This document shows positions 1 to 64,000 of a stretch of DNA of 64,000 bases, in pieces. The DNA lies in contig JAQGPJ010000021.1 in assembly GCA_028293125.1 (NCBI GenBank), positions 62,001 through 126,000 of the forward strand, in the 5' to 3' direction. Below the pieces are notes generated by a model that made no database searches, was not told where the DNA came from, and saw only the letters and a list, made by a program, of their open reading frames with translations. The position numbers and the translations under genes are program-made. The DNA comes from Verrucomicrobiales bacterium. Its GTDB lineage: Bacteria; Verrucomicrobiota; Verrucomicrobiia; Verrucomicrobiales; V1-33. Numbering within the stretch: the first letter of the stretch is position 1; each line of letters starts with the position of its first letter.

Positions 1-884
1 TTGTGGTGTTGCCGGACGCCCGCGGCCTGCCCTACAACGGCCAGAGTGCCTTCACCTCGGGATTCCTCTCGGCGAACCATCAGGGCACGGTCATCAGCGG
101 CTCGGCCCCGCAGCCCATCACCCACCTGCGGCCGCCCGCGGATGCGCCGGGCATCACCCCGGCCAGCCGCAGTGAGGGCTTGGATCTGCTTAGGGATTTG
201 AATACGGAACATGCCGCCTGCCGGCATGGGGATTCCCAGCTGACCGCCCGCATCGCCAGCTATGAACTGGCCGCCCGCCTGCAGCTGGCCGCGCCGGAAC
301 TGCTGGACATTTCCCAGGAAACCGTAGCCACGCAGAACCTCTACGGACTGGATCAGACAGAGACCGCCGACTTCGGACGGCGCTGCCTGCTGGCTCGCCG
401 CATGATCGAGCGCGGCGTGCGTTTTGTGCAGGTGTGGAGCGGCCACGGTGGCGGAGCCAACAATTGGGACAACCACACCGACATCGCCCGCGAGCTGGGC
501 GACGCCGCCCTGCGCATGGACCGCCCGGCAGCGGGACTGCTCATGGATCTGAAGGCGCGCGGCCTGCTGGACGACACCCTACTGGTGTGGACCACGGAGT
601 TCGGCCGCATGCCCTTCAGCCAGGGAGGCGTCGGCCGCGACCACAACGGCGGGACGTTTGTCTCCTGGTTCGCGGGAGCCGGCGTCAAGCCCGGCACCGC
701 CCACGGCGAAAGCGACGAATGGTCCTGGAAAGCCCGCGAAGGCATCACCACCAACCACGACTTCCACGCCACCCTCCTGCACCTGCTGGGGATCGACCAC
801 GAAAAACTGACCCTCCGCCACAACGGCATCGACCGCCGGCTGACGGATGTGCATGGGCATGTGATCCGGGAGGTGCTGGTGTGA
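1..884 (+). CDS. DUF1501 family protein, C-terminal part (5' end outside window)
   Basis: The reading frame is open from the first bases of the window to the TGA at 882-884 (about 293 residues visible), so the N-terminus is cut off. DUF1501 proteins have a sulfatase/alkaline-phosphatase-like fold, often carry a Tat signal, and are abundant in Planctomycetes and Verrucomicrobia, where they usually sit beside DUF1549/DUF1553 cytochrome-type genes. Visible family hallmarks are GGANNWDNH near residue 155, TTEFGRMP near residue 199 and GRDHN just after it, with a late NHDFHATLLHLLGID segment. The substrate is unknown. The usual upstream partner would lie outside the window. The family call is secure; the function is not. 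Confidence 0.88.
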   Translation, partial: VVLPDARGLPYNGQSAFTSGFLSANHQGTVISGSAPQPITHLRPPADAPGITPASRSEGLDLLRDLNTEHAACRHGDSQLTARIASYELAARLQLAAPELLDISQETVATQNLYGLDQTETADFGRRCLLARRMIERGVRFVQVWSGHGGGANNWDNHTDIARELGDAALRMDRPAAGLLMDLKARGLLDDTLLVWTTEFGRMPFSQGGVGRDHNGGTFVSWFAGAGVKPGTAHGESDEWSWKAREGITTNHDFHATLLHLLGIDHEKLTLRHNGIDRRLTDVHGHVIREVLV

Positions 885-1072
885 TACGGCTCCGCTGACT
901 CATACGGACAGACACTTTGCCCTTCAGCTTTGGATTTCCAACATCAAATCTCCATTCTGCCGGTTGCCAAGTCATAGACGATACAAGCTCACCCGAAAGG
1001 ACAGCGTGCCTTTGTCGGATAAAGCCTTTCCAGCGGCTGGGAATTGCGGAATGTCGGGTGCGATCTGCGGGA

Positions 1073-1098
1073 AGTGGATGAAGGACTGATAGTCCACT
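1073..1098. terminator. Weak candidate hairpin between convergent genes
   Basis: AGTGGA at 1073-1078 pairs with TCCACT at 1093-1098, and a competing GGACT/AGTCC hairpin lies inside. It sits in the 249-bp gap between the DUF1501 gene and the convergent PEP-CTERM gene. There is no T-run, so termination is only a guess from position. Confidence 0.2.
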
Positions 1099-1133
1099 AT
1101 CCGAATATCCCGGAGAACGGGTGGGGCGCTTAT

Positions 1134-2888
1134 TTATTCTTGCCGCCGACGGCGCAGAGTCGCGAGAGCCACTGCGCCCAGACCCAGAAGAACGGTGGAG
1201 CCGGGTTCGGGCACTGTGGCGATAGTCACACGGTAGGCCAGGAACATGGTGTCGTTCTGATTCACGCCGGTGATGGCGTCCGGCCCCATCAGGCGGTTGG
1301 CGGGATGATTCACGAAGGCGTTGTAGTCCACCAGGGTACCGCCGGGGCCGACCATTTGGCCGTCGGACGTCAGGAAGTCGTTGTCATTGGCGATGAAGAG
1401 GAAGTAGTCATCCGGCGCGGCGGGATCGTTGGCGGAGACCAGGGACATGCCCTCCCATTTCTCCCCGAGGGTGAGCTGGGTAACCTGATTGGGGCCTCCC
1501 AGGTCCAGACTGATATTGAATTTGTCCAGCTGGGTGTTGTTGAGCATGTTCAGCGCCTCCACGGTGCTGAGCTGGGTGATGGCGGGATTCAGCATGCCGG
1601 GACTGGTGGTCACCAGGCCGCCCACACCGTCACTTGCGGTGCCGGCGATGTCCGTGGGCGCGCCCACGTTGAGATCGACCAGCAGCACGCTCTTATAAAC
1701 CGAAGGATTCCCGGCCACGCTGCCCTGACCGTTGCCGTCGCGGGACAGCACCAGCAGGCGGTTGTTGTCCAGGGAGATGATCTCGCTCTGGGCGGCGGTG
1801 GCGTTGACCGCCGTGCCCCCGCCGTTCTGCGTGTAGGTGGGCAGCTGCAGGACGAATTCGCTCAGTGGCGCGTCCGGCGTGGCGTTGCCGGCCACATCAT
1901 ACACCGTCAAACGGGTATAGAGACGGTTCTGCTGGGCGGATCCGCTGTCCTGCACCGTGCCGCTCTGGAGAAGCGTGAAGAGCCGGCTGCCATCCGGGCT
2001 GAGAGCCACACCCTCCAGCCCCTGATTGTTGCGGCGGCCATCGGCGGGAGCGGTGGTGGAGATGAAATTCGGATCCCCTCCCGCAGTGTGTGGCTGCACG
2101 GCGGCGGGCAGCGTGATGACAGCCGTGATCTCTTTGTTGGCGTTGAAGTAATAGACATTCGCGCCGTCCTCGTCGGAGACGTAGCCGGAGCCGTCCGGCT
2201 TGAGCGCCAGGCCCTCGGCGTCGATGGCGAGCTTGTTGATGCCGGTGAACGTCTGGTTGGGCGCGCCGGGGGTGGGCTGCCCGGTGTAGGAGTTCACATA
2301 GGGAACGGTCTTGCCGAAGATCACGGCATTGCCCGTGGCTCCGGGGTCAAGGCCGGTGGTGGCGGTCCCGCTGCCGGTGTTGGAATCGTTATAAGTGAAC
2401 TTCGCGCCCGTGATGGGGGACGTGAAGCCGATCTGATTCTGGGCCGCGATGCGGCTGGCGGTGTCGCCGCCCCCGATGTTGACGCTGTCCGTGTAAGGGG
2501 GTGAAGGTGAAATTCACCTGCTACAGCCGCGCCGCGTAGTCGGAGAAGAATCCGCCCGCGTTGTTATTGTTATAGCCGCGGTCCGGCAGAATGTTGAAGG
2601 TGCCGGTGTAAGCGCCGCCGCCGCCGCTCCAATTGATGATCGGAAGGGAGGAGACGGAGCCGAAGGTCTCCCGAAGGCGTCCAGTGCGGAGCCGGAGATG
2701 CGTCCCACGCCCTGCAGACCGTGGTTGATGAAGACGGTGTCCCCCAAGGTGACGGTGGACGCTCCCAGGCGGGTGGTGATGTTCGGCGTGGTGAACTGGG
2801 CAAGACCGGCCTGGACGGAGAGCAGCAATGCCGCCGCCGTCGCGGCCTTTGCCATTGCCTGACGGGAGGGCTGTTTTTGGTGGTTCAT
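1134..2888 (-). pseudogene. PEP-CTERM esterase-like/phytase-like secreted protein, broken by two frameshifts and a TAG
   Basis: The start is the ATG at 2888 (MNHQKQPS), followed by a signal peptide ending near VQAGLAQ. The frame is coherent as far as SGSALDAFG. A one-base indel near the CCC run at 2670-2672 then moves the sensible frame to ETFGSVSSLPIINWSG. That frame reads to a TAG at 2521-2523 where coding sense continues (FFSDYAARL, stop, QVNFTFTP). A second indel in the G-run at 2497-2501 restores the long frame, which continues to the stop at 1134. The body has ALSPDGSRLFTLLQSG and LLVLSRDGNGQG, as in 'esterase-like activity of phytase' proteins. The C-terminus has VPEPGSTVLLGLGAVAL followed by Arg residues, a PEP-CTERM exosortase sorting tail. 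Both indels lie in short homopolymers, so sequencing error is possible, but the TAG makes real decay more likely. Confidence 0.75.
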
Positions 2889-3157
2889 TTTTGGATGGAG
2901 ATGCGGACCCGGTGAATCAGGACCGCCATCCTAAAGGGAAAGGCGCCGGCAAGTCATGTTACGTTATCGTGACGGCGGCGCGGGGCGAGTGGGAAAGCTG
3001 GCAGCCTTTTCCTATGCGTGCCGCTGCGGCTGATTGGAAGTCCTCAGCCGCCAGAGCTTGGAAAACACCGGCTTTACAGCCCGTGCCGCGTGGCGAATAT
3101 TGCCTTAAACTATTTAAAAAATATCCGTTTTAGCCTCGGCCTCTCCTGATTTTTCGA
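2889..3157. other. Divergent intergenic region with AT-rich promoter-like segment
   Basis: This gap of about 270 bp separates the divergent PEP-CTERM pseudogene and the RCC1-like gene. The part next to the RCC1 gene (about 3105-3135) is AT-rich within a GC-rich window and probably carries its promoter. No convincing -35/-10 pair, operator or small gene was identified. Confidence 0.3.
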
Positions 3158-3169
3158 TTGATTACCATC

Positions 3170-4720
3170 ATGCATTATCCGTCCCGGGTTTATCACCTCA
3201 TCATCCTTGTGTTTTTGGGCATTTACCCAACTCTGCTGCCAGCCCGGACGCCAGCCATTGCCGGAAGAGCAGGCTTTAGTGTATTTCTCAAATCCGACGG
3301 CACTGTCTGGGCGGTTGGCAACAACCGGCATGGCCAGCTGGGCGATGGAACCACCACGGACCGCAGTACAATTGTTCCTGTGATGTCAGGAGTGCAGGCC
3401 ATCATGGCATCCGGCGATAACAGCCTGTTTCTCAAAACCGCTGGAACTGTTTACAATGCGGGCTCAAATGCCTTAGGACAGGTGGGCGATGGAACGTTCG
3501 TGGACCGCAGCATACCGGTATTGGTATTGTCAGGAGTGCAGTCCATGGCGGGAGGAGGCCACAGCCTGTTCCTGAAAACGGACGGCACCGTCCAGGCTGT
3601 GGGCTTTAATGATTACGGACAACTTGGAGATGGCACCGTCATAAGTCGCAGCACTCCTGTCCCGGTGACAGGATTGGACAATGTTAGTGCACTCGCGGCA
3701 GGTTCGGTCCATAGCCTCTTTCTCAAAATGGACGGCACGGCCATGGCTGTGGGCTTTAATAAATATGGACTTCTTGGCGATGGAACAACTGCGGACCGCA
3801 GAATCCCGGTTCCCGTAATGTCCGACGTGAAGGCGATCGCAGGCGCCGAACAGCACAGCCTGTTCCTGAAAACGGACGGAACAGTCTGGGCTGCAGGCCG
3901 CAATCAATGGGGTCAGCTTGGTGACGGGACTCTGATAACACGAATCCAGCCTGTCCCTGTTTTGAGTGATGTGCAGTCAATTGCGGCAAACGGATATTAC
4001 AGCTTATTTCTCAAAATCGACGGCTCAGTTTGGGCTACAGGAATCAATAATTATGGTCAATTGGGTGACGGAACAACGGAATTCCGTAAAACGCCGGTGC
4101 TGGTGATGTCCGGAGTGCAGTCCATCGCAGCGGGATGGGCACATAACCTGTTTCTTAAAACGGACGGAACAGTCTGGGGGGGAGGCTCTAATATGTATGG
4201 AGAGCTGGGCCTGAAACGGAGCACCCCATTTACTTCCACTCCTGTTCGGATTTTATCCCTTATCGTGCCTCCGCCAACACGCTGGCAGAAGGAGCAGTTT
4301 GGAGAGCAGGCGGAAAATTCCATGATTGCAGGCTGGACGGCGGACCCGGATGGGGACGATGTGCCAAATCTTCTGGAATGGGCATTCAGCCTGCTCCCGC
4401 TTAAGGCGGATCGCACAGTGCTCTCCGAGGAGAGCGTAATTGTCAGCGGTCTGCCATCGATTTCAGTGATTCAAAAGCCGGATGGAGCGGTGTTGGCAAT
4501 GCGGTATTCACGGATAAAAGGGGCTGTGGACGAGGGCCTGATCTACACACCGGAGTTTTCCTTCGATCCCGTCGCCCAAGCAGGCGAGTGGAGCCCTGTC
4601 ACAGGCTCCGAAACCGTGGAGGCTCTGGAGAGCGGCTGGGAGCGGGTGACGGTGGAGGATGCGGTGAGAGGCTCCCTTGCCCCACGCTTCGCCAGAATCC
4701 GGCTCACCCTGGCACCCTGA
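3170..4720 (+). CDS. Secreted RCC1-repeat beta-propeller protein
   Basis: The protein has 516 residues from the ATG at 3170; a TTG at 3158 would add four. A hydrophobic N-terminus (HLIILVFLGIYPTLL) suggests Sec export. Seven consecutive repeats of about 48 residues follow, each of the form LFLKTDGTVWAxGxNxxGQLGDGT, filling residues of roughly 35-365. This is the regulator-of-chromosome-condensation (RCC1) signature, and seven copies make a complete seven-bladed propeller. After the propeller comes WTADPDGDDVPNLLEWAF, a Ca-binding-type hinge typical of verrucomicrobial surface proteins, then a beta-rich C-terminal domain ending FARIRLTLAP. Bacterial RCC1 proteins are generally thought to bind ligands or proteins; nothing here identifies the partner. 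The DNA is somewhat less GC-rich than the neighbouring helicase. Confidence 0.85.
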   Translation: MHYPSRVYHLIILVFLGIYPTLLPARTPAIAGRAGFSVFLKSDGTVWAVGNNRHGQLGDGTTTDRSTIVPVMSGVQAIMASGDNSLFLKTAGTVYNAGSNALGQVGDGTFVDRSIPVLVLSGVQSMAGGGHSLFLKTDGTVQAVGFNDYGQLGDGTVISRSTPVPVTGLDNVSALAAGSVHSLFLKMDGTAMAVGFNKYGLLGDGTTADRRIPVPVMSDVKAIAGAEQHSLFLKTDGTVWAAGRNQWGQLGDGTLITRIQPVPVLSDVQSIAANGYYSLFLKIDGSVWATGINNYGQLGDGTTEFRKTPVLVMSGVQSIAAGWAHNLFLKTDGTVWGGGSNMYGELGLKRSTPFTSTPVRILSLIVPPPTRWQKEQFGEQAENSMIAGWTADPDGDDVPNLLEWAFSLLPLKADRTVLSEESVIVSGLPSISVIQKPDGAVLAMRYSRIKGAVDEGLIYTPEFSFDPVAQAGEWSPVTGSETVEALESGWERVTVEDAVRGSLAPRFARIRLTLAP

Positions 4721-4864
4721 AATGCTTGATGGGTTTTCCGTGCAGAGGGGAAAAGCTTACCTTTTTCCGATCAGGTGCAAGGAAAGACAGTTACCGCCAC
4801 AACCCGGCCGCCCCCCTGAAAATCCCCAGTTCACGCCGGCGATTTCCGCGTTATGGGGGGCGGC

Positions 4865-7462
4865 ATGAGTGACAATCCCCTGCTCCGGCGGCTGCCGGCC
4901 ACCCCTGACCTGTCCGGCGCCGATCTGCTGGACCGGTTCCTTGATTATGCCGCGGAAAAGAAACTGGAGCTGTATCCCGCGCAGGAGGAGGCCATTCTGG
5001 AGCTTTACGACGACAAGAACGTCATTCTCAACACCCCGACGGGCTCCGGCAAATCCCTGGTGGCCACGGCGATGCACTTCAAGTCCCTGGCGCAGGGGCA
5101 CCGGTCGGTGTACACCTGCCCCATCAAGGCGCTGGTGAATGAGAAGTTTCTGGCGCTGTGCCGGGACTTCGGAGCGGAGAACGTGGGGCTGGCCACCGGC
5201 GATGCCACCGTGAACCGGGACGCGCCGATCCTCTGCTGCACGGCGGAGATCCTGGCCAACCACGCCCTGAGCCTGGGGGCGGATGCGCCATTTCGGGAGG
5301 TGATCATGGATGAGTTTCACTACTACTCCGACGCCTCGCGCGGGGTGGCGTGGCAGATTCCGCTGCTGACCATGTCCCGCTCCCGCTTTCTGCTCATGTC
5401 CGCCACCATGGGCGCGGTGGATTTCTTCCAGCGGGAACTGACCAAACTCACGGGCGCGGAATCCACGGTCATCTCCTCCGCCGTGCGGCCGGTGCCGCTG
5501 GAGTTCCGCTATGTGGACGACACCTCCCTAGACGCCTTGGTGCAGGAGCTTGTGGAGGCGAAACAGACGCCGGTTTACATCGTGCATTTCACCCAGAACG
5601 ACGTGGCGGAGACCGCGCAGACCCTCCTGTGCGTGAACTACTGCACAGCGGCGGAGAAGGCGGCCATCGCGGAGGCCATCGTGGATGTGCCCTTCAACAG
5701 CCCCTACGGCAAGGAGGTGAAGCGCTGCCTGCGGCACGGCATCGGCCTGCACCACGCCGGCCTGCTGCCGCGCTACCGGGTGCTCATGGAGCAGCTGGCC
5801 CAGCGCGGGCTGCTGAAGATCATCTGCGGCACGGACACCCTGGGGGTGGGCATCAATGTGCCCATCCGCACCGTCCTGCTCACCCGCCTGACCAAATTCG
5901 GCGGCGTGAAGACCGGCACCCTGAGCGCGCGGGATTTCCACCAGATCTCCGGCCGCGCGGGGCGCAAGGGATTCGACGATGTGGGCTACGTGGTGGCCAT
6001 GGCCCCGGAGCATGAAATCGAGAACGCCAAACAGTCGGCCAAGGCCTCCGGTGATCCCAAGAAGATGAAGAAGCTGGTGAAGCGCAAGCCGCCGGAGGGG
6101 TTTGTGGGCTGGAGCGGGGACACCTTTAAAAAACTCCAGGGACAGGCTCCGGAGGCGCTGGGATCCAAATTCCAAGTCACGCACGGCATGCTGCTGCAGG
6201 TGCTCAGCCGCCCGGATGACGGCTGCCGCGCCATGCAGAGGCTGATCACCGCCAGCCACGAGTCGGAGAACGCCAAAAAGCAGCACCGCAAGCGCGCCTG
6301 GCAGCTGTTCCGCCCGCTGGTGCAGCGGAAAATCATCCAGATCATCCCCCGCGAACACCGGGGCAGCGGCCCCAAGCTGCGGCTGGGCATCGATCTTCAG
6401 GATGATTTCGCCCTCAACCATCCGCTGTCGCTTTATCTGATCGACACCCTGGCCCTGCTGGACCGCGACGGACCACTCTATCCGCTGGAGGTGATGTCCC
6501 TGGTGGAGGCCATCCTGGAGAATCCGGAGATCATCCTGCGCCGCCAGCTGGACAAGCTGAAGACCGAGAAAATGGGTGAATTGAAAGCCGCCGGCGTGGA
6601 ATTTGAAGAGCGTCTGGCCGAACTGGAGAAGCTGGAATATCCCAAGCCGGGACGCGACTTTATCTACAACACCTACAACGCCTTCGCCGCCTCCCATCCC
6701 TGGGTGGGGCAGGACAACATCCGGCCCAAAAGCATCGTCCGGGAGATGTACGAGGACTACGAGAGCTTCGCGGGCTACGTCCACCGCTACGAACTGCACC
6801 GGCAGGAGGGCGTGCTGCTGCGCCACATCTCCAGCGTTTACAAGGTCCTGGCCCAGACCGTGCCGCCAGCCTTCAAAAACGAGGCCGTCACGGAGATGCA
6901 GGACTGGCTGGGCGGCCTGCTGCGCGGCACGGACTCCAGCCTGATGGAGGAGTGGGAGCGCCTGCGCGACCCCAACTACCGCCCGCCCGAACCGGCGGAG
7001 GCGGCAGAGACTGCCAACGATCCCAAACACAACGACATCACCCGCAACCGGCGGGAGTTCACTGCCCTCATCCGCGCTGCCGTCTTCCAGTTTCTGCGCC
7101 CGCTGGCGGAGGACCGCCCTGCCGCCGCCGTGGCCGCGCTGGTTCCCCCGGATGCCCTGCCCACCGCCCCGCCCCCTTGGCAGGGGGATGCTTTGATGGC
7201 CCTGATGGACGCCTATTACGAGGCCGGCCACGAACGCCTCCTCCTCGATCCGGAAGCCCGCAACGCCCGCCACACCTACACCAAGGCCTCCGAGGACGGC
7301 CAGTCCTGGCGCATCGATCAGATCCTGACCGATCCCGAAGGTCACAACGACTGGCAGGCCACCTTCCGCGTGGACCTGGCCACTGCCCGCGCCGCCGGCC
7401 GCCCCGTTTTGATCTTTGAGGGCTTGGGGCCTGTGGCCGCCAACGAGGCCGTCAACGAATAA
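4865..7462 (+). CDS. Ski2-like DEAD/DEAH-box helicase with DUF3516-type C-terminus
   Basis: The protein has 865 residues from the ATG at 4865, which follows a GGGGGGCGGC purine stretch; an ATG at 4853 lies within that stretch and is less likely. Superfamily 2 motifs appear in order: NTPTGSGKS (Walker A), [10 protein letters not shown] (Ia), MDEFHYY (a DEFH variant of DEAH), MSATM (III), a second RecA domain with [14 protein letters not shown] and TLGVGINVP, and [10 protein letters not shown] (VI). Residues from about 370 onward match the all-helical DUF3516-type extension found in bacterial Ski2/HelY-like RNA helicases. The likely role is ATP-driven RNA remodelling or decay. It stands alone, 158 bp before addB and in the same direction; no exosome-like partner is nearby. 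Confidence 0.85.
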
Positions 7463-7620
7463 ACACCCTACCACTCCCCCCACCCTTTCACTGCGCCCAC
7501 CCCGTCCATTTGCACGCTGTTTTTTTGAAAAGTAATTTCCTCCACAGCCTTGCACAAACCACAAACGCCTGACAGGGTCGGCGTTTCCACCCTTCCCCCG
7601 ATTCCTGTTTTCAATCCTCT

Positions 7621-10602
7621 ATGGTGCAGCGCGTATTTTTGGACTGGGCACAGCCGCTTCTGAGCGGACTGACGGAATGGCTGGCAGCGTCCGGATGGCG
7701 GCAGGATCAGGGCCTTCTGGACCTGTCGGACGCCGCCGTGGTGGTGCCCACGGCGGGGGCGGGCCGCCGGCTGCGGCAGGCGCTGGCCCAATGGGCCGCG
7801 AAGCGTCATGCCGGGGTTCTTTCCCCGGTGGTGATCACCCCGGAGGTCCTGATCGCCTGGGGCGCGGATCCCCCGGCGGAGGGCGGCGGGGAAATGGCCG
7901 GACGCGGGGAGCAGGTCATGGCCTGGGCGGCGGTGCTGGCGGGGCTGGATCTGAATCAGTGGCGGGCTCTGTTTCCGGTGGATCCGGTGAACCAGGATCT
8001 CCCTTGGGCCATGAGTGCGGCGGGGGATCTGCTAAAGCTGCGGCGGACTTTGGAGGAAGGGGCGCGGGATCTGCGGATGGCCGCGGAGACCCTGGGCCCG
8101 GACAATCCCGAATCCGTCCGCTGGCAGACCCTGGCGCGGCTGGAGGCGCTGGCGGTGAAGCGGCTGGAGCGCGGCGGCTGGCGGGATCCGGTCACCGCCC
8201 GGCTGGCGGCGGCGGCCTCGCCGGTGCTGCCGGAAGCCGTGCGCCAGGTGATCCTGGCGGGCGTGCCCGACAGCAACCGCCTGACACGCATGGCGCTGGA
8301 GGCCATGGACGCCCAAGGCTTGGCGCGGGTGACCGTGCTCACCCATGCCCCGGCCTCCCTGGCGGAAACCTTTGATGTATGGGGCCGGCCTCTGCCGGAG
8401 GTGTGGATGACGCGGGAGATCACCCTGCCGGACGGCCATGACGCCATCCGTCTGACCTCCCGCCCGGAGGATGCGGCGGCGCTGCTGATGGAGCGGCTGG
8501 CCGCCACGCGGACGGATCCCGATTCGGTGGCCATCGGGTCGGCGGATCAGGAGGTTTCGGGTCCGCTGCGGCGGATGGCGGCGGCGGCGGACATTCCCGT
8601 GTTCGATCCCGAGGGCCTGCCGCTGCTGGCCCATGAAATTTCATGGCTGGTCAAAACCCTGACCCGCCTGCTGCACACCGGTGCCTGGCAGGCGGCGGGT
8701 CAGCTCCTGCGCATCCCGGATGTGCTGTCGCTGGCGGTTTCAACGGTGGGGGGGACGGATCCACGACGCCTTCTGGAGGAATGGGACGCCTTCCAGCTGG
8801 ACCGTCTGCCGCAGAGCCTGGCGCAGGCCGCCGGTCCCGCGGAGGACTGGTCGGAGCAGTGCCGCCAAGGAGCGGAGGAAAGAGCCTTGGCCGGGGGCAG
8901 GCCATTGCTTCCCGCCCCGGTCCGCACGCTGCCCCGGGTGCTGGAGTGGTTTCAGCGCCTGCTGGCGGAGTTCAAAAATCCATCGCTGCCGGAGGCGCTG
9001 ACGGGCCTGCTGGAGAGGGTTTACAGCGGGAGGAAATTCAGCACCGGAGCGGACCGCCAGCGGTTTGTGGCGGCGGTAACCGCCTGGCAGGAGGCGGCTG
9101 TGTCCGTGGAAAAAGGGGCTTCGGCCTTTCTGCCGCGGCTCTCCACCGCCGGCCGGCTGGATCTGGCGGCGGTGCTCGTGAAGGATGCGAGACTCTACAC
9201 CGCCCACCCCGACGAGGCCCGCGCCCTGCACGGCTGGCTGGAGCTGCCCTGGCAGAATGCCCCGGAACTGATCATCGCCGGCTTGAACGAGGGCATGGTG
9301 CCCGACAGCGTGCTGGGGGACGCCTGGCTGCCGGACAGTGTGCGCGCCAGCCTGGATCTGAAGACCAACGACACCCGGCTGGCCCGCGACAGCTATCTGC
9401 TGACGGCCATGACCGCCAGCCGGCAGCGGAGCGGTGCCCTGCGGCTTCTCTGCGGCCGGATGAACGCGGCAGGCGATCCCCTCAAGCCCAGCCGCCTGCT
9501 CCTGCGCTGCCCGCCGGCGGAGCTGCCGGAGCGGGCGCTGAGACTTTTCCCCAGGGAGTTGGATGATCAGCGTGGACGCACTCCGGCTCCGCCCTGGCAG
9601 CGCGCCTGGAGCCTGAGGGTGCCGCCCATGCTGGAGGACTCCCCGGTGCTGCAGCGGCTGAACGTCACGGCTTTCGCGGATTATCTGAAGTGCCCGCTGC
9701 GCTTCTACCTGAGGCATGTGCTCAAAATGGAGGCCTTCGACGCCACGCGGGCCGAGCTGGAGAGCCGGGCGGTGGGCAGTCTGTTCCACAGCGCCATGGA
9801 GGAATTCCACAAGCAGCCGGACCTGCGCGACAGTCAGGACGAAGGGCGCATCACCGAGTTTCTCCACGACCGGTTGGAGCAGCGGGTGAGCCGCGAGTAC
9901 GGCGGCTCCCTGACCGTGCCGGTGGATATGCAGCTGGAGGTGGTCCGCAACTGTCTGGCCCGCGCCGCCATCATCCATGCCCAGGAAAGCTCCCTCGGCT
10001 GGCGGTTCCAAGGGGTGGAGCTGGCGTTTCCCACCCTGGTCACTTTGAAGGGCACGGAGATCCGGGGCCGGATCGACCTCATCCAGCACCATCCGGACCT
10101 CGGATACCGCATCCTCGATTACAAGACCTCCACCAAGGCGGTGAATCCCGCGGAGGCCCATCTGAAGTCCGTGCGCTCCAAAACGGAGCAGGAGCGCCTG
10201 CGCCGCCTGCCCGGCAGGGAATGGGCCGTGGTGGATTACAGCGGCAAGCTCTGGCTCTGGAAAAATCTGCAGCTGCCCCTTTATGCCCGAATCATGGCCG
10301 CCCACTATCAGGTGGAGCGCGTGCAGGTGGGCTATATCAGCCTGCCCCGCGCCGTGAGCGAGGCCCGGCTGGAGGTGTGGGACGGTCTGGACAGCGGGTT
10401 GCAGTCGGCGGCCTGGGCGTGCGCCGAGGGCGTGATCGACAGTGTGCGGCAGGGCCTCTTCTGGCCGCCGGGTCAAGGATTGAAATACGATGATTTTGAA
10501 TCCCTTGTCTTTGAGGACACGGAGAACAGTTTCGATCCCGCTCTGCTGCATGAGGCGCACAGCCGCCTGCGTGCGCTGGCGGCCTCCGGGGACCATTCCT
10601 GA
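7621..10602 (+). CDS. addB: AddB-like PD-(D/E)XK nuclease subunit
   Basis: The protein has 993 residues, and its gene lies 32 bp upstream of an AddA-like gene, the usual arrangement for AddAB, which resects double-strand ends for RecA. The N-terminal helicase-like half is degenerate: the Walker A position reads VPTAGAGRRL and lacks the GK[ST]. The C-terminal RecB-type nuclease is intact on inspection, with H723 (GSLFHSAMEEF), D819 (GRIDLI) and D833/K835 (ILDYKTSTK). C691 in YLKCPLRFYL matches the first cysteine of the iron-sulfur staple, but the C-terminal Cys cluster that completes the staple in Bacillus AddB is absent; the tail after the nuclease motif has a single Cys in AAWACAEG. The protein therefore probably lacks the cluster. 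The start is the first ATG after the helicase gene; no clear Shine-Dalgarno sequence is seen. Confidence 0.8.
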   Translation: MVQRVFLDWAQPLLSGLTEWLAASGWRQDQGLLDLSDAAVVVPTAGAGRRLRQALAQWAAKRHAGVLSPVVITPEVLIAWGADPPAEGGGEMAGRGEQVMAWAAVLAGLDLNQWRALFPVDPVNQDLPWAMSAAGDLLKLRRTLEEGARDLRMAAETLGPDNPESVRWQTLARLEALAVKRLERGGWRDPVTARLAAAASPVLPEAVRQVILAGVPDSNRLTRMALEAMDAQGLARVTVLTHAPASLAETFDVWGRPLPEVWMTREITLPDGHDAIRLTSRPEDAAALLMERLAATRTDPDSVAIGSADQEVSGPLRRMAAAADIPVFDPEGLPLLAHEISWLVKTLTRLLHTGAWQAAGQLLRIPDVLSLAVSTVGGTDPRRLLEEWDAFQLDRLPQSLAQAAGPAEDWSEQCRQGAEERALAGGRPLLPAPVRTLPRVLEWFQRLLAEFKNPSLPEALTGLLERVYSGRKFSTGADRQRFVAAVTAWQEAAVSVEKGASAFLPRLSTAGRLDLAAVLVKDARLYTAHPDEARALHGWLELPWQNAPELIIAGLNEGMVPDSVLGDAWLPDSVRASLDLKTNDTRLARDSYLLTAMTASRQRSGALRLLCGRMNAAGDPLKPSRLLLRCPPAELPERALRLFPRELDDQRGRTPAPPWQRAWSLRVPPMLEDSPVLQRLNVTAFADYLKCPLRFYLRHVLKMEAFDATRAELESRAVGSLFHSAMEEFHKQPDLRDSQDEGRITEFLHDRLEQRVSREYGGSLTVPVDMQLEVVRNCLARAAIIHAQESSLGWRFQGVELAFPTLVTLKGTEIRGRIDLIQHHPDLGYRILDYKTSTKAVNPAEAHLKSVRSKTEQERLRRLPGREWAVVDYSGKLWLWKNLQLPLYARIMAAHYQVERVQVGYISLPRAVSEARLEVWDGLDSGLQSAAWACAEGVIDSVRQGLFWPPGQGLKYDDFESLVFEDTENSFDPALLHEAHSRLRALAASGDHS

Positions 10603-10634
10603 ATTTTTCCGGACTTCCGTTATCCGTTACCACT

Positions 10635-13600
10635 ATGCTGCCCCACACCCTGATCACCGCCTCCGCGGGCTCCGGCAAGACCTGGCGTCTCACCGTGCGT
10701 TATCTTCGCCTCGTCATGATGGGCGCGGAGCCGGAGAGCATCGTGGCCCTGACTTTCAGCCGCAAAGCGGCGGGGGAGTTCTTCAACGCCATCCTGCACC
10801 GCTTGGCGGAGGCCGCGTCCGGGGAGGGGAAAGCGGCGGCGCTGGCGCGGGACATCGAAATGCCGGGCATGGCCTGCGGGGACTTTTGCCAAGCGCTGGT
10901 CCGGCTGGCCTCCCGCCTGCCCTTTCTGATGCTGGGCACGCTGGACAGCTTCTTCATCCGCATGGCGCGGAGCTTTCCCTTTGAACTGGGGCTGAGCGGT
11001 GATTTCGCGCTGCTGGACGGGCATCAGCTGGCGGTGGAGAAGCTGCGGGTTTACGACCGCGTGTTTACGCCGGACGGCGGCACCGCCGCGCAGGCGGCCG
11101 GCGCGGAGTTCCGCCGCGCCTTCACCGAGGCCACCTTCGGCAAGGAGGAGATCCGCGTGCGGGCGCTGCTGGATGACTTCGTGAATGCTTGGCATTTCGA
11201 ATATCTGGCCGCCCAGGACGGGGACCAGTGGGGCAATCCGCTGGTCATCTGGGGACCGGACGCGCCGGTGGTCCCCGGCTCCCGGGAGGACCGGCTGAAT
11301 CTGATCCGGAGAATTGAAACCGGTCTGGACCGCCTGAGCATGGAGGTGAAGCACCGGGACTGCTGGACCACCTTTCTGAAAGCGGTGGCGGAGCATTTCC
11401 CGGGCTCGCCGATGAGCAAGGACATGGACTATCTCTGGGAAAAGCTGCTGGCCCTGCTGGAGGAGCTGCCCCGGGGCACAGCGGAACTCAAGCTGAACCG
11501 CAAATCCTATGCCCTGTCCGGCCCGCTGGGCGAGGCGGTGGCGGATCTCTGCCGGGACATCATCGCCGGGGAGCTGGCGGTGGCGCTGCGGCAGACACGG
11601 GGGATTTTTGAGGTGGTGCGGAAATACGACTCCGCCTACCACACCCTGGTGCGCCGCCAAGGCCGGCTGACCTTTCACGATGTGCAGCTGATCCTCAGCG
11701 GGGGGCTGGGGGCGGACACCGCCGGCCACGCAGCGCGGGAAGCCCGGCTGCTGACCCATGCGGACAACCGGCAGCTGATGGACTACCGGCTGGACTCGCG
11801 CTACGACCACTGGCTCCTTGATGAGTTCCAGGACACCAGCCGCGTGCAGTGGCGGGTGCTGGCCAATCTGATGGACGAGGCCATCCAGGACGCCGGAGGG
11901 CGGAAATCGTTCTTCGCGGTGGGGGACCAGAAGCAAAGCATTTACGAATGGCGGGGCGGCACGCCGGAGCTTTTTGACGAACTGCAGGCGCAGTACAACC
12001 TGCCGGACTGTCCGCCGGAGCGTTGGCCTTTGAAAGTGGAGCCCATGTCGCTCTCCCAGCGGTCCGGGCCGGCAGTGATCGATATGGTCAACACCCTGCT
12101 GGGCGATCCCGCGGCGCTGGCGGAGGTGCTGCCGGCGCAGGCCGTGGCCCGCTGGCGCTGGCAGCCCCACACCAGCAAAAACCGTCACTACGGCGGCACG
12201 GCGCTGGTGATTGAGACGGATCCGAAAAAAGCGGAGGACCTCGCGCGGGCGGTGGTGGCGGCAGAGACGGAGAACGCGGACGGCGACACGGAGGCGGACA
12301 TCTGCTGGCGGCGGGCGGCGGAGCTGATTCTGGACCTCCAGCCGCTGCGGCGCGGCCTGACCTGCTCGGTGCTGTGCCACCGCAATGACCGGGCGCTGAA
12401 GCTGACCGACTACCTGCGCCGGGCGACAGGTCTGCAGGTGGTGTGCGAAAGCGACCTGTCCATGGCGCGGGACAATCCCGTAACCTCCGCCCTGCTGGCG
12501 CTGCTGCAGGCGGCTGCCCATCCGGGCGATGAGTTCGCCTGGCGGCATGTGATGATGACCCCGCTGGCGGAGGTGATCCTCCAAGTGTGTGCCCCGCGCG
12601 GCGGGCGGGATGAGGCCGGTGTGCGGCGGATGCTGCCGGTGATGGTGCTGGAGCAGGTGATGGAGCTGGGCTTTCACGACACCCTGCGCTGGTGGGTGGG
12701 AACGCTGGGCCTTGATCCCCTGACCGGGGAAAAGCGCAGCCTGGACGCCTTCAGCCGCGGCCGGCTGGATGAGCTGTGCGGCTGCGCGGCGGCCTTCGAC
12801 AGCACCGGCAGCCGGGACACGGACGAGTTCGCCGCCTTCGCCCGCGCTTGGACGGAGCGCGGTGCCAGCCACGACGGCGCCGTGCAGGTGATGACGGTGC
12901 ACCGCTCCAAGGGGCTGACCTTCGATGTGGTCATCATGCCCGATCTGGGCTATCCTTACACTTTCATCAATCAGATCCCCATGGTCCGGGAGACGGATCA
13001 TCAGGGCCAGGTGAAATGGCTGACGCGCCTGCCCGGCAAGGACATCGCCCAGGCGGACAGCGTTCTGGGCCGGGCGCTGGAGCGGTCGCTCGGCGGTCTC
13101 TGGTGCGAGCGCATCGCCGGACTGTATGTGATGATGACGCGGGCCAAGTTCGCCAACTATGTGATCCTGCCGTCCCCGAAAAAATCATCGAAAGCCACAG
13201 GGCCCAGCCTGCACGGCGCCGTGCGGCACATGCTGCAGCAGGACAATGCCGGCACGCTCAGCATCGCGGGCGTCGAGTATCCACTGTTGGCGCGGTTCGG
13301 GGATCCGGAATGGATTCAGGATCATGCCTTCCAAGTGGAACCTGCTGTTTCCGCACCGTCGGAAATTCCTCAGCCGGCGGTTCCAATGGCGGCCCCGCCA
13401 CCGCCGCCCGCAGCCAAAGCTATTCGGGAGCCGCCGGTCCAGCTGGATTTGTTTGACCCGCAGCCGCCGGAAGGCACCGGTGCCGGTCAGGCCCTGCTGC
13501 CGAAGAAGACTATTCCCCTGCGTGTCCGCCGCCCCACCTATGACGGGCAGGACAACGGTCTCCCCGTCCTGTTCCAAGCCACCCGTCCGGATGCCGGGAG

Positions 13601-14087
13601 AACTGGCTCCGTAACCCATCAGCTGCTGGGCTTGGTGGAGTGGGCGGATGCCGGCGGGCGGGAGGCGTTGGGAAAAAGCGCCGCCCGTCTTTTCCCGCAG
13701 CCGGATGAGGCCGCCCGCCAGGCGCTGGCGGATGTGGCCGCCTGTCTGGAGGCTCCTGCGCTGGCCGGAATTTTCGCCCGGCCCGCGGGCGGGGAGGATT
13801 GGGAGGTCTGGCGCGGACGGGACTATGATGTGATGCTGGACAGCAGCTGGAGCAGCGGGGTTTTTGACCGCGTGCTGGTGCGCCGGGATACCGGCGGCCG
13901 GGCGGTGGAGGCGGTGCTGCTGGGGTTCGAAACCCGGCCCTTCCTGGCTGCGGCGGATGCTTTGGAGACGCAGCGGGAACGGATGGCCGACCAGCGCGCC
14001 GCGCTGGCCGGACTGCTGGGTCTGAAGCCGGCCAAGGTGAAATGTGCCGTGCTCCACACCCGCACTGCTGAAATGACAGAGTTTTAA
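10635..14087 (+). CDS. addA: AddA/RecB-like UvrD-family helicase with degenerate nuclease domain
   Basis: The protein has 1,150 residues with all superfamily 1A helicase motifs: ASAGSGKT with K15 (Walker A), ALTFSRKAAGEF (Ia), LLDEFQDTSR with D396/E397 (Walker B), FFAVGDQKQSIYEWRGG (III), VMTVHRSKGLTFDVVI (V) and LYVMMTRAK (VI). It should be the 3'-5' motor of an AddAB complex. The C-terminal domain aligns with the PD-(D/E)XK nuclease in VTHQLLGLVEWA (H) and GVFDRVLV (D1078), but the catalytic D-x-K strand reads LLGFETRPF, with Gly for Asp and Glu for Lys (G1097, E1099). Nuclease activity of this subunit is therefore probably lost, leaving cutting to AddB. A Pro-rich linker lies near residues 905-935. 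Confidence 0.83.
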   Translation: MLPHTLITASAGSGKTWRLTVRYLRLVMMGAEPESIVALTFSRKAAGEFFNAILHRLAEAASGEGKAAALARDIEMPGMACGDFCQALVRLASRLPFLMLGTLDSFFIRMARSFPFELGLSGDFALLDGHQLAVEKLRVYDRVFTPDGGTAAQAAGAEFRRAFTEATFGKEEIRVRALLDDFVNAWHFEYLAAQDGDQWGNPLVIWGPDAPVVPGSREDRLNLIRRIETGLDRLSMEVKHRDCWTTFLKAVAEHFPGSPMSKDMDYLWEKLLALLEELPRGTAELKLNRKSYALSGPLGEAVADLCRDIIAGELAVALRQTRGIFEVVRKYDSAYHTLVRRQGRLTFHDVQLILSGGLGADTAGHAAREARLLTHADNRQLMDYRLDSRYDHWLLDEFQDTSRVQWRVLANLMDEAIQDAGGRKSFFAVGDQKQSIYEWRGGTPELFDELQAQYNLPDCPPERWPLKVEPMSLSQRSGPAVIDMVNTLLGDPAALAEVLPAQAVARWRWQPHTSKNRHYGGTALVIETDPKKAEDLARAVVAAETENADGDTEADICWRRAAELILDLQPLRRGLTCSVLCHRNDRALKLTDYLRRATGLQVVCESDLSMARDNPVTSALLALLQAAAHPGDEFAWRHVMMTPLAEVILQVCAPRGGRDEAGVRRMLPVMVLEQVMELGFHDTLRWWVGTLGLDPLTGEKRSLDAFSRGRLDELCGCAAAFDSTGSRDTDEFAAFARAWTERGASHDGAVQVMTVHRSKGLTFDVVIMPDLGYPYTFINQIPMVRETDHQGQVKWLTRLPGKDIAQADSVLGRALERSLGGLWCERIAGLYVMMTRAKFANYVILPSPKKSSKATGPSLHGAVRHMLQQDNAGTLSIAGVEYPLLARFGDPEWIQDHAFQVEPAVSAPSEIPQPAVPMAAPPPPPAAKAIREPPVQLDLFDPQPPEGTGAGQALLPKKTIPLRVRRPTYDGQDNGLPVLFQATRPDAGRTGSVTHQLLGLVEWADAGGREALGKSAARLFPQPDEAARQALADVAACLEAPALAGIFARPAGGEDWEVWRGRDYDVMLDSSWSSGVFDRVLVRRDTGGRAVEAVLLGFETRPFLAAADALETQRERMADQRAALAGLLGLKPAKVKCAVLHTRTAEMTEF

Positions 14088-14190
14088 TACCCTGGCAAAA
14101 CATAGCTTCCAGCATGGGCGCTGAACCTGCCGCATACGTGCTTTTGCCCGTCAAATCAGAGAAAAACGCTTCCTGGAGCTTGGTCCGCAT

Positions 14191-14214
14191 GGGGCTCCGC
14201 ACACCGGGAGCCCC
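14191..14214 (+). terminator. GC-rich hairpin after addA
   Basis: GGGGCTCC (14191-14198) and GGAGCCCC (14207-14214) form a perfect 8-bp stem with an 8-nt loop, 104 bp after the addA stop and upstream of the response-regulator gene. No T-run follows, so it may be a weak or factor-assisted terminator. Confidence 0.4.
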
Positions 14215-14295
14215 CCGGGCCGGCACTGATTTTCAGATGCATGAATCCCCCGGCGGCGCATCATTCCGTGACGCCTTTATTATACTCCCGCCACC

Positions 14296-14979
14296 ATGCG
14301 CATCCTTATTGTCGAAGATGAACCCCGCACCGCATCCAGTCTGCACCAGGGGCTGCAGGATGCGGGATACCAGCCGGAAATGGTCCAACGCGGCGATGAC
14401 GCCGTGGAGATCATCAGCACCCAGTCCTGGGATGCGGTCATCATGGACATCATGCTGCCCGGCTGCGATGGCCTGACAGCGGTGAGGCGGCTGCGGGAGC
14501 GCAGCAACAGCACGCCCATCCTCCTGCTCTCCGCGCTGGGTGAGGTGGACCAGCGCATTGAGGGACTGAACGCCGGCGCGGATGATTATCTGCCGAAACC
14601 CTTCTCGCTGGGCGAGGTCCTGGCGCGGCTGAACGCCCTGACCCGCCGCGGGGGCGACACCAAGGCCATCCTGCTGCGGGTGGCGGACCTTGCTTTGGAT
14701 GTGCCCCACCGCACGGCTTCGCGCGGAGGCCGGCTCATCGAGCTGAGCTCCCGTGAGTTCCGCCTGCTGGAGGTGCTCATGCGGCAGGCCGGCAATGTGT
14801 GCCCGCGCTCGCTGCTGCTGCGCGAGGTCTGGGACTACAACTTCGATCCCGGCACCAATCTGGTGGATGTCTACATCCGCAAGCTGCGTGAGAAAATCGA
14901 CAACAGCGATGACTGCCTGCCTCTGCTGCACACCATCCGCGGGGTCGGCTACATGATGAGTGAGCAGCCTCCCGCATGA
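14296..14979 (+). CDS. OmpR/PhoB-family response regulator
   Basis: The protein has 227 residues, the standard length. The receiver domain has the acidic pocket (VEDEP), phospho-acceptor D51 in VIMDIMLPGCDG, the S/T switch in LLLSALGE and K102 in LPKPF. The C-terminal winged-helix DNA-binding domain (about residues 130-225) has IELSSREFRLLEVLMRQAGNVCPR and ends VDVYIRKLREKID...IRGVGYMM. It is translationally coupled to the downstream kinase by an ATGA overlap. A TATACT at 14281-14286 sits only 9 bp before the ATG, so the transcript could be nearly leaderless. The closest functional analogy is the CusR/heavy-metal type, but the signal is unknown. Confidence 0.93.
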   Translation: MRILIVEDEPRTASSLHQGLQDAGYQPEMVQRGDDAVEIISTQSWDAVIMDIMLPGCDGLTAVRRLRERSNSTPILLLSALGEVDQRIEGLNAGADDYLPKPFSLGEVLARLNALTRRGGDTKAILLRVADLALDVPHRTASRGGRLIELSSREFRLLEVLMRQAGNVCPRSLLLREVWDYNFDPGTNLVDVYIRKLREKIDNSDDCLPLLHTIRGVGYMMSEQPPA

Positions 14980-16061
14980 CCCGCTCCCTGCGCAGGCAGC
15001 TCTGCTGGTGGCACACGGCCCTGTTCGCCGCCGCCATCGCCATTTCCCTCATTCTGGCCTGGCGGGCCATGCCGGAGGAGAATGAGAGCGTGCCGCAACG
15101 CGAGGACGCCACGTGGCGGTATTTTGTCCACACAGCCTTGGAGTCCTGTGTGCCCTTCGCCGTGCTGGGGGCCATCAGCTGGTGGATCATCCACCGCTCC
15201 CTGTCGCCGGTGGTGGATCTGACCAACGCCGCCGAGCATATCCACGAGGCCAGCCTGCACCGCCGCCTGCCCCTGCGCGGCACCGGCGACGAGTTGGACC
15301 GCCTGACCTCCGTGCTCAATGACATGACCGGACGGCTGGAGACCTCGTTCCAGCGCATCCGGGAGTTCACTCTGCACGCCTCCCATGAACTGAAGACCCC
15401 GCTGACGATCCTCCGCAGCGGTTTTGAGCAGAGCCTGGCCCGGCCGGGGCTGAATCCCGCGCTGAAGGACCAGATCATCAACTGGATGGACGAGGTGGAG
15501 CGTCTGAACCGCATCGTCAGCGGCCTGACCCTGCTGACCCGCGCGGACGCCCGGCAGTTCGCCCTCACGCGGGAGACCGTGGCCCTGCACGACTTGGTGC
15601 GCGACGCCGCCAGCGAGGCCGAGATTCTGGGACAGGCCACGCATCTTCAGGTCGTTCTGCACCTGTGCGGACCGGTCATCATTTCCGCCGACCGCCACCG
15701 GCTGCGGCAGCTGCTGCTGAATCTGACGGACAATGCCGTGAAGTACAACCGCCCCGGCGGCCACATCAGCTACACCCTGGAGACCGATGGAGCCTGGGTG
15801 ACGGTGACCGTGGAGAGCGGCGGCCGGGGCATTCCGCCCGACGAGCTGCCCCAGATCTTCAACCGCTTCTTCCGGAGCATCGACTACCGGGGAACCGGGC
15901 AGGAGGGCGTGGGCCTGGGACTGAGCATCGCCCAGCTCATCGCAGAGGCCCACGGGGGCCGCATCACCGCTGCCTCCGTGCCGGACCGCACCAGCCTGTG
16001 CCTGCATCTGCCACTGGAGCAGCCGCCCGCGGCGGGGCCCTCAGCGGGCGTTCCAAGCTGA
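14976..16061 (+). CDS. Membrane sensor histidine kinase (partner of the upstream regulator)
   Basis: The protein has 361 residues; its ATG overlaps the regulator's stop (ATGA at 14976-14979). Membrane helix 1 is at about residues 12-29 (TALFAAAIAISLILAW) and helix 2 at about 52-72. Only about 20 residues lie between them, so the kinase has almost no periplasmic sensor and probably senses through the membrane or a partner. A HAMP-like segment follows (residues 72-125). The dimerisation domain has the phospho-acceptor H137 in HASHELKTPL. The ATPase domain has LTDNAVKYN (N box) and GVGLGLSIAQLIAEAHGG (G2 box). The N-terminal part of the G1 region reads TVESGGRGIPPDEL, with ES where D-N/D-T-G is usual. 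This resembles CusS/Pho-type kinases; the stimulus is not deducible. Confidence 0.92.
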   Translation: MTRSLRRQLCWWHTALFAAAIAISLILAWRAMPEENESVPQREDATWRYFVHTALESCVPFAVLGAISWWIIHRSLSPVVDLTNAAEHIHEASLHRRLPLRGTGDELDRLTSVLNDMTGRLETSFQRIREFTLHASHELKTPLTILRSGFEQSLARPGLNPALKDQIINWMDEVERLNRIVSGLTLLTRADARQFALTRETVALHDLVRDAASEAEILGQATHLQVVLHLCGPVIISADRHRLRQLLLNLTDNAVKYNRPGGHISYTLETDGAWVTVTVESGGRGIPPDELPQIFNRFFRSIDYRGTGQEGVGLGLSIAQLIAEAHGGRITAASVPDRTSLCLHLPLEQPPAAGPSAGVPS

Positions 16062-16157
16062 TTTCCGGAGTGTTGTCCTGATAACACAAAACCAGTGGAA
16101 AGCCCTGGCGCGTTCCGGCAAGGTGTGGGATACACCCTATTCAGCTGACCGCCGGGA

Positions 16158-17015
16158 ATGAAAATTATTGCCATCGCCAATCAAAAAGGTGGAGTGGGAA
16201 AGACCACCACCGCCATCAATCTCTCCACCTGTCTCGCCGTGGCGGGCGCGCGGGTGCTGCTTCTCGACCTGGATCCACAGGGCAATGCGTCCAGCGGACT
16301 GGGACACCGGGCAGCGGAGGGGCAGAGTCTTTACAGCGTGCTGACCGGGGATGATCCCCTGGAGGGGAAAATCCAGACCACCCGCTTTGAGAACCTGTCG
16401 ATCATCCCCGCCCAGATGGAGCTGGCGGGCTGCGAAGTGGAGCTGGTCCGGTCCGCCAACCACCTCGTGCGCCTGCGCGAGGTGCTGGAGCCTCTGAAAC
16501 GGGAGCGGCGCTTTGACTACCTGCTCATCGACTGCCCCCCCTCCCTCGGCATCCTCATGACCTCCGCGCTGGCGGCGGCGGATGGCCTGCTGATCCCCAT
16601 GCAGTGCGAGTATTTCGGCTTGGAGGGTCTGGCCCGCATCGTGGACATCCACGACCAGATCGCCACCAGCGGCATCAATCCCTCTGTGACCCTCGAGGGC
16701 ATTCTGATGACCATGTACGACGGTCGCACCAGTCACTGCCGGGCCGTGGTGGAGGAGGTGCGGCGGGCTTTCGCCGACCTCGTTTACCCCATCAATATCC
16801 CCCGCAGCATCGCGGTGGCTGAGAGCCAGAGCTTTGAGAAGGCTCTGCTGGAGTACGATCCCCACGGCAAAGCCTCCCAGGCCTACAAACAGATCGCTGA
16901 AATCTTTCTGTCGCGCCAGGATCCCACCGCCGCCCCGGCCTCCGCTCCCATCCCCGCCGACCGGTCGGTTCCGACTGCGGAGGCGCTCCCGCCCCCTGCC
17001 GGAGTACCTATCTAG
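16158..17015 (+). CDS. parA: ParA/Soj-family ATPase, orphan
   Basis: The protein has 285 residues. It opens with the deviant Walker A motif IANQKGGVGKTTTAINLS, then LLLDLDPQGNASSGLG and the Walker B-like YLLIDCPPSLGIL, all diagnostic of ParA/MinD-type partition ATPases. The last 35 or so residues are a Pro/Ala-rich tail not needed for the fold. In most chromosomes parA is followed at once by parB; here the next gene is lexA, and no ParB or parS-like palindrome was noticed, so ParB may lie elsewhere or this copy may position another cargo. The gene ends in TAG, evidence that TAG is an ordinary stop in this genome. Confidence 0.9.
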   Translation: MKIIAIANQKGGVGKTTTAINLSTCLAVAGARVLLLDLDPQGNASSGLGHRAAEGQSLYSVLTGDDPLEGKIQTTRFENLSIIPAQMELAGCEVELVRSANHLVRLREVLEPLKRERRFDYLLIDCPPSLGILMTSALAAADGLLIPMQCEYFGLEGLARIVDIHDQIATSGINPSVTLEGILMTMYDGRTSHCRAVVEEVRRAFADLVYPINIPRSIAVAESQSFEKALLEYDPHGKASQAYKQIAEIFLSRQDPTAAPASAPIPADRSVPTAEALPPPAGVPI

Positions 17016-17052
17016 GCCGTTCGGACGGGCAGTGAATTTCCGCTGATTTTTT

Positions 17053-17082
17053 TTGCAAGTGTGGAACAGTTGGACGTATATG
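17053..17082 (+). promoter_or_regulatory. Candidate lexA promoter
   Basis: TTGCAA at 17053-17058 and TATATG at 17077-17082 are separated by 18 bp, just upstream of the lexA ATG at 17091. A start site 6-8 bp after the -10 box would leave almost no leader. The imperfect palindrome TTGGACGTATATGTCCCAA spans the -10 box and could be the auto-regulatory operator. This is inferred from position only. Confidence 0.35.
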
Positions 17083-17090
17083 TCCCAATC

Positions 17091-17783
17091 ATGATCAACA
17101 CGATTCCACCCAGGCCTCCGTTCACCGGCAATACAGGCAGCAGAAAAGCCCTGACCAAGCGTCAGGAGGAAGTGCTGACCTTTCTGAGGAACACCCGTGA
17201 GGAAACCGGTGTCATGCCCAGCACCCGGGAAATTCAGCAGCACTTCGGCTTCGCCAGCCAGACCGCCGCCGTGGACGTCATCCGGGCTCTGGAGCGCAAG
17301 CAGGTCCTCAAGCGCCTGCGCGGAAAAGCCCGCGGCATCGTGCTGACCAGCGGTGTCGGCGCGCCCGCCACCTCCAGCGTGGTGGCTCTTCCCGTGCTCG
17401 GCCAGGTCTCCGCCGGCTTTGCCGCCGGCACCATCCAGAATTTTGACGAATACATCCGCGTGGACACCCAGGCCAGCGGCATCGAGAAGCCCGGTGACTG
17501 CTTCGCTCTGCGTGTGCGCGGCGACTCCATGACCGGAGCCCACATTCTGGACGGTGACTATGTGATCCTTCAAGCCAACCGTCCTCCCAAAAACGGGGAT
17601 ATCGTGGCCGCTCTGATCGACGGCGAGTCCACTCTGAAGCGCCTCGTCATCGACGGTCCCCGCCGCTGGCTGCATGCCGAAAACCCGGCCTACCCGGATC
17701 TCACCCCCGCCACCGAACTCTCTGTCCAAGGCGTCATGCGCGGCTTGGTGCGCGGCAGTGTCTCCCAGCGCGAAAGCAACTAA
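17091..17783 (+). CDS. lexA: LexA-type SOS repressor
   Basis: The protein has 230 residues from the ATG at 17091. A GTG at 17061 would add ten residues, but neither has a Shine-Dalgarno sequence and the conserved protein begins later, at LTKRQEEVLTFL. The N-terminal winged helix includes MPSTREIQQHFGFAS and VDVIRALERKQVLKR. Autocleavage would fall at the Ala-Gly of QVSAGFAAG. The S24-type catalytic dyad is present: Ser in RGDSMTGAHILDGDYV and Lys in GESTLKRLV. LexA represses DNA-repair genes until RecA filaments trigger its self-cleavage. The adjacent candidate promoter has an imperfect palindrome. The TGTTC-N4-GAACA type of box was searched for by eye and not found here. Confidence 0.92.
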   Translation: MINTIPPRPPFTGNTGSRKALTKRQEEVLTFLRNTREETGVMPSTREIQQHFGFASQTAAVDVIRALERKQVLKRLRGKARGIVLTSGVGAPATSSVVALPVLGQVSAGFAAGTIQNFDEYIRVDTQASGIEKPGDCFALRVRGDSMTGAHILDGDYVILQANRPPKNGDIVAALIDGESTLKRLVIDGPRRWLHAENPAYPDLTPATELSVQGVMRGLVRGSVSQRESN

Positions 17784-17971
17784 GCCTCTCTGCCCGGTCC
17801 GGTCGCCGGCACGTTTTATTTACCTGAAGGAAAGTTCTTCTGTTCCCGCTTCCTGCGCATCCCTGACCTATAGTTCAGAGATGCACGGGAAGCTTTTTTA
17901 TGCCCCTGAAAGGACATGGAATAGTTATGGCATCCGGACTGATGACTTGGACCGGCTGGGCATATCTCACA

Positions 17972-17997
17972 GATGAACAGTCTTTAAACTGTTCATC
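17972..17997. terminator. Perfect 10-bp hairpin between convergent genes
   Basis: GATGAACAGT (17972-17981) pairs perfectly with ACTGTTCATC (17988-17997) across a 6-nt loop, in the gap between lexA and the convergent sugar-transferase gene. This is the expected place for a bidirectional terminator. There is no T-run, and the GAACA/TGTTC halves also resemble an operator. Confidence 0.5.
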
Positions 17998-18010
17998 AGT
18001 TCTGATTTAG

Positions 18011-19402
18011 TCACTTGGCACCTGAGCCCAACACGACGGCGGGGATGGTGCGGAAGAGGATGGTGATATCCAGCCAGAGGGACCAGTTGTCGATGTACTT
18101 CAGGTCCAGCTCCACCCATTGGTCGAAGTTCTTGATCTCGTTGCGCCCGTTCACCTGCCAGAGACAGGTCAGTCCGGGTTTCACACTCAGCCGGCGGCGG
18201 TGCGCCACCTCTGAAATCTGCTCGATCTCATACACCGGCAATGGTCGCGGCCCCACCAGGCTCATATCACCCAGCAGCACATTCACCAGCTGGGGGAGTT
18301 CATCGATGGAGAACTTCCGCAGCCAGCGCCCGAAAGCGAAAATCCGGGGGTCGCGCTCCACTTTGAAAACCGGGCCGCTCATCTGGTTGTCCGCCGCCAG
18401 TTCCACCCGCCGGGCCTCGGCATCCGTGCCCATGGTGCGGAATTTATACATACGGAAGGGCTTTCCGTAGCGTCCGCTGCGCATCTGGGAGAAAATCACC
18501 GGCCCCGGTGAACTGAGCTTGATGCCAATGAAAGCCAACACCCAGAAGGGCAAGGACACCAAAATTCCCAAAAAAGCTCCCACCCGGTCGATTAGATTCT
18601 TGATCATCAGCTCCCAGGACATCTCCGGAGTGCACCGGAAGACCAGCATGGGCTTGCTGCCCAAGGCATCGAAGGTCGGGCGCGCGATGGAGGTCTGAAT
18701 GAAGTCCGCCCACAGCCAAGCCTCCACCCCCTCCAGCTCGCAGGCGTTGACCGCCTCCTCGATCCGGCTGAAATGCACATGGGCCGCCGCAAAGATCACG
18801 CGCCCCGCGGAGGACTCATGAATGGCGTCCACCAGCCTGCCGACGGGCTCCACCGAGATGTCGATCCGCGCCGCGATGTCCATCTGCATCAGATGGTCTT
18901 CCGGCAGCGACTTCAGGAGCTTTTCAATGTCCTGCGGTGGACCCGCGAAAATCACCTGCTCCCGGAATCTTCCGGATTTCAGCTGGCCGCGCATCCACGT
19001 CCGCGCCATGGACTCGCGCGCCAGCAGCAGCGGCAGCGCCACGGGCGGAAACAGGAGGATCACCGCCCGGCTTTCCGCATTCTGGCGGGCGAAGGTCGCA
19101 ATGGTCAGAATCAGGATCACCACGATCGCCAGCCCTTGGCAGAGATGCCGCAGCGACTTGGCCATGGATTTCTGCAGAGGATTGACATAATACCTCAGCT
19201 TTTCCAGCACCAGCGGGGTAAAGGCCACCACCAGCAGGATTTGCCAGTAGAATCTCGCCAGTTCAGGCAAGGGGGCCACCCGGTCAAACCATACCGCCGC
19301 GGAGGCCCGCAGCCAATAGGCCAGCCAGAATGCCATTCCCACCAGCACACAGTCGAAAAGCTGGTTCAGCTTGAGGTTGAATTCCTGTTGGCGTCCGAGC
19401 AT
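18011..19402 (-). CDS. Polyprenyl-phosphate sugar-1-phosphate transferase (exopolysaccharide initiation)
   Basis: The protein has 463 residues from the ATG at 19402 (MLGRQQEF); a TTG at 19450 would add 16. It has the WcaJ/PglC-superfamily layout: a multi-helix N-terminal membrane domain, a Rossmann-like central region (about residues 130-255), a further membrane helix (about residues 275-300) and the C-terminal catalytic domain. Catalytic-domain hallmarks are GPVIFSQMRSGRYGKPF, MYKFRTM, KFSIDELPQLVNVLLGDMS, VGPRP and KPGLTCLWQVNGRN. Such enzymes move a hexose-1-phosphate from a UDP-sugar to undecaprenyl phosphate, starting capsule or exopolysaccharide repeat units at the inner membrane. The usual glycosyltransferase cluster is not adjacent. 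It is divergent from aroD with about 60 bp between starts. Confidence 0.9.
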   Translation of the reverse strand: MLGRQQEFNLKLNQLFDCVLVGMAFWLAYWLRASAAVWFDRVAPLPELARFYWQILLVVAFTPLVLEKLRYYVNPLQKSMAKSLRHLCQGLAIVVILILTIATFARQNAESRAVILLFPPVALPLLLARESMARTWMRGQLKSGRFREQVIFAGPPQDIEKLLKSLPEDHLMQMDIAARIDISVEPVGRLVDAIHESSAGRVIFAAAHVHFSRIEEAVNACELEGVEAWLWADFIQTSIARPTFDALGSKPMLVFRCTPEMSWELMIKNLIDRVGAFLGILVSLPFWVLAFIGIKLSSPGPVIFSQMRSGRYGKPFRMYKFRTMGTDAEARRVELAADNQMSGPVFKVERDPRIFAFGRWLRKFSIDELPQLVNVLLGDMSLVGPRPLPVYEIEQISEVAHRRRLSVKPGLTCLWQVNGRNEIKNFDQWVELDLKYIDNWSLWLDITILFRTIPAVVLGSGAK

Positions 19403-19465
19403 AAAAATAGAAAATTGCCCGGCATCACCGCAGGGTATGAAACCCCTCAAGCGACCCCGAGCGCC

Positions 19466-20173
19466 ATGCTAAGCCATACTTCCCCGGACAAATCAAGCCT
19501 TCTGCTGCCAAGGCAGGTGGTCGGCAGTGTTATCAGCCCGGAGGCTTTGCGGAGTCTTAATTCCGCGAATATTAATATTTTATGTGATGTGGTGGAATTC
19601 CGCGCCGATGGCTTTCCCGCCGGATTTGGCGGGCTGCCGGCGGCCATGGACTGCTGTCCGCTCCCAATCCTGCTGACCGTGCGCCGGCCCGATGAGGGTG
19701 GCCTGAATGCCTTGTCCCCGGCGGAGCGCCAAGCCAGGATTGAGGCCCTGCTGCCCCACGCGCGGCTGCTGGATCTGGAAATTGCCTCCCTGCCGGACTT
19801 CCCCGCTATTCTCCGCCAAGCCCAGTCGCTGGGCATTCCTCTCATCGCCTCTCTTCACGATTTCACCGGCACCCCGGACAAGGACGCACTGGAGGCGGCC
19901 GCGGAGCGGGCCGTGGGCATGGGGGCGGCGGCGGTCAAATTCGCCACTACCCTGCGCTGCACCGCTGATCTGGCCACGCTGATGGCGCTGCAGGAGGAAA
20001 GTGCGGTGCCCATGGCCACCATGGGGATGGGGCCGATGGGGCGGGTTTCCCGGCTGCTGCTGGCCAGTTTGGGATCGGTGCTGAACTATGGCTATCTGGA
20101 CCGTCCCACAGTGCCCGGTCAATGGCCGGCCGGCCGGCTGCGGGAACTCATCCGCGAGTTGAAGGTGGAATGA
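19466..20173 (+). CDS. aroD: Type I 3-dehydroquinate dehydratase
   Basis: The protein has 235 residues from the ATG at 19466, close to the family's roughly 230-250. It converts 3-dehydroquinate to 3-dehydroshikimate through a Schiff base. Active-site signatures are E44-x-R46-x-D48 in VEFRADGF, H131 in IASLHDF and the Schiff-base K158 in AVKFATT, with GRVSRLLLASLGS and VPGQWPAGRLREL closing the site. The gene is divergent from the sugar transferase, and its 3' end overlaps the convergent menC-menE gene by 26 bp. It is a single gene with no other shikimate genes nearby. Confidence 0.9.
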   Translation: MLSHTSPDKSSLLLPRQVVGSVISPEALRSLNSANINILCDVVEFRADGFPAGFGGLPAAMDCCPLPILLTVRRPDEGGLNALSPAERQARIEALLPHARLLDLEIASLPDFPAILRQAQSLGIPLIASLHDFTGTPDKDALEAAAERAVGMGAAAVKFATTLRCTADLATLMALQEESAVPMATMGMGPMGRVSRLLLASLGSVLNYGYLDRPTVPGQWPAGRLRELIRELKVE

Positions 20174-22280
20174 GCCCCGGCAGGCTGCCGTAGCGCACTT
20201 TTCCCAAAGGCGAACGCGGCAGGGCGTCCACCCGGACCACCCGGCTGAGGCGGGCGAAGGGAGCCGCCGTGGCCGCATACCGCTCCAAAACGCTGTCCGG
20301 CACCTCCCTTTCCGTCACCAGCACCAGTTCGTTTTCCTTCCGCCCATCCGGGACCGGCACCACGGCGAACCCGCCGCAGTCCAGTCCGGACTCCACCAGC
20401 GCGCTCTCCACGGACGCTGGATTCACCAGTTCCCCCAGCACCTTCACCACCCGGTCCGCACGCCCGGCGAAGCGCAGTTCCCGGCCCTGCACCACCGCGC
20501 GGTCCGAGGCCCGCCACCAGCCTCCATCCGCCTGTATGAAAGGAATGCGCCTCCAGTCCGTGCCATCAAACACCAGCCGGGCCGACGCCAATGCCGGGCC
20601 CCTGAGCTCCAACAGCCCCGTGCCGTTTACGTCCACATCCGCCACCCGCGCCTGCCAGCCGGGCAGCAGTTCCAACGGCGGCATGACATCCGACACGGCC
20701 ACTTCTGAAATCCGCGCCGTGGCCACTTGGGAGGCAGCCTCACTGGCCCCATAGCTCGGCAGCACTGGCCAGCCGAGATCCCGGGCCTTCCGCCACAGGG
20801 AGGGCTCCAGCGCCCCGCCGCCGGCCACGACCGCCCGCACCGTCCCCGGAGCGCGCAGTCCGGCGGACACCAGATCAAAAACCTGCGCCGGCACCAGCGA
20901 CGCCAAGGTGACACCCTCCGTCCGGCAGCATTCCGCAAACGCCGCCGCCTCCCATTTGCCCTCCCGCTCCACCACCCGGCTGCCGGCCAGTTCCGCCCGG
21001 GTGTGAATCTGCCGCCCGCCCACATGAAACAACGGCAGCACCCGCAGCCACACATCCTGGCTTCCCGCCTCCAGCCATTCATTCACGGCATTGGCGGAGG
21101 CCTCCAAGGAGTCATCCGTATGCACCACCACTGATGGCAGGCCGGTCGAGCCCGAGGTGGGAAAACCAATCTCCCCCTCCTTCAACGCCAGCGGCTTTCC
21201 TCCAAGCGGATCGCGGGGATTCTGCAGCACCCTTCCCGGCATCCTCCGGTTGCCCCGCCGCACCAGCGGCAGCCACGGCAGTGACTCCAGCAGACGGTCA
21301 AACCCCAGGCCAGTGCCACCGGGCAGCCGCAGAACCGGCCCTGCGCTTCCCAGCATTTCCGTGAAGGCGTCCGCCTCAAAAAGTCGGTGCGTCAGCAGCC
21401 CGGCTTCCAGCTGTGCTCCCTCAAAGCGCGCCGCCTCCCAAGCCGCAAAAAGCTGCCCCACCGGATGATCCATGGCGCTGGTGAAAACCACGGGCACCCC
21501 GGGATCCAAGTTCCGATCCCGGTTGCGATCCGACACCGCCTCCACCGCCGGCTTGAGCACCCGCACGGTAAATCCATCCGCCTCCACCGCCCCCTCAGGC
21601 AGCCAGTCCAAGGCCAGCCGCCAGCCGGTGGAGTCCGCCAGCCGTCGCCACACCTCCGGATCGTAAGGCACCGGATCCTCCACAAAATCCACGATTCCTC
21701 CAAGCCCCCGCGCCGCCGCCGCCCCGGCGAATTCCTGAAACTCCAACGCCGTCAGCACCGCATTGAAATCCAGCCGCACCCGCAGCCCTGCCTCCATGGC
21801 AGCCTCCATGGTCTCCAGCAGCGGCTGCCAGCCGCGGTTCCCCTTCAGCTTCACGATGGTGAACCCCTCCCGTCTCCACTGGCGGAAAAGCTCCGCTGTG
21901 CCCGCGCCCGCGCCTCCATTCCCCTCCCCTGCTCCCTCCCTTTTCCCCACCAGCCCTGGCAGAAAGGTGGCATGGCTTTCCGGCACCCTTAAGTTTTCAA
22001 ACAGGAATCTTCCCTCCCGCCGGGCCTCGCCGTCCAACCGGCAGCACTCCAGCGCCCGTCGCACCAGCCGCGTGGAAGGGCGCCGTCCATGCAGCGCGTC
22101 CCACTGATGAGACAACGGCTCATCCCCCAGCTCCGGCCACGGATGAAGGCAGCCATACCCTCCGCGCGCCCGGATCAGTATGCCTTCCAGCACCCGCCGC
22201 GCTGATCTGGCGTTGGGACCGCTGTCCTGAACGCCTTTCAGCCGCAGGCGGTAACGCCACCAGTCAAGGTCGTGGTTCAT
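20148..22280 (-). CDS. menCE: Fused o-succinylbenzoate synthase (MenC) and o-succinylbenzoate-CoA ligase (MenE)
   Basis: The protein has 710 residues from the ATG at 22280 (MNHDLDWWRYRLRL); an upstream start at 22382 would read through a structured repeat and is unlikely. Residues of about 1-310 form a MenC enolase-superfamily domain with FTIVKLKGN (catalytic Lys), RLDFNAVLT, VDFVEDPV and LALDW (metal ligands), and RVLKPAV (second Lys). Residues of about 330-710 form a MenE adenylate-forming domain with PTSGSTGLPS, LPLFHVGG, SYGASEAASQ, LRFAGRADRVVKVLGELV and PRSPLGKVRYG (catalytic Lys). The P-loop Lys is replaced by Ser. The two activities are consecutive steps of menaquinone synthesis, so fusion makes functional sense. 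MenA lies directly upstream on the same strand. Confidence 0.87.
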   Translation of the reverse strand: MNHDLDWWRYRLRLKGVQDSGPNARSARRVLEGILIRARGGYGCLHPWPELGDEPLSHQWDALHGRRPSTRLVRRALECCRLDGEARREGRFLFENLRVPESHATFLPGLVGKREGAGEGNGGAGAGTAELFRQWRREGFTIVKLKGNRGWQPLLETMEAAMEAGLRVRLDFNAVLTALEFQEFAGAAAARGLGGIVDFVEDPVPYDPEVWRRLADSTGWRLALDWLPEGAVEADGFTVRVLKPAVEAVSDRNRDRNLDPGVPVVFTSAMDHPVGQLFAAWEAARFEGAQLEAGLLTHRLFEADAFTEMLGSAGPVLRLPGGTGLGFDRLLESLPWLPLVRRGNRRMPGRVLQNPRDPLGGKPLALKEGEIGFPTSGSTGLPSVVVHTDDSLEASANAVNEWLEAGSQDVWLRVLPLFHVGGRQIHTRAELAGSRVVEREGKWEAAAFAECCRTEGVTLASLVPAQVFDLVSAGLRAPGTVRAVVAGGGALEPSLWRKARDLGWPVLPSYGASEAASQVATARISEVAVSDVMPPLELLPGWQARVADVDVNGTGLLELRGPALASARLVFDGTDWRRIPFIQADGGWWRASDRAVVQGRELRFAGRADRVVKVLGELVNPASVESALVESGLDCGGFAVVPVPDGRKENELVLVTEREVPDSVLERYAATAAPFARLSRVVRVDALPRSPLGKVRYGSLPGLIPPSTRG

Positions 22281-22289
22281 GGCTAAGTT

Positions 22290-22385
22290 GAGGTGAAAGG
22301 GTTCAGGGTTCAGAGCAAAGACCGCAGGATGGACTGAGTGGACTGGCACTGTTTCAGACTTCTGAACCCTGAACCCTTTCACCTC
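22290..22385. repeat. 25-bp perfect inverted repeat between menA and menCE
   Basis: Positions 22290-22314 and 22361-22385 are exact reverse complements over 25 bp, separated by 46 nt. Each arm holds two copies of the heptad GGGTTCA (or its complement). The structure fills the gap between the menA stop (22387) and the menCE start (22280), so the shared mRNA would form a long hairpin there. It could act as an attenuator or RNA stabiliser, or be a repetitive intergenic element. Confidence 0.85.
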
Positions 22386-22386
22386 A

Positions 22387-23259
22387 TTAAATTAAAGCCG
22401 CCACAAACAACCCCGTCCACCCCATCAAATGCAGGGCCGAGAGCGCTAAAAATTTGTTGTAAACCCGGCCCGGGGGCGTTTTGGCGACGGAGACCGCGAT
22501 AAGGCCTCCCAGCCACACGGCGGCCAGCGGCCACAGCCCGGCGGCGGGGAGACCGAAGGCCCCCCAGCCCAGCCCCAGCAGATAGGGTCCCAGGCAGAGC
22601 GCCGCGATCTCCACCCTGGCGAACCGCACTCCGAACCGCACCGCCAGGGTGCGCTTGTTTGACCGGGAGTCCTCCTCCCGGTCGCGGAGGTTGTTGATGG
22701 CGATGAGCACCGTGCTCAGCATCCCGATCTGGGCGCCCAGCAGCAGCGCCTCCGGGCGCCACTGCCCTGTCTGCACAAACACGGTGCCTGTCACGGCGAT
22801 GAGCCCAAAAAACAACAGCACGAACAAATCCCCCAGCCCCCGATAAGCCAGCGGCACCGGCCCGCCGGTGTAGCCGTAGGTGAAGAACAAAGACACCACC
22901 CCGATGGCCACCACCGGCCAGCCCCTCGCCGCCACCATGGGCAGGGAAATCAGCACCGCCAGCCCCAGCATCACCGCCCCTGCCGCCAGCATGCCCCGCG
23001 GGGTGACCAGTCCCGCCGCTGTAGCCCGCAGCGGCCCCAGCCGGGCCTCGGTGTCCGCCCCCTTCCGGGCATCCACCGCGTCATTGAAATAGTTGGTCGC
23101 GATCTGGATCGCCATGGTGCTCAGCACCGTGCACCACGCCAGCAGCCCGTGAAATTCCCCGGTTATCCTCCACGCCAGAGCCGATCCCGCCACCACCGGG
23201 GCCACCGCCGCCGGCAGCGTCTTGGGACGGGAGGCCAGGAGGAGGGGGGGGAGGGGCAT
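22387..23259 (-). CDS. menA: 1,4-dihydroxy-2-naphthoate polyprenyltransferase
   Basis: The protein has 290 residues, the usual MenA length. It is a UbiA-superfamily integral membrane protein of eight to nine helices. The two Asp-rich prenyl-diphosphate/Mg sites are visible: NYFNDAVDARKGAD near residue 57 and NNLRDREEDSRSNKRTLAVR near residue 188. It attaches the isoprenoid tail to DHNA, giving demethylmenaquinone. It lies 25 bp after a cation-efflux gene and 106 bp before menCE, all on the minus strand, so co-transcription is likely. This and menCE show classical (not futalosine) menaquinone synthesis. Confidence 0.93.
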   Translation of the reverse strand: MPLPPLLLASRPKTLPAAVAPVVAGSALAWRITGEFHGLLAWCTVLSTMAIQIATNYFNDAVDARKGADTEARLGPLRATAAGLVTPRGMLAAGAVMLGLAVLISLPMVAARGWPVVAIGVVSLFFTYGYTGGPVPLAYRGLGDLFVLLFFGLIAVTGTVFVQTGQWRPEALLLGAQIGMLSTVLIAINNLRDREEDSRSNKRTLAVRFGVRFARVEIAALCLGPYLLGLGWGAFGLPAAGLWPLAAVWLGGLIAVSVAKTPPGRVYNKFLALSALHLMGWTGLFVAALI

Positions 23260-23269
23260 GAGGTTGAGG

Positions 23270-23290
23270 GTTATTAGTTATTGGTTATGG
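23270..23290. repeat. Heptanucleotide array GTTATTA/GTTATTG/GTTATGG
   Basis: Three consecutive 7-mers at 23270-23276, 23277-23283 and 23284-23290. The complement of the last copy supplies the TAA stop codon of the cation-efflux gene (23285-23287), so the array has run into the gene's 3' end. Confidence 0.7.
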
Positions 23291-24244
23291 GGAGGGGCTG
23301 TGGGAAAGTGAGGGCTTTTCCTCCACGGAGATGACGGGGAGGGGGGAGTCGAGGGTTTCGTCGCGGAAGGATATGGGGTCCTCAATGGGCTCCAGGTGGG
23401 TCAGGACATGCAGGCGGGGGACTGCGGTGCGGAGTTCCGCCTCCAGCGCCTCGGCGAGATCGTGCCCGCGGGTGACCGTCCATTCCCCCGGCACCAGCAC
23501 ATGCACGGTCATGAACCGCCGGGTCCCGGCCTCCCTTGTCCACAGGGCGTGCCACATGACACCCTGCTCCGCCTGACGGTCGAGAATCCCGCGGATCAAC
23601 TCCAGCTCCGCCGCCGGCAGGCTGGTGTCGATCAGGCCCAGCATGGACTGATGCACCAGTTTCACTCCTGTCAGCACGATGTGCAGCGTCAGGATCAGAC
23701 CGATCGCCGGATCCAGCCACAGCCACCCGGTCAGGCGGATCATCACCAGCGCCAGCAGCGCCGCGACCGAGGTCCAGACATCCGTCATCAGATGTTTGGC
23801 GTCCGCCTCCAGGGCGATGCTGTGATGGTTCCGCGCCGCTCGGAAAAGCACCCGCGCCATCATCAAATTCAGCACCGAAGCCGCCACGGAAACGCTGATA
23901 CCAGGCACAAATCCCGTCAGTTCCTGCGGACTGAAAAACCGGTTCACCGAAGTCCACCCAATCCCCACCGCCGCCAAAATGATCAGCGCGCCCTCCACCC
24001 CGCCTGCAAAGTACTCGACCTTCGAATGCCCGTAGGCATGCTCATCATCCGCAGGACGGGCTGCAATGGAAATGGACGCCACCGCCACCAGCGCCGCCGC
24101 CAGGTTCGCCACCGATTCCAAGGCGTCCGACAGCAGCGTCACCGACCCCGTGAGGTGCCAGGCGACCAGCTTCAGCGCAAATGTGAGCAACGCCACTGCA
24201 ACGGACAGCAGTGCGTATCGGGCGGCGGGGGTGGTGGGGAGCAC
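23285..24244 (-). CDS. Cation diffusion facilitator (CDF) family efflux protein
   Basis: The protein has 319 residues with six predicted membrane helices. Helix 2 carries LLSDALESVANL and helix 5 AKHLMTDVWTS, which hold the metal site. The signature DDEHAYGHSKVEYFAGGVEG follows helix 2. The first metal-site position is S-D in place of the H-D of Zn exporters, so metal choice (Zn, Mn, Fe, Co) is open. A cytosolic C-terminal domain (about residues 210-300) has MTVHVLVPGEWTVTRGHDLAEALE and VLTHLEP. It probably forms the first gene of an operon with menA and menCE. The last codons (SHSPSP) border a heptad array that provides the stop. Confidence 0.9.
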   Translation of the reverse strand: MLPTTPAARYALLSVAVALLTFALKLVAWHLTGSVTLLSDALESVANLAAALVAVASISIAARPADDEHAYGHSKVEYFAGGVEGALIILAAVGIGWTSVNRFFSPQELTGFVPGISVSVAASVLNLMMARVLFRAARNHHSIALEADAKHLMTDVWTSVAALLALVMIRLTGWLWLDPAIGLILTLHIVLTGVKLVHQSMLGLIDTSLPAAELELIRGILDRQAEQGVMWHALWTREAGTRRFMTVHVLVPGEWTVTRGHDLAEALEAELRTAVPRLHVLTHLEPIEDPISFRDETLDSPLPVISVEEKPSLSHSPSP

Positions 24245-24568
24245 GGGGAAAGAAAAAGGATACAGCCCGCACTCAGGGCATCGACGGTGCGGGAATCAAG
24301 GGTTAAACCGCATGCGGTCCAGAGCTGCCGCATGCCGGACCGCGTTGTCAAAATCAGCATCGGCGGCCCGGGCGTTTCATTGCCGGACCGGCACCCTGCA
24401 TGGCCATCAAATCCGGTGCCTGATGGTCTGTCCAAATCCATGCTTTTTATGGCGCGGCCGGCACGTGATTTCCCATCAATCGTGAAGGCCATTTCGGTCC
24501 AAGGCATGCTTCAAAGGAATTTGATTTTCCAAACCTCCCTGACCAGTCGAACTCCTGTTGAATCCGCT
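24245..24568. other. Intergenic stretch without a recognised gene
   Basis: About 320 bp between the divergent cation-efflux and zinc-ribbon genes. Only a short inverted repeat (CCATCA ... TGATGG, about 24401-24426) was noticed. Promoters for both genes are expected here but none stands out. Frames open across it are not supported by any recognisable protein sequence. Confidence 0.4.
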
Positions 24569-24973
24569 ATGAGGGAAAACACTTCCAGTCCGAAATTCCA
24601 ACCGGGAGGCCATCCTGACGATCACTGCTATTTGTTCGAGGGTCATTTCGGCCTGCTCACGGATTCGGAACGCCGTGCATGGCGAAGGTCCATGATGCTC
24701 CACAAAATCGCCGGCGTTGAAAACCTTCGGATGAAATCCATGATGGAGCGCCATTGGACCACACCTGATGATAGTATTTCCCAACTCTTGGCGGAGGGTG
24801 AGCAGCCATTCTTCGCCCGGACGCTGCAGGAGATCATGCGGGAGTGCCCTGAACCGCTCAACACCTGCCCGCGCTGCGGCTCGCTGTGCCGCACCTCGAA
24901 GGCGTGCCTGTGCCTGCACTGCTCCCACACTTGGTTTGAGGTGCGCGGGCCGCTTTCACCCGATTCCCAATAA
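24569..24973 (+). CDS. Small hypothetical protein with C-terminal zinc ribbon
   Basis: The protein has 134 residues from the ATG at 24569 (MRENTSSP); in-frame upstream starts exist but add sequence of random appearance. The N-terminal half is charged and helical (FGLLTDSERRAWRRSMMLHKI). The C-terminus has CPRCGSLCRTSKACLCLHCSHTW with two CxxC-type knuckles (CPRC and CLHC), a probable zinc ribbon with two extra Cys. No family is recognised. The gene stands alone, next to a decayed DUF2750 gene, in a less GC-rich patch. Confidence 0.6.
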   Translation: MRENTSSPKFQPGGHPDDHCYLFEGHFGLLTDSERRAWRRSMMLHKIAGVENLRMKSMMERHWTTPDDSISQLLAEGEQPFFARTLQEIMRECPEPLNTCPRCGSLCRTSKACLCLHCSHTWFEVRGPLSPDSQ

Positions 24974-25048
24974 TAGACCATCCGGCTCAACCATATTCAG
25001 GGCCTTTTTGAAGACTATGGATGCAATTCCTGATTCACAACCAAAGCC

Positions 25049-25474
25049 TCATGACAGTAAGTCATATCGGGCCTGATAAGCCTCTTTGAGCTCATCAGGC
25101 ATCACGGCTTCGATCTCCTGCCGCAGCTCCTAAGGATCGCATTCAACGCCCCTCAGTTCCCCGTCCCAGTTGGTGCCCGCCAGGATACCGTCGCCGCTGA
25201 TTCCGGGCAGCCAGCGGAACCAAAAATCAAACAGATCCATCGCGGTCTGATCCTAGTCCCCGAAGCCATTGTTTTTAACCCGTGTGGCATAAGCCCGGTC
25301 TGACCAGAACATCAAAATGGTGATTTCACTGTCCTCCCCTTCCTCCGTGTCCTGATTCGAGCAGGCGGAGGCAGTGCCGCCCCTGTTCTCAAGGTACCAT
25401 ACCTTCTGACTGGCGACAACCCGCTCCACAAACCGGAGATGGGCCGCTCTGCAACTGGCATAGTCCTGGAACAT
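25049..25474 (-). pseudogene. DUF2750-like gene interrupted by two in-frame TAG codons
   Basis: From the ATG at 25474 the frame reads FVERVVASQKVWYLENRGG and LMFWSDRAYATRVKNNGFGD, then a TAG at 25253-25255. The same frame continues with sense (DQTAMDLFDFWFRWLPGISG, DGILAGTNWDGEL) to a second TAG at 25130-25132, then ELRQEIEAVMPDELKEAY and a final TGA at 25049. Read through, the 141-codon product has the size and pattern of DUF2750 proteins: N-terminal ERV..VW, central W..R.YA, later FL..WLP...DG, end with an acidic helix. There is no frameshift, only two amber codons. TAG is a normal stop elsewhere here (parA, 34512-34514), so decay is more likely than recoding. Confidence 0.65.
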
Positions 25475-25527
25475 ACCAATTTTGAATCAGAAGACCCTTA
25501 TCCCCAACTTCAGGGAATTATCGCCAC

Positions 25528-26889
25528 TCACTGCGCGGGCTTTTTCAAGGCGTCCAATGCCGTCTGCAGCGAAGCCTTGTCCTGGGCGGCCTGGGCGGCG
25601 TCTCTGAGGGCGGCGGCTTTTTCGGCCTCCAGCTTGCCCAGGGACTCGCGGAGGGTGACGACCTCGGCGGCGGCGGCGCGCTTGATCCGGGCTGCCTCCT
25701 CGGTGGTGGTCACCATTTGGGACTGGGTGCCGAAGGCCTCTTTTTTGGTGGCCTCAAGATCGGTGATGGCCTTGTCGAGGGCGGTGGCTTTCTCAGTGAT
25801 GGCTTTGCTGGCCTGGGCGGCGGCGGCTTGGGCGGCGGCAAGATCGCTGGCGGCTTTGGAGTTCTGCTCGGTCAGTGTCTTCAGCTGGGCCTCCATCTCG
25901 GCGGCCTTGAGGACCAGCATCTGGTCGCGGGCGGCTTTCTCCTCCTTCTCAGCCTTGGCGGTTTTGATCACAGCCTTCACCTCTTCGCTCAGGTCAGCCT
26001 TCTCACGTTCGGCATTGGCCAGTGTGGAACGATCCGCCACCATTTTCAGGCCGGCCAGAGCGGCCAGAGCCAAGGCGGCGGCCAGCGGCAGCCAGCGGTT
26101 GCTGGCAGACGGAACGGACTGGGGCTGAGCCGTATGGGCGGGATGGACCGGGCGCGGGGCGGGAGCGGCGGCAGCCCGGCGGTTGGAGGCCTCCAGCTCG
26201 GCGGCGGTCATGCCGTTGCGCATGGGGATCGGGGCCGACACCGTGGACTTCGCCCACAGAGTGAAGGCTTTTCCAGGAAGCTTGATGGGGGTGGGTGCCA
26301 CGGGGGACACCGCCTCCGCAGCCTTTTTGGTCCAGAGGGTGAAGGCACGGCTCCGCGCCACGCGGATGACCGGCTTGTCCACCAGGAACACCGGGGCGGC
26401 CAGCGACAGCGGTTCCAAGACAGGCACAGGCACGGAAGCAGCCTCCGGGGCGGGTTCCACCAAAGAGGCGGTGGCCACGGGTGTAGGGGCCTGCCCCTTT
26501 GACCAGACCTCCGGATCCAGCCAATAAGTGAAGGCGGCGGACGGCAGGCGCAGGATCACCGCCGGCCAGGCGGCGGGATTCAGCCAATGGGTGAAGGCGG
26601 CGGAGGCGGCGGAAAGTTTGAGCTTCGCCTTCGGCCAGCGCGCGGGATCCAGCCAGACCGCAGTGGCGTTGCCCGGCAGCTTCAACGGTGCCACCGGCCA
26701 GCGGCCGGGGTCCAGCCTCACGGAGGTGGGGTTGCCTGGCGGCTTCAACGGTGCCACCGCCCAGCGGGCGGGCTCCAGCCAGATGGAAGTGGCGTTGCCC
26801 GGAAGTTTCAGGGCCGCAACCGGCCAGCATGCGGGATCGAGCCAGACGGTGAACGCTTTGCCGGACGGATCAAAGGAGGTGGCGGGCAT
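25528..26889 (-). CDS. Unusual protein: 21-residue Trp repeats, one membrane helix, long coiled coil
   Basis: The protein has 453 residues; no known family is recognised. The N-terminal part has four strict tandem repeats of 21 residues (about 10-93), each of the form G-N-A-T-x-x-W-L-[DE]-P-x-R-W-P-V-A-x-L-K-L-P. Two looser copies follow (about 97-137, AAFTHWLNPAAW and AAFTYWLDPEVW), then further AFTxW echoes near 182 and 208. Residues of about 140-255 are Pro/Ala-rich and low in complexity. A single membrane helix (WLPLAAALALAALAGLKMVA) lies near 262-282. The rest, to the end, is a continuous Ala/Lys/Glu-rich coiled coil. It is 114 bp downstream of dxs on the same strand but need not share its function. 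It could be a structural or envelope-spanning protein. Confidence 0.75.
   Translation of the reverse strand: MPATSFDPSGKAFTVWLDPACWPVAALKLPGNATSIWLEPARWAVAPLKPPGNPTSVRLDPGRWPVAPLKLPGNATAVWLDPARWPKAKLKLSAASAAFTHWLNPAAWPAVILRLPSAAFTYWLDPEVWSKGQAPTPVATASLVEPAPEAASVPVPVLEPLSLAAPVFLVDKPVIRVARSRAFTLWTKKAAEAVSPVAPTPIKLPGKAFTLWAKSTVSAPIPMRNGMTAAELEASNRRAAAAPAPRPVHPAHTAQPQSVPSASNRWLPLAAALALAALAGLKMVADRSTLANAEREKADLSEEVKAVIKTAKAEKEEKAARDQMLVLKAAEMEAQLKTLTEQNSKAASDLAAAQAAAAQASKAITEKATALDKAITDLEATKKEAFGTQSQMVTTTEEAARIKRAAAAEVVTLRESLGKLEAEKAAALRDAAQAAQDKASLQTALDALKKPAQ
26611..26862 (-). repeat. Four tandem 63-bp coding repeats
   Basis: Four in-frame 63-bp units encode the 21-residue Trp repeats of the coiled-coil protein. 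The units are similar at the DNA level too, suggesting recent tandem duplication. Confidence 0.75.
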
Positions 26890-27003
26890 GGTCGGTGAAG
26901 CTGGATGGGAGGCCTGACCTGACCTGACCGGATGGACAGGCTGGGAGGCGTATGGAAAAACAGAAGTGGGACTGGAGCGGAAACAGTGCGCCCTGTCAAA
27001 TCC

Positions 27004-28932
27004 TCACACCTGGGCCGCCTCCGCGGAGTGCGCGGCGGCGGTGTTTTCCGGCTGGAGGTGCTGGAGCACTTTTTTCACGCAGTCATTTACGGTGAGTCCG
27101 TGCTTTTCCCTCAAAATATTCGGTTTTCCATGCTCCACGAACTGGTCAGGCCAGCCGATGCGCTCCACCGGGGTATGCAGCCCCACGGTGTGCAGGTGCT
27201 CGATGACCCCGCAGCCGAATCCGTTGTGCAGCACATGGTCCTCCAGCGTCAGCAGCACCTTGCAGCGTTTGGCGTAGCGCTCGAGCACCGCAGTATCGAG
27301 CGGCTTGATCCAGCGGGGATTGATCAGGGCCACGGAGTACCCCAGCGCCTCCAGTTTCACTTTCGCCTTCTCCGCCATCTCGAACATGCTGCCGAGACCA
27401 ATCAGGGCCACGTCCGTGCCGTCGGCCACCACCTCCGCAGTGCCGATCTCCAGCAGTTGCGGTTCGGGTTTCACCGGCTTGCCGGTGATCGCGCCGCGCG
27501 GGTAGCGGATGGCGGTGGGGCCCGCCTCGTAGTGGGCCATGGTCCACAGCATGTCCACAAACTCGTCCTCATCCTTTGGCTGCATGTGGATGAGATTGGG
27601 AATGTGGCGCAGGTAGCCGATATCAAAGAGACCGTGATGTGTGGGGCCGTCATCGCCACTGAGACCGCCCCGGTCCATGCACAGGCGCACGGGCAGGTTC
27701 TGCAGCGCCATGTCGTGGATGATCATGTCATAGGCCCGCTGCATGAAAGTGCTGTAAATCGCCAGAAAGGGCCTCAGCCCCTGGGCTGCCAGACCGCAGG
27801 CGAACAGCGCCGCATGCTCCTCGGCAATGCCTACGTCGAAATACCGCTCGGGGATCTCCTGTTTGAAATAACCCAGGCCCGTGCCGCCGGGCATGGCGGC
27901 GGTGATGGCGGTGATTTTTTTGTCTGCGCGGGCGAACTTCACCAGTGATTCCGCAAAGATCTGGGCGCACGCGGGCGTGGGGGTGGGATCGGTTTCCCCA
28001 GTGTCAATGCGGTAGGTGCCCAAGCCGTGGAACTTCCCCGGATTGGCCAGCGCCGGCTGGTAGCCGCGGCCCTTCTCGGTGATGATGTGAAGAATGACGG
28101 GCTCGTTCTGCGTCTTGAGAAACTCAAACGTTTTAACCAGCAGCGGCAGATTGTGGCCGTCGATGGGACCGTAGTAGCGCAGCCCGAACTCCTCGAAAAT
28201 CACGCTCGGCAGGATGAGGTTCTTCGCGCTGCCCTCCACCTTGGCCGCCAGCTTGCGCATGGCCTTGCCGCCGATCTTCTCAATGAACTGCGCCGCCTTG
28301 TCATGCAGGTGGGCATAGGCGGTGTTGGTCGCCAGGGCGGTGAAGTAGCGGGCGATGGCTCCGACATTCTTGTCAATGGACCACTCGTTGTCATTCAGGA
28401 CGGTGATGAAGCGCTTGGTGGACGAGGACACGTTGTTCAGCGCCTCGAAGGTCGGCCCGCAGGTGAAAGCGGCGTCGCCGGCCACGCAGACGATGTTCTC
28501 GTCCGTGCCGTTTAAATCCCGCGCCACGGCGAATCCCAGGGCGGCGCTCAGAGCCGTGCCCGCATGGCCGGCGCCGTAGCAGTCGTGCTCGCTCTCCGTG
28601 CGCAGAAGGAAGCCGTTCAGCCCCTCGTACTGGCGCATGGTCTCCAAGCGATTCCAGCGGCCGGTCAGCATCTTGTGGACATAGCCCTGGTGGCTGACGT
28701 CGAAGATGAACTTGTCCTTTGGCGAGTCGAAGACCCGGTGCATGGCGATGGTCAACTCCACCACGCCGAGGTTCGGCCCAAGGTGCCCGCCGGTGTTGGC
28801 CAGGGTGGCAATCAGATCATGGCGCACTTTCTGGGCGAGCAGGCCGAGCTGTTTCTCGGACAGGCGCTTCACGTCCGCAGGACTGTGAATTTCTGGCAGT
28901 TCGGCGAAGCTAGAAGAGTCGGATGTCATCAT
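27004..28932 (-). CDS. dxs: 1-deoxy-D-xylulose-5-phosphate synthase
   Basis: The protein has 642 residues, in the normal range of about 620-640. It is a ThDP enzyme that condenses pyruvate and glyceraldehyde-3-phosphate, the first step of MEP isoprenoid synthesis. Visible landmarks are KFIFDVSHQGYVHKMLTGR, the ThDP/Mg region VAGDAAFTCGPTFEALNNV, RYYGPIDGHNLPLLV, the catalytic Glu in DVGIAEEHAALFACGLA, MDRGGLSGDDGPTHHG and LTLEDHVLHNGFG. It departs from the textbook sequence at GHAGTALSAALG (usually GHSSTSxSAA) and in having GDAA for GDGA, as in a divergent DXS branch. Its start overlaps xseB by 23 bp. It would supply isoprenoid precursors for the menaquinone tail made by menA. Confidence 0.9.
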   Translation of the reverse strand: MMTSDSSSFAELPEIHSPADVKRLSEKQLGLLAQKVRHDLIATLANTGGHLGPNLGVVELTIAMHRVFDSPKDKFIFDVSHQGYVHKMLTGRWNRLETMRQYEGLNGFLLRTESEHDCYGAGHAGTALSAALGFAVARDLNGTDENIVCVAGDAAFTCGPTFEALNNVSSSTKRFITVLNDNEWSIDKNVGAIARYFTALATNTAYAHLHDKAAQFIEKIGGKAMRKLAAKVEGSAKNLILPSVIFEEFGLRYYGPIDGHNLPLLVKTFEFLKTQNEPVILHIITEKGRGYQPALANPGKFHGLGTYRIDTGETDPTPTPACAQIFAESLVKFARADKKITAITAAMPGGTGLGYFKQEIPERYFDVGIAEEHAALFACGLAAQGLRPFLAIYSTFMQRAYDMIIHDMALQNLPVRLCMDRGGLSGDDGPTHHGLFDIGYLRHIPNLIHMQPKDEDEFVDMLWTMAHYEAGPTAIRYPRGAITGKPVKPEPQLLEIGTAEVVADGTDVALIGLGSMFEMAEKAKVKLEALGYSVALINPRWIKPLDTAVLERYAKRCKVLLTLEDHVLHNGFGCGVIEHLHTVGLHTPVERIGWPDQFVEHGKPNILREKHGLTVNDCVKKVLQHLQPENTAAAHSAEAAQV

Positions 28933-29293
28933 CGGCTGGGGAAGGTGCGGCGGCGGTGGCGGCGGAGGGTTTGGGACGGGACGGGGACTGATGGGGAGCG
29001 TTGGCGGTTGCCGGCTCGGAGGGGGAAAACGGGGTCACGACCACGGCATCATCGCCGCGCTGGGTGATCTGTTCAATGCGAAGCTGTGCGGAATCGATCT
29101 GACGCCGGCAGTGGCGCAGCAGATTCATGCCGCGCTCATATCTGCCGACCAGATCCTCCAGCGGCAGGGGCTCCGACTCCAAGGCATGCACGATATCTTC
29201 CAGCTCCCCCATCGCCTCCTCAAAGGAGACCGGAGGAGAGGGCTGTGGGGGGGAATCCGGGCTGGCTGGAGTATCGGACCTGGGACGGGCCAT
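28910..29293 (-). CDS. xseB: Exodeoxyribonuclease VII small subunit
   Basis: The protein has 127 residues. The core of about 60 (SFEEAMGELEDIVHALESEPLPLEDLVGRYERGMNLLRHCRRQI) is the standard XseB helical hairpin that binds XseA. A Pro/Ala-rich tail of 40 residues or so ending PADDDIRLF is longer than in E. coli (80 residues); the short acidic C-terminus is common in relatives. The large subunit is not in the window. The overlap with dxs on the same strand is a frequent bacterial arrangement. The divergent sigma-factor gene starts 248 bp away. Confidence 0.9.
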   Translation of the reverse strand: MARPRSDTPASPDSPPQPSPPVSFEEAMGELEDIVHALESEPLPLEDLVGRYERGMNLLRHCRRQIDSAQLRIEQITQRGDDAVVVTPFSPSEPATANAPHQSPSRPKPSAATAAAPSPADDDIRLF

Positions 29294-29540
29294 GGGAAAC
29301 AGGAAAGCTGGACATCCTTACGTCTGAAGGCGGTGAAAAGAAGCCGAATTCACAGCATGAAGGCCGCCAAGCCAAAAAACAACCCCCAAAACACCCCCGT
29401 TAAAATTCTCCAAAACTGCCCCGCCATCGCGGAAATGAACGATGATGGTGGAAAAAAGACGGTCTTCCGGAAAAAATTGTCGGATTCCGCCCGGCGGGTG
29501 GTTCCTATCCTGTGAAGCGTTTTTCCGCCTCCCGCCCGCC

Positions 29541-31511
29541 ATGAATGCCGCCAGCCTTTCCACTGAAGCCGATGATCCGGCGCTGCTTCGCGACTATGTG
29601 GACCGGGGCTCGGAGAGGTCTTTCGCGGAGCTCGTGCGCCGTCATCTTCCACATGTTTACGCCGGGGCGCTGCGGCGGGTGAACGGCGACCGCGCTCTGG
29701 CATCGGATGTGGCGCAGACGGTGTTCGCGGACTTTGCCCGGAAAGCTCCCGGACTGACCCACCTCGCCGTGCCCGGCGGCTGGCTGCACCGGCATGCGGG
29801 GTTTGTGGCGGGAAAGCTGATCGACCGCGAGCGCCGCCACCGCCGGCGCGAGCAGGAGGCCGTCCAAATGAACACGCCCACCGAATATGAAGCCGATCCC
29901 GCCTGGGCCGCCACCGCGCCGCGGCTTGACGCCGCGCTGGATGCCCTGCCCCGCGCCGACCGCGACGCCATCGTGCTCCGCTTCTTCGAGCACCGGGACT
30001 TCCACGCGGTAGGGGCGGCCCTCGGCATCAGCGACGACACCGCGCAGAAGCGCGTCAGCCGCGCCTTGGAGAAACTGCGCGCCCACCTCACCCGGCGCGG
30101 CGCGGCCACCGCCGCCGTCACCGCCGCTGCCCTGCCAGGCCTGCTGCTGAATTTCGCCGCCCCGCATGCGCCCGCCGCCTTGGCAACGGTGGTCTCCGGC
30201 CGGGCTCTCGCGCTGGCCGCCGCTCAGCCCGCCGGATGGCTGGGCGCTTTCCACCGCGCCTCCGGGTGGCGGAAAACCGCCCTGGGATTCGCCGCCGCCA
30301 CCGCCGTGGCCGCCGTGCCGCTGACCCTGCAGCACCGAAGGCTGACGGAGACCGGGCGGGCCATGGCTTCGGCCACTGCCAAGCCTGCGGCTCCCGCTGC
30401 GCCTGCCCCCGCGCCGCCGCTCCCGGAAGCCAAGCCCGGCATCGCACAAGCTTCCAGCATTCCGGATCTGATCGACCAAGCCGCCGCCCTGCTGAAAGGG
30501 GGCCGGCAGGATGTCTCCGCCATCTCGGGCGCCCTGGCTCTGCTGACGCGCATTCCCCCGGACCAAATGCGGGACGCTCTGACCCGCACCGCAGGGATCG
30601 CGGACGAGTCCGCGCGCGGCATGATTTACAAATACCTGCTCAGCTACTGGGCGGAGAGCCAGCCTTTTGAAGCCCTGCAGTTCGCCCGCACGGAAATCCC
30701 GGAAAACCAGCGGGCCATGGTTTGCGAGGGAGTGCTGACCGCTTGGGCCGCGCGGGATCCCGGATCCCTGCTGGGGTGGCAGGAGAAAACCCGGGCCGTG
30801 GCCCCGCCGCCCATTCAGGACTCTTTGATGGCCACCGTTTTCAAAACCCTGGTCTCCCGCGACCCCGCCGATGCCTTCCGCCGGCTGGAGCAGACCCCGG
30901 CCGCCAACAGCCGCGCCCAGGCCCTGCGGGGCATAATGGAGACCATCCAGACCGATGCCGACCGCGTGCGGATGCTGGAGCTGACGAAAAATTGCCAGGA
31001 CAGCGACCTCCGCCTGCAGGCGCGCCGGGCCGTGGTGGAGCACTGGGCGCAGCGGGACCCGGCTGCAGCTGCTGAATGGGTGGACGCCGCCCAGCCCGCC
31101 TGGGAGCGCACCCGCCTGATGGACAGCCTGGGCTACGCCTGGCTGCAGTCGGATCCCGCCGCCGCCGCCGACTGGTGGCTACGGCGCGCGCCGGGCCCTG
31201 ATACCTTGGTGAAGATCATCAACGTCTGGGCGCAGGAGGATCCCAACGCCGCGGGCACCTGGCTTTCCCGGCAGCCGCCCGGCCCGCAGAGCGACACCGC
31301 CCGCATGACCTTCGCCCGGCAGGTCGCGGACCTCGATCCCGCCAGTGCCCTGCGGTGGGCGGAGACCGTTACTGATCCCACGCAGCGCGAGGGCACCATC
31401 GACCATATCTGGGAGACCTGGCACGCCCGCGACACCGCGGAGGCCAACACCTTTCTCAACACCTCCAACTGGCCCGCCGACCGGCTGGCCCGTATGGCTT
31501 CATCGAAGTGA
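29541..31511 (+). CDS. ECF-type sigma-70 factor fused to a membrane helix and helical-repeat domain
   Basis: The protein has 656 residues from the ATG at 29541 (MNAASLST); an in-frame ATG at 29442 reads through sequence of non-coding appearance. Residues of about 15-80 are sigma region 2 (FAELVRRHLPHVYAGALRR, ASDVAQTVFADFARKA) and about 130-185 region 4 (LPRADRDAIVLRFFEHRDF, LGISDDTAQKRVSRALEKLR). A hydrophobic stretch near 190-225 and a likely membrane helix near 244-262 (TALGFAAATAVAAVPLTL) follow, then a Pro/Ala linker. About 360 residues remain, built of repeats with WAQRDPAAAAEWV, WLQSDPAAAADWW and WAQEDPNAAGTWL. Classic ECF factors end after region 4 and use a separate anti-sigma factor; here the tail may do that job in cis. 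No anti-sigma gene is adjacent. Confidence 0.87.
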   Translation: MNAASLSTEADDPALLRDYVDRGSERSFAELVRRHLPHVYAGALRRVNGDRALASDVAQTVFADFARKAPGLTHLAVPGGWLHRHAGFVAGKLIDRERRHRRREQEAVQMNTPTEYEADPAWAATAPRLDAALDALPRADRDAIVLRFFEHRDFHAVGAALGISDDTAQKRVSRALEKLRAHLTRRGAATAAVTAAALPGLLLNFAAPHAPAALATVVSGRALALAAAQPAGWLGAFHRASGWRKTALGFAAATAVAAVPLTLQHRRLTETGRAMASATAKPAAPAAPAPAPPLPEAKPGIAQASSIPDLIDQAAALLKGGRQDVSAISGALALLTRIPPDQMRDALTRTAGIADESARGMIYKYLLSYWAESQPFEALQFARTEIPENQRAMVCEGVLTAWAARDPGSLLGWQEKTRAVAPPPIQDSLMATVFKTLVSRDPADAFRRLEQTPAANSRAQALRGIMETIQTDADRVRMLELTKNCQDSDLRLQARRAVVEHWAQRDPAAAAEWVDAAQPAWERTRLMDSLGYAWLQSDPAAAADWWLRRAPGPDTLVKIINVWAQEDPNAAGTWLSRQPPGPQSDTARMTFARQVADLDPASALRWAETVTDPTQREGTIDHIWETWHARDTAEANTFLNTSNWPADRLARMASSK

Positions 31512-31563
31512 ACCGCAACTGAGCCCTGGGGGAACGCTCCCGCTCCTGACACCCCCCGACGGA

Positions 31564-31590
31564 CCCGCAGGCCCGGGCCTGCGGGTTTCC
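31564..31590 (+). terminator. GC-rich palindromic terminator after the sigma-factor gene
   Basis: Positions 31564-31585 form a 22-nt perfect palindrome (CCCGCAGGCCC and its complement) followed by TTT, 50 bp after the stop codon at 31511. The stem is very stable; the T-run is short. Confidence 0.6.
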
Positions 31591-31662
31591 GCGAAGTCCA
31601 AAGCGCCGCCACCGCAGGATGTTCCCGCCCCGCTGAAGGCCCCGTGCTGTCCAGCATCCACA

Positions 31663-31674
31663 CTAACGTTAGTA
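31663..31674. promoter_or_regulatory. 12-bp palindrome ACTAACGTTAGT upstream of a secreted-protein gene
   Basis: This perfect 12-bp palindrome lies 120 bp before the ATG at 31795, in a GC-rich intergenic region where AT-rich palindromes are unexpected. It may be an operator; no regulator is implied. Confidence 0.3.
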
Positions 31675-31794
31675 AAGCATGCCGCCCGCCAGGCCCGCTC
31701 CAGGCGGCGGTCCGGCTCCCTCAGCCAATTCCGCAGGCATTGCCCGCATTCAACAACCCAACCGCCAACCCGCCAACAAAACAAACATCAAGCC

Positions 31795-33141
31795 ATGAAA
31801 ACCAAAACCAGCACCACCACCCATGCCGCCGCCTCCACGGCCGGAGCGGCCTTCAAAACAGCCGCGGCCATCCTGACTCTTTCAGGTCCGCCCTCCCTCC
31901 ATGCCTCGCCCGGCGGGGACGCGCCATCCGCCGTCGCGTCTCCGGCGGCTTCCGCTCCGGTTCCCACCCCCAAAGCGTCCACGGAGAATCCTCCCCACTT
32001 CACCGTCCATGAATGGGGAACCTTCACCAGTGTGGCCGGCTCCGGCGGCAAACTGCTCACCGGCGTGGAGCGCGGGGAGGAGGACCTGCCCTACTTTGTA
32101 TATGCCCACGATGGCATTTTTCCCAACTATGGAGGCGGGCTCACGAAGGGATGGCTGCGCCCGCTGGCCAATGTGACCGTCCGCATGGAGACACCTGTCA
32201 TCTACTTCTATACGGACAAGCCCTTCGCCGCCCAGGTGGATGTGGGCTTCAAGGGAGGCTCCATCAGCCAGTGGTATCCCCAGCGCAGCGCCGGTGAGAC
32301 GGCCCCGGCCCCGGCCCGCAGTGCCAACGGCAAATTGGACTTCAAAGCCACCACTCTGGATTTCGGCAAACCGTACGAGGGCTCCATCCAATGGAAGGTG
32401 GATGTCATTCCCGCCGGCGATGACGCCGCGGGCCGCGTCTTCAAATTCAACGAGACCACCAGCTGGCTGCATCCCCGCCAGACGGACAGCGCCTTGGTGC
32501 GCACGGCGGAGGGGGAAACGGAGAAATACCTCTTCTACCGGGGTCTGGGGAATTTCCAGCCGCCCGTCACCTTCACGGCGTCCGGCGACGGCGCGGTAAC
32601 CGTCAGCAACACCGGCGGCAGCCCCACCGGCGAACTGATCCTGTTTGAAAACACCGGTGGCAAGGCCCGCTGGATCGCCCTGCCGGCCATTCAGGGCGGT
32701 CAGTCCGCCGCCGCCAATCCCCATTCCCAGCCGCTGCGGGACAACTGGCGCACAGATGTTTATGAGGAGGGGGCGAAAATGCTGGAGCGCGCCGGGCTCT
32801 TCCGCAAGGAGGCGGACGCCATGATGCAGACCTGGTGGGGCAGCTATTTTGAGCGTGAAGGCACCCGCGTCTTCTGGATTGTGCCTTCGGAGTTCACGGA
32901 CAAAACCCTGCCTATGGCCATCATCCCCGCCCCCGCCAAAACCGTCCGCGTCATGGTGGGCCGCACGGAGATCCTGACACCCGCGTTCGAGAGCCGGCTG
33001 GTGGCCGAATTCAACGCTGCCGGCCAGCAGGAGAACGGCCAGGCGAATCCCTGGGGCACGGACCGCTTTTTCCCGGCTTATCAGGAGCGTGTGAATCAGC
33101 TTCAGGGCCGCATCGCCCGCGCCACCGGTCAAACCAAATGA
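31795..33141 (+). CDS. Secreted protein of unknown function (HEWGTFTS type)
   Basis: The protein has 448 residues from the ATG at 31795 (MKTKTSTT). The N-terminus is Ala-rich and hydrophobic (AGAAFKTAAAILTLSG), consistent with a signal peptide, then Pro/Ala-rich to about residue 65. The body begins with FTVHEWGTFTSVAGSGGKLL and continues TPVIYFYTDKPFAAQVDVGFKGG and YLFYRGLGNFQPP. Similar proteins starting with the HEWGTFTS motif are known to me from Planctomycetes and Verrucomicrobia, without an assigned role. A predominantly beta fold is suggested by the sequence. It is monocistronic, with a strong terminator after it. Confidence 0.7.
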   Translation: MKTKTSTTTHAAASTAGAAFKTAAAILTLSGPPSLHASPGGDAPSAVASPAASAPVPTPKASTENPPHFTVHEWGTFTSVAGSGGKLLTGVERGEEDLPYFVYAHDGIFPNYGGGLTKGWLRPLANVTVRMETPVIYFYTDKPFAAQVDVGFKGGSISQWYPQRSAGETAPAPARSANGKLDFKATTLDFGKPYEGSIQWKVDVIPAGDDAAGRVFKFNETTSWLHPRQTDSALVRTAEGETEKYLFYRGLGNFQPPVTFTASGDGAVTVSNTGGSPTGELILFENTGGKARWIALPAIQGGQSAAANPHSQPLRDNWRTDVYEEGAKMLERAGLFRKEADAMMQTWWGSYFEREGTRVFWIVPSEFTDKTLPMAIIPAPAKTVRVMVGRTEILTPAFESRLVAEFNAAGQQENGQANPWGTDRFFPAYQERVNQLQGRIARATGQTK

Positions 33142-33204
33142 CCGTATTCCAAGCGGTCTTGGGTTCCGGCTTCATTTATTAATATACAAATAAAACTGCC
33201 GTTT

Positions 33205-33263
33205 GCCCGCAGCTTTTCCCGGCACTCCTCAAGGACGTGCGGCAGGAGGCTGCGGGCTTTTTT
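33205..33263 (+). terminator. Rho-independent terminator
   Basis: GCCCGCAGC (33205-33213) pairs with GCTGCGGGC (33249-33257), immediately followed by six T residues (33258-33263). The 35-nt loop can fold further. It ends the HEWGTFTS gene and isolates the following secretion-like module. Confidence 0.75.
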
Positions 33264-33298
33264 GTCCGTGCAGCGAATCATCACGGAAAGATTGATCA

Positions 33299-33329
33299 TT
33301 GAACGTCCCCCGGCTAGTCTTCGGATAAT
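33299..33329 (+). promoter_or_regulatory. Weak candidate promoter for the WXG100/FtsK module
   Basis: TTGAAC at 33299-33304 and GATAAT at 33324-33329 lie 19 bp apart, a little longer than ideal, about 60 bp before the first gene of the module and directly after a terminator. The position is right; the match is modest. Confidence 0.3.
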
Positions 33330-33390
33330 TCCCGTGCGCCGTTCCGCGGCCTGCGGGTCACGCATCCAATCCCTCACCCAATTTTCAGCT

Positions 33391-33663
33391 ATGGCCCAGG
33401 CAATCATGGATCCCGAGGAAGTGCGGCGCTTCGCCAAGGAGTTGAAGCGTTTCAACGACGACATGCAGTCCCGCGCGGCGGCCCTGCAGGCGCGGTTCAC
33501 CGCACTTGGCAACAGCTGGCAGGATCAGGAGCAGCTGAAGTTCGCCGAGGAGTTCGTGACCACCATGAAGGTGCTGAAGAAATTCATGGAGGTCAGCGAG
33601 CAGCACACCCCCTTCCTGATGCGCAAGGCGGCCCGCATCGAGGAGTACCTTGACCAGCGCTGA
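33391..33663 (+). CDS. WXG100-like small protein
   Basis: The protein has 90 residues, entirely helical in appearance. A central turn at about residues 40-45 carries W43-x-D45 (GNSWQDQEQLKF), flanked by two amphipathic helices, the layout of WXG100/ESAT-6 proteins in which W-x-G or a variant marks the hairpin turn. F51, eight residues after W43, matches the usual W-x-G-x-A-x3-F pattern. The start is the ATG at 33391; the larger open frame upstream is not coding. It is the first gene of a tight cluster with a coiled-coil protein, a second small W-x-D protein and an FtsK/SpoIIIE ATPase, the context expected of a type VII secretion substrate. WXG100 assignment from sequence pattern alone is probable, not proven. 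Confidence 0.68.
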   Translation: MAQAIMDPEEVRRFAKELKRFNDDMQSRAAALQARFTALGNSWQDQEQLKFAEEFVTTMKVLKKFMEVSEQHTPFLMRKAARIEEYLDQR

Positions 33664-33699
33664 AGCCTTCAACCCTGTCATCACGCCACTGCCACCGCC

Positions 33700-34284
33700 A
33701 TGTCCGAGCAGGCGAACATCCGGTCCCTTGACGCCCTGGAGTCATTCCGGGCCGCGCTGATCATTTACCAGACCAAGGCCAAACGGGCGCTCGATATGGC
33801 CTTGGAGGAGACCCGGGCCATGGAGCGCTGGGTGCGGGAGGACCAGCGTGTCCGCTGGGAGCAGGAAATCCGGAAACAGGAGCGCCTGCTGGAGCGCGCC
33901 CGCGCGGAACTGATGACCGTCCGCATGTCCGCCCTGGCCGACCACACCGTCATGCAGCGGGAGGCTGTGAAGCGCACCGAGCGGGCCCTGGCCCATGCCC
34001 AGGAAAAACTGAGATTGGTAAAAAGATGGTCCCGCGATCTGGACACCGTCATCGGCCCCCACATCCGCCGCCTGGAAAGCGTCCGCGAGCATTTCCAGCA
34101 CGATCTCCCCAAAGCCGTCACCTGGCTCCACCAAGCCCAGATCACCCTTTCAGATTACATCAGCGCCATCGGCGGAGCCCCTGCGGGAATGAACCTCCCC
34201 ACCTCTCTTTCCAGCACCGGAGATCAGCCACAATCCGAATCCCCACCGGATTTCCCGGCTCCTCCGCTGAAAACTGAAAACTGA
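33700..34284 (+). CDS. Coiled-coil protein of the WXG100/FtsK module
   Basis: The protein has 194 residues, starting 37 bp after the WXG100-like gene. Residues of about 10-135 are highly charged helices rich in Arg, Glu and Ala (AKRALDMALEETRAMERWVR, KQERLLERARAELMTVRM, KRTERALAHAQEKLRLVKRW) and should form a long coiled coil. A second helix ends at LPKAVTWLHQAQITLSDYIS. The last 45 residues are Ser/Pro-rich and unstructured. There is no signal peptide or membrane helix. It could be a chaperone or structural partner of the module, or a longer WXG-like/LXG-like effector scaffold; no family is recognised. A CTGAAAA heptad array covers its final codons, with the stop TGA at 34282-34284 inside it. 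Confidence 0.7.
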   Translation: MSEQANIRSLDALESFRAALIIYQTKAKRALDMALEETRAMERWVREDQRVRWEQEIRKQERLLERARAELMTVRMSALADHTVMQREAVKRTERALAHAQEKLRLVKRWSRDLDTVIGPHIRRLESVREHFQHDLPKAVTWLHQAQITLSDYISAIGGAPAGMNLPTSLSSTGDQPQSESPPDFPAPPLKTEN

Positions 34285-34297
34285 TAAACTGAAAACT
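34267..34297. repeat. CTGAAAA heptad array at a gene end
   Basis: CTGAAAA at 34267-34273 and 34274-34280, a variant CTGATAAA at 34281-34288, then CTGAAAACT at 34289-34297. It encodes the last residues (LKTEN) and stop of the coiled-coil gene and reaches almost to the start of the next gene at 34305. Confidence 0.75.
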
Positions 34298-34304
34298 CCT
34301 CCCC

Positions 34305-34514
34305 ATGAGCTCCGGCACCTCCTCCAACCTCGAAACCGCCACCCGTGACATGATGGCCGCCTGGGCGCGCACCCAGGACCAATGGCGCGACCAGAAAAGC
34401 CGGCAGTTTGAAGAGTCCCATCTTGCCCCCCTGCCGGGGCTGCTGGCGCAGTCCCGGGAAGCCCTCTCCAATCTGGAAATCATTCTGCGCAAAATCAAAC
34501 ACGACTGTGAATAG
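34305..34514 (+). CDS. Second small WXG100-like protein
   Basis: The protein has 69 residues. It carries QWRDQKSRQFEESH with W27-x-D29, matching SWQDQEQLKFAEEF of the 90-residue protein in the pattern W-x-D-Q-x4-F-x-E. Amphipathic helices flank it. It is shorter than a typical WXG100 protein (about 100 residues), lacking part of the second helix. Its TAG stop (34512-34514) overlaps the GTG start of the ATPase gene (34507), so translation of the two is probably coupled, and they are likely made together. It could be a partner or heterodimer mate of the first small protein, or an adaptor for the ATPase. Confidence 0.62.
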   Translation: MSSGTSSNLETATRDMMAAWARTQDQWRDQKSRQFEESHLAPLPGLLAQSREALSNLEIILRKIKHDCE

Positions 34515-37500
34515 CCTCCCCGCCCCCGATCTTTCCGCCGCCCGCACCGCCTCCCTGCTGCACCAACTCACCGGTGCCCTGGCCAGCCATGCGCGGGCCG
34601 TGGAGGACCTCACCCGTGAGCAGCGGGTCCAGCGGCTCACCCTGGAGCGCCGGCAGCAGGAGGCCACCAGTCTTCTGGAGGACCGGATCGCCCAGGAGCT
34701 GGAGGCGCTGGACTCCTTCTGGGTGGCCAAATGGGAAAGCACCCGCTGGCACCACGAGCAGCGCATGCTGCGCATCGAGCGTGCGGAACGCAACTGCCTG
34801 CGCGATCTTCCCAAGCGCACCGAGGCCGCGCGGGCCCGATGGCTGGGCGGCATCCAGCGCGAGCGCATGCAGATGGAGCGCACCCTGGCGGGCGGCTCCT
34901 CCGCGCTGACCCGGCAGTTGGAAAGCCTGGCCGCCCGGCTGGATGGTGCCCGGCCCGCGCTGGAAAAACAGCTCCGCGCCGCCCGCACCGCGTTTCAGGG
35001 ATCGCCCGGCTTTCAGCGGTTTCTGAACCCGCCCGCACCGGCATCGGTGCCTGCGCCACCATCGGACCGGGAGACGAGCCCCTTCAGCCTGGAGGAGGCT
35101 GAAAAGGAACTGACCGGCGTGGAGGAGGGCCTCAGCGCCACCGACCAGCTGCTGGCCGCCTATCAGGCCCAGGCCCTGCCCCGCTTTTTCAAAACCGTCC
35201 ACCCCGCGATCGTGGCCATGATCCTCATCGCCGGCGCGGTGGCGTGGGCGGGCATTTCAAGTTTCAAAAATCCGGACACCCTGCGCCTGGCCGGTATCGC
35301 CGCCGGAGGTGGGCTTCTGGTGCTGACGGTGGTGTATTTCACAGCCATGAAAGCCGCGCGCCCGGCGGCGGAGGCGCTGGCACGGGCCATTCCCGGGGGA
35401 CTGGCCGTTACCGAGCGGCTGCGCCCGCAGGTGGATGCCGCCCTGGCGGCGCACCACGACCGCCTCAAGGCGGAGCAGGAGAAAATTGCCCAGGAGATGC
35501 AGACCAAGCGCGGCTCCGTGGACAGCATCGGCAACGAGTTTGCCAGCGGGGCGCGCCGGAAAATCAGCACTCAGGCTCTCCGCATTGCCACCAAAAATGA
35601 GTCCCTGATGAATATGAAGCGGAATGTGCTGGAGACGGGCCACGCCGCCGAGTCCGCCACGCTGCAGGAAAAGCTCAATGCCCGCCGGGAGGCCCTTACC
35701 GCCAAACAAGCCGGGGAAACCGCGGCCCTTTCCGCCAGAACGGAGGAGCGCTGGCAGACCGTGGAGAAAACCTGGCAGGAGGCGGTGCCCGGCCTTTTTC
35801 AGGAGCTGGACGAAATACGTCAGGCCACCGCGCGCACGCCGGTGCCCGGGAATGGTGAAAGCTGGACTCCCCCCACGGAATTCAGCTCCCTCCTGCCGGT
35901 GGCGGAGCTGGCAGTGGATCTTGAAAAACACGCGGGTGCTCTGCCCCGCACCCCGCGCCTGCCACTGCCCCCGGACATCCAGCCGCTGCGCCTGCCGCTC
36001 AGCCTGATTTTTCCGCTTCAGGGATCCCTGATCCTGCGGACTCCCGGCCCGGCGCGCGGGGAGGCGGCGGACATGCTGAATCTGACCATTCTCCGCCTGC
36101 TGGCCTCGTTCCCGCCAGGGAAGGCCAGCTTCACCATCCTCGATCCCGTCGGCCTGGGTCAGAACTTCGCCGGGCTGATGAATCTGTCCGACTACGAGGA
36201 CAGCCTGATCAACCACCGTATCTGGACCCAGCGGGATCAGATTGAGGAGCATCTGGCCACTCTGAGCAAGCACATTGAGAAAGTGATCCAGATGTATCTG
36301 CGGAACGAGTACGCCACTATTTCCGAATACAATGCCCAAGCCGGCAGCGTCGCGGAAAAATACCATTTCCTGGTCATTGCCGACTATCCCGCCAACTTCA
36401 GCGAGACCGCCATGCAGCGGCTGGAGAGCATCCTCGCCAGCGGTCCCCGCTGCGGGGTCTTCACGCTCATGCACGCCAATGAGCGCGCCCTGGCGCCTGC
36501 CGAATCCGGCAGCATCCAGCAAAGAACGGACAGTCTGGTGCTCTGTCAGGAAAACGGAGCATGGACCCTGCCCGGCACGCCGGCGGCGGGGGTGACCATC
36601 ACCCCGCTGCCGCCGCCGCCCGCGGAGCAGGCCGCCGCCCTGCTGCATGCCATCGGCCGGGCCAGCGTGGACTCCGGACGCGTGGAGGTGCCCTTCTCCG
36701 CCATCACGCCGGCTCCGCAGGATTACTGGAAAAACGACACCGCCCAGGAGCTCCGCATCGCCATCGGCCGCACCGGGGCCACCAAGCAGCAGATCATGGC
36801 CATCGGCAAGGGCACCCGACAGCACGCGCTGTTCGCCGGGAAAACGGGCTCCGGCAAATCCACGCTCTTCCACGTCATCATCACCAATCTGGCCCTGTCG
36901 TGCAGTCCGGATCAGGTGGAGTTCTACCTCATCGACTTCAAAAAGGGCGTGGAGTTCAAATGCTATGCCACCAAACGCCTGCCCCACGCCCGCGTGGTGG
37001 CCATCGAATCCGACCGTGAGTTCGCGCTCAGCGTGCTCCAGCGGCTGGACGAGGAGCTGAAGCGACGAGGCGAGCGCTTCCGCCAGCTGGGTGTGCAGGA
37101 CCTGCCGGGCTGGCAGCGGGCCGGGACCGGCGAACCGATTCCCCGCACCCTGCTGATCATTGACGAATTTCAGGAATTCTTTGTGGAGGACGACCCCATC
37201 GCCCAGAGCGCCTCCCTGCTGCTGGACCGCATCGTCCGTCAGGGCCGCGCCTTCGGTATTCACGTGCTGCTGGGCTCACAGACGCTGGGGGGTGCCTACT
37301 CGCTGGCCCGCGCCACCCTGGGACAGATGACGATCCGCGTCGCCCTCCAGTGCAACGAGGCCGACGCCTACCTCATCATGGATGACAACAACTCCGCGCC
37401 GCGCCTGCTTTCGCGGCCCGGTGAAGGCATTTACAACGACGCCGCCGGAGCCGTGGAGGGCAACAGTCCCTTCCAAGTCGTCTGGCTGCCCGACGCGGAG

Positions 37501-38463
37501 CGCGATCAGTGGCTGGACAAGGTGCAGGCGCTGGCCGCAGCCTCGGACCGTCCGCCTCTGGCACCGGTCGTCTTTGAAGGCAACGCGCCCGCCGATCTGC
37601 GTGGCAATGTGCTGCTGCGGAGGGTTCTGGAAAGCATCCCGGTCCAGTCTCCCCCAGCGGGCCGCTGTTGGCTGGGTGCGCCGAACTCCATCAAAGGTCC
37701 CACGGAGGTCACCTTTCAGCGCCAGAGCGGTCAGCACCTGCTGGTGGTCGGTCAGCGGGACGAGGCCACGCTTACCCTGCTAGGGCTTTCGCTGCTGGCC
37801 CTGGCGGCGCAATATCCCGCCGGCACCGCCAAGTTCTACTTTTTCCACAGCGCCACTCCGGACACGCCAGCGGCGGAATTCATCGACCAGATCATCGCCA
37901 CGGTGCCCGGCGCGGCCATCACCCAGGTGCACCCCGCGGGGTCCGCCAGCGCCATGGCGGAGATCGCCGTCGAACTGAAGTCCCGCAGCTCCGGTGCGGA
38001 TGAGGGTGCCGGCCACGGCGCACCGCCGGTCTTTGTGCTGATCCACGGTCTGCACCGCTTTAAAAAACTGCGCCAGGAGGACGACTTCAGCTTCTCCACG
38101 GACGCCGACAGCGGAGAGAGCGCCGGCGCGCAGTTCACCACGCTGATCACCGAGGGCAGCGGCCACGGCCTGCACCTGCTGGTGACACTGGACACCTTCA
38201 ACAATGTGAGCCGCTGCATGAACCGCAAGGCCCTCACGGAGTTCGAGATGCGCGTGGTGTTCCAGATGAGCGCCAACGACTCCTCCAGCCTCATCGACTC
38301 CCCCGCCGCCAGCAATCTAGGCCTGCACCGCGCGCTGTTCTACAACGAGCACGACGGCACGCTCGAAACCCTCCGCCCCTACGCCGCGCCGGACAGCGGC
38401 TGGCTGCTGGAGGCCGCGGAGGCGCTCGGCAGCCACCAGTCCGGCCCGGCCCCGGTTCTCTGA
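34507..38463 (+). CDS. Membrane-anchored FtsK/SpoIIIE-type ATPase, EccC/EssC-like
   Basis: The protein has 1,318 residues from a GTG that overlaps the previous stop; a longer frame begins inside that gene and is not believed. Layout: long coiled coil (about 10-200), two membrane helices (about 236-256 and 259-281), a second coiled coil (about 300-445), then three RecA-like ATPase units. Unit 1 (about 495-745) has no P-loop. Unit 2 (about 750-1010) is canonical, with Walker A GKTGSGKST (778-786), FYLIDFKKGVEF, Walker B LLIIDEF (D886) and GIHVLLGSQTL. Unit 3 (about 1020-1318) is degenerate (LLVVGQRDEATLT). Three tandem units in one membrane protein are the hallmark of type VII EccC/EssC motors; DNA-pumping FtsK has one unit plus a gamma DNA-reading domain, absent here. 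The WXG100-like neighbours support protein export. Confidence 0.8.
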   Translation: MNSLPAPDLSAARTASLLHQLTGALASHARAVEDLTREQRVQRLTLERRQQEATSLLEDRIAQELEALDSFWVAKWESTRWHHEQRMLRIERAERNCLRDLPKRTEAARARWLGGIQRERMQMERTLAGGSSALTRQLESLAARLDGARPALEKQLRAARTAFQGSPGFQRFLNPPAPASVPAPPSDRETSPFSLEEAEKELTGVEEGLSATDQLLAAYQAQALPRFFKTVHPAIVAMILIAGAVAWAGISSFKNPDTLRLAGIAAGGGLLVLTVVYFTAMKAARPAAEALARAIPGGLAVTERLRPQVDAALAAHHDRLKAEQEKIAQEMQTKRGSVDSIGNEFASGARRKISTQALRIATKNESLMNMKRNVLETGHAAESATLQEKLNARREALTAKQAGETAALSARTEERWQTVEKTWQEAVPGLFQELDEIRQATARTPVPGNGESWTPPTEFSSLLPVAELAVDLEKHAGALPRTPRLPLPPDIQPLRLPLSLIFPLQGSLILRTPGPARGEAADMLNLTILRLLASFPPGKASFTILDPVGLGQNFAGLMNLSDYEDSLINHRIWTQRDQIEEHLATLSKHIEKVIQMYLRNEYATISEYNAQAGSVAEKYHFLVIADYPANFSETAMQRLESILASGPRCGVFTLMHANERALAPAESGSIQQRTDSLVLCQENGAWTLPGTPAAGVTITPLPPPPAEQAAALLHAIGRASVDSGRVEVPFSAITPAPQDYWKNDTAQELRIAIGRTGATKQQIMAIGKGTRQHALFAGKTGSGKSTLFHVIITNLALSCSPDQVEFYLIDFKKGVEFKCYATKRLPHARVVAIESDREFALSVLQRLDEELKRRGERFRQLGVQDLPGWQRAGTGEPIPRTLLIIDEFQEFFVEDDPIAQSASLLLDRIVRQGRAFGIHVLLGSQTLGGAYSLARATLGQMTIRVALQCNEADAYLIMDDNNSAPRLLSRPGEGIYNDAAGAVEGNSPFQVVWLPDAERDQWLDKVQALAAASDRPPLAPVVFEGNAPADLRGNVLLRRVLESIPVQSPPAGRCWLGAPNSIKGPTEVTFQRQSGQHLLVVGQRDEATLTLLGLSLLALAAQYPAGTAKFYFFHSATPDTPAAEFIDQIIATVPGAAITQVHPAGSASAMAEIAVELKSRSSGADEGAGHGAPPVFVLIHGLHRFKKLRQEDDFSFSTDADSGESAGAQFTTLITEGSGHGLHLLVTLDTFNNVSRCMNRKALTEFEMRVVFQMSANDSSSLIDSPAASNLGLHRALFYNEHDGTLETLRPYAAPDSGWLLEAAEALGSHQSGPAPVL

Positions 38464-38527
38464 CACCGGCTTCCGGCCCATTCCCCTTCACCCCTGCGCT
38501 CCGTTTCCTGCTCCGGAAATCACAGGC

Positions 38528-39121
38528 TTGGACATCCTCTCCACCGCTCTGACCCTGCTATTGGTCATGGACCCGCTCGGGAATATCCCGAACTTCATGG
38601 CGACCCTGCGGCAGGTGCCCACAGAGCGGCTGGGGCGCATCATCTTCCGGGAATGCCTGTTCGCCTTGGCCGTACTGCTGGCCGTGCTGGCGGGAGGCCG
38701 CGGATTCATGGCCATCTTCGGTCTGAGCTCGGAGGCCCTGCGCATCGCGGGAGGCATCATGCTGTTCCTGATAGCCCTGCGCATGATCTTCCCTGAGGCC
38801 GGCGGCGAGCGGGTTGAAACCGTGGAGGAGGAGCCCTTCATCGTTCCTCTGGCCACCCCGCTGATCGCCGGTCCCTCGCTTATCGCCACCAACATGGTCC
38901 TGGCGGGTAATCCCACCATCAGCCGCCCCGGCGTCTTCGCCGCCATTCTGGCCGCGTGGAGCATCAGCACCCTCATCCTGCTCAGCGCTCCGTTTTTCGC
39001 CCGCATCCTTGGCCGGCGCGGCATCATGGCCGTGGAGCGCCTGATGGGCATGCTGCTGGTGGTGGTGGCGGTGCAGATGTTTTTGGACGGGCTGCATTTG
39101 CCATCCCGGTTGCCGGGATGA
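38528..39121 (+). CDS. MarC-family integral membrane protein
   Basis: The protein has 197 residues with a TTG start at 38528 and six predicted membrane helices. MarC/YhgN-family features are visible: LLVMDPLGNIPNF in the first helix, ALRIAGGIMLFLIALRM and PLATPLIAGPSLIATNM, with IMAVERLMGMLLVVVAVQM at the end. The family's function is unknown; the old link to antibiotic resistance through marRAB was not confirmed. It begins 64 bp after the ATPase gene on the same strand, so it could be read with the secretion-like module, but MarC genes are common singletons and a functional link is not implied. A heptad array starts 7 bp after its stop. Confidence 0.9.
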   Translation: MDILSTALTLLLVMDPLGNIPNFMATLRQVPTERLGRIIFRECLFALAVLLAVLAGGRGFMAIFGLSSEALRIAGGIMLFLIALRMIFPEAGGERVETVEEEPFIVPLATPLIAGPSLIATNMVLAGNPTISRPGVFAAILAAWSISTLILLSAPFFARILGRRGIMAVERLMGMLLVVVAVQMFLDGLHLPSRLPG

Positions 39122-39126
39122 GGAGA

Positions 39127-39156
39127 AAGTTTTCAGTTTTCAGGGCTCAGGGTTTG
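39127..39156. repeat. Heptad array; left copy of a 24-bp inverted pair
   Basis: GTTTTCA (39129-39135), GTTTTCA (39136-39142), GGGCTCA (39143-39149) and GGGTTTG (39150-39156). Positions 39127-39150 recur exactly, in inverse orientation, at 41577-41600. It lies immediately downstream of the MarC gene. Confidence 0.8.
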
Positions 39157-39186
39157 TTTGGGGGAGCCACATTTCCAACCCCATAG

Positions 39187-39363
39187 ATGCTGACACTATT
39201 ACAGGCGGCAGTGGTGCCGCTTTGCCGCCAGACGGTGGAGGCCCGGAAGCGTATCCTGGGACCGGAGCACCGTGACACGCCTGCCTTCATCAACAATTTT
39301 GCAGTGCTGCCGGGATATCGACGATCTCTTTCACAGGTCAATCACAGGCACGCAGACCCGTGA
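39187..39363 (+). pseudogene. Remnant of a TPR (kinesin light chain-type) protein
   Basis: A 58-codon frame from the ATG at 39187 to the TGA at 39361-39363 includes RQTVEARKRILGPEHRDTPA and INNFAVLPGY. This matches one repeat of the TPR_10/TPR_12 type (R..LE.RKR.LGPEHPDT..s.NNLA.LY). One lone repeat with a shortened tail implies a fragment of a larger gene left by deletion. No start signal is evident. Confidence 0.55.
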
Positions 39364-39410
39364 CTGGTCCCCATCATCGATTGAAGCGCGGATATCAAAC
39401 GGGAGGGTGT

Positions 39411-39776
39411 TCATCGTTCATTCGAAATGACACGAAGACTGGCTCCCAACGAGGCAACCAAGGCAAGCATGTGGCTGGGCAACTCGAACTCATCCGGTCC
39501 AGGCGGCCCCACAGCTATCTGAAGCTGAAATTTCGCATCGTAAAATTGGAGAAGTTTCAGAAACAGGGGGAAATGCGGAGCCAGATCATCCACAAAATCC
39601 CCGGCAGCCAATTTGGGAGCAACTGGACATGAGACAATGAAATCACCACGCCAATCGCCCGGTGGCCCTTCTGCAAAGGTGGACTTCGAATAGGACGGCA
39701 ATCCATCCAATGCCTCATCAATTGTTTGGCCGGATTGAACGCGAAGCCGGATGTCCAGTTTTGTAACGGCCTGCAT
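39411..39776 (-). CDS. Small hypothetical protein, DUF4279-like
   Basis: The protein has 121 residues from the ATG at 39776 (MQAVTKLDIRLRVQSG). The C-terminal part reads FQLQIAVGPPGPDEFELPSH, then MLALVASLGASLRVISN, in the style of DUF4279 proteins (beta strand, F-x-L-x-x-x-L-x-L-L-A-x-L-G, beta strand). The N-terminal strand LDIRLRV and the GDWRGDF segment also fit. DUF4279 has no assigned function, though such small proteins often appear as toxin-immunity-like genes. Its base composition is less GC-rich than the surroundings, consistent with acquisition. It lies next to the tyrosine recombinase on the same strand. Confidence 0.5.
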   Translation of the reverse strand: MQAVTKLDIRLRVQSGQTIDEALDGLPSYSKSTFAEGPPGDWRGDFIVSCPVAPKLAAGDFVDDLAPHFPLFLKLLQFYDAKFQLQIAVGPPGPDEFELPSHMLALVASLGASLRVISNER

Positions 39777-39898
39777 TTTTGAGTGTCAGGGACAGTATTG
39801 AGTTTTGGGTTGGGGAGGAACAGAACCCCGACTCCAGCCTGAGCCGGGTGCTGACGGGCTTGGAAAACAGAGGCTTCGTACTCCACAAGCCGCAATGC

Positions 39899-40819
39899 TC
39901 ATGCCAGACTGAGATCATCGACCACGGAGCGCAGCCGCCCCTGGTCAATGTGGGTGTAGCGGGCGGTGGTGGACAGGCTTTTGTGGCCCAGCAGATCCTG
40001 CAGTTCCCGGAGGTTGCGGCCCCGCTCGTTGAGCAGCAGGCTGGCGGCGCTGTGCCGCAGGCCGTGGGCGGTGATCACCTCCGCCCCCACTGCCCGGCAG
40101 GCCGCCGCCAGCTTTTTGTTGAAGGCCTGATTGCTGAGAGGGGCTCCGTCCCGGCCCGGAAACACCAGCTCACTGCCGGCGAACCCGACATGGCCCTGCC
40201 GCAACCGGTGCCCCTTGAACCCCTCCAGAAAAGCTCCCCATTCCGCCAGCGACTCCCCCAGACGGGGCATCACCGGCACATCCCGGTATTTGCCGCCCTT
40301 CACTTTCAGCCGGGCGGCGGTCACCTGCCCTGCCCCGTCATACATCAGCCGGTCCCTGGAAAGGAGCGCCCACTCATGAAACCGGCAGGCCGTGAAGAAG
40401 AGAGCCTCCGCAAGGTGACTGGCCAGATGGTCAAAGTAATCCCGGCGGTGCCGCCGCAGCTCCAAGAGCACTTTGGCAAGCTTTCCGCCCTCCAGATGGC
40501 GGATCTCCACGGCGTCCGGCCGGAATTTCGGGGCCAGGCAGTCCGCAAAGGGGTTGGGGGCCTCCAGCACCCGGTAGAGGAACGCCAGGGCTGCCTTCAC
40601 CTGAAGGTGGTGGGAGGCCCCACGGCCACGGGTCAGCCCCGTGTAAAACTCCTCCGCCCTGGCCTGAGGAAGCGCGGCGGGGTCCAGAGAGAGGGAGGCG
40701 GCGCGGATGACGGTGTCCCGCCAAGTGCGGCGGTAGGCGGCCAGCGTGGGACCGGACAAGCCGCGCTGGGCGGCGGCGGCATTGAGCTTTTCAAGGATTT
40801 CCTGGGAGCTGGCGGGCAT
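39899..40819 (-). CDS. Tyrosine recombinase/site-specific integrase (XerC/D-like)
   Basis: The protein has 306 residues from the ATG at 40819 (MPASSQEIL); an upstream start at 40876 adds 19 residues of no family character. The N-terminal core-binding (SAM-like) domain occupies about residues 5-90 (LNAAAAQRGLSGPTLAAYRR). The catalytic domain holds Arg in FFTACRFHEWALL, Lys in VKGGKYRDVP, H-x-x-R in TAHGLRHSAA, His in LGHKSLS and nucleophile Tyr in TTARYTHID, so it looks active. The first Arg box is ACRFHEW in place of the usual TGxRxxE. It is Xer-sized, but the local context (gene-poor, TPR remnant, inverted flanking repeats) fits a mobile-element integrase at least as well as housekeeping XerC/D. 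Confidence 0.88.
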   Translation of the reverse strand: MPASSQEILEKLNAAAAQRGLSGPTLAAYRRTWRDTVIRAASLSLDPAALPQARAEEFYTGLTRGRGASHHLQVKAALAFLYRVLEAPNPFADCLAPKFRPDAVEIRHLEGGKLAKVLLELRRHRRDYFDHLASHLAEALFFTACRFHEWALLSRDRLMYDGAGQVTAARLKVKGGKYRDVPVMPRLGESLAEWGAFLEGFKGHRLRQGHVGFAGSELVFPGRDGAPLSNQAFNKKLAAACRAVGAEVITAHGLRHSAASLLLNERGRNLRELQDLLGHKSLSTTARYTHIDQGRLRSVVDDLSLA

Positions 40820-41558
40820 GGGGCGGCGGAAAACCGCCTTTTCAGGGTGCCGCAGCGGGCCGGGTGGGCAACCCAATTTTTATAACTTGAGAATGGATTC
40901 CAGATTCCCTGCAAGGGAGCCTGTCCTGCGCAGGTGAAGGATACAGCCGCCCCATTTCCCGGCTCCCGCCCTCTCGAAGCACCGCCAGCCATGGCATGCG
41001 TTATCCACGCCGCCCCTGCATGGCGATGCCGGACGGTTATTCCTCCCTGGGGCCTGCAATTCTCGTCCAAGTCATGAAGGCGGAAAATCAGAAATCCCGT
41101 GGTTTGCTCCACAGGTCCGGTTTCAGTCCGGCCTTCCCGGTCCCGCTCCGACACGGCTGAAACCACTCCCAAAATCAGAGGCCTGTGCCCGCATGCTTTG
41201 GATCCTCATAAAGCTGGAGTGCCGCGCTTTCACCGAACTGCCATTCCACCAGTCCAGGCATTGGCCGCCGCACGGGCGGACTGCCAAAAAGTTCCCCATA
41301 TCAAAGTGCACGGGCGGCAAGATCGGAGCAGCTCATGTAGGCAAAGACGGTTTTGATATTCATAACCATTTAATCCGGTTGAACGGTTCCGGAAGCTCTT
41401 GGAGATGCGGAGAGCTTCCCAGGCGCGCCGGAACGCAGATTCCGATCATCAGCATGGCTGATGATGCTCCCCGCCCCGGGCGTGCCGACACACCAGACTC
41501 AAAGCCAGACTCAAAGCCAGCCGCCAAACATAGGCTATCTATTGCCACCACTGCCCTT
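40820..41558. other. Gene-poor region of about 740 bp
   Basis: No convincing protein-coding frame or RNA gene was found. The frames that are open on either strand do not resemble known proteins. It includes a 12-bp tandem repeat (41494-41520) and AAAGC ... GCTTT arms around 41210-41230. It may hold decayed sequence of a former insertion. Confidence 0.5.
41494..41520. repeat. 12-bp tandem repeat
   Basis: CAGACTCAAAGC occurs at 41494-41505 and 41506-41517, followed by CAG. It is non-coding. Confidence 0.7.
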
Positions 41559-41600
41559 TGAGCCTGAGCCCTGCGGCTGAGCCCTGAAAACTGAAAACTT
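41559..41600. repeat. TGAGCCC/TGAAAAC heptad array; right copy of a 24-bp inverted pair
   Basis: Units TGAGCC, TGAGCCC, TGCGGC, TGAGCCC, TGAAAAC, TGAAAAC run from 41559 to 41598. Positions 41577-41600 are the exact reverse complement of 39127-39150. It touches the stop codon (41599-41601) of the TrhO-RluA gene. Confidence 0.8.
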
Positions 41601-43389
41601 ATCCCGCCCATTCAGGCGGGGTAGCTTCAAAATCCATCCACTGATTCCCCGCCGGGTGCCGGAAACCGACTTTCCACGCGTGGAGGCAGAGGGGGGGATC
41701 GCCAAGGGAAAGGGTGGGCGTCTCCCCGGTGCGACCGCCGGGAAGATAAAGGGGATCGCCCATGACGGGCCAGCCGAGGTGGTGGAGATGCACCCGGATC
41801 TGGTTGGTGCGGCCGGTGAGGGGGCGGGCCTCCAGGAGGGTGGTGCCGTCGGAGTTGCGGCGGAGAACTTTGAATTCCGTGGTGGACGGCAGGCCGCCGG
41901 TTTCATCAATACGGCGGCTGCCGGCGTCGCCGCTGACGGCGCTGAGGGGGGCCTGACAGATAAAATCATCCTCCGGCGGATGGCCCAGGCAGCGGACCAG
42001 ATAGTGCTTCTCCACCTCCCCGCGCTCAAACTGGGGCTGCATGCGGGAGGCGAAATGCCGGGTGCGGCACACGATCACGAGTCCGGTGGTGTTGGCGTCC
42101 AGACGGTGGGCGGGACGCGGTTTCTGCGGATGCCATGCGGCGGCCAGAAACCAGGACAGCGTGTTGCGGTTGTAGCGTCCGCCGGGATGCATGGGCAGTG
42201 GCGCGGGTTTGTTAAGGACGATGATGGCCTCGTCCTCGTACAGAATTCCGATATCCGTGGCCACATCCGGCTCCAGCGTGCCGGGCACCCACTGCACCAG
42301 CCGCTGGCCGGCGCTCACACGGTCGTCCGGGCCGAGGGCTTCGCGGTTTTCATCCCGCAGCCGGCCGGCCTCAAAAACCGGCCCCCAGGTTTCGGGCGGG
42401 TGATGCGGCAGCACCTCCCGCAGGGCCTCCATCACCGTCAGGTCCTCACAGGACGCCGGCACTCTGAGCGGGCGGAAGTTGTCATAGGGCACGCTGCCCG
42501 GCAGCGGGTCGGTGACGCGGCGCAGGATTTCCCGGCGTTTCCGGATCTCCTCCTCCATGCGGTCCGCCGGGGCCTTCCAGCAGGCCGGGCAGGACTTGCC
42601 AGCCACATAGCGGTCCGATTCCAGATCCTCTTCCGTCAGGGGCGTTAGACAGGCGTAGCAGACGGCGCTGGAGGTTTCCTTCAGCGCCGGGTCCAAGCCC
42701 ACGCGCTGATCGAACACAAAGCACTCGCCCTCATAGTGATCGCTGCCGCATTCCTCGAAGTATTTCAAAATCCCGCCCTCAAGCTGATGCACTTGGGTGA
42801 AGCCCTCACGCTCCATGTAGGGGCCCGCCTTTTCGCAGCGGATGCCACCCGTGCAGAACATCACGATGGGCTGCGATTTCAGCTCATCCGGCAGTTCGCT
42901 GACCGCTTTGGGGAAATTCCGGAAATGATCCAGCCCCATTGTCCGTGCGTGACGGAAGGTGCCCAGCTTCACCTCGTAATCATTCCGCGTGTCCAGCAGC
43001 GTCACTGGGCGGCCCTCGTCCAGCCAGCGCTTCAGCTCTGCCGGCGACAGCTTTGGCACCGTGCGGCGGGAAGGGTCGATGCCCTCGACGCCGAAGGCGA
43101 TGATCTCCTTTTTAATCCGCACCAGCAGCCGGGTGAAGGGCTGGTGCGTGCTTTCGCTGAATTTGGCCTGCAACTTTTCCAAACCCGGCACGGACCGGAT
43201 ATCTGTCAGAAACGCCCCGATCTCCCCGCTGCCGCCCGCCATGAACAGATTGACGCCCTCCGTGCTGATCAGGATCGTGCCCTTCAGGTTCCAGGCGCGG
43301 CACTTCCGCAGCAGTTCGGCACGCCATTCCCTCAGTCCCTCCAAGCGGGCGAAATGATAGGCGGCAATGTTGGTGACCACGGCAGGCAT
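41599..43389 (-). CDS. Fusion of tRNA U34 hydroxylase (TrhO/YceA rhodanese) and RluA-family pseudouridine synthase
   Basis: The protein has 596 residues from the ATG at 43389 (MPAVVTNIAAYHF). Residues of about 1-310 match TrhO: an N-terminal acylphosphatase-like domain (GTILISTEGVNLFMAGG), a rhodanese domain with LLDTRNDYEVKLGTF and the active-site Cys in VMFCTGGIRCEKA, then a Cys-rich segment (CYACLTPL, CPACW). TrhO makes 5-hydroxyuridine at the tRNA wobble position. Residues of about 375-590 are an RluA-type synthase, with catalytic Asp in PAHRLDANTTGLVIV and LTGRTNQIRVHLHHLGWPV and GDPLY. RluA enzymes isomerise uridine in rRNA or tRNA. Joining two RNA-uridine modifiers in one chain suggests a shared tRNA substrate. 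Confidence 0.9.
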   Translation of the reverse strand: MPAVVTNIAAYHFARLEGLREWRAELLRKCRAWNLKGTILISTEGVNLFMAGGSGEIGAFLTDIRSVPGLEKLQAKFSESTHQPFTRLLVRIKKEIIAFGVEGIDPSRRTVPKLSPAELKRWLDEGRPVTLLDTRNDYEVKLGTFRHARTMGLDHFRNFPKAVSELPDELKSQPIVMFCTGGIRCEKAGPYMEREGFTQVHQLEGGILKYFEECGSDHYEGECFVFDQRVGLDPALKETSSAVCYACLTPLTEEDLESDRYVAGKSCPACWKAPADRMEEEIRKRREILRRVTDPLPGSVPYDNFRPLRVPASCEDLTVMEALREVLPHHPPETWGPVFEAGRLRDENREALGPDDRVSAGQRLVQWVPGTLEPDVATDIGILYEDEAIIVLNKPAPLPMHPGGRYNRNTLSWFLAAAWHPQKPRPAHRLDANTTGLVIVCRTRHFASRMQPQFERGEVEKHYLVRCLGHPPEDDFICQAPLSAVSGDAGSRRIDETGGLPSTTEFKVLRRNSDGTTLLEARPLTGRTNQIRVHLHHLGWPVMGDPLYLPGGRTGETPTLSLGDPPLCLHAWKVGFRHPAGNQWMDFEATPPEWAG

Positions 43390-43472
43390 AGCCCTCACGC
43401 TTGCAGTCCCGGAGCCGCCGCGTCAAGCCAAGGCCGGGGCCTGACCACCGCGGCGGGTGGATTCCCTCCTCG

Positions 43473-44471
43473 TCAGCCTCCTGTTCCCCGGCCCCGTGTT
43501 TTCAACCACTGGCTGACCACCTTCAGAGCCCGTGGGCGCTCGTCATCGTGCAGGATCAGGTGATAACTGTCCGGGAAAAACTCCAGCCGCTTCCACGGGG
43601 TGTCCAGTTTGGTGAAAAACTCCTCCACGCTTTCCCGGGCCACCAGTGGATCGTGCGGGGTGTAAAGCACCAGCACCGGGACCTTCACGCGCTGCGCGGC
43701 GGTGTCACTGCCCTGGATGAGCTGCTCGATCTCCGCAAAGAGCCGCAGGGTGAAAGCCGGCACATAGTGCGGCGTGTGGTGCATCTGCTCGCGGTGGGTC
43801 GTGTGGCTGGTGACCTGCACCTCGGCATTGGCCAGCTGCTCCAGGCTGATTTTTTTGCCGGGCACCAGATCGAGGGTGGCCCGCACGAGCAGGTTTTTGA
43901 AAAACGGCAGCTGCAGATTGTTCCTCAGCTTCACCACCGGGGAGCTCAGAATGATCCCCGCCGGCTCCAGCCGGGGATCGCTGATGGCCGCCGTGTGGAT
44001 GGCGATGAGGGCACCCAGGCTCTCGCCATACCAGTAAACCGGCAGGCCGCGATGATGCAGTTTCACCAAAGTGGCGAAATCTGTCAGGTCCTCCAACCAA
44101 CTCCGTCCGGAGCGGATATCCCCGCGCCGGGCCGTGTCGGGATCATTCCCCTGCCCCCGCAGCTGCATGCCATACACCGTGAAACCCTGGGCCGGCAGCG
44201 ACTCCCCCACCGGCCAGAAATCACTGGCCGCGCCGCTCAGGCCGTGAATGCAGATGACCACGCCTTTTGCCCGCACCGTTTTGCTTTTCCACACGGTAAA
44301 GGGCATGTCCTTGCCGTCGCGGCCGGCCCAGCAGCCCGCCGTCAGGTCCATGGTCATGGAGGCGCGGCGCGGCGGCGTCCCCGGCGTGGCGCACTGCGTC
44401 AGGCAGAGGCAGAGCAGGAGGGCGGGCAGCAGAAGCAGGCGGATCGGCAGGGGGGGGGCCGCAGGCATCAC
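43473..44471 (-). CDS. Exported alpha/beta hydrolase (monoacylglycerol lipase/serine aminopeptidase type)
   Basis: The protein has 332 residues. The hydrophobic N-terminus IRLLLLPALLLCLCLTQC ends in a lipobox-like Cys, but Gln at -1 is atypical, so it may be a plain signal peptide. The Hydrolase_4 core follows: oxyanion region ICIHGLSGAASDFWPV, nucleophile Ser in YWYGESLGAL, acid Asp in VLYTPHDPLV and His in DSYHLILHDDE, so the triad is complete. Likely substrates are lysophospholipids, monoglycerides or other esters in the periplasm. It lies 30 bp upstream of nothing obvious and 30 bp downstream of the OmpA-domain gene on the same strand, possibly an operon. Confidence 0.85.
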   Translation of the reverse strand: MMPAAPPLPIRLLLLPALLLCLCLTQCATPGTPPRRASMTMDLTAGCWAGRDGKDMPFTVWKSKTVRAKGVVICIHGLSGAASDFWPVGESLPAQGFTVYGMQLRGQGNDPDTARRGDIRSGRSWLEDLTDFATLVKLHHRGLPVYWYGESLGALIAIHTAAISDPRLEPAGIILSSPVVKLRNNLQLPFFKNLLVRATLDLVPGKKISLEQLANAEVQVTSHTTHREQMHHTPHYVPAFTLRLFAEIEQLIQGSDTAAQRVKVPVLVLYTPHDPLVARESVEEFFTKLDTPWKRLEFFPDSYHLILHDDERPRALKVVSQWLKTRGRGTGG

Positions 44472-44501
44472 TCAATCAGTTCCGTTATCCGCGCCCGTTG
44501 G

Positions 44502-45566
44502 TCATTTCTTTGTCTTGTGAATTTCCACGCGGCGGTTCAGCGCCTGCTCCGCAGCGGTCCCGTTGGGATTCACCTCCTTCAGCGGCTGCGTCTCGCCCCG
44601 CCCCTCCACCAGGATAGAGGTACCGTCGATGCGCAGGGTCTCCACCAGCCAGTCCTTCACTGCCTGCGCCCGGGCCTCGCTCAGTGACTGGTTGGAAACC
44701 TCATCCCCAATGGTGTCTGTGTGACCGATCAGCCTGAAAACCGCATGGTCATTGGTCTGGATGATGATTGCCAGCTTTTGAAGGCTGATCCGGGCATCGG
44801 ACTTCAGTTCCGCGGATCCAAAATCAAACAGCAGGTCCGTTTTCAGCATGGTTTTGAAGTTCCCCTCAATGGGGCCCTTGTAATTCACCAGATCATCCAG
44901 ACTGGCGAAACCATCCACCCCGCCATTGCCGCCGGTGCCTTTTTTGCTGCTGCTGAGGATGTCGGACTTCAGGTCCGCCCCGCCGCCGGTAGCCTCGTTC
45001 AAATCCAAGGAAACCTGGTCATCCGCTGCACGCTGGGAGTTTTTCAGCATGGAGGATTTGGAGAGGATGGTGTTCTTCAGATTCTCCGGGGCGGCGCGGA
45101 TAGCCGCCAGATCGTCCATCAGATCCCCCGCCGTGCCCGGAGCCGGAGTGCTCTGCGTCACATTGGCCGCCGGCGTCCTGATGGTGGGGGTCATGATCAG
45201 ATCCCGCTCCTTCAGCGCCTCCGCCAGCTGGGTGATGTCCGGCACGGCGATCACGGCGGAGGTCTCCGGCACCTTCTGGGTCAGGTCCGGGGTCTGCGGG
45301 GTCAGGTTCTTCAGGATGTCCGCCGGAACCGTCACGCGCTCGACCTCGGTGTGGAAGACACCGGTGCGCAGCTCCTTCGGCATGACCTGCACCGTGGACA
45401 CGGTCAGCTTGGTGCGCTTCATCCACACAAAGAGGCCCGCGTGGACGACCACGGAGGTCATCACAGCCATGAGGATCCACCACCGCAGGTCCCAGGCGGT
45501 CGTGGTGGTGCGGAAGCCCGGGCCGCTGCCCAGAGCGTCCCAGCGGGGGGGGGAGGAGGATGCCAT
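44502..45566 (-). CDS. Membrane-anchored OmpA-domain protein
   Basis: The protein has 354 residues from the ATG at 45566 (MASSSPPR); a start at 45593 would run through a short direct repeat. One membrane helix lies at about residues 30-50 (WWILMAVMTSVVVHAGLFVW). The periplasmic part has a long Thr/Pro-rich and helical middle with SLDLNEATGGGADLK. The C-terminal OmpA/MotB-type peptidoglycan-binding domain (about 245-352) has LLFDFGSAELKSDARISLQ, LIGHTDTIGDEVSNQSLSEARAQAV and NRRVEI. It should tether the inner membrane to the cell wall. The short N-terminal cytoplasmic part and TonB/MotB-like topology leave its partner unknown. Confidence 0.87.
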   Translation of the reverse strand: MASSSPPRWDALGSGPGFRTTTTAWDLRWWILMAVMTSVVVHAGLFVWMKRTKLTVSTVQVMPKELRTGVFHTEVERVTVPADILKNLTPQTPDLTQKVPETSAVIAVPDITQLAEALKERDLIMTPTIRTPAANVTQSTPAPGTAGDLMDDLAAIRAAPENLKNTILSKSSMLKNSQRAADDQVSLDLNEATGGGADLKSDILSSSKKGTGGNGGVDGFASLDDLVNYKGPIEGNFKTMLKTDLLFDFGSAELKSDARISLQKLAIIIQTNDHAVFRLIGHTDTIGDEVSNQSLSEARAQAVKDWLVETLRIDGTSILVEGRGETQPLKEVNPNGTAAEQALNRRVEIHKTKK

Positions 45567-45570
45567 AACA

Positions 45571-45605
45571 GACAGAGGGTTCAGGTCAGACAAAGGATTC
45601 AGGTC
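45571..45605. repeat. 17-bp imperfect direct repeat with GGTTCAG core
   Basis: GACAGAGGGTTCAGGTC (45571-45587) and GACAAAGGATTCAGGTC (45589-45605) differ at two positions. They lie just upstream of the OmpA-domain start. Confidence 0.7.
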
Positions 45606-45727
45606 GCCGATGCCGATGCCACCCGCATTCTATCACTCTCCCAGCTGTCCAACAGCGGAAAATCCACTGCCCGCCCGCCGCCGGATTCCGGCGACGGGTT
45701 TTTGGAGCGTGGCCCAGGCAAGGCCTC

Positions 45728-48700
45728 TCAGCGGGCTTTGAGACGGTAAAACGCGCCTTTTTCGGGAGGACTGCTGTCCGTGAACCGCACAGCCCCGGTT
45801 TCATCTGCGGTCACATGGCCGCTGAAATCCCAAGTGACGAGATCCTGGCTGCGCTGGAGGATATAGGTGATGCCCGCCACCGCCTGGAACCGCACGGAGG
45901 CTTCCCCATCCGGCAGAACCATGATTTCCGGAGCGATGCCCTCCTGCCCGAAAGGCCAGGCCGCATAGGGGCGGGCGGTGCCTTGAAGGTTCAGAGTGAT
46001 TTCCGGCTGTTCAGGATCGTTGGAGACGATGCGCACGGCGCCGGATTTGAAGCCGGGGGAGGACGGAAAGAAGCGCAGCACCATATACGACCATTTGCCC
46101 TGGGGGACTGTTATCTGGGCAGGGGCTTCCAGTATGAAAAAATCCCGCCCGTTCAGCATCATCACTCCGCCACCCAAGCCAGTCCCGCCAGTGTTCCGGA
46201 TAAGGACGGTACGGTCCACCGGCTGTCCGGCATCCACGATGCCGAAGTCCACTGTGGAGCCATTGGGCAGATCCCAGCCTGTGGGCTCCGCCGCACCGGG
46301 CGGCGGCAATGCTCCCGGCAGCTGCTCCACCGATATCCGGCCCCTTGCCGGAACAGTATATGAACAAAGGATGACTCTGTTATAACCCGGCCTGCCGACC
46401 GCCCACAGTTTGAGATCAGGATAGTAATCCAGCGTTTTCCGATAACGTGAGATTGGACTCTCCGTCATGACGCTGTTGCGGAAGTCCACGGCTCCGCTCA
46501 TGGCGCCCCCGGTCCGTCCCGTTCCGAGAATCATGGCATTTATCCCTTGAGAGCCGGGGGACCGGCTCACAATACTCGTTGCCCAGGCCCCATCACCCCA
46601 AGTGATAACAGGCGGCATTCCCTGGATATTCGCCGCGACACTTCCAATGAGGGAGTTGGCGGCGGACACTTCACCTATAATTCCCTGTGTTCCTCCCGCG
46701 AGGGTGACCGCCCCTGTTTTGGCGACCGTGGCTTTGTTGGTCCAGTTCGGGCTGACCACAGTGTAGTTGCCGTTGGCCAGCACCGTGACCCCGCCGGGAT
46801 ACGAAAAATCTCCTGCGCCCACAAAATCACCCGAGGTGCCGCCGGTAAGTGAATTGGCTGCGGAGACTGTTCCACTCAGGGGTTTGAAGCCATCCGCCCA
46901 CGTGACCGCCCCGCGGTTGGCCGACCATGAGGGGCTGACAATCACAAAGTGGCCGTTGGCCAGCGGCTGGACTCCACCGCTGCCCACATAGTCCTGATGG
47001 CTGAAGCCCGTAAGGGCATTGGCCTGATTGAACACCCCCGCCCCGTCCGTGGAGCCCCGCATCCACATGACCGCTCCCGCCTCATCCCCGGTCGCATTTC
47101 TCCAGTAGGGGCAATTGATCACATAGGCGCCGGAGCCCAGCGCCACCACCCGGCTCAGTCCCAGTCCCTGCTGCGGGGAAAGACCGGTCAGCGAATTCGC
47201 CTCCGTGACAGGACCGGTGCGGCCCGTGAGGCCGTCCCCCCAGGTCACCGCTCCCTGGCGCTGATTCCACTGCGGACTGGCCACGGTGTAATGGCCGTCA
47301 GCCAGCGCGGTGATTCCGGCCACACCCACCTGATCGCCGGCATGACTGCCGGTGAGGGAATTGGCGGCGGAGACGGGGCCGGTCGCAGGCCCGCCGCTAC
47401 CGCTCCCGATCCAGGTGACCGCTCCGGCATTGACGGCCGCGCCGTCCGCCCAGGCGGGGGACGACACCACGGCATTTCCGTTGGCCAGCAGAGTCAGGCC
47501 GCCCTGCCCCGCCAAGTCTCCCGGCTGACCGCCAATCAGGGAATTGGCAGCACTGATTTTCCCGGAAATGGCGGTTCCCGCTTGGCCCCAAGTGACCGCT
47601 CCCCGGTTCTGCGACCATTGCGGGCTGAGCACCGCGTACCCGCCCTCCGGCAGAGCGGCGAGCCCGCCCGAACCCAGCCGGTCCGTGGAGTCTCCCCCCG
47701 TGAGCGCTGTCCCATCCTGGACCGTGCCGGCGCTTCCCACAGTCCCATTGCCCCAGACCACCGCACCCCGTCCCCCATCGAAATCAGGCCATGCGGCCAC
47801 ATAATTTCCGTCCTTCAGTCCCTGAACCACTGGCACCCCTCCGGCAATCTCCCCGGGGCAGAACAGGGAATTCGAGGAGCTGATCTGGCCATTGATTCCC
47901 ATATCCGCCGATATCCAGGTAACCCCCGCGGAACTGCGCACCACACCGTTTCCATTGCTGAGGATCTCAATCCCACCGTCCCCGACGAGATAGCCAATGA
48001 GGGAATTGAACGCGCCGACCACACCACTGACACCACCCTCGCCCCGCCCCAGCGTGACCGCGCCGGTGACGGAGGAGACTCCGAAGGACATATTCCACAC
48101 CGGACTCAGGACGAGGTAGTTTCCATTCGGCAGAGGAATCACCCCCGGCCCCCCGCCGAAGGTGGCGCAGCCCCCCACATCATCCTTCTCCCGGCTGCCC
48201 ACCAGGGAATTGGCCGCCGATACCGTGCCGCTGACGCCGGTGGCCGCATTCCCCCAGGTGACGGCCCCCGCGCGGAAGGCCCCCTGATGGCTCCAGCTGC
48301 CGCTGCGGATCACATAATGGCCATTGGTCAGCACCACCACACCGCCATCCCCCACCATATCTCCCTCCGAGGAGCCGGTCAGGGTGCTGAGGAGCGTGCC
48401 CGTGCGGGAAAAAAGGTAAACAGCGCCCGCATCCTTCACCGGGCCTGGCGCATCATACCAAGGATCCGTGACCACCAGATTGCCATTCGGCAGCAGCGCC
48501 ACCTCCCATCCAAACCGTTCGCTGCCCGGAGGGCCCACCCTGTCCGTGGCCAGAATATCCGGGGCGACGGCAGAGGTGGCGGTGACCGTGAAGGAGAATT
48601 CCGGCACTGACGGATCATTGGTCAGGATCCGGACAACCGCCGTTGAGACACCGGCCTGCACGGGAGTGAAAACCAGAGGAATGGACACCGTTCCCTGCCG

Positions 48701-51184
48701 GGGAACGGAGACTCCCTCTGCCGGCAGCAGCAGCGCGAACTGCGCATCCGAAACCGTGACTGAAGTGATCCGCAGACTGGCATATCCGGTATTGCCAAAA
48801 ATCAGATTCAGGGCCTTCACGGATCCAGGAGCCGTTTCCCCGGCCATGGCCACCGTGGATCCCGCCGTGACCCCGGCGCCATTCTCCTGCACCAGCTTCA
48901 GTTGCGGGACGTTGGCCGTCTCCGCGCTGAGAACTGTGACGCGGTTGCCCCCCGGCACCCCCACCAGCAATCTTTTTCCGGCTCCATCCCAGGAAAAGGA
49001 GGAGGAGTTGCCCGTGCCCACAACGCTGTTGGACTCACTGATGATGCCGGTTGGCGGCGCGGTGCCAGCTGAATAAAACAGGGCACCTTTGATGAGACCG
49101 GATTCGCTGGTCCATTCCGGATTCCGGAGCACATATGCACCTTCCGCCAGAGGAATGGCTTTGTACTGCCCCAAATACTGCTCCCTCACGGTTCCAGTAA
49201 GGGAATTCGCGGCGGAGATCACCAAACTGGTGGCGGCAGCGCCAGAGGCCCAGGTAACGGCCCCTGCCTGGAAACCGTTGGTTTTCCACATCGGACTGCC
49301 GATGACATAATTGCCGTCCGGCAGCGGCGTCACGCCTCCCAGCCTGGTGTCGAATCCGCCGCCGGCGAAGTCGCCGGTGTTTCCGATGATGGAATTCTCC
49401 TCCGTCACCGTTCCGATGCGTCCGGCGGCGCCGTCGCACCAGGTCACGGCACCCCGCCGTCCCTTCCAGTAAGGACTGGAAACCACGTAATGGCCATTCA
49501 CCAAGGCCGTCACCCGGCCTCCGGCGGCATAGGTGGTGATGTTCAGGGATCCTCCTATATAATCGCCCGCCCCGGCGCCGGTAAGAGAATTAGCCTCCGT
49601 GACCGGGCCCGTCAGTCCCGTGTTTCCATTCACCCATGTGACCGCTCCGGCACCGCCCAAAGCACCCTTTTTCCATTTGGGGCTGGCGGCCACAAAATTG
49701 CCATTGGCCAAGGGAACCACCCCTCCGCTGGAGACGAGATCATTGGCCTGCGTGCCGGTGAGGGAATTCTCCGCTGAAAGCACTCCCGATGAGGGCATGG
49801 TGCCGTCCATCAGGCGCACCCCGCCGGCGTCCAAGGCGGATCCGTTGTCCCACAACTCCCCGGCCACCACATAGTTTCCGGAGGTCAGCGCCGCCGTGCG
49901 GCCGATGGCATCCCCGGCTTTGGATCCGGTGACCGAATTGGCCTCCGTGACAGGCCCGGTGGTGGCGCCATCGCTCCGACACCAGGTGGCGGCTCCCGCA
50001 TCCACGATAGCCCCCTTGTCCCAACGGAATGAGGAGACCACATAATTTCCGTTTTTCAGAGCCACCACTCCCTCCACATCCCGAAACGCGTTGTCGTAGT
50101 TGGAGATTTTGTCCCCCTCCGTGACTCCAACGAGGGAATTCTCCTCCGTGACCGCTCCGGCCCTCCCGGCACTGCCCGGACACCAGGTCACCGCTCCGGC
50201 GTTTTTCACCGCTCCCCGGCTCCAGTTGGGACTGCTCACCACATAATCCCCGCTGGCCAGCACCGTGATGCTGCGGCCCTGAATCCTTCCTCCACCCACC
50301 CAATCCCCCTCCTGAGTTCCCACCAAGGAGTTTTGAGAAGTGATCGCTCCTGTCCTTCCGGTTTTGCCGTCACACCAGGTGACGGCCCCCAGACCACCCA
50401 GGCCTCCGCTTTTCCAATAAGGGGTGGAGAGCACATAGTTTCCCTCTCCCACCTCCGTCACGCCGCCGCCATTCAGCTTCTGGCCGACCGCCATGCCCGC
50501 CGCGGTTCCCACAAGGGAATTGGCGTCACTGATCACTCCCCGGACTCCCTTGGTGCCGTCCCCCCAGGTCACCGCGCCAGCGTTCCGGAGAGGAGGGGCA
50601 CCATTCTGCCAAGTCCAAGTCGGGCTGCAGACCACATAATTTCCGTTGCTGAGCGCCACCACTCCTCCCAGTCCCCTGGTCTGGGAGGAATCCCCTATCT
50701 GGTCATCATACGTGGTTCCCACAAGAGAATTATCCGGAGAGACCTCCCCGCTGACTCCCGTGGTCATGCTGCCCCAGGTCACCGCCCCGGCGTCGACCGC
50801 CTTGCCGTTGTCCCAACGGTAGCTGACGATCACAAAATTCCCATTGGCCAGCACGGTGATGCCGCCGCTGCCCACCCGGTCATCCGCGCTGCTGCCGGTC
50901 AAAGTGCTGATCAGGGCCCCGTCCCGGCTGTATAGAAAGACACCTCCGGTCTGAACATCGCGCCCCGGAGGCTGGTAATACTGGTCCACCACCACATAGT
51001 TGCCATTGGACAGGACCTTCACATCGCCCCCGAACTGATAGGTGCCGGGAGGACCGGCGAGGTCGGTCATACCGGCCCGCAGCACCGGGCCGCCGGCTCC
51101 CAAAGTTCCGCAGAAGGACAGTAAAACATTAAAATTCCGGATTGATTTCCAAACACGGGGCGATGGCTGGCGGATAGAGGGCAT
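45728..51184 (-). CDS. Giant secreted repeat protein, duplicated propeller-plus-ASH architecture
   Basis: The protein has 1,818 residues from the ATG at 51184 (MPSIRQPS; a TTG at 51190 adds two), with an N-terminal export signal to about residue 38. It contains about 22 repeats of 55 residues or so with the consensus ANSLxGxxxGDxVG, then NGNYVVxSPxW, then AGAVTW, which fit the DUF5650-type repeat. They fall in two sets of about 11. Each set opens with an LAGPPGxYxFGxxV segment and ends with an ASH/'choice-of-anchor D'-like domain (VFTPVQAGVSTAVVRILTND and FFPSSPGFKSGAVRIVSND). Thus the entire layout occurs twice. The C-terminus (ITYILQRSQDLVTWDF ... FYRLKAR) is the usual verrucomicrobial ending. 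It is probably a cell-surface or outer-membrane-linked adhesin or scaffold. Confidence 0.85.
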   Translation of the reverse strand: MPSIRQPSPRVWKSIRNFNVLLSFCGTLGAGGPVLRAGMTDLAGPPGTYQFGGDVKVLSNGNYVVVDQYYQPPGRDVQTGGVFLYSRDGALISTLTGSSADDRVGSGGITVLANGNFVIVSYRWDNGKAVDAGAVTWGSMTTGVSGEVSPDNSLVGTTYDDQIGDSSQTRGLGGVVALSNGNYVVCSPTWTWQNGAPPLRNAGAVTWGDGTKGVRGVISDANSLVGTAAGMAVGQKLNGGGVTEVGEGNYVLSTPYWKSGGLGGLGAVTWCDGKTGRTGAITSQNSLVGTQEGDWVGGGRIQGRSITVLASGDYVVSSPNWSRGAVKNAGAVTWCPGSAGRAGAVTEENSLVGVTEGDKISNYDNAFRDVEGVVALKNGNYVVSSFRWDKGAIVDAGAATWCRSDGATTGPVTEANSVTGSKAGDAIGRTAALTSGNYVVAGELWDNGSALDAGGVRLMDGTMPSSGVLSAENSLTGTQANDLVSSGGVVPLANGNFVAASPKWKKGALGGAGAVTWVNGNTGLTGPVTEANSLTGAGAGDYIGGSLNITTYAAGGRVTALVNGHYVVSSPYWKGRRGAVTWCDGAAGRIGTVTEENSIIGNTGDFAGGGFDTRLGGVTPLPDGNYVIGSPMWKTNGFQAGAVTWASGAAATSLVISAANSLTGTVREQYLGQYKAIPLAEGAYVLRNPEWTSESGLIKGALFYSAGTAPPTGIISESNSVVGTGNSSSFSWDGAGKRLLVGVPGGNRVTVLSAETANVPQLKLVQENGAGVTAGSTVAMAGETAPGSVKALNLIFGNTGYASLRITSVTVSDAQFALLLPAEGVSVPRQGTVSIPLVFTPVQAGVSTAVVRILTNDPSVPEFSFTVTATSAVAPDILATDRVGPPGSERFGWEVALLPNGNLVVTDPWYDAPGPVKDAGAVYLFSRTGTLLSTLTGSSEGDMVGDGGVVVLTNGHYVIRSGSWSHQGAFRAGAVTWGNAATGVSGTVSAANSLVGSREKDDVGGCATFGGGPGVIPLPNGNYLVLSPVWNMSFGVSSVTGAVTLGRGEGGVSGVVGAFNSLIGYLVGDGGIEILSNGNGVVRSSAGVTWISADMGINGQISSSNSLFCPGEIAGGVPVVQGLKDGNYVAAWPDFDGGRGAVVWGNGTVGSAGTVQDGTALTGGDSTDRLGSGGLAALPEGGYAVLSPQWSQNRGAVTWGQAGTAISGKISAANSLIGGQPGDLAGQGGLTLLANGNAVVSSPAWADGAAVNAGAVTWIGSGSGGPATGPVSAANSLTGSHAGDQVGVAGITALADGHYTVASPQWNQRQGAVTWGDGLTGRTGPVTEANSLTGLSPQQGLGLSRVVALGSGAYVINCPYWRNATGDEAGAVMWMRGSTDGAGVFNQANALTGFSHQDYVGSGGVQPLANGHFVIVSPSWSANRGAVTWADGFKPLSGTVSAANSLTGGTSGDFVGAGDFSYPGGVTVLANGNYTVVSPNWTNKATVAKTGAVTLAGGTQGIIGEVSAANSLIGSVAANIQGMPPVITWGDGAWATSIVSRSPGSQGINAMILGTGRTGGAMSGAVDFRNSVMTESPISRYRKTLDYYPDLKLWAVGRPGYNRVILCSYTVPARGRISVEQLPGALPPPGAAEPTGWDLPNGSTVDFGIVDAGQPVDRTVLIRNTGGTGLGGGVMMLNGRDFFILEAPAQITVPQGKWSYMVLRFFPSSPGFKSGAVRIVSNDPEQPEITLNLQGTARPYAAWPFGQEGIAPEIMVLPDGEASVRFQAVAGITYILQRSQDLVTWDFSGHVTADETGAVRFTDSSPPEKGAFYRLKAR

Positions 51185-51240
51185 GAACAAACAAAGAATG
51201 GCTTCGGTTCGCCATCTTATAATCCCCCGTCATTCAGCAC

Positions 51241-51260
51241 AACGGTCTTTATTGACCGTT
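51241..51260. terminator. Hairpin AACGGTC/GACCGTT
   Basis: A perfect 7-bp stem with a TTTATT loop, on the minus strand 3' of the DUF3472 gene and just upstream of the giant repeat gene. It may end the former or sit in the promoter of the latter, for which TATAAG follows on the minus strand. Confidence 0.4.
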
Positions 51261-51425
51261 AGTTACAAAAAACAGGATTTGACTGCTTCCGCAGCTCCCA
51301 CGGGACGGGAAGAGCATGAAAAGCCACAGGCCGGCCGGAAAATCACCGGTTCTGCTCCACCGCGTGCGGGATCGAGCCGAAGCGGGCGGTTTGGATTTGC
51401 CCGGCGTGACCAAAAGGAGGGCCTG

Positions 51426-52850
51426 TCACAGCCCTTCGCCGGCCCCCTCAAGACGCGCGAAGTCAATTTCAGGCTTCCGGTCGGGAGTGGACTCCCGGGT
51501 GAAGCGGCCGCCCAGCGGGACGCTTTCGGCGAAGAAGCCGCCGTTGCGGAGAAAGAAGCGGGTGTTGTCAGTGCCCCCCGCATAGTCGCGGCGGTACTGG
51601 CGCTGGGCGATATCGTCGCCGGTGAAGCGGGCTTTGGTGACCTCGTACCACTGACCCTTGACGTCGCAGGCCCACTGGTTGCCGTAGAAGGCCCGGCGTC
51701 CCAGATACCCCAGGCGGTCCGAGAAGTTTTCCAGGAAGGAGTGGGCTCCGGTCAGGTGCTTATCAGTTTTCGGGCGTTTGAAGCTGGCGATCAGCTTCCA
51801 AGCGTTCTGTTCCGGGAGGTGAAACCAGGCGCTGTAAACCGTGGATCCTATGCCGTCGGGATGGACGCGGTTGAGGAATTTGTAAGTGGCTCCGGCTTTC
51901 CAGGGATAGACCCAGTAGCTCTGGCCTCCGGAGCCCTCGCCTCCGAACTCACCGCCATGCACGCCCTCACCCTTTTTCAGCAGGGTGATTTTCTGATCGT
52001 GCGGAATCTCCTTCGGATTGTCTGTGCTGAAAGGGCTCCAGACCGAGAAGAGCACGCGGCGCTCCTCCGGGCCGTTGACCTGAATGCCGAAGTATCCCTC
52101 GCTGAACCCGTTGGACATGAAATAGGAGCCGATGGGATCGCTGCCCTCCGGCACCGTGATCTCGTTGTAAAACCATTCCACCGGCTCCCCCTCCGGCAGG
52201 GCGTAACCCAGGTGCACGGAGGGCCCGCGGCGTCCCCAGTAGAACCGGTTGTCCTTGCCGTCCTTCACATAATCCAGCACCACGGATGCCGCATCCGGGC
52301 CCGTGGGTGTGCCGGTCAGGGCCTCCACCTCCGCGAAGACATCGCCGGTTTTGCTGATGCCCTGAAGATCCACGCGCACGTAACCCGGCTCCTTCACCGT
52401 GATTTTCCCCAAGGGGAAAACGGCGGTTTCCGGGCCTTTCAGCTCCTTTTCAAAAGCCTGTCCCCGAACTGTGGCCCGGATGCGGGAATCCCCCTGCGGC
52501 ACGGCGGCCTTGAGCCCCAACTCCAGCTCCACGGGACGGTCCACCCGGAAAAACACGGAATACACGCTGCCGGTGTTTTCCCAGTCCTCCATGACTCCGG
52601 ACCGGCCGGAGCGCCCACCGCCGCCGCCGCCCGGTCCCTCCGTCAGGTAGGCGTTGCCGTCCACTGGCACCTCCCGGACGGTGGCGGTGGAAGGAGCGGC
52701 GGATTCCCCGCCAGCCGCCGGAAGCTCCTGCGCCTGCGTGGGCGTCATCAGCCCCGCCGCCGCGGCCAGCACCGCTGCCCGGAGCAGTGCGCCGCGCCGG
52801 AATTGAAAGGAGGGGGTGACACCGGTCATGGAGGGGAAATGAGGGGACAT
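51426..52850 (-). CDS. Secreted DUF3472 protein with DUF5077-like N-terminus
   Basis: The protein has 474 residues from the ATG at 52850 (MSPHFPSM); the ATG at 52829 (MTGVTPSF) is equally plausible, and one at 52949 is less so. The signal peptide is near ALLRAAVLAAAAGLMTPTQAQ. Residues of about 60-195 match a DUF5077-like beta-sandwich (VPVDGNAYL ... GYVRVDLQGI), and about 200-440 DUF3472 (SVHLGYALPEG, EWFYNEITVPEGSDPIGSYF, FSVWSPFSTDNP, AWFHLPEQNAWKLIASFKRP). Both domains occur in secreted carbohydrate-related proteins of Bacteroidetes and Verrucomicrobia. A binding or depolymerising role on polysaccharides is possible but unproven. A Gly-rich loop lies near residue 75. The gene is monocistronic. 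Confidence 0.82.
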   Translation of the reverse strand: MSPHFPSMTGVTPSFQFRRGALLRAAVLAAAAGLMTPTQAQELPAAGGESAAPSTATVREVPVDGNAYLTEGPGGGGGGRSGRSGVMEDWENTGSVYSVFFRVDRPVELELGLKAAVPQGDSRIRATVRGQAFEKELKGPETAVFPLGKITVKEPGYVRVDLQGISKTGDVFAEVEALTGTPTGPDAASVVLDYVKDGKDNRFYWGRRGPSVHLGYALPEGEPVEWFYNEITVPEGSDPIGSYFMSNGFSEGYFGIQVNGPEERRVLFSVWSPFSTDNPKEIPHDQKITLLKKGEGVHGGEFGGEGSGGQSYWVYPWKAGATYKFLNRVHPDGIGSTVYSAWFHLPEQNAWKLIASFKRPKTDKHLTGAHSFLENFSDRLGYLGRRAFYGNQWACDVKGQWYEVTKARFTGDDIAQRQYRRDYAGGTDNTRFFLRNGGFFAESVPLGGRFTRESTPDRKPEIDFARLEGAGEGL

Positions 52851-53280
52851 TTCCCGACCAATGGCGGACTGCTCCGCTCCGTCCAGAGGAATCCCCCCGT
52901 ATGCACGGAGGGAATATGAAGGCTTCATAAAACGAAAGATGAGGGCCAAGCCGACCGACGGCTACGGCGCGGAACGTCCATCGGTGGCTGACGAAGGACT
53001 ATATCCAAATACACCCGGTCACAATAGAACCATGTATTTCAGAAAATAAGAGAGCGTATATGCATGATCCTTCATCCTTCATTTCCAGCGCTTACGGAAT
53101 GTTGGTTCCGACAGGCATTTATGCTGGAAGGAGACCATGGAAAAATCCCGCTGGGGCCAGCGCTTCCATCCCCGCCTCCGGATCCACCGGTTTCCGTCAT
53201 TTCCGCAGCTTGACCCGGAGGGGATTCCCGGCATGTTCGCGCCCCCATATTTTCAGGTTCATTTTCACTGAGGTTTATCC
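52851..53280. other. Divergent intergenic region of 430 bp with a short heptad repeat
   Basis: It separates the DUF3472 gene and the MATE gene. AT-rich sequence near 53020-53065 probably holds the MATE promoter. ATCCTTC occurs twice in tandem at 53067-53080. The MATE leader was examined for a guanidine-type riboswitch because of the transporter context; the conserved core was not found. Confidence 0.4.
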
Positions 53281-54726
53281 ATGCTGGACTCCCCATCCGA
53301 TTCCCCTGCCCCTTCCCCGCCCGCAGCGGCCACGGCACCGGCCCCCACTTTCTGGAAAAACGTGGTTCAGGCGCTGAAGGGCGAGCACCACGACTACACC
53401 GCTCTGCCCCTGAACCGCGCGGTGCTTCTGCTGGCGGTGCCCATGGTGCTGGAGATGATCATGGAATCTCTTTTCGCCATCACTGATATCTACTGGGTTT
53501 CCCGCCTGGGCAGGGATGCGGTGACCGTGGTGGGGGTGACGGAGGTGCTGATGACGCTCGTTTATGCCGTGGCCATCGGCGTCTCCATGGCAGCGACGGC
53601 GGTGGTGGCCCGGCGCATCGGAGAGAAGGATCCGGAGGCAGCCGCACGGGCGGCGGGGCAGATTCTGCTGCTGGGGGTGATTCTGTCCACTGTCCTGGGC
53701 GTGGTCATGGCCTGGGCCACTCCCTGGATCCTCCGGCATATGATCTCGGACGAGGCCGTGGTCCAAATGGGTATCCCTTTCACCCAAATCATGCTGGGCG
53801 GAAATGCCACGGTGTTTCTCATATTTCTAATCAATGCCGTCTTCCGGGGAGCCGGTGACGCCGTGATCGCCATGCGCACCCTCTGGCTGGCGAATGCGCT
53901 CAATATCGTGCTGGGCCCCTGCTTTATCTTCGGCTTGGGGCCGTTTCCGGAAATGGGCGTCATGGGCGCGGCGGTGGCCACCAATATCGGACGGGGCACG
54001 GGAGTGCTGTACCAGCTTTGGAAACTGGCAGGGAAGGATGGCCGCATCCGCCTGCGCCTGAAGCATCTGAAGCCGGAGCGGGGCGTGATGACCGGCATCC
54101 TGCGCACCTCCTCCACCGGCATTGCCCAGTTTGCCATCGGCACCACCAGCTGGGTGGGACTGATGAAGATCCTGACGGCATTCGGCAGCTCCGCGCAGGC
54201 CGGCTACACCATCGCCATCCGGGTTGTGATTTTTGCCCTCATGCCGGCATGGGGCCTGGCCAATGCGGGAGCCACCCTGGTGGGGCAGAACCTGGGGGCG
54301 GGCAAACCGGACCGGGCCGAGGCCGCCGTGAAAATCGCCATGCGCTTCAACGTCATGACCTTGGGGGTTGTGGGGTTGGTCTTTGTGGTGTTTGCCGGTC
54401 CCATTTCGGGTCTGTTCGCCCCTGATCCGGAAGTGTTGAAATATGCCAAAAGCGCCCTGTGGATCATTGGCCTGGCCTTCCCGCTGTATGCCGCCGGCAT
54501 GTGCCTGGAGGGAGCCTTCAATGGGGCAGGCGACACGTGGACCCCCACGAAGCTGAACTTCTTCTGCTACTGGCTGGGCCAGATTCCTCTGGCCTGGCTG
54601 CTGGCGGATTTCCTGCGGTGGGGGCCGGTGGGGGTTTTCATCGCGGTGCCGATCTCCTTCTCCGCCTTGGCCCTATCCAGCGCCGTCCTGTTCCGGCGCG
54701 GGAAATGGAAGCTCAAAAAGGTGTGA
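53281..54726 (+). CDS. MATE-family multidrug/Na+ or H+ antiporter
   Basis: The protein has 481 residues with 12 predicted membrane helices in two homologous halves. The start is the ATG at 53281, followed by a Ser/Pro/Ala-rich cytoplasmic segment of about 25 residues, longer than usual. Family features are LLAVPMVLEMIMESLFAITD in helix 1, AIGVSMAATAVVARRIGEKD, NAVFRGAGDAVIAMRTLWLA, then in the second half NAGATLVGQNLGAGKPDRAE and EGAFNGAGDTWTPTKLN. These are NorM/DinF-type signatures; MATE pumps expel cationic drugs or metabolites using ion gradients. There is no linked regulator or partner. Confidence 0.93.
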   Translation: MLDSPSDSPAPSPPAAATAPAPTFWKNVVQALKGEHHDYTALPLNRAVLLLAVPMVLEMIMESLFAITDIYWVSRLGRDAVTVVGVTEVLMTLVYAVAIGVSMAATAVVARRIGEKDPEAAARAAGQILLLGVILSTVLGVVMAWATPWILRHMISDEAVVQMGIPFTQIMLGGNATVFLIFLINAVFRGAGDAVIAMRTLWLANALNIVLGPCFIFGLGPFPEMGVMGAAVATNIGRGTGVLYQLWKLAGKDGRIRLRLKHLKPERGVMTGILRTSSTGIAQFAIGTTSWVGLMKILTAFGSSAQAGYTIAIRVVIFALMPAWGLANAGATLVGQNLGAGKPDRAEAAVKIAMRFNVMTLGVVGLVFVVFAGPISGLFAPDPEVLKYAKSALWIIGLAFPLYAAGMCLEGAFNGAGDTWTPTKLNFFCYWLGQIPLAWLLADFLRWGPVGVFIAVPISFSALALSSAVLFRRGKWKLKKV

Positions 54727-54816
54727 AGCCGGCCTGAACCTGAGCGGGAACCGGCGGTGCCATTCACTTTTCCTGAGCGGACCGCCGGCAGGCGCAGGGC
54801 CGGGGAGCCGGCGGCT

Positions 54817-57579
54817 TCAGCGCGTCGTGGGACGCCGGATTTTGGGAGCCAGGGGCGGGCGGGGAGTGTCCTCGTCCCCGTCCCCGTCATCAGCGCTGTT
54901 CTGGCGTTTGAAGGGATTGCTCAGGAAACGCGGGTGCCAGTTGGGATTGGCCATGGTGCCCGAAGCGGTGTACTCCAGCAACTTGCTGACCGGGGACAAC
55001 AGGATGCCCGGAGCGCCGCGGAGGTCCACGCGGGCGAGAAAATCCACCTTGTCCCGCATATAATCGACAGTGCCGGAAATCTTCAGTTTGAAGGTGCCAG
55101 TGGCGGCTTCGAAGTCCGGCAGCATCACTTTGCCCGCCGCCACGTTCAAGGTGGTGGAGGCGCTGCGGGCCACGCTATAGCCGATTTCGCTGTCGGGTAT
55201 TATGGCCTTCAGCAGGCTGGAGAGCGGCCCCAGCAGCGGCAGGGCGAAAATATTGCCATTCTCCAAGCTGGCATTGCCGGTGCCGCGCATGGTTTCGGGA
55301 CGCGCGGTGTCCATGTCATAGGAGAAATTGCCACTGATCCATCCCTCTGTGCTGTGGGCGGGATCGACGATTTTGGCCAGCCGGGCGAAGGAGACGCGCT
55401 CCAGCACGATGCTGGCGTGGTGCGTGGGCTTGCCGATCTCCGGAAACTGCATGCTGGCTCCGAATTTGCCACCGAAGAGCGTGGCCCCGCCCACCACCTC
55501 AAGCCGGTTGTCCGCAGAGTTCAGTCGGCCCACAAACTGATCCAATGGCCAGGTGCGGCGCAGCACCAGCACACTGACCCGTCCCGGAGCCGTGATTTTC
55601 ACATTCCACGACGGCGGAGGCCGGTGCTCCTTCAACAGGGAGAATTCCCCCTCGAACGCCGCGGGCGCAGTGTCATCCAGCCTGACCGCTTTGAAAGCCA
55701 TGGTGCCGGGCACGGTGTCCCCGGCCAGTTTCAGGAACAACTTCGGCCCCGCAATATGCACAGTGCCGCTGACGCCGTCGAACTCATAGGGCGAGTCTGC
55801 GATATCCAGCCCGGCACGGCTGCGGGTCCGCAGTTGAATGGTGTAATCGCTCCGCTCCAGACCTTTCAGGTCAATCACCCCCCCGATGCTGGCCGAGGGG
55901 GACTGGGCAAAGCGGTATTTGGTCAGCTCCTGGGCCAATGCAGGATTGAACAGGCTGAGGAACCGGGCGGGCATCAGGGTGCTGGAGCCGCCCCGGATCC
56001 ACAGCAGGCGCTGGGGAAAATCAAAGCCCAGTTCCTCCGCCGTGCCTGTCTCCCCGTCCATGCGCACCCTTACTTTGGAGAAGCGCACCGGCGGCGAGGC
56101 CGAGGGATCCACCGACAGATCCGCGGACACCTCCTGCAACGGTGTTTTCTGATAGGCGAAATCCTGCAGCTCCACCCGTCCGCCATGCCGCCATTCCCCT
56201 CCGGTCTCCTTTCTGCCGGTCATGCGCACGGCCACGCGGGACTGATTGCTGAAAGAGAAGCGCTCCAGGACCCCGCGGATGCCCGGATCGCTGATGAATG
56301 GGGCGGCGGAGTTCACGGACATCAGCCACTCCACCTCGTAGCGCCCGCCGCCCGGCTGCATCAGCAGGTGGCCGCGCACGGTGCCGGTGTGGTGGGTAAG
56401 CAGTCCGTCCCGGATGTAAAGAGTGCCGTCCGCCCCCACGGAGAACCAGCCCTCCATACCCTCAAACACCACGCCGCGGGTCGAAAAACGCCTGGCCTTC
56501 AAATGCCCCTGCCCCTCCACCGGCCACTGTCCGGCCTTCCGTGCGCCGGGATACCACCTGCCCTCCCACTCAAACTCCGGCGGGGCGTAGCAGACCACCT
56601 CCCCGAGCCACGGAGCCTCATCCAGCACCGTCCGCAGCACCGGCTGCCAGTCGATGCCGCTTTCCACCGCCAAGTCCACCACCGGGGGAGAGGATTTGAT
56701 TCTCCAGGAAGCCCCGGCGTGCAGCGTTCCCCGGCCGTCATGCAGCTTCAGCGTCTTCAGAGTCACCGTGCCCCCGGTCAGACCCGCCTCCGCATGCAGG
56801 CTTTCAATTCTGCCCCCGGCGAATTTCAGCGGTCCGGCATTCAGGGAGGCCCGGACCTCCAAGCGGTCCATGTCGGTCAGGCTGCCCTGAACGTCCAAAT
56901 CCAACTCCGCCTTGTGGGCCGGCTCCGTGCCGTCGGGGCCGGGAATAGTCTGAAACCGGTCCAAAATTCTCAGCACCGAGCGCAGGGCTCCGCGGCGGTC
57001 ACGCATTTCGCGAATCTGCCGTGACCTCTCCTCTTGCCGGCGGCTTTTCTCCGCGGCGGTCTCCACCTTGGGCCGGTCCTTGAGGACATTTCCGGTGACA
57101 TGCATATGGATGCCGCTGACCGTCCCGTCCGCGCGGGCGATTTCGACCCGGTCATCCCGGAAAACCAACCGCGCCGTCAGATCCCGCACCGTGAGCCATT
57201 CACTTTTGGGATCGCCGGGATCCACGGGCATGGCCACATCCGCCTGCTGCAAGTGAATGGTCCGCAGGAAAGGCTCCTTGTTTATCAGCCGGGTGAGATC
57301 AATATCCAGACTGAGGCTGTCGATGTCCGCCAAGTGCTGGTCCCGGTGGGTCATGTCAAAGATTTTGACATCCCGCGCCGTGAGTCCCTCCACGGGATCC
57401 AGCGTCAGGCGTCCGATCTCCGCCCGCAGTCCGTGCTTCGCCAGCTCTTTGGCGATGAGACCACGCCATTTTTTAGTGAATCCGGAATTGTAAACATAAA
57501 CGCCCAGCCACACCGCCCCCGACAGCAGCAGCAGGCCGGCCCAAAGGCCCAGCCTCCGGCGGATTGATAGATATCTCAC
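54817..57579 (-). CDS. AsmA/YhdP-like envelope protein
   Basis: The protein has 920 residues. The single N-terminal helix (LGLWAGLLLLSGAVWLGVYV, about 10-29) anchors it in the inner membrane; the remainder is periplasmic and beta-strand-rich. The start of the ectodomain (WRGLIAKELAKHGLRAEIGR, LTLDPVEGLTARDVKIFD) and the LTRLINKEPFLRTIHLQQAD segment resemble AsmA-family proteins, and the C-terminal half has GNASLENGNIFALPLLGPLS and DYMRDKVDFLARVDLRG. The latter matches the AsmA-like/DUF3971 C-terminal module. AsmA, YhdP and TamB form lipid-transfer bridges to the outer membrane, which fits a diderm host. The last 40 residues are charged and disordered. The specific paralogue is uncertain. Confidence 0.75.
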   Translation of the reverse strand: MRYLSIRRRLGLWAGLLLLSGAVWLGVYVYNSGFTKKWRGLIAKELAKHGLRAEIGRLTLDPVEGLTARDVKIFDMTHRDQHLADIDSLSLDIDLTRLINKEPFLRTIHLQQADVAMPVDPGDPKSEWLTVRDLTARLVFRDDRVEIARADGTVSGIHMHVTGNVLKDRPKVETAAEKSRRQEERSRQIREMRDRRGALRSVLRILDRFQTIPGPDGTEPAHKAELDLDVQGSLTDMDRLEVRASLNAGPLKFAGGRIESLHAEAGLTGGTVTLKTLKLHDGRGTLHAGASWRIKSSPPVVDLAVESGIDWQPVLRTVLDEAPWLGEVVCYAPPEFEWEGRWYPGARKAGQWPVEGQGHLKARRFSTRGVVFEGMEGWFSVGADGTLYIRDGLLTHHTGTVRGHLLMQPGGGRYEVEWLMSVNSAAPFISDPGIRGVLERFSFSNQSRVAVRMTGRKETGGEWRHGGRVELQDFAYQKTPLQEVSADLSVDPSASPPVRFSKVRVRMDGETGTAEELGFDFPQRLLWIRGGSSTLMPARFLSLFNPALAQELTKYRFAQSPSASIGGVIDLKGLERSDYTIQLRTRSRAGLDIADSPYEFDGVSGTVHIAGPKLFLKLAGDTVPGTMAFKAVRLDDTAPAAFEGEFSLLKEHRPPPSWNVKITAPGRVSVLVLRRTWPLDQFVGRLNSADNRLEVVGGATLFGGKFGASMQFPEIGKPTHHASIVLERVSFARLAKIVDPAHSTEGWISGNFSYDMDTARPETMRGTGNASLENGNIFALPLLGPLSSLLKAIIPDSEIGYSVARSASTTLNVAAGKVMLPDFEAATGTFKLKISGTVDYMRDKVDFLARVDLRGAPGILLSPVSKLLEYTASGTMANPNWHPRFLSNPFKRQNSADDGDGDEDTPRPPLAPKIRRPTTR

Positions 57580-57614
57580 GACTTACCCTCCCCCCGGGAG
57601 GGTGGAAATTCAAG

Positions 57615-57728
57615 AAAAGGGAAAATGAAAAGCCGGGTTCCGGAACCCGGAGCCGGCATGAATGAATGAACCCATCCATCCATGCCGGCCCGAACCCTGA
57701 ACCCGGGCTTCGTTTCCCTTTCCCTTTT
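57615..57728. repeat. Nested inverted-repeat element of about 114 bp
   Basis: The outer arms AAAAGGGAAA (57615-57624) and TTTCCCTTTT (57719-57728) enclose AAGCCGGGTTC (57630-57640) and its near complement GAACCCGGGCTT (57699-57710). Inside lie an 18-nt perfect palindrome (57633-57650) and a 9-bp stem GCCGGCATG/CATGCCGGC (57652-57660 and 57681-57689). It contains the heptad pair GAACCCT-GAACCCG (57692-57705). It fills the gap between the CotH and AsmA-like genes, so it may act as a terminator. Confidence 0.8.
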
Positions 57729-57732
57729 ATCG

Positions 57733-60700
57733 TTATGGCGTGGTGGCGACCTTCAGCCGCAGGAAGCGCCGGGGCTCGGCGGTGCGGGTGACGGTGTCAT
57801 TGACCTTCACGGTCTCCGACACGCCATTGTCGGCGGTCACGGTCTCCGTCAGCTCTCCGGGATTGGCGGCGCGGAAGGCCGTCAGGTCATTGGAGATCTC
57901 CACGGCATAGGCCACGCCCGATCCCGCTTTGCGGCGCGGGAAGGTGAGCGCCAGCCGGTCATTCTCCACCGTGATGGTGGGGGGATCGCCGCTGTTGGGC
58001 ACGGAGGGATCGCTGATCAGGGAGAATTCCATCAGATTACTGAGGCCGTCCCGGTCAAAGTCGTCCGTCAGGGATCCGATACCCGGGTGGGCCGCCAGCC
58101 AGGAGGCCACGGTTTCCGTGAGGGACACCACGGCTTTCAGCTCATCAGTGGTGGTGAGACCGTTGTAAGTCAGGCTCAGCCGCAGCACGTAGGTTCCGGC
58201 CGCGGAGAAAGTGGCCGTGGTCGCCGGGGCACTCGGACTGCCGAAGGTGACCTCCCCCGGACCGCTCGTTTTGGACCACGCCCAGATCGGCGCGCCGGCG
58301 GACAGATCTGCCAAGGGCATCCCTGCCAGACTTAAAGTTCCGGCAGCGGTGACGTCCGGTCCGGCGGTAAAGGCCAGACTGGCGGCATCCCACGCTCCCG
58401 GCGAACCCTTCAGGGCCGCGCTGGCCTTCCAGGCACCGGCAGCGTTGATATCGTCCGGAAACACATTGTAAGCGGCCAGACTGTATCCATCACCGTCCGA
58501 GGTGGGAGCCCACTTGTCCGAATAGGTGACGGAAGCGATGGGCAGGTTGAACGCAGAGTTCAGAGTGATGGTTTCCGAACTGTTGGCCAAATCCCCGCTG
58601 AAGGGCCCGGCCACTTGGAGCGTGGCACCATAACGGGCGGTGAAAGCGGTGGGATTGGAGGCGATGATAAGCGTTTCCCCCGATGCCAGAGAGCGGGCGG
58701 CAGCTCCGGTGAAGGGGTAAGTGATCCCGGCGGTGAAGGCCGCGCCGTTCAGACTCACGGCATGGCCACTGACATTGCGGATCTCCACAAACTCGAAATC
58801 CTTGTCCCCCCAGCCCCCGTTGACCGCCAGTTCCGCCGGCGTGGCGTCTGAAGGGTGGTAGTTGATTTCAGAAATGACAATATCCCCCGGCACTGCGGCT
58901 GGATCAATGGTGTAGCTGCGGTCCAGAATACCGCTCCATGTGCTGATCAGCGGCGGATTGCCGGCGCCTTTAAGGGCAGTGAAAGCCGGATTGTAAACCC
59001 GGGCGCGCAGCCGCACATTGGCGTTGATAGTGATGGGTCCTGTGTAGGCCATGGCCCCGGGGGCAGGAGCGGCACCGCCGGGGAGGCGGGGATCGCTGCC
59101 GTCGGTGGTGTAATAGATTGTGCCCGCAGCGGGACCGGTCAGGGTGATCATGGTTCCGGAAGGAACATATCCGGCAGCGGTGGCGGTGTCCGGCGGAGCG
59201 ACCCACTGAGTATCAAAGAAGTTGGCGCGCACCTGAAGGTAATCCTTCAGCCGCTGCACTTCGGCCGCTTGGGAGCCAGTGGGCACGGGATGCAGAGCAT
59301 AAGCACCGGTCCAAGCGCGTTTGGTCTGTCTCCAGCGTTTGAAATCGCGATCCACAGCTTCGGCGCTCATCTGGGAGTTCAGATCATCCAGCAGGGCATT
59401 GATGGTGGTCTCCGCAAAGGCCCCGCCACGGCGCAGCGACTGCCAGCGGTCAATGTATTTTTGATAAAAATCCGGATCCCGGAACAGACGGTTCCACCAA
59501 GGATAGTTGAAGAAGTCCGTGGAGTCCCCGTTGGCGGAGCGCCAGATTTTCGGATTCACATCCCGGCCATCCGTGGAGGAGAGGGCCCGGTCGAAGTCCC
59601 ACACCGGCCCGGGGAACATTTTCCCGCCGCGGTCCTTCGTCCAATAGCCACTCAGACGCAGAGCGTCCACGTTGAACGACCAAGTGTTGAGCAGATGGTG
59701 GTCAATGGCCGCGTCAACGTCCAGATAAGGCGCATAGCCCAGTGCAGGATCAGTGAAGGTGGTTTTCTGAAGGGCCGTGTTGAACGCCGTGATGTAGCTG
59801 GTGAGAAACTTTTCCTGCGGATCGCGCTGCGGCGATTTTAAATCCTTCTCCTTGGGATAGTAATAGGCCAAGGTCTGCCCGCCGGCTGAAAATCCGGTGT
59901 CGCCCGGGTCCAGACGGTCCACTTTGAAGATGTAGCCGCCCGTTTTCGGGACCTCGTCGTTGTCATACATCTCCAGCTTTTCGATGTCCACGCGGTCGCT
60001 GTTCCGGCGGATCTTTTCCATTACATTGTAAATTCCGAAATAATCCCCGGTGGTCGCTCCCGTAAAGCTGAGGGGAGTGCCGGTGGTTTTCAGGAACACT
60101 TCAGCGGGTTTGTTGCGCACCGCATATCGGCCAATGCTGTTGCTGAGAGCGTACATGAACGGATTGTGCAGCAGGGACGGGTCAAACGAATAAGGCGCGT
60201 AAAGCACCCAGTCGGAATGCGCGGGCATGCCCAGAAAGGAAATTTCCTCCTCCTCCTCATTTGACTGGGTGCGGGTCTCCAGATTCAGGCTGGGCTTGGC
60301 GTTGTCCAAAGTGCTGGATCCGCGGCGGTCGATCACCGTGCGGTTGAAGAGGGTGGGCGGATTGCTGAAGCGGGAACGGTTGTCCGGAGCCGCCGGCTCC
60401 CAAACCCACATATAGGAGGCTTGGTCGCCATCCGCCGGGATAGCGCCCCCGAAGTTGCTGACCACCACGATGGGCATGGAGGAGCTGAAATTCACTGCGT
60501 TGGCATTCAGCAGCAGGTAGCCGCGGGTGGCGGTGGCGCCGGGCAGTTTGCCGGGCTGGAATACGCGGGCGCGCACCAGGGTGGTGCCGGTGATATTCAG
60601 GGGAGCGCTGTAGACCGGCGAGGTGGCGTCCGGCAGGGAGAGGCGGACATTGGCGCTGGTGGTGCTCAGCGTGTAGCGGATCACCGCATCCGGTGCCGCG

Positions 60701-61404
60701 CCGTTCAGGCTCAGCGTTACAGACATGGGGCTTGTGGAGAAGGCTCCGCTGGGAGCGCTGAAGACCACCTCACCCGCGGCCACGCCATTACCGGTGAAAT
60801 TGTTGGCCTCGCCCGGCGTCGGGGTGCTGTAAAAACCGGTCGCCGTTTTGGTGCCGACCACAGAGGTGAGCGGCGGCGTCGCCGTGGTATTCACGTCCGA
60901 GTTATCGCGTCCCCACGACACATCCGCCGTCTGCGCAGGATAGTTGACGAAGGAAGAGACGGCGGCGTTGTCAGCCTTCAGCAGCGACAGAGTGCCGCCG
61001 CCGGTCGGGAGGGTGAAGCTGGTGTGCAGCGGAGCCGTCACCACTATCCGGTTTTTACCGGAGGCCCAGACCAGCAGCCGGTCATCCGGCATCACCTGCA
61101 CGGACGGGAAAGCCCAGGTGTTGGTGCCGTCCGTCAGCTTGTATCCCGCCAGGCTTGCGGCAGTGGTCATATTGGGATTGTAGATTTCAACCCACGGCTG
61201 GAGAGTGCCGTCCTCGTCCACGGCACCCTTGGTGTTGATGGCCAGGAACTCGTTGATCTGGGGTGACTGGGCCAGGCTGGGCAGAATGCAGCAGCCCAGA
61301 GTCAGGAGGATCATCACCATCAGACCGGATAAACTGCTCATTCGAACAGCCATCCAGCAGCGCGGAGGAGAGGGCGGAGGGAGGTGAAAGTACGTTGGGT
61401 TCAT
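57733..61404 (-). CDS. CotH-kinase family protein with lamin-tail domains
   Basis: The protein has 1,223 residues from the ATG at 61404 (MNPTYFHLP; a longer frame to 61476 exists), with a signal peptide around LMVMILLTLGCCILPSLAQ. In order: lamin-tail domain (INEFLAINTKGAVDEDG ... WVEIYNPN, about 50-180), chitobiase/FN3-like domain, CotH kinase domain (about 300-700), a second chitobiase-type domain (GTIYYTTDGSDPR), a second lamin-tail domain (ISEINYHPSD ... FVEIRNVSG) and an Ig-like/TSP3-type end. In the kinase core, LLNTWSFNVDALRLSGYW and PGPVWDFDRALSS hold the N-x-D and W-D-F-D residues of CotH-type atypical kinases, so activity is plausible. It is probably surface-exposed, phosphorylating or modifying envelope proteins. 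Confidence 0.85.
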   Translation of the reverse strand: MNPTYFHLPPPSPPRCWMAVRMSSLSGLMVMILLTLGCCILPSLAQSPQINEFLAINTKGAVDEDGTLQPWVEIYNPNMTTAASLAGYKLTDGTNTWAFPSVQVMPDDRLLVWASGKNRIVVTAPLHTSFTLPTGGGTLSLLKADNAAVSSFVNYPAQTADVSWGRDNSDVNTTATPPLTSVVGTKTATGFYSTPTPGEANNFTGNGVAAGEVVFSAPSGAFSTSPMSVTLSLNGAAPDAVIRYTLSTTSANVRLSLPDATSPVYSAPLNITGTTLVRARVFQPGKLPGATATRGYLLLNANAVNFSSSMPIVVVSNFGGAIPADGDQASYMWVWEPAAPDNRSRFSNPPTLFNRTVIDRRGSSTLDNAKPSLNLETRTQSNEEEEEISFLGMPAHSDWVLYAPYSFDPSLLHNPFMYALSNSIGRYAVRNKPAEVFLKTTGTPLSFTGATTGDYFGIYNVMEKIRRNSDRVDIEKLEMYDNDEVPKTGGYIFKVDRLDPGDTGFSAGGQTLAYYYPKEKDLKSPQRDPQEKFLTSYITAFNTALQKTTFTDPALGYAPYLDVDAAIDHHLLNTWSFNVDALRLSGYWTKDRGGKMFPGPVWDFDRALSSTDGRDVNPKIWRSANGDSTDFFNYPWWNRLFRDPDFYQKYIDRWQSLRRGGAFAETTINALLDDLNSQMSAEAVDRDFKRWRQTKRAWTGAYALHPVPTGSQAAEVQRLKDYLQVRANFFDTQWVAPPDTATAAGYVPSGTMITLTGPAAGTIYYTTDGSDPRLPGGAAPAPGAMAYTGPITINANVRLRARVYNPAFTALKGAGNPPLISTWSGILDRSYTIDPAAVPGDIVISEINYHPSDATPAELAVNGGWGDKDFEFVEIRNVSGHAVSLNGAAFTAGITYPFTGAAARSLASGETLIIASNPTAFTARYGATLQVAGPFSGDLANSSETITLNSAFNLPIASVTYSDKWAPTSDGDGYSLAAYNVFPDDINAAGAWKASAALKGSPGAWDAASLAFTAGPDVTAAGTLSLAGMPLADLSAGAPIWAWSKTSGPGEVTFGSPSAPATTATFSAAGTYVLRLSLTYNGLTTTDELKAVVSLTETVASWLAAHPGIGSLTDDFDRDGLSNLMEFSLISDPSVPNSGDPPTITVENDRLALTFPRRKAGSGVAYAVEISNDLTAFRAANPGELTETVTADNGVSETVKVNDTVTRTAEPRRFLRLKVATTP

Positions 61405-61638
61405 AACGTTTCGGGGGGAGGGGTTTTCCTCCGGAACAAACGCCATTGGAGAAGCGTGCCCGGAAAGAATCTTCAATTTAGCATCTTCCGGTGGGAATTT
61501 GAAGCTTTTTAATTGCTTTAATGCTGCTTTGGGAGGCTAAAATTAAATTTTTAATGCCCCATTGAAGATTTTCTCATACACGTTTCTCCGTTCCTGATTC
61601 CCATGGAAGTCCAAGGCGGCAGAGGGTAAACCAGGACT
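61405..61638. other. Divergent intergenic region with AT-rich centre
   Basis: About 235 bp between the CotH and glycosyltransferase genes. The stretch at 61500-61560 is strikingly AT-rich for this genome and probably holds both promoters. No specific boxes are confidently assigned. Confidence 0.35.
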
Positions 61639-62367
61639 ATGCAGCTGAGCATTGTCATACCGGCTTGGAATGAGGAGAAGCTTTTACCCTCCACCCTGTC
61701 CGCCATCCGCACGGCGGCGGAGCTCTCCCTGTCCCCCGCCGGGATTGGGTGGGAGCTGATCGTCTGCGACAACAACTCCACGGACCGCACAGCGGAACTG
61801 GCCCGCGGCGCTGGGGCGCGGGTGGTGTTCGAACCCCTGAATCAGATCGGACGCGCCCGCAACACCGGGGCCGCCTCCGCCGGGGGTGACTGGATTCTGT
61901 TTGTGGACGCCGACTCCCTGCCCTCCCCCGCACTGTTCGCCGATCTGGCCCGGACGCTGCAGGATGACAAGGTGCTGGGCGGCGGCAGCCTGCTGCGGAT
62001 GGAGACCGACCACCCCGGAGCGCAGTTCATTCTGAATTTCTGGGGTTTCATCTCCCGCCGGCTGAAGTACGCCGCCGGATCGTTCCTGTTTGTCCGCAAC
62101 GCCGCCTTCCAGGAAAGCGGCGGCTTTGACCCCGCCTTATTCGCCGCGGAGGAGATCGATCTCTGCAAGCGCCTGAAAAAAATCGCCCGCCGTCAGCGCC
62201 GACGGATGGTTATTCTATGCGGTCATCCCATGGAGACGTCCGCCCGGAAGCTGACCATGCACAGCGCCGCCGCCCATTTTGCCTTCATGCTCCGCACCGC
62301 CCTCAGCGGCGGACGCACCCTGCGGAGGAAGGAAGCCTGCGCCATCTGGTACGACGGTCAGCGTTGA
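61639..62367 (+). CDS. Family 2 glycosyltransferase
   Basis: The protein has 242 residues. The N-terminal GT-A fold has SIVIPAWNEEKLLPSTL, ELIVCDNNSTDRTAELA (UDP-binding) and GDWILFVDADSLPSP with the DxD-type metal site (VDAD). FAAEEIDLCKRLKKIARR fits the acceptor-side [ED]D..L motif as E-E-I-D-L. No membrane helix is visible, so it is cytosolic or peripheral, unlike polyprenyl-phosphate mannosyltransferases with a helical tail. The sugar and acceptor are unknown. It stands alone, convergent with the next gene. Confidence 0.88.
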   Translation: MQLSIVIPAWNEEKLLPSTLSAIRTAAELSLSPAGIGWELIVCDNNSTDRTAELARGAGARVVFEPLNQIGRARNTGAASAGGDWILFVDADSLPSPALFADLARTLQDDKVLGGGSLLRMETDHPGAQFILNFWGFISRRLKYAAGSFLFVRNAAFQESGGFDPALFAAEEIDLCKRLKKIARRQRRRMVILCGHPMETSARKLTMHSAAAHFAFMLRTALSGGRTLRRKEACAIWYDGQR

Positions 62368-62396
62368 CTTTCACTCCTGGACGGAGAAAACCCGCG

Positions 62397-63893
62397 TCAG
62401 CCGGGGGCCTGCCATCTGGCGGCGGCCTTTTCCAGTTCAGCGGCGAAGGCGGGATCCGTGGAGTTCTGAAGCGTCACCGCATTGGTGGCGGGATTCAGAA
62501 TCAGCCGGATGATGCGCCGGGGATCCGTCACCGTGAATTGGTTGGGCACGGCATCGTAATCCGCTCGCCACGGAATGGAGAACCGCTGCATGAGGCTGCG
62601 GCGCAGGATGTCGAAAAACTCCCGCGCGTCCTGATCCGTGCGCCAAGCGGTTTTCCAGAACACCTGATCACCGAAAGTCTCCGGCCCTTTCCAGACCAGA
62701 TAACGGTCGCCCATCCAGCCTTCGGAGGCCACGGTGGCGGAATCCACGTCAAACCAGCTGCGCAGAATGATGTAGGCACCGAATTCTCCGGCGGTGTTGG
62801 CGAAATAAGGGGCTGCCCCGGCGACCATGGGATCGGGCAGACTGATGTCGACCGGCGTGAACGGGGTGGGACCCAAATACAGGGTCTCGGGATGCATGAC
62901 CTCCGAGGTGGTGCGCGGTGGGCGGGCGTAGGCGGCATTCAGCGCGGTCAGACCGCCCTTGCCATGGCCAATGACGGCCTCGGCAAACAGGCTGCCTTTA
63001 TCATGGGTGAATTTCCAGATTTCCGACAGATAGGCCGGAGCGCTGCTGGAACTGGGACCGGGTGCGGGAGTGCCCGCGCGGTCAAAATTCTGCGCCATCT
63101 GGTCGGTGATGCTGAAGCGCACGCGGGCGGAGTTGGCATCGCCGTTCACCAGGGACAGGGCCGCGATTGCAGCGTCATCGTTGCCGGTGTCGTAATGGTT
63201 CTGCCGCGTCAGGGGAAACTGCGCCAACAGCGCCGGAGCGAGCGCGCTGATGAACAGCTCGCGTCCGTCCGCCCGCATCAGCGAAGCCTCCTGGCGGTAA
63301 AACAGGGTATTGGTTTCCTGCTGGTAAAATCCCCCGCTGGTCATGGAGGCCAGACTGGCCATGGAGGCGCGGTAGTCGAAAAGCTCGTTCGTCATCCCCA
63401 TGGCCACGGCGGCGCGGGCGCGGGCATCCGCCGAGGGTTCCGGCAGGGCGGCATTCACGCTCTGCGTGATTTTCGTCAAAATGTCATCCAGCGGCACCGG
63501 CTGGAGCTTGAGCGGCGGATCGAAGATCAAGCCGCGCTGGCCGGTGAATTTGGTGATCAGGTCCGCCGGCGTGGGAGGGGGCTTGGAGGCCTCGATGGTG
63601 GCGTTCAGTTCAGCCACTTTGGCCTGCAGGGACCCGTTTTCCTGCTGCACAGCGAGGAGTTGCTTCTGAAGATCGGCGTTCTGCTCCAGCAAGGCATTGT
63701 CCGTCACTCCCTGAGGAGCCGCGGCCGCGGAGCCACCGGAGGCGGACTGGGAGGCAGGCGCGCCGGGACCGGCCACCGTTTCCGCCGGATGCCGGAGACG
63801 CGCCTGCCAGTGGTTTTCACGCCAGAGGAAAAGGCCCGCCGCGGTGGCGGCCACCACAAGATTGGCCAGGGTTTTCTGAGGAGAGGAGGACAT
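62397..63893 (-). CDS. Membrane-anchored protein with a degenerate metallopeptidase-like domain
   Basis: The protein has 498 residues from the ATG at 63893 (MSSSPQKT); a frame start at 63992 adds 33 residues that look non-coding. One N-terminal membrane helix (TLANLVVAATAAGLFLW) is followed by an Ala/Ser-rich linker and a coiled coil (about 65-100, NADLQKQLLAVQQENGSLQA). The centre (about 165-250) reads GGFYQQETNTLFYRQEAS, ELFISALAPALLAQFPLT and IAALSLVNGDANSARVRF. This follows the order GFYDxxTxTLYV, HExTHALQDQ, ALxALVEGDA of a putative zinc-metallopeptidase family, but the HExxH residues are absent, so it should be inactive. The C-terminal 200 residues are unassigned. The similarity is my inference from pattern. 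Confidence 0.55.
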   Translation of the reverse strand: MSSSPQKTLANLVVAATAAGLFLWRENHWQARLRHPAETVAGPGAPASQSASGGSAAAAPQGVTDNALLEQNADLQKQLLAVQQENGSLQAKVAELNATIEASKPPPTPADLITKFTGQRGLIFDPPLKLQPVPLDDILTKITQSVNAALPEPSADARARAAVAMGMTNELFDYRASMASLASMTSGGFYQQETNTLFYRQEASLMRADGRELFISALAPALLAQFPLTRQNHYDTGNDDAAIAALSLVNGDANSARVRFSITDQMAQNFDRAGTPAPGPSSSSAPAYLSEIWKFTHDKGSLFAEAVIGHGKGGLTALNAAYARPPRTTSEVMHPETLYLGPTPFTPVDISLPDPMVAGAAPYFANTAGEFGAYIILRSWFDVDSATVASEGWMGDRYLVWKGPETFGDQVFWKTAWRTDQDAREFFDILRRSLMQRFSIPWRADYDAVPNQFTVTDPRRIIRLILNPATNAVTLQNSTDPAFAAELEKAAARWQAPG

Positions 63894-64000
63894 GAGGGTG
63901 CGGAAAAGAATTCGGAGACGGACATTCAGGACGGGAGCAAGCCTGTGTCTCCATAGCTCCCGCGCCGTCCATGCATCCTGCGACCGGGGCAAGCGCGGAT

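What the first reader, a model, noticed from the sequence alone, without database searches (positions are those of the whole stretch)
33391..38463. Reduced type VII (ESX/WXG100)-like export module in a diderm bacterium
Four tightly packed genes encode a 90-residue W-x-D helical-hairpin protein, a 194-residue coiled-coil protein, a 69-residue W-x-D protein and a 1,318-residue ATPase with two membrane helices and three tandem FtsK/SpoIIIE-like units, the layout of EccC/EssC. No other known type VII parts (EccB, EccD, EccE, MycP, EsaA, EssB) are nearby, and the host has an outer membrane. This could be a minimal or otherwise undescribed export system, possibly with different outer-envelope partners. 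Seen: motifs, order, overlap. Inferred: export function.
Basis: partly seen in the sequence, partly recalled or inferred. Interest (0 to 1): 0.82.

Follow-up and report, generated by a model that had tools for sequence, protein, structure and literature searches.

The report
Pared-down type VII-like module, Verrucomicrobia
Four linked genes in an outer-membrane bacterium encode a stripped-down relative of the type VII protein-export machine, a kind noted in passing since 2012 and not confirmed by experiment, and their strict conservation across Verrucomicrobia makes that open question testable.

Summary
[quoted passage not shown] All four genes stay together in 69 of 72 other loci, nearly all labelled Verrucomicrobia or related phyla, with no conserved flanking genes and no toxin domain. 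EssB, EsaB/YukD and LXG families are absent from the whole genome.

It is not undescribed as a kind. Zhang et al. 2012 noted solo WXG proteins with a three-domain ATPase, only the middle one active, in verrucomicrobia and other diderms ("mobile versions of T7SS"). Bell et al. 2024 describe a soluble cousin inside CoCoNuT defence loci. Helicobacter HP0062/HP0066 is another relative.

Apparently new: the membrane-anchored, toxin-free four-gene form. In one genus the ATPase lost its anchor, while a separate two-helix membrane protein sits divergently beside the module in ten genomes.

Most likely function: an inner-membrane motor handling, and probably exporting, its own helical-hairpin proteins. 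Export is inferred, not shown. Verdict: new variant of a known, untested kind.

The parts
33391..33663 (+). WXG100 protein, W-x-D form (90 aa), helical hairpin
   Evidence: PF06013 33.1 bits vs cut-off 27.3; profile matches HP0062 structure 3fx7 at 8e-14 and EsxB/EsxA structures; 70% mean pairwise identity over 70 loci
33700..34284 (+). 194-aa protein: long two-helix hairpin with Pro/Ser-rich C-terminal tail
   Evidence: AlphaFold2 H9-76, H80-157, pLDDT 84; conserved in position; no added C-terminal domain in 72 relatives
34305..34514 (+). 69-aa second W-x-D protein, WXG100-related
   Evidence: Profile comparison with the WXG protein E 2.8e-5; invariant W27, D29, F35
34507..38463 (+). EccC/EssC-like ATPase, 1,318 aa, GTG start overlapping the previous gene by 8 nt
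35209..35343 (+). Transmembrane hairpin of the ATPase (residues 235-253 and 261-279)
   Evidence: Hydropathy; two segments in 62 of 76 relatives; cleanly absent in a clade of nine
36022..36618 (+). ATPase unit 1 (about residues 506-704), no nucleotide site
   Evidence: AlphaFold2 model; one Walker A in the protein
36679..37575 (+). ATPase unit 2 (about residues 725-1023), active unit; Walker A GKTGSGKS at 36838-36861
   Evidence: PF01580 1.1e-26; closest to EccC D1; 78% mean pairwise identity
37648..38445 (+). ATPase unit 3 (about residues 1048-1313), no nucleotide site
   Evidence: AlphaFold2 model; profile closest to EccC D2

Best explanation
The module is a stand-alone, toxin-free, membrane-anchored member of the diderm WXG100 / three-unit EssC-like ATPase family. 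The ATPase is proposed to form a ring held at the inner membrane by its transmembrane hairpin, with long coiled coils and three stacked units in the cytoplasm; the middle unit alone burns ATP. The WXG100 protein (probably paired with the 69-residue W-x-D protein) and the long hairpin protein are the cargo or cargo adaptor, pulled through or remodelled at the ring and probably exported towards the periplasm. Shown: family membership, gene linkage, a single nucleotide site, a membrane hairpin in the sequence. Inferred: ring assembly, cargo identity, direction and export. No outer-membrane step is known.
For: WXG100 above its cut-off and best matched to HP0062, which also has a W-x-D bend and clusters with an FtsK gene. 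ATPase closest to EccC by sequence and fold. Same four genes in 69/72 loci without conserved neighbours. Two transmembrane segments in 62 of 76 relatives. In ten genomes of one genus the ATPase lacks the hairpin and a separate two-helix membrane protein is encoded divergently beside the module, as if the anchor had moved to another subunit. In relatives the hairpin protein's slot holds helical proteins ending in a nuclease, in Helicobacter a WHH/colicin nuclease followed by a SUKH immunity-like gene, as expected if that slot encodes exported cargo.
Against: No Y-x-x-x-D/E signal at the C-terminus of the WXG protein. No toxin, immunity or envelope partner gene linked consistently in Verrucomicrobia. 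Anchor loss in a clade of nine; one of these, L085, has no replacement membrane gene next door, and L074 may be a second loss. CoCoNuT-linked cousins are soluble and sit in defence loci. No secretion experiment on this branch was found.
Confidence: 0.52

Rival explanations
1. A cytoplasmic or membrane-associated defence complex: the ATPase ring and its WXG/hairpin partners sense or process invading nucleic acid, as suggested by the CoCoNuT-associated version, without secreting anything.
For: Soluble homologues lie in Type III-A CoCoNuT loci with CARF, VWA, PP2C and kinase genes. [quoted passage not shown] Anchor loss in one clade.
Against: None of these defence genes is linked to the module in Verrucomicrobia; PADLOC gives no hit for the three small proteins and only ATPase-type or coiled-coil hits for the fourth; neighbours look like ordinary chromosomal genes; most ATPases keep a membrane hairpin.
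Confidence: 0.22
2. A non-secretory membrane complex: the ATPase remodels or assembles the hairpin and WXG proteins into an internal envelope-associated structure.
For: No exported toxin or outer-membrane partner is linked, and the cargo-like proteins are conserved and not polymorphic.
Against: The WXG100/EccC pairing is tied to export in characterised systems (Garrett et al. 2024); related loci carry toxin-immunity-like pairs.
Confidence: 0.18
3. A DNA-pumping FtsK-type translocase with incidental small neighbours.
For: The active unit belongs to the FtsK/SpoIIIE Pfam family and FtsK motor structures match it.
Against: FtsK model 24 bits against 107 for EccC; no FtsK-like single-motor layout; linked WXG100 gene in 69/72 loci.
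Confidence: 0.04

Closest known systems
'Solo WXG' plus YueA-like three-domain ATPase of diderms (Zhang et al. 2012, PMC3482391, Table 1 note 6)
   Same: WXG protein with an EssC-like ATPase of three FtsK/HerA domains, only the middle one active; verrucomicrobia named
[quoted passage not shown] 2024, PMC11090510)
   Same: Three ATPase units with only the central one active, long N-terminal coiled coil, two WXG100-like proteins, a coiled-coil protein in the same slot
   Different: The CoCoNuT form lacks transmembrane helices, carries a nuclease on the coiled-coil protein and lies between VWA genes in a defence operon; none of this holds here
Helicobacter pylori HP0062/HP0066 and a plasmid relative in Helicobacter sp. 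NHP19-012
   Same: W-x-D WXG protein clustered with an FtsK/SpoIIIE gene; profile match to HP0062 structure
   Different: The plasmid relative has a helical-nuclease protein and SUKH immunity-like gene between WXG and ATPase, and a shorter ATPase
T7SSa/T7SSb and T7SSc-j (Garrett et al. 2024, PMC11217815)
   Same: EccC/EssC-type membrane ATPase encoded with a WXG100 protein
   Different: Three instead of four nucleotide-binding domains, no EssB/EsaB/LXG in the genome, no canonical export signal, diderm host

Membership tests
Type VII secretion system (T7SSa-j) | WXG100 protein encoded with the ATPase | tested here: met
   PF06013 above gathering score; linked in 69/72 loci
Type VII secretion system (T7SSa-j) | EccC/EssC-type ATPase | tested here: inconclusive
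   EccC/EssC models are the best hits but below their curated cut-offs; fold best matches EccC
Type VII secretion system (T7SSa-j) | Four nucleotide-binding domains in the ATPase | tested here: not met
   Three units in the model; best register lacks D3
Type VII secretion system (T7SSa-j) | Further membrane components (EssB; EccB) and EsaB/YukD | tested here: not met
   PF10140 and PF08817 absent with a positive control; EccB search had no working control
Type VII secretion system (T7SSa-j) | Y-x-x-x-D/E export signal on a WXG100 protein | tested here: not met
   C-terminus ends RIEEYLDQR; no such motif in the 70-sequence consensus
Type VII secretion system (T7SSa-j) | ATPase-dependent secretion | not testable with these tools
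   Needs experiment
Diderm solo-WXG / three-domain ATPase family (Zhang 2012) | Three FtsK/HerA units, only the middle one active | tested here: met
   Three units; one Walker A in 75 of 76 relatives
Diderm solo-WXG / three-domain ATPase family (Zhang 2012) | Solo WXG protein alongside | tested here: met
Diderm solo-WXG / three-domain ATPase family (Zhang 2012) | Mobile | tested here: inconclusive
   Flanks vary; a tyrosine recombinase lies 1.4 kb downstream; no element ends were sought
Type III-A CoCoNuT extension (Bell 2024) | Located between VWA genes within a CoCoNuT operon | tested here: not met
   No conserved neighbours in 80 loci; window neighbours are a sigma factor, MarC and a recombinase
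FtsK DNA translocase | Best match to FtsK models | tested here: not met
   FtsK 24 bits vs EccC 107 bits

The most novel reading that the evidence does not exclude
A minimal protein-export machine of diderm bacteria, built from one membrane-anchored three-unit ATPase and three dedicated helical proteins, that has no toxin cargo and serves a conserved physiological role; in one genus its membrane anchor has been moved to a separate, divergently encoded subunit.
Probability: 0.33. Interest if true: 0.78.

Novelty: new variant of a known kind. Interest (0 to 1): 0.52.

Why it matters
A 2023 review (PMC10765036) states that WXG100/FtsK pairs in Gram-negative species have not been confirmed as secretion systems. 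It appears to lack the last ATPase domain and the canonical signal, so if it exports anything it shows how little a type VII motor needs. The anchor-less clade with a separate two-helix membrane gene is a natural experiment on whether membrane attachment is essential.

Tried and rejected
DNA pump: rejected on model scores. Phage or plasmid origin: no phage or plasmid record covers 80% of the ATPase, and PHROGs has no hit for the small proteins. Linked effectors: neighbours of 80 loci are not conserved. Orphan relatives of the hairpin and WXG proteins were sought in 12 carrier genomes; beyond the modules there were only weak hits, apart from a second, divergent WXG system in G212. Toxin fused to the hairpin protein: none in 72. 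Homology of the hairpin protein with the coiled-coil part of the nuclease fusions: profile comparison not significant, so the equivalence rests on gene position. Fold search with the hairpin model: nothing at E <= 0.001. Equating ATPase unit 1 with EccC D0: not supported by profiles; the fold search also matched EccC/EssC D2-D3 structures, so the register is likely, not certain. EccB search: uninformative, no control rang.

Full report
OBSERVATION. WXG100: 33391-33663. 194-aa protein: 33700-34284. Short W-x-D protein: 34305-34514. ATPase: GTG start at 34507 to 38463, overlapping the previous gene by 8 nt. The 90-residue protein passes the Pfam WXG100 gathering score (33.1 bits against 27.3) and is the only match in the genome. 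Its family profile hits the solved structure of Helicobacter pylori HP0062 (E 8e-14) and EsxB/EsxA structures. HP0062 has a W-R-D bend and clusters with an FtsK/SpoIIIE gene (PMC3397514). The 69-residue protein is related to the 90-residue one by profile comparison (E 2.8e-5), sharing W-x-D and a following Phe. The 194-residue protein is predicted as one long two-helix hairpin.

ATPASE. NCBI models for EccCa, EccCb and EssC score 107, 95 and 90 bits against 24 for FtsK, although none of the first three reaches its curated cut-off. The best PDB matches by sequence and fold are EccC of Thermomonospora curvata. AlphaFold2 gives three RecA-like units. Only the middle one has a Walker A motif; 75 of 76 relatives also have exactly one. 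Domain-by-domain profile comparison with five Streptomyces EccC proteins places unit 2 on D1 (E 3e-22) and unit 3 on D2 (E 4e-7), leaving no D3; unit 1 sits in the position of D0 but is not recognisable as D0. The fold search also found EccC/EssC D2-D3 structures, so this register is likely, not certain. Two transmembrane segments (235-253 and 261-279) lie between regions that look like coiled coil.

CONSERVATION. A search of 289 genomes of the phylum found about 15 with a long, high-scoring homologue. Of 72 with enough upstream sequence, 69 carry all four genes in the same order. No flanking gene family is conserved around the module; neighbours look, by eye, like ordinary chromosomal genes. 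The WXG protein is the most conserved of the four (70% mean pairwise identity; ATPase core 61%, its unit 2 78%; the other two small proteins 39%). None of 72 hairpin proteins carries an added domain; their tails are short and Pro/Ser-rich.

WHAT IS MISSING. EssB (PF10140), EsaB/YukD (PF08817) and LXG (PF04740) are absent from the whole genome, with B. subtilis as a positive control. EccB gave no hit but its control also failed. Omp85 proteins are present, consistent with an outer membrane.

RELATIVES ELSEWHERE. Plasmid homologues show the wider family. Caballeronia: VWA, WXG100, a 436-aa helical protein, two small proteins, ATPase, then CARF, VWA, PP2C and kinase, which resembles the published Type III-A CoCoNuT extension with its coiled-coil nuclease (PMC11090510). 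Helicobacter: WXG-like protein, helical protein ending in a WHH/colicin nuclease, SUKH immunity-like gene, a 77-aa protein, ATPase. A second copy in one genome of the phylum (L048) follows the Caballeronia layout. So the slot of the 194-aa hairpin protein is held by longer helical proteins, at least one with a nuclease domain, in relatives. Profile comparison did not prove the helical parts homologous.

ANCHOR LOSS. Nine ATPases form one clade (support 1.0) in which the transmembrane hairpin is cleanly missing; L074 is a possible independent loss. In ten genomes of one genus, several of them the same genomes as in that clade, the ATPase has no such helices, all four module genes are present, and a protein of about 240-270 aa with two predicted transmembrane segments is encoded divergently right beside the WXG gene. 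G188 of that genus, which lacks the WXG gene, also lacks this protein. A genome of another genus (G368), with only a distant, unlinked homologue, keeps the hairpin in its ATPase. This suggests that the anchor was transferred to a separate subunit. It is a correlation within one genus, and one anchor-less locus (L085) has no such neighbour.

PRIOR ART. Zhang et al. [quoted passage not shown] The ATPase here fits that description. A 2023 review says such Gram-negative pairs are functionally unconfirmed (PMC10765036). Garrett et al. 2024 describe T7SSa-j in Gram-positive phyla (PMC11217815). No held paper describing the membrane-anchored four-gene form was found; most subscription papers, including Anantharaman et al. 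2012 cited by Bell et al., were not available to me.

MECHANISM. The best reading is an inner-membrane ATPase ring that handles, and probably exports, the three small helical proteins. The single nucleotide site, the membrane hairpin in the sequence and the strict linkage are shown; ring formation, cargo identity and export are inferred. Against export stand the missing Y-x-x-x-D/E signal, the lack of envelope partners and of cargo toxins, and the soluble defence-linked cousins. My confidence is about 0.9 for family membership and about 0.5 for export.

Noticed in passing
L084:2002-2733 (-); L187-L196: Divergently transcribed protein of about 240-270 aa with two predicted TM segments and no Pfam family, beside the module in ten genomes whose ATPase lacks the TM hairpin; duplicated in tandem in one (L193).
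   Followed up: partly
L048:5654-11778 and L049: A second, more divergent WXG/ATPase system in the phylum; L048 has VWA, WXG, a 442-aa helical protein, two small genes and an ATPase without TM helices, the CoCoNuT-extension layout.
   Followed up: partly
L112:3199-3800 (+): A HigB/HigA-like gene pair, judged by eye from the sequence, inserted between the hairpin-protein and 69-aa-type genes.
   Followed up: no
window 29442-31511 (+): Sigma-70-type factor (regions 2 and 4) with a long C-terminal extension that looks repetitive.
   Followed up: no
window 39899-40876 (-): Tyrosine recombinase (phage integrase family) 1.4 kb downstream of the module, past a MarC gene; no element ends were sought.
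   Followed up: no
L055 and L056 (Rhodococcus plasmids): Related three-unit-type ATPases beside helical proteins with unidentified C-terminal parts, near TerD-family genes in one and Hsp70/GrpE genes in the other.
   Followed up: no
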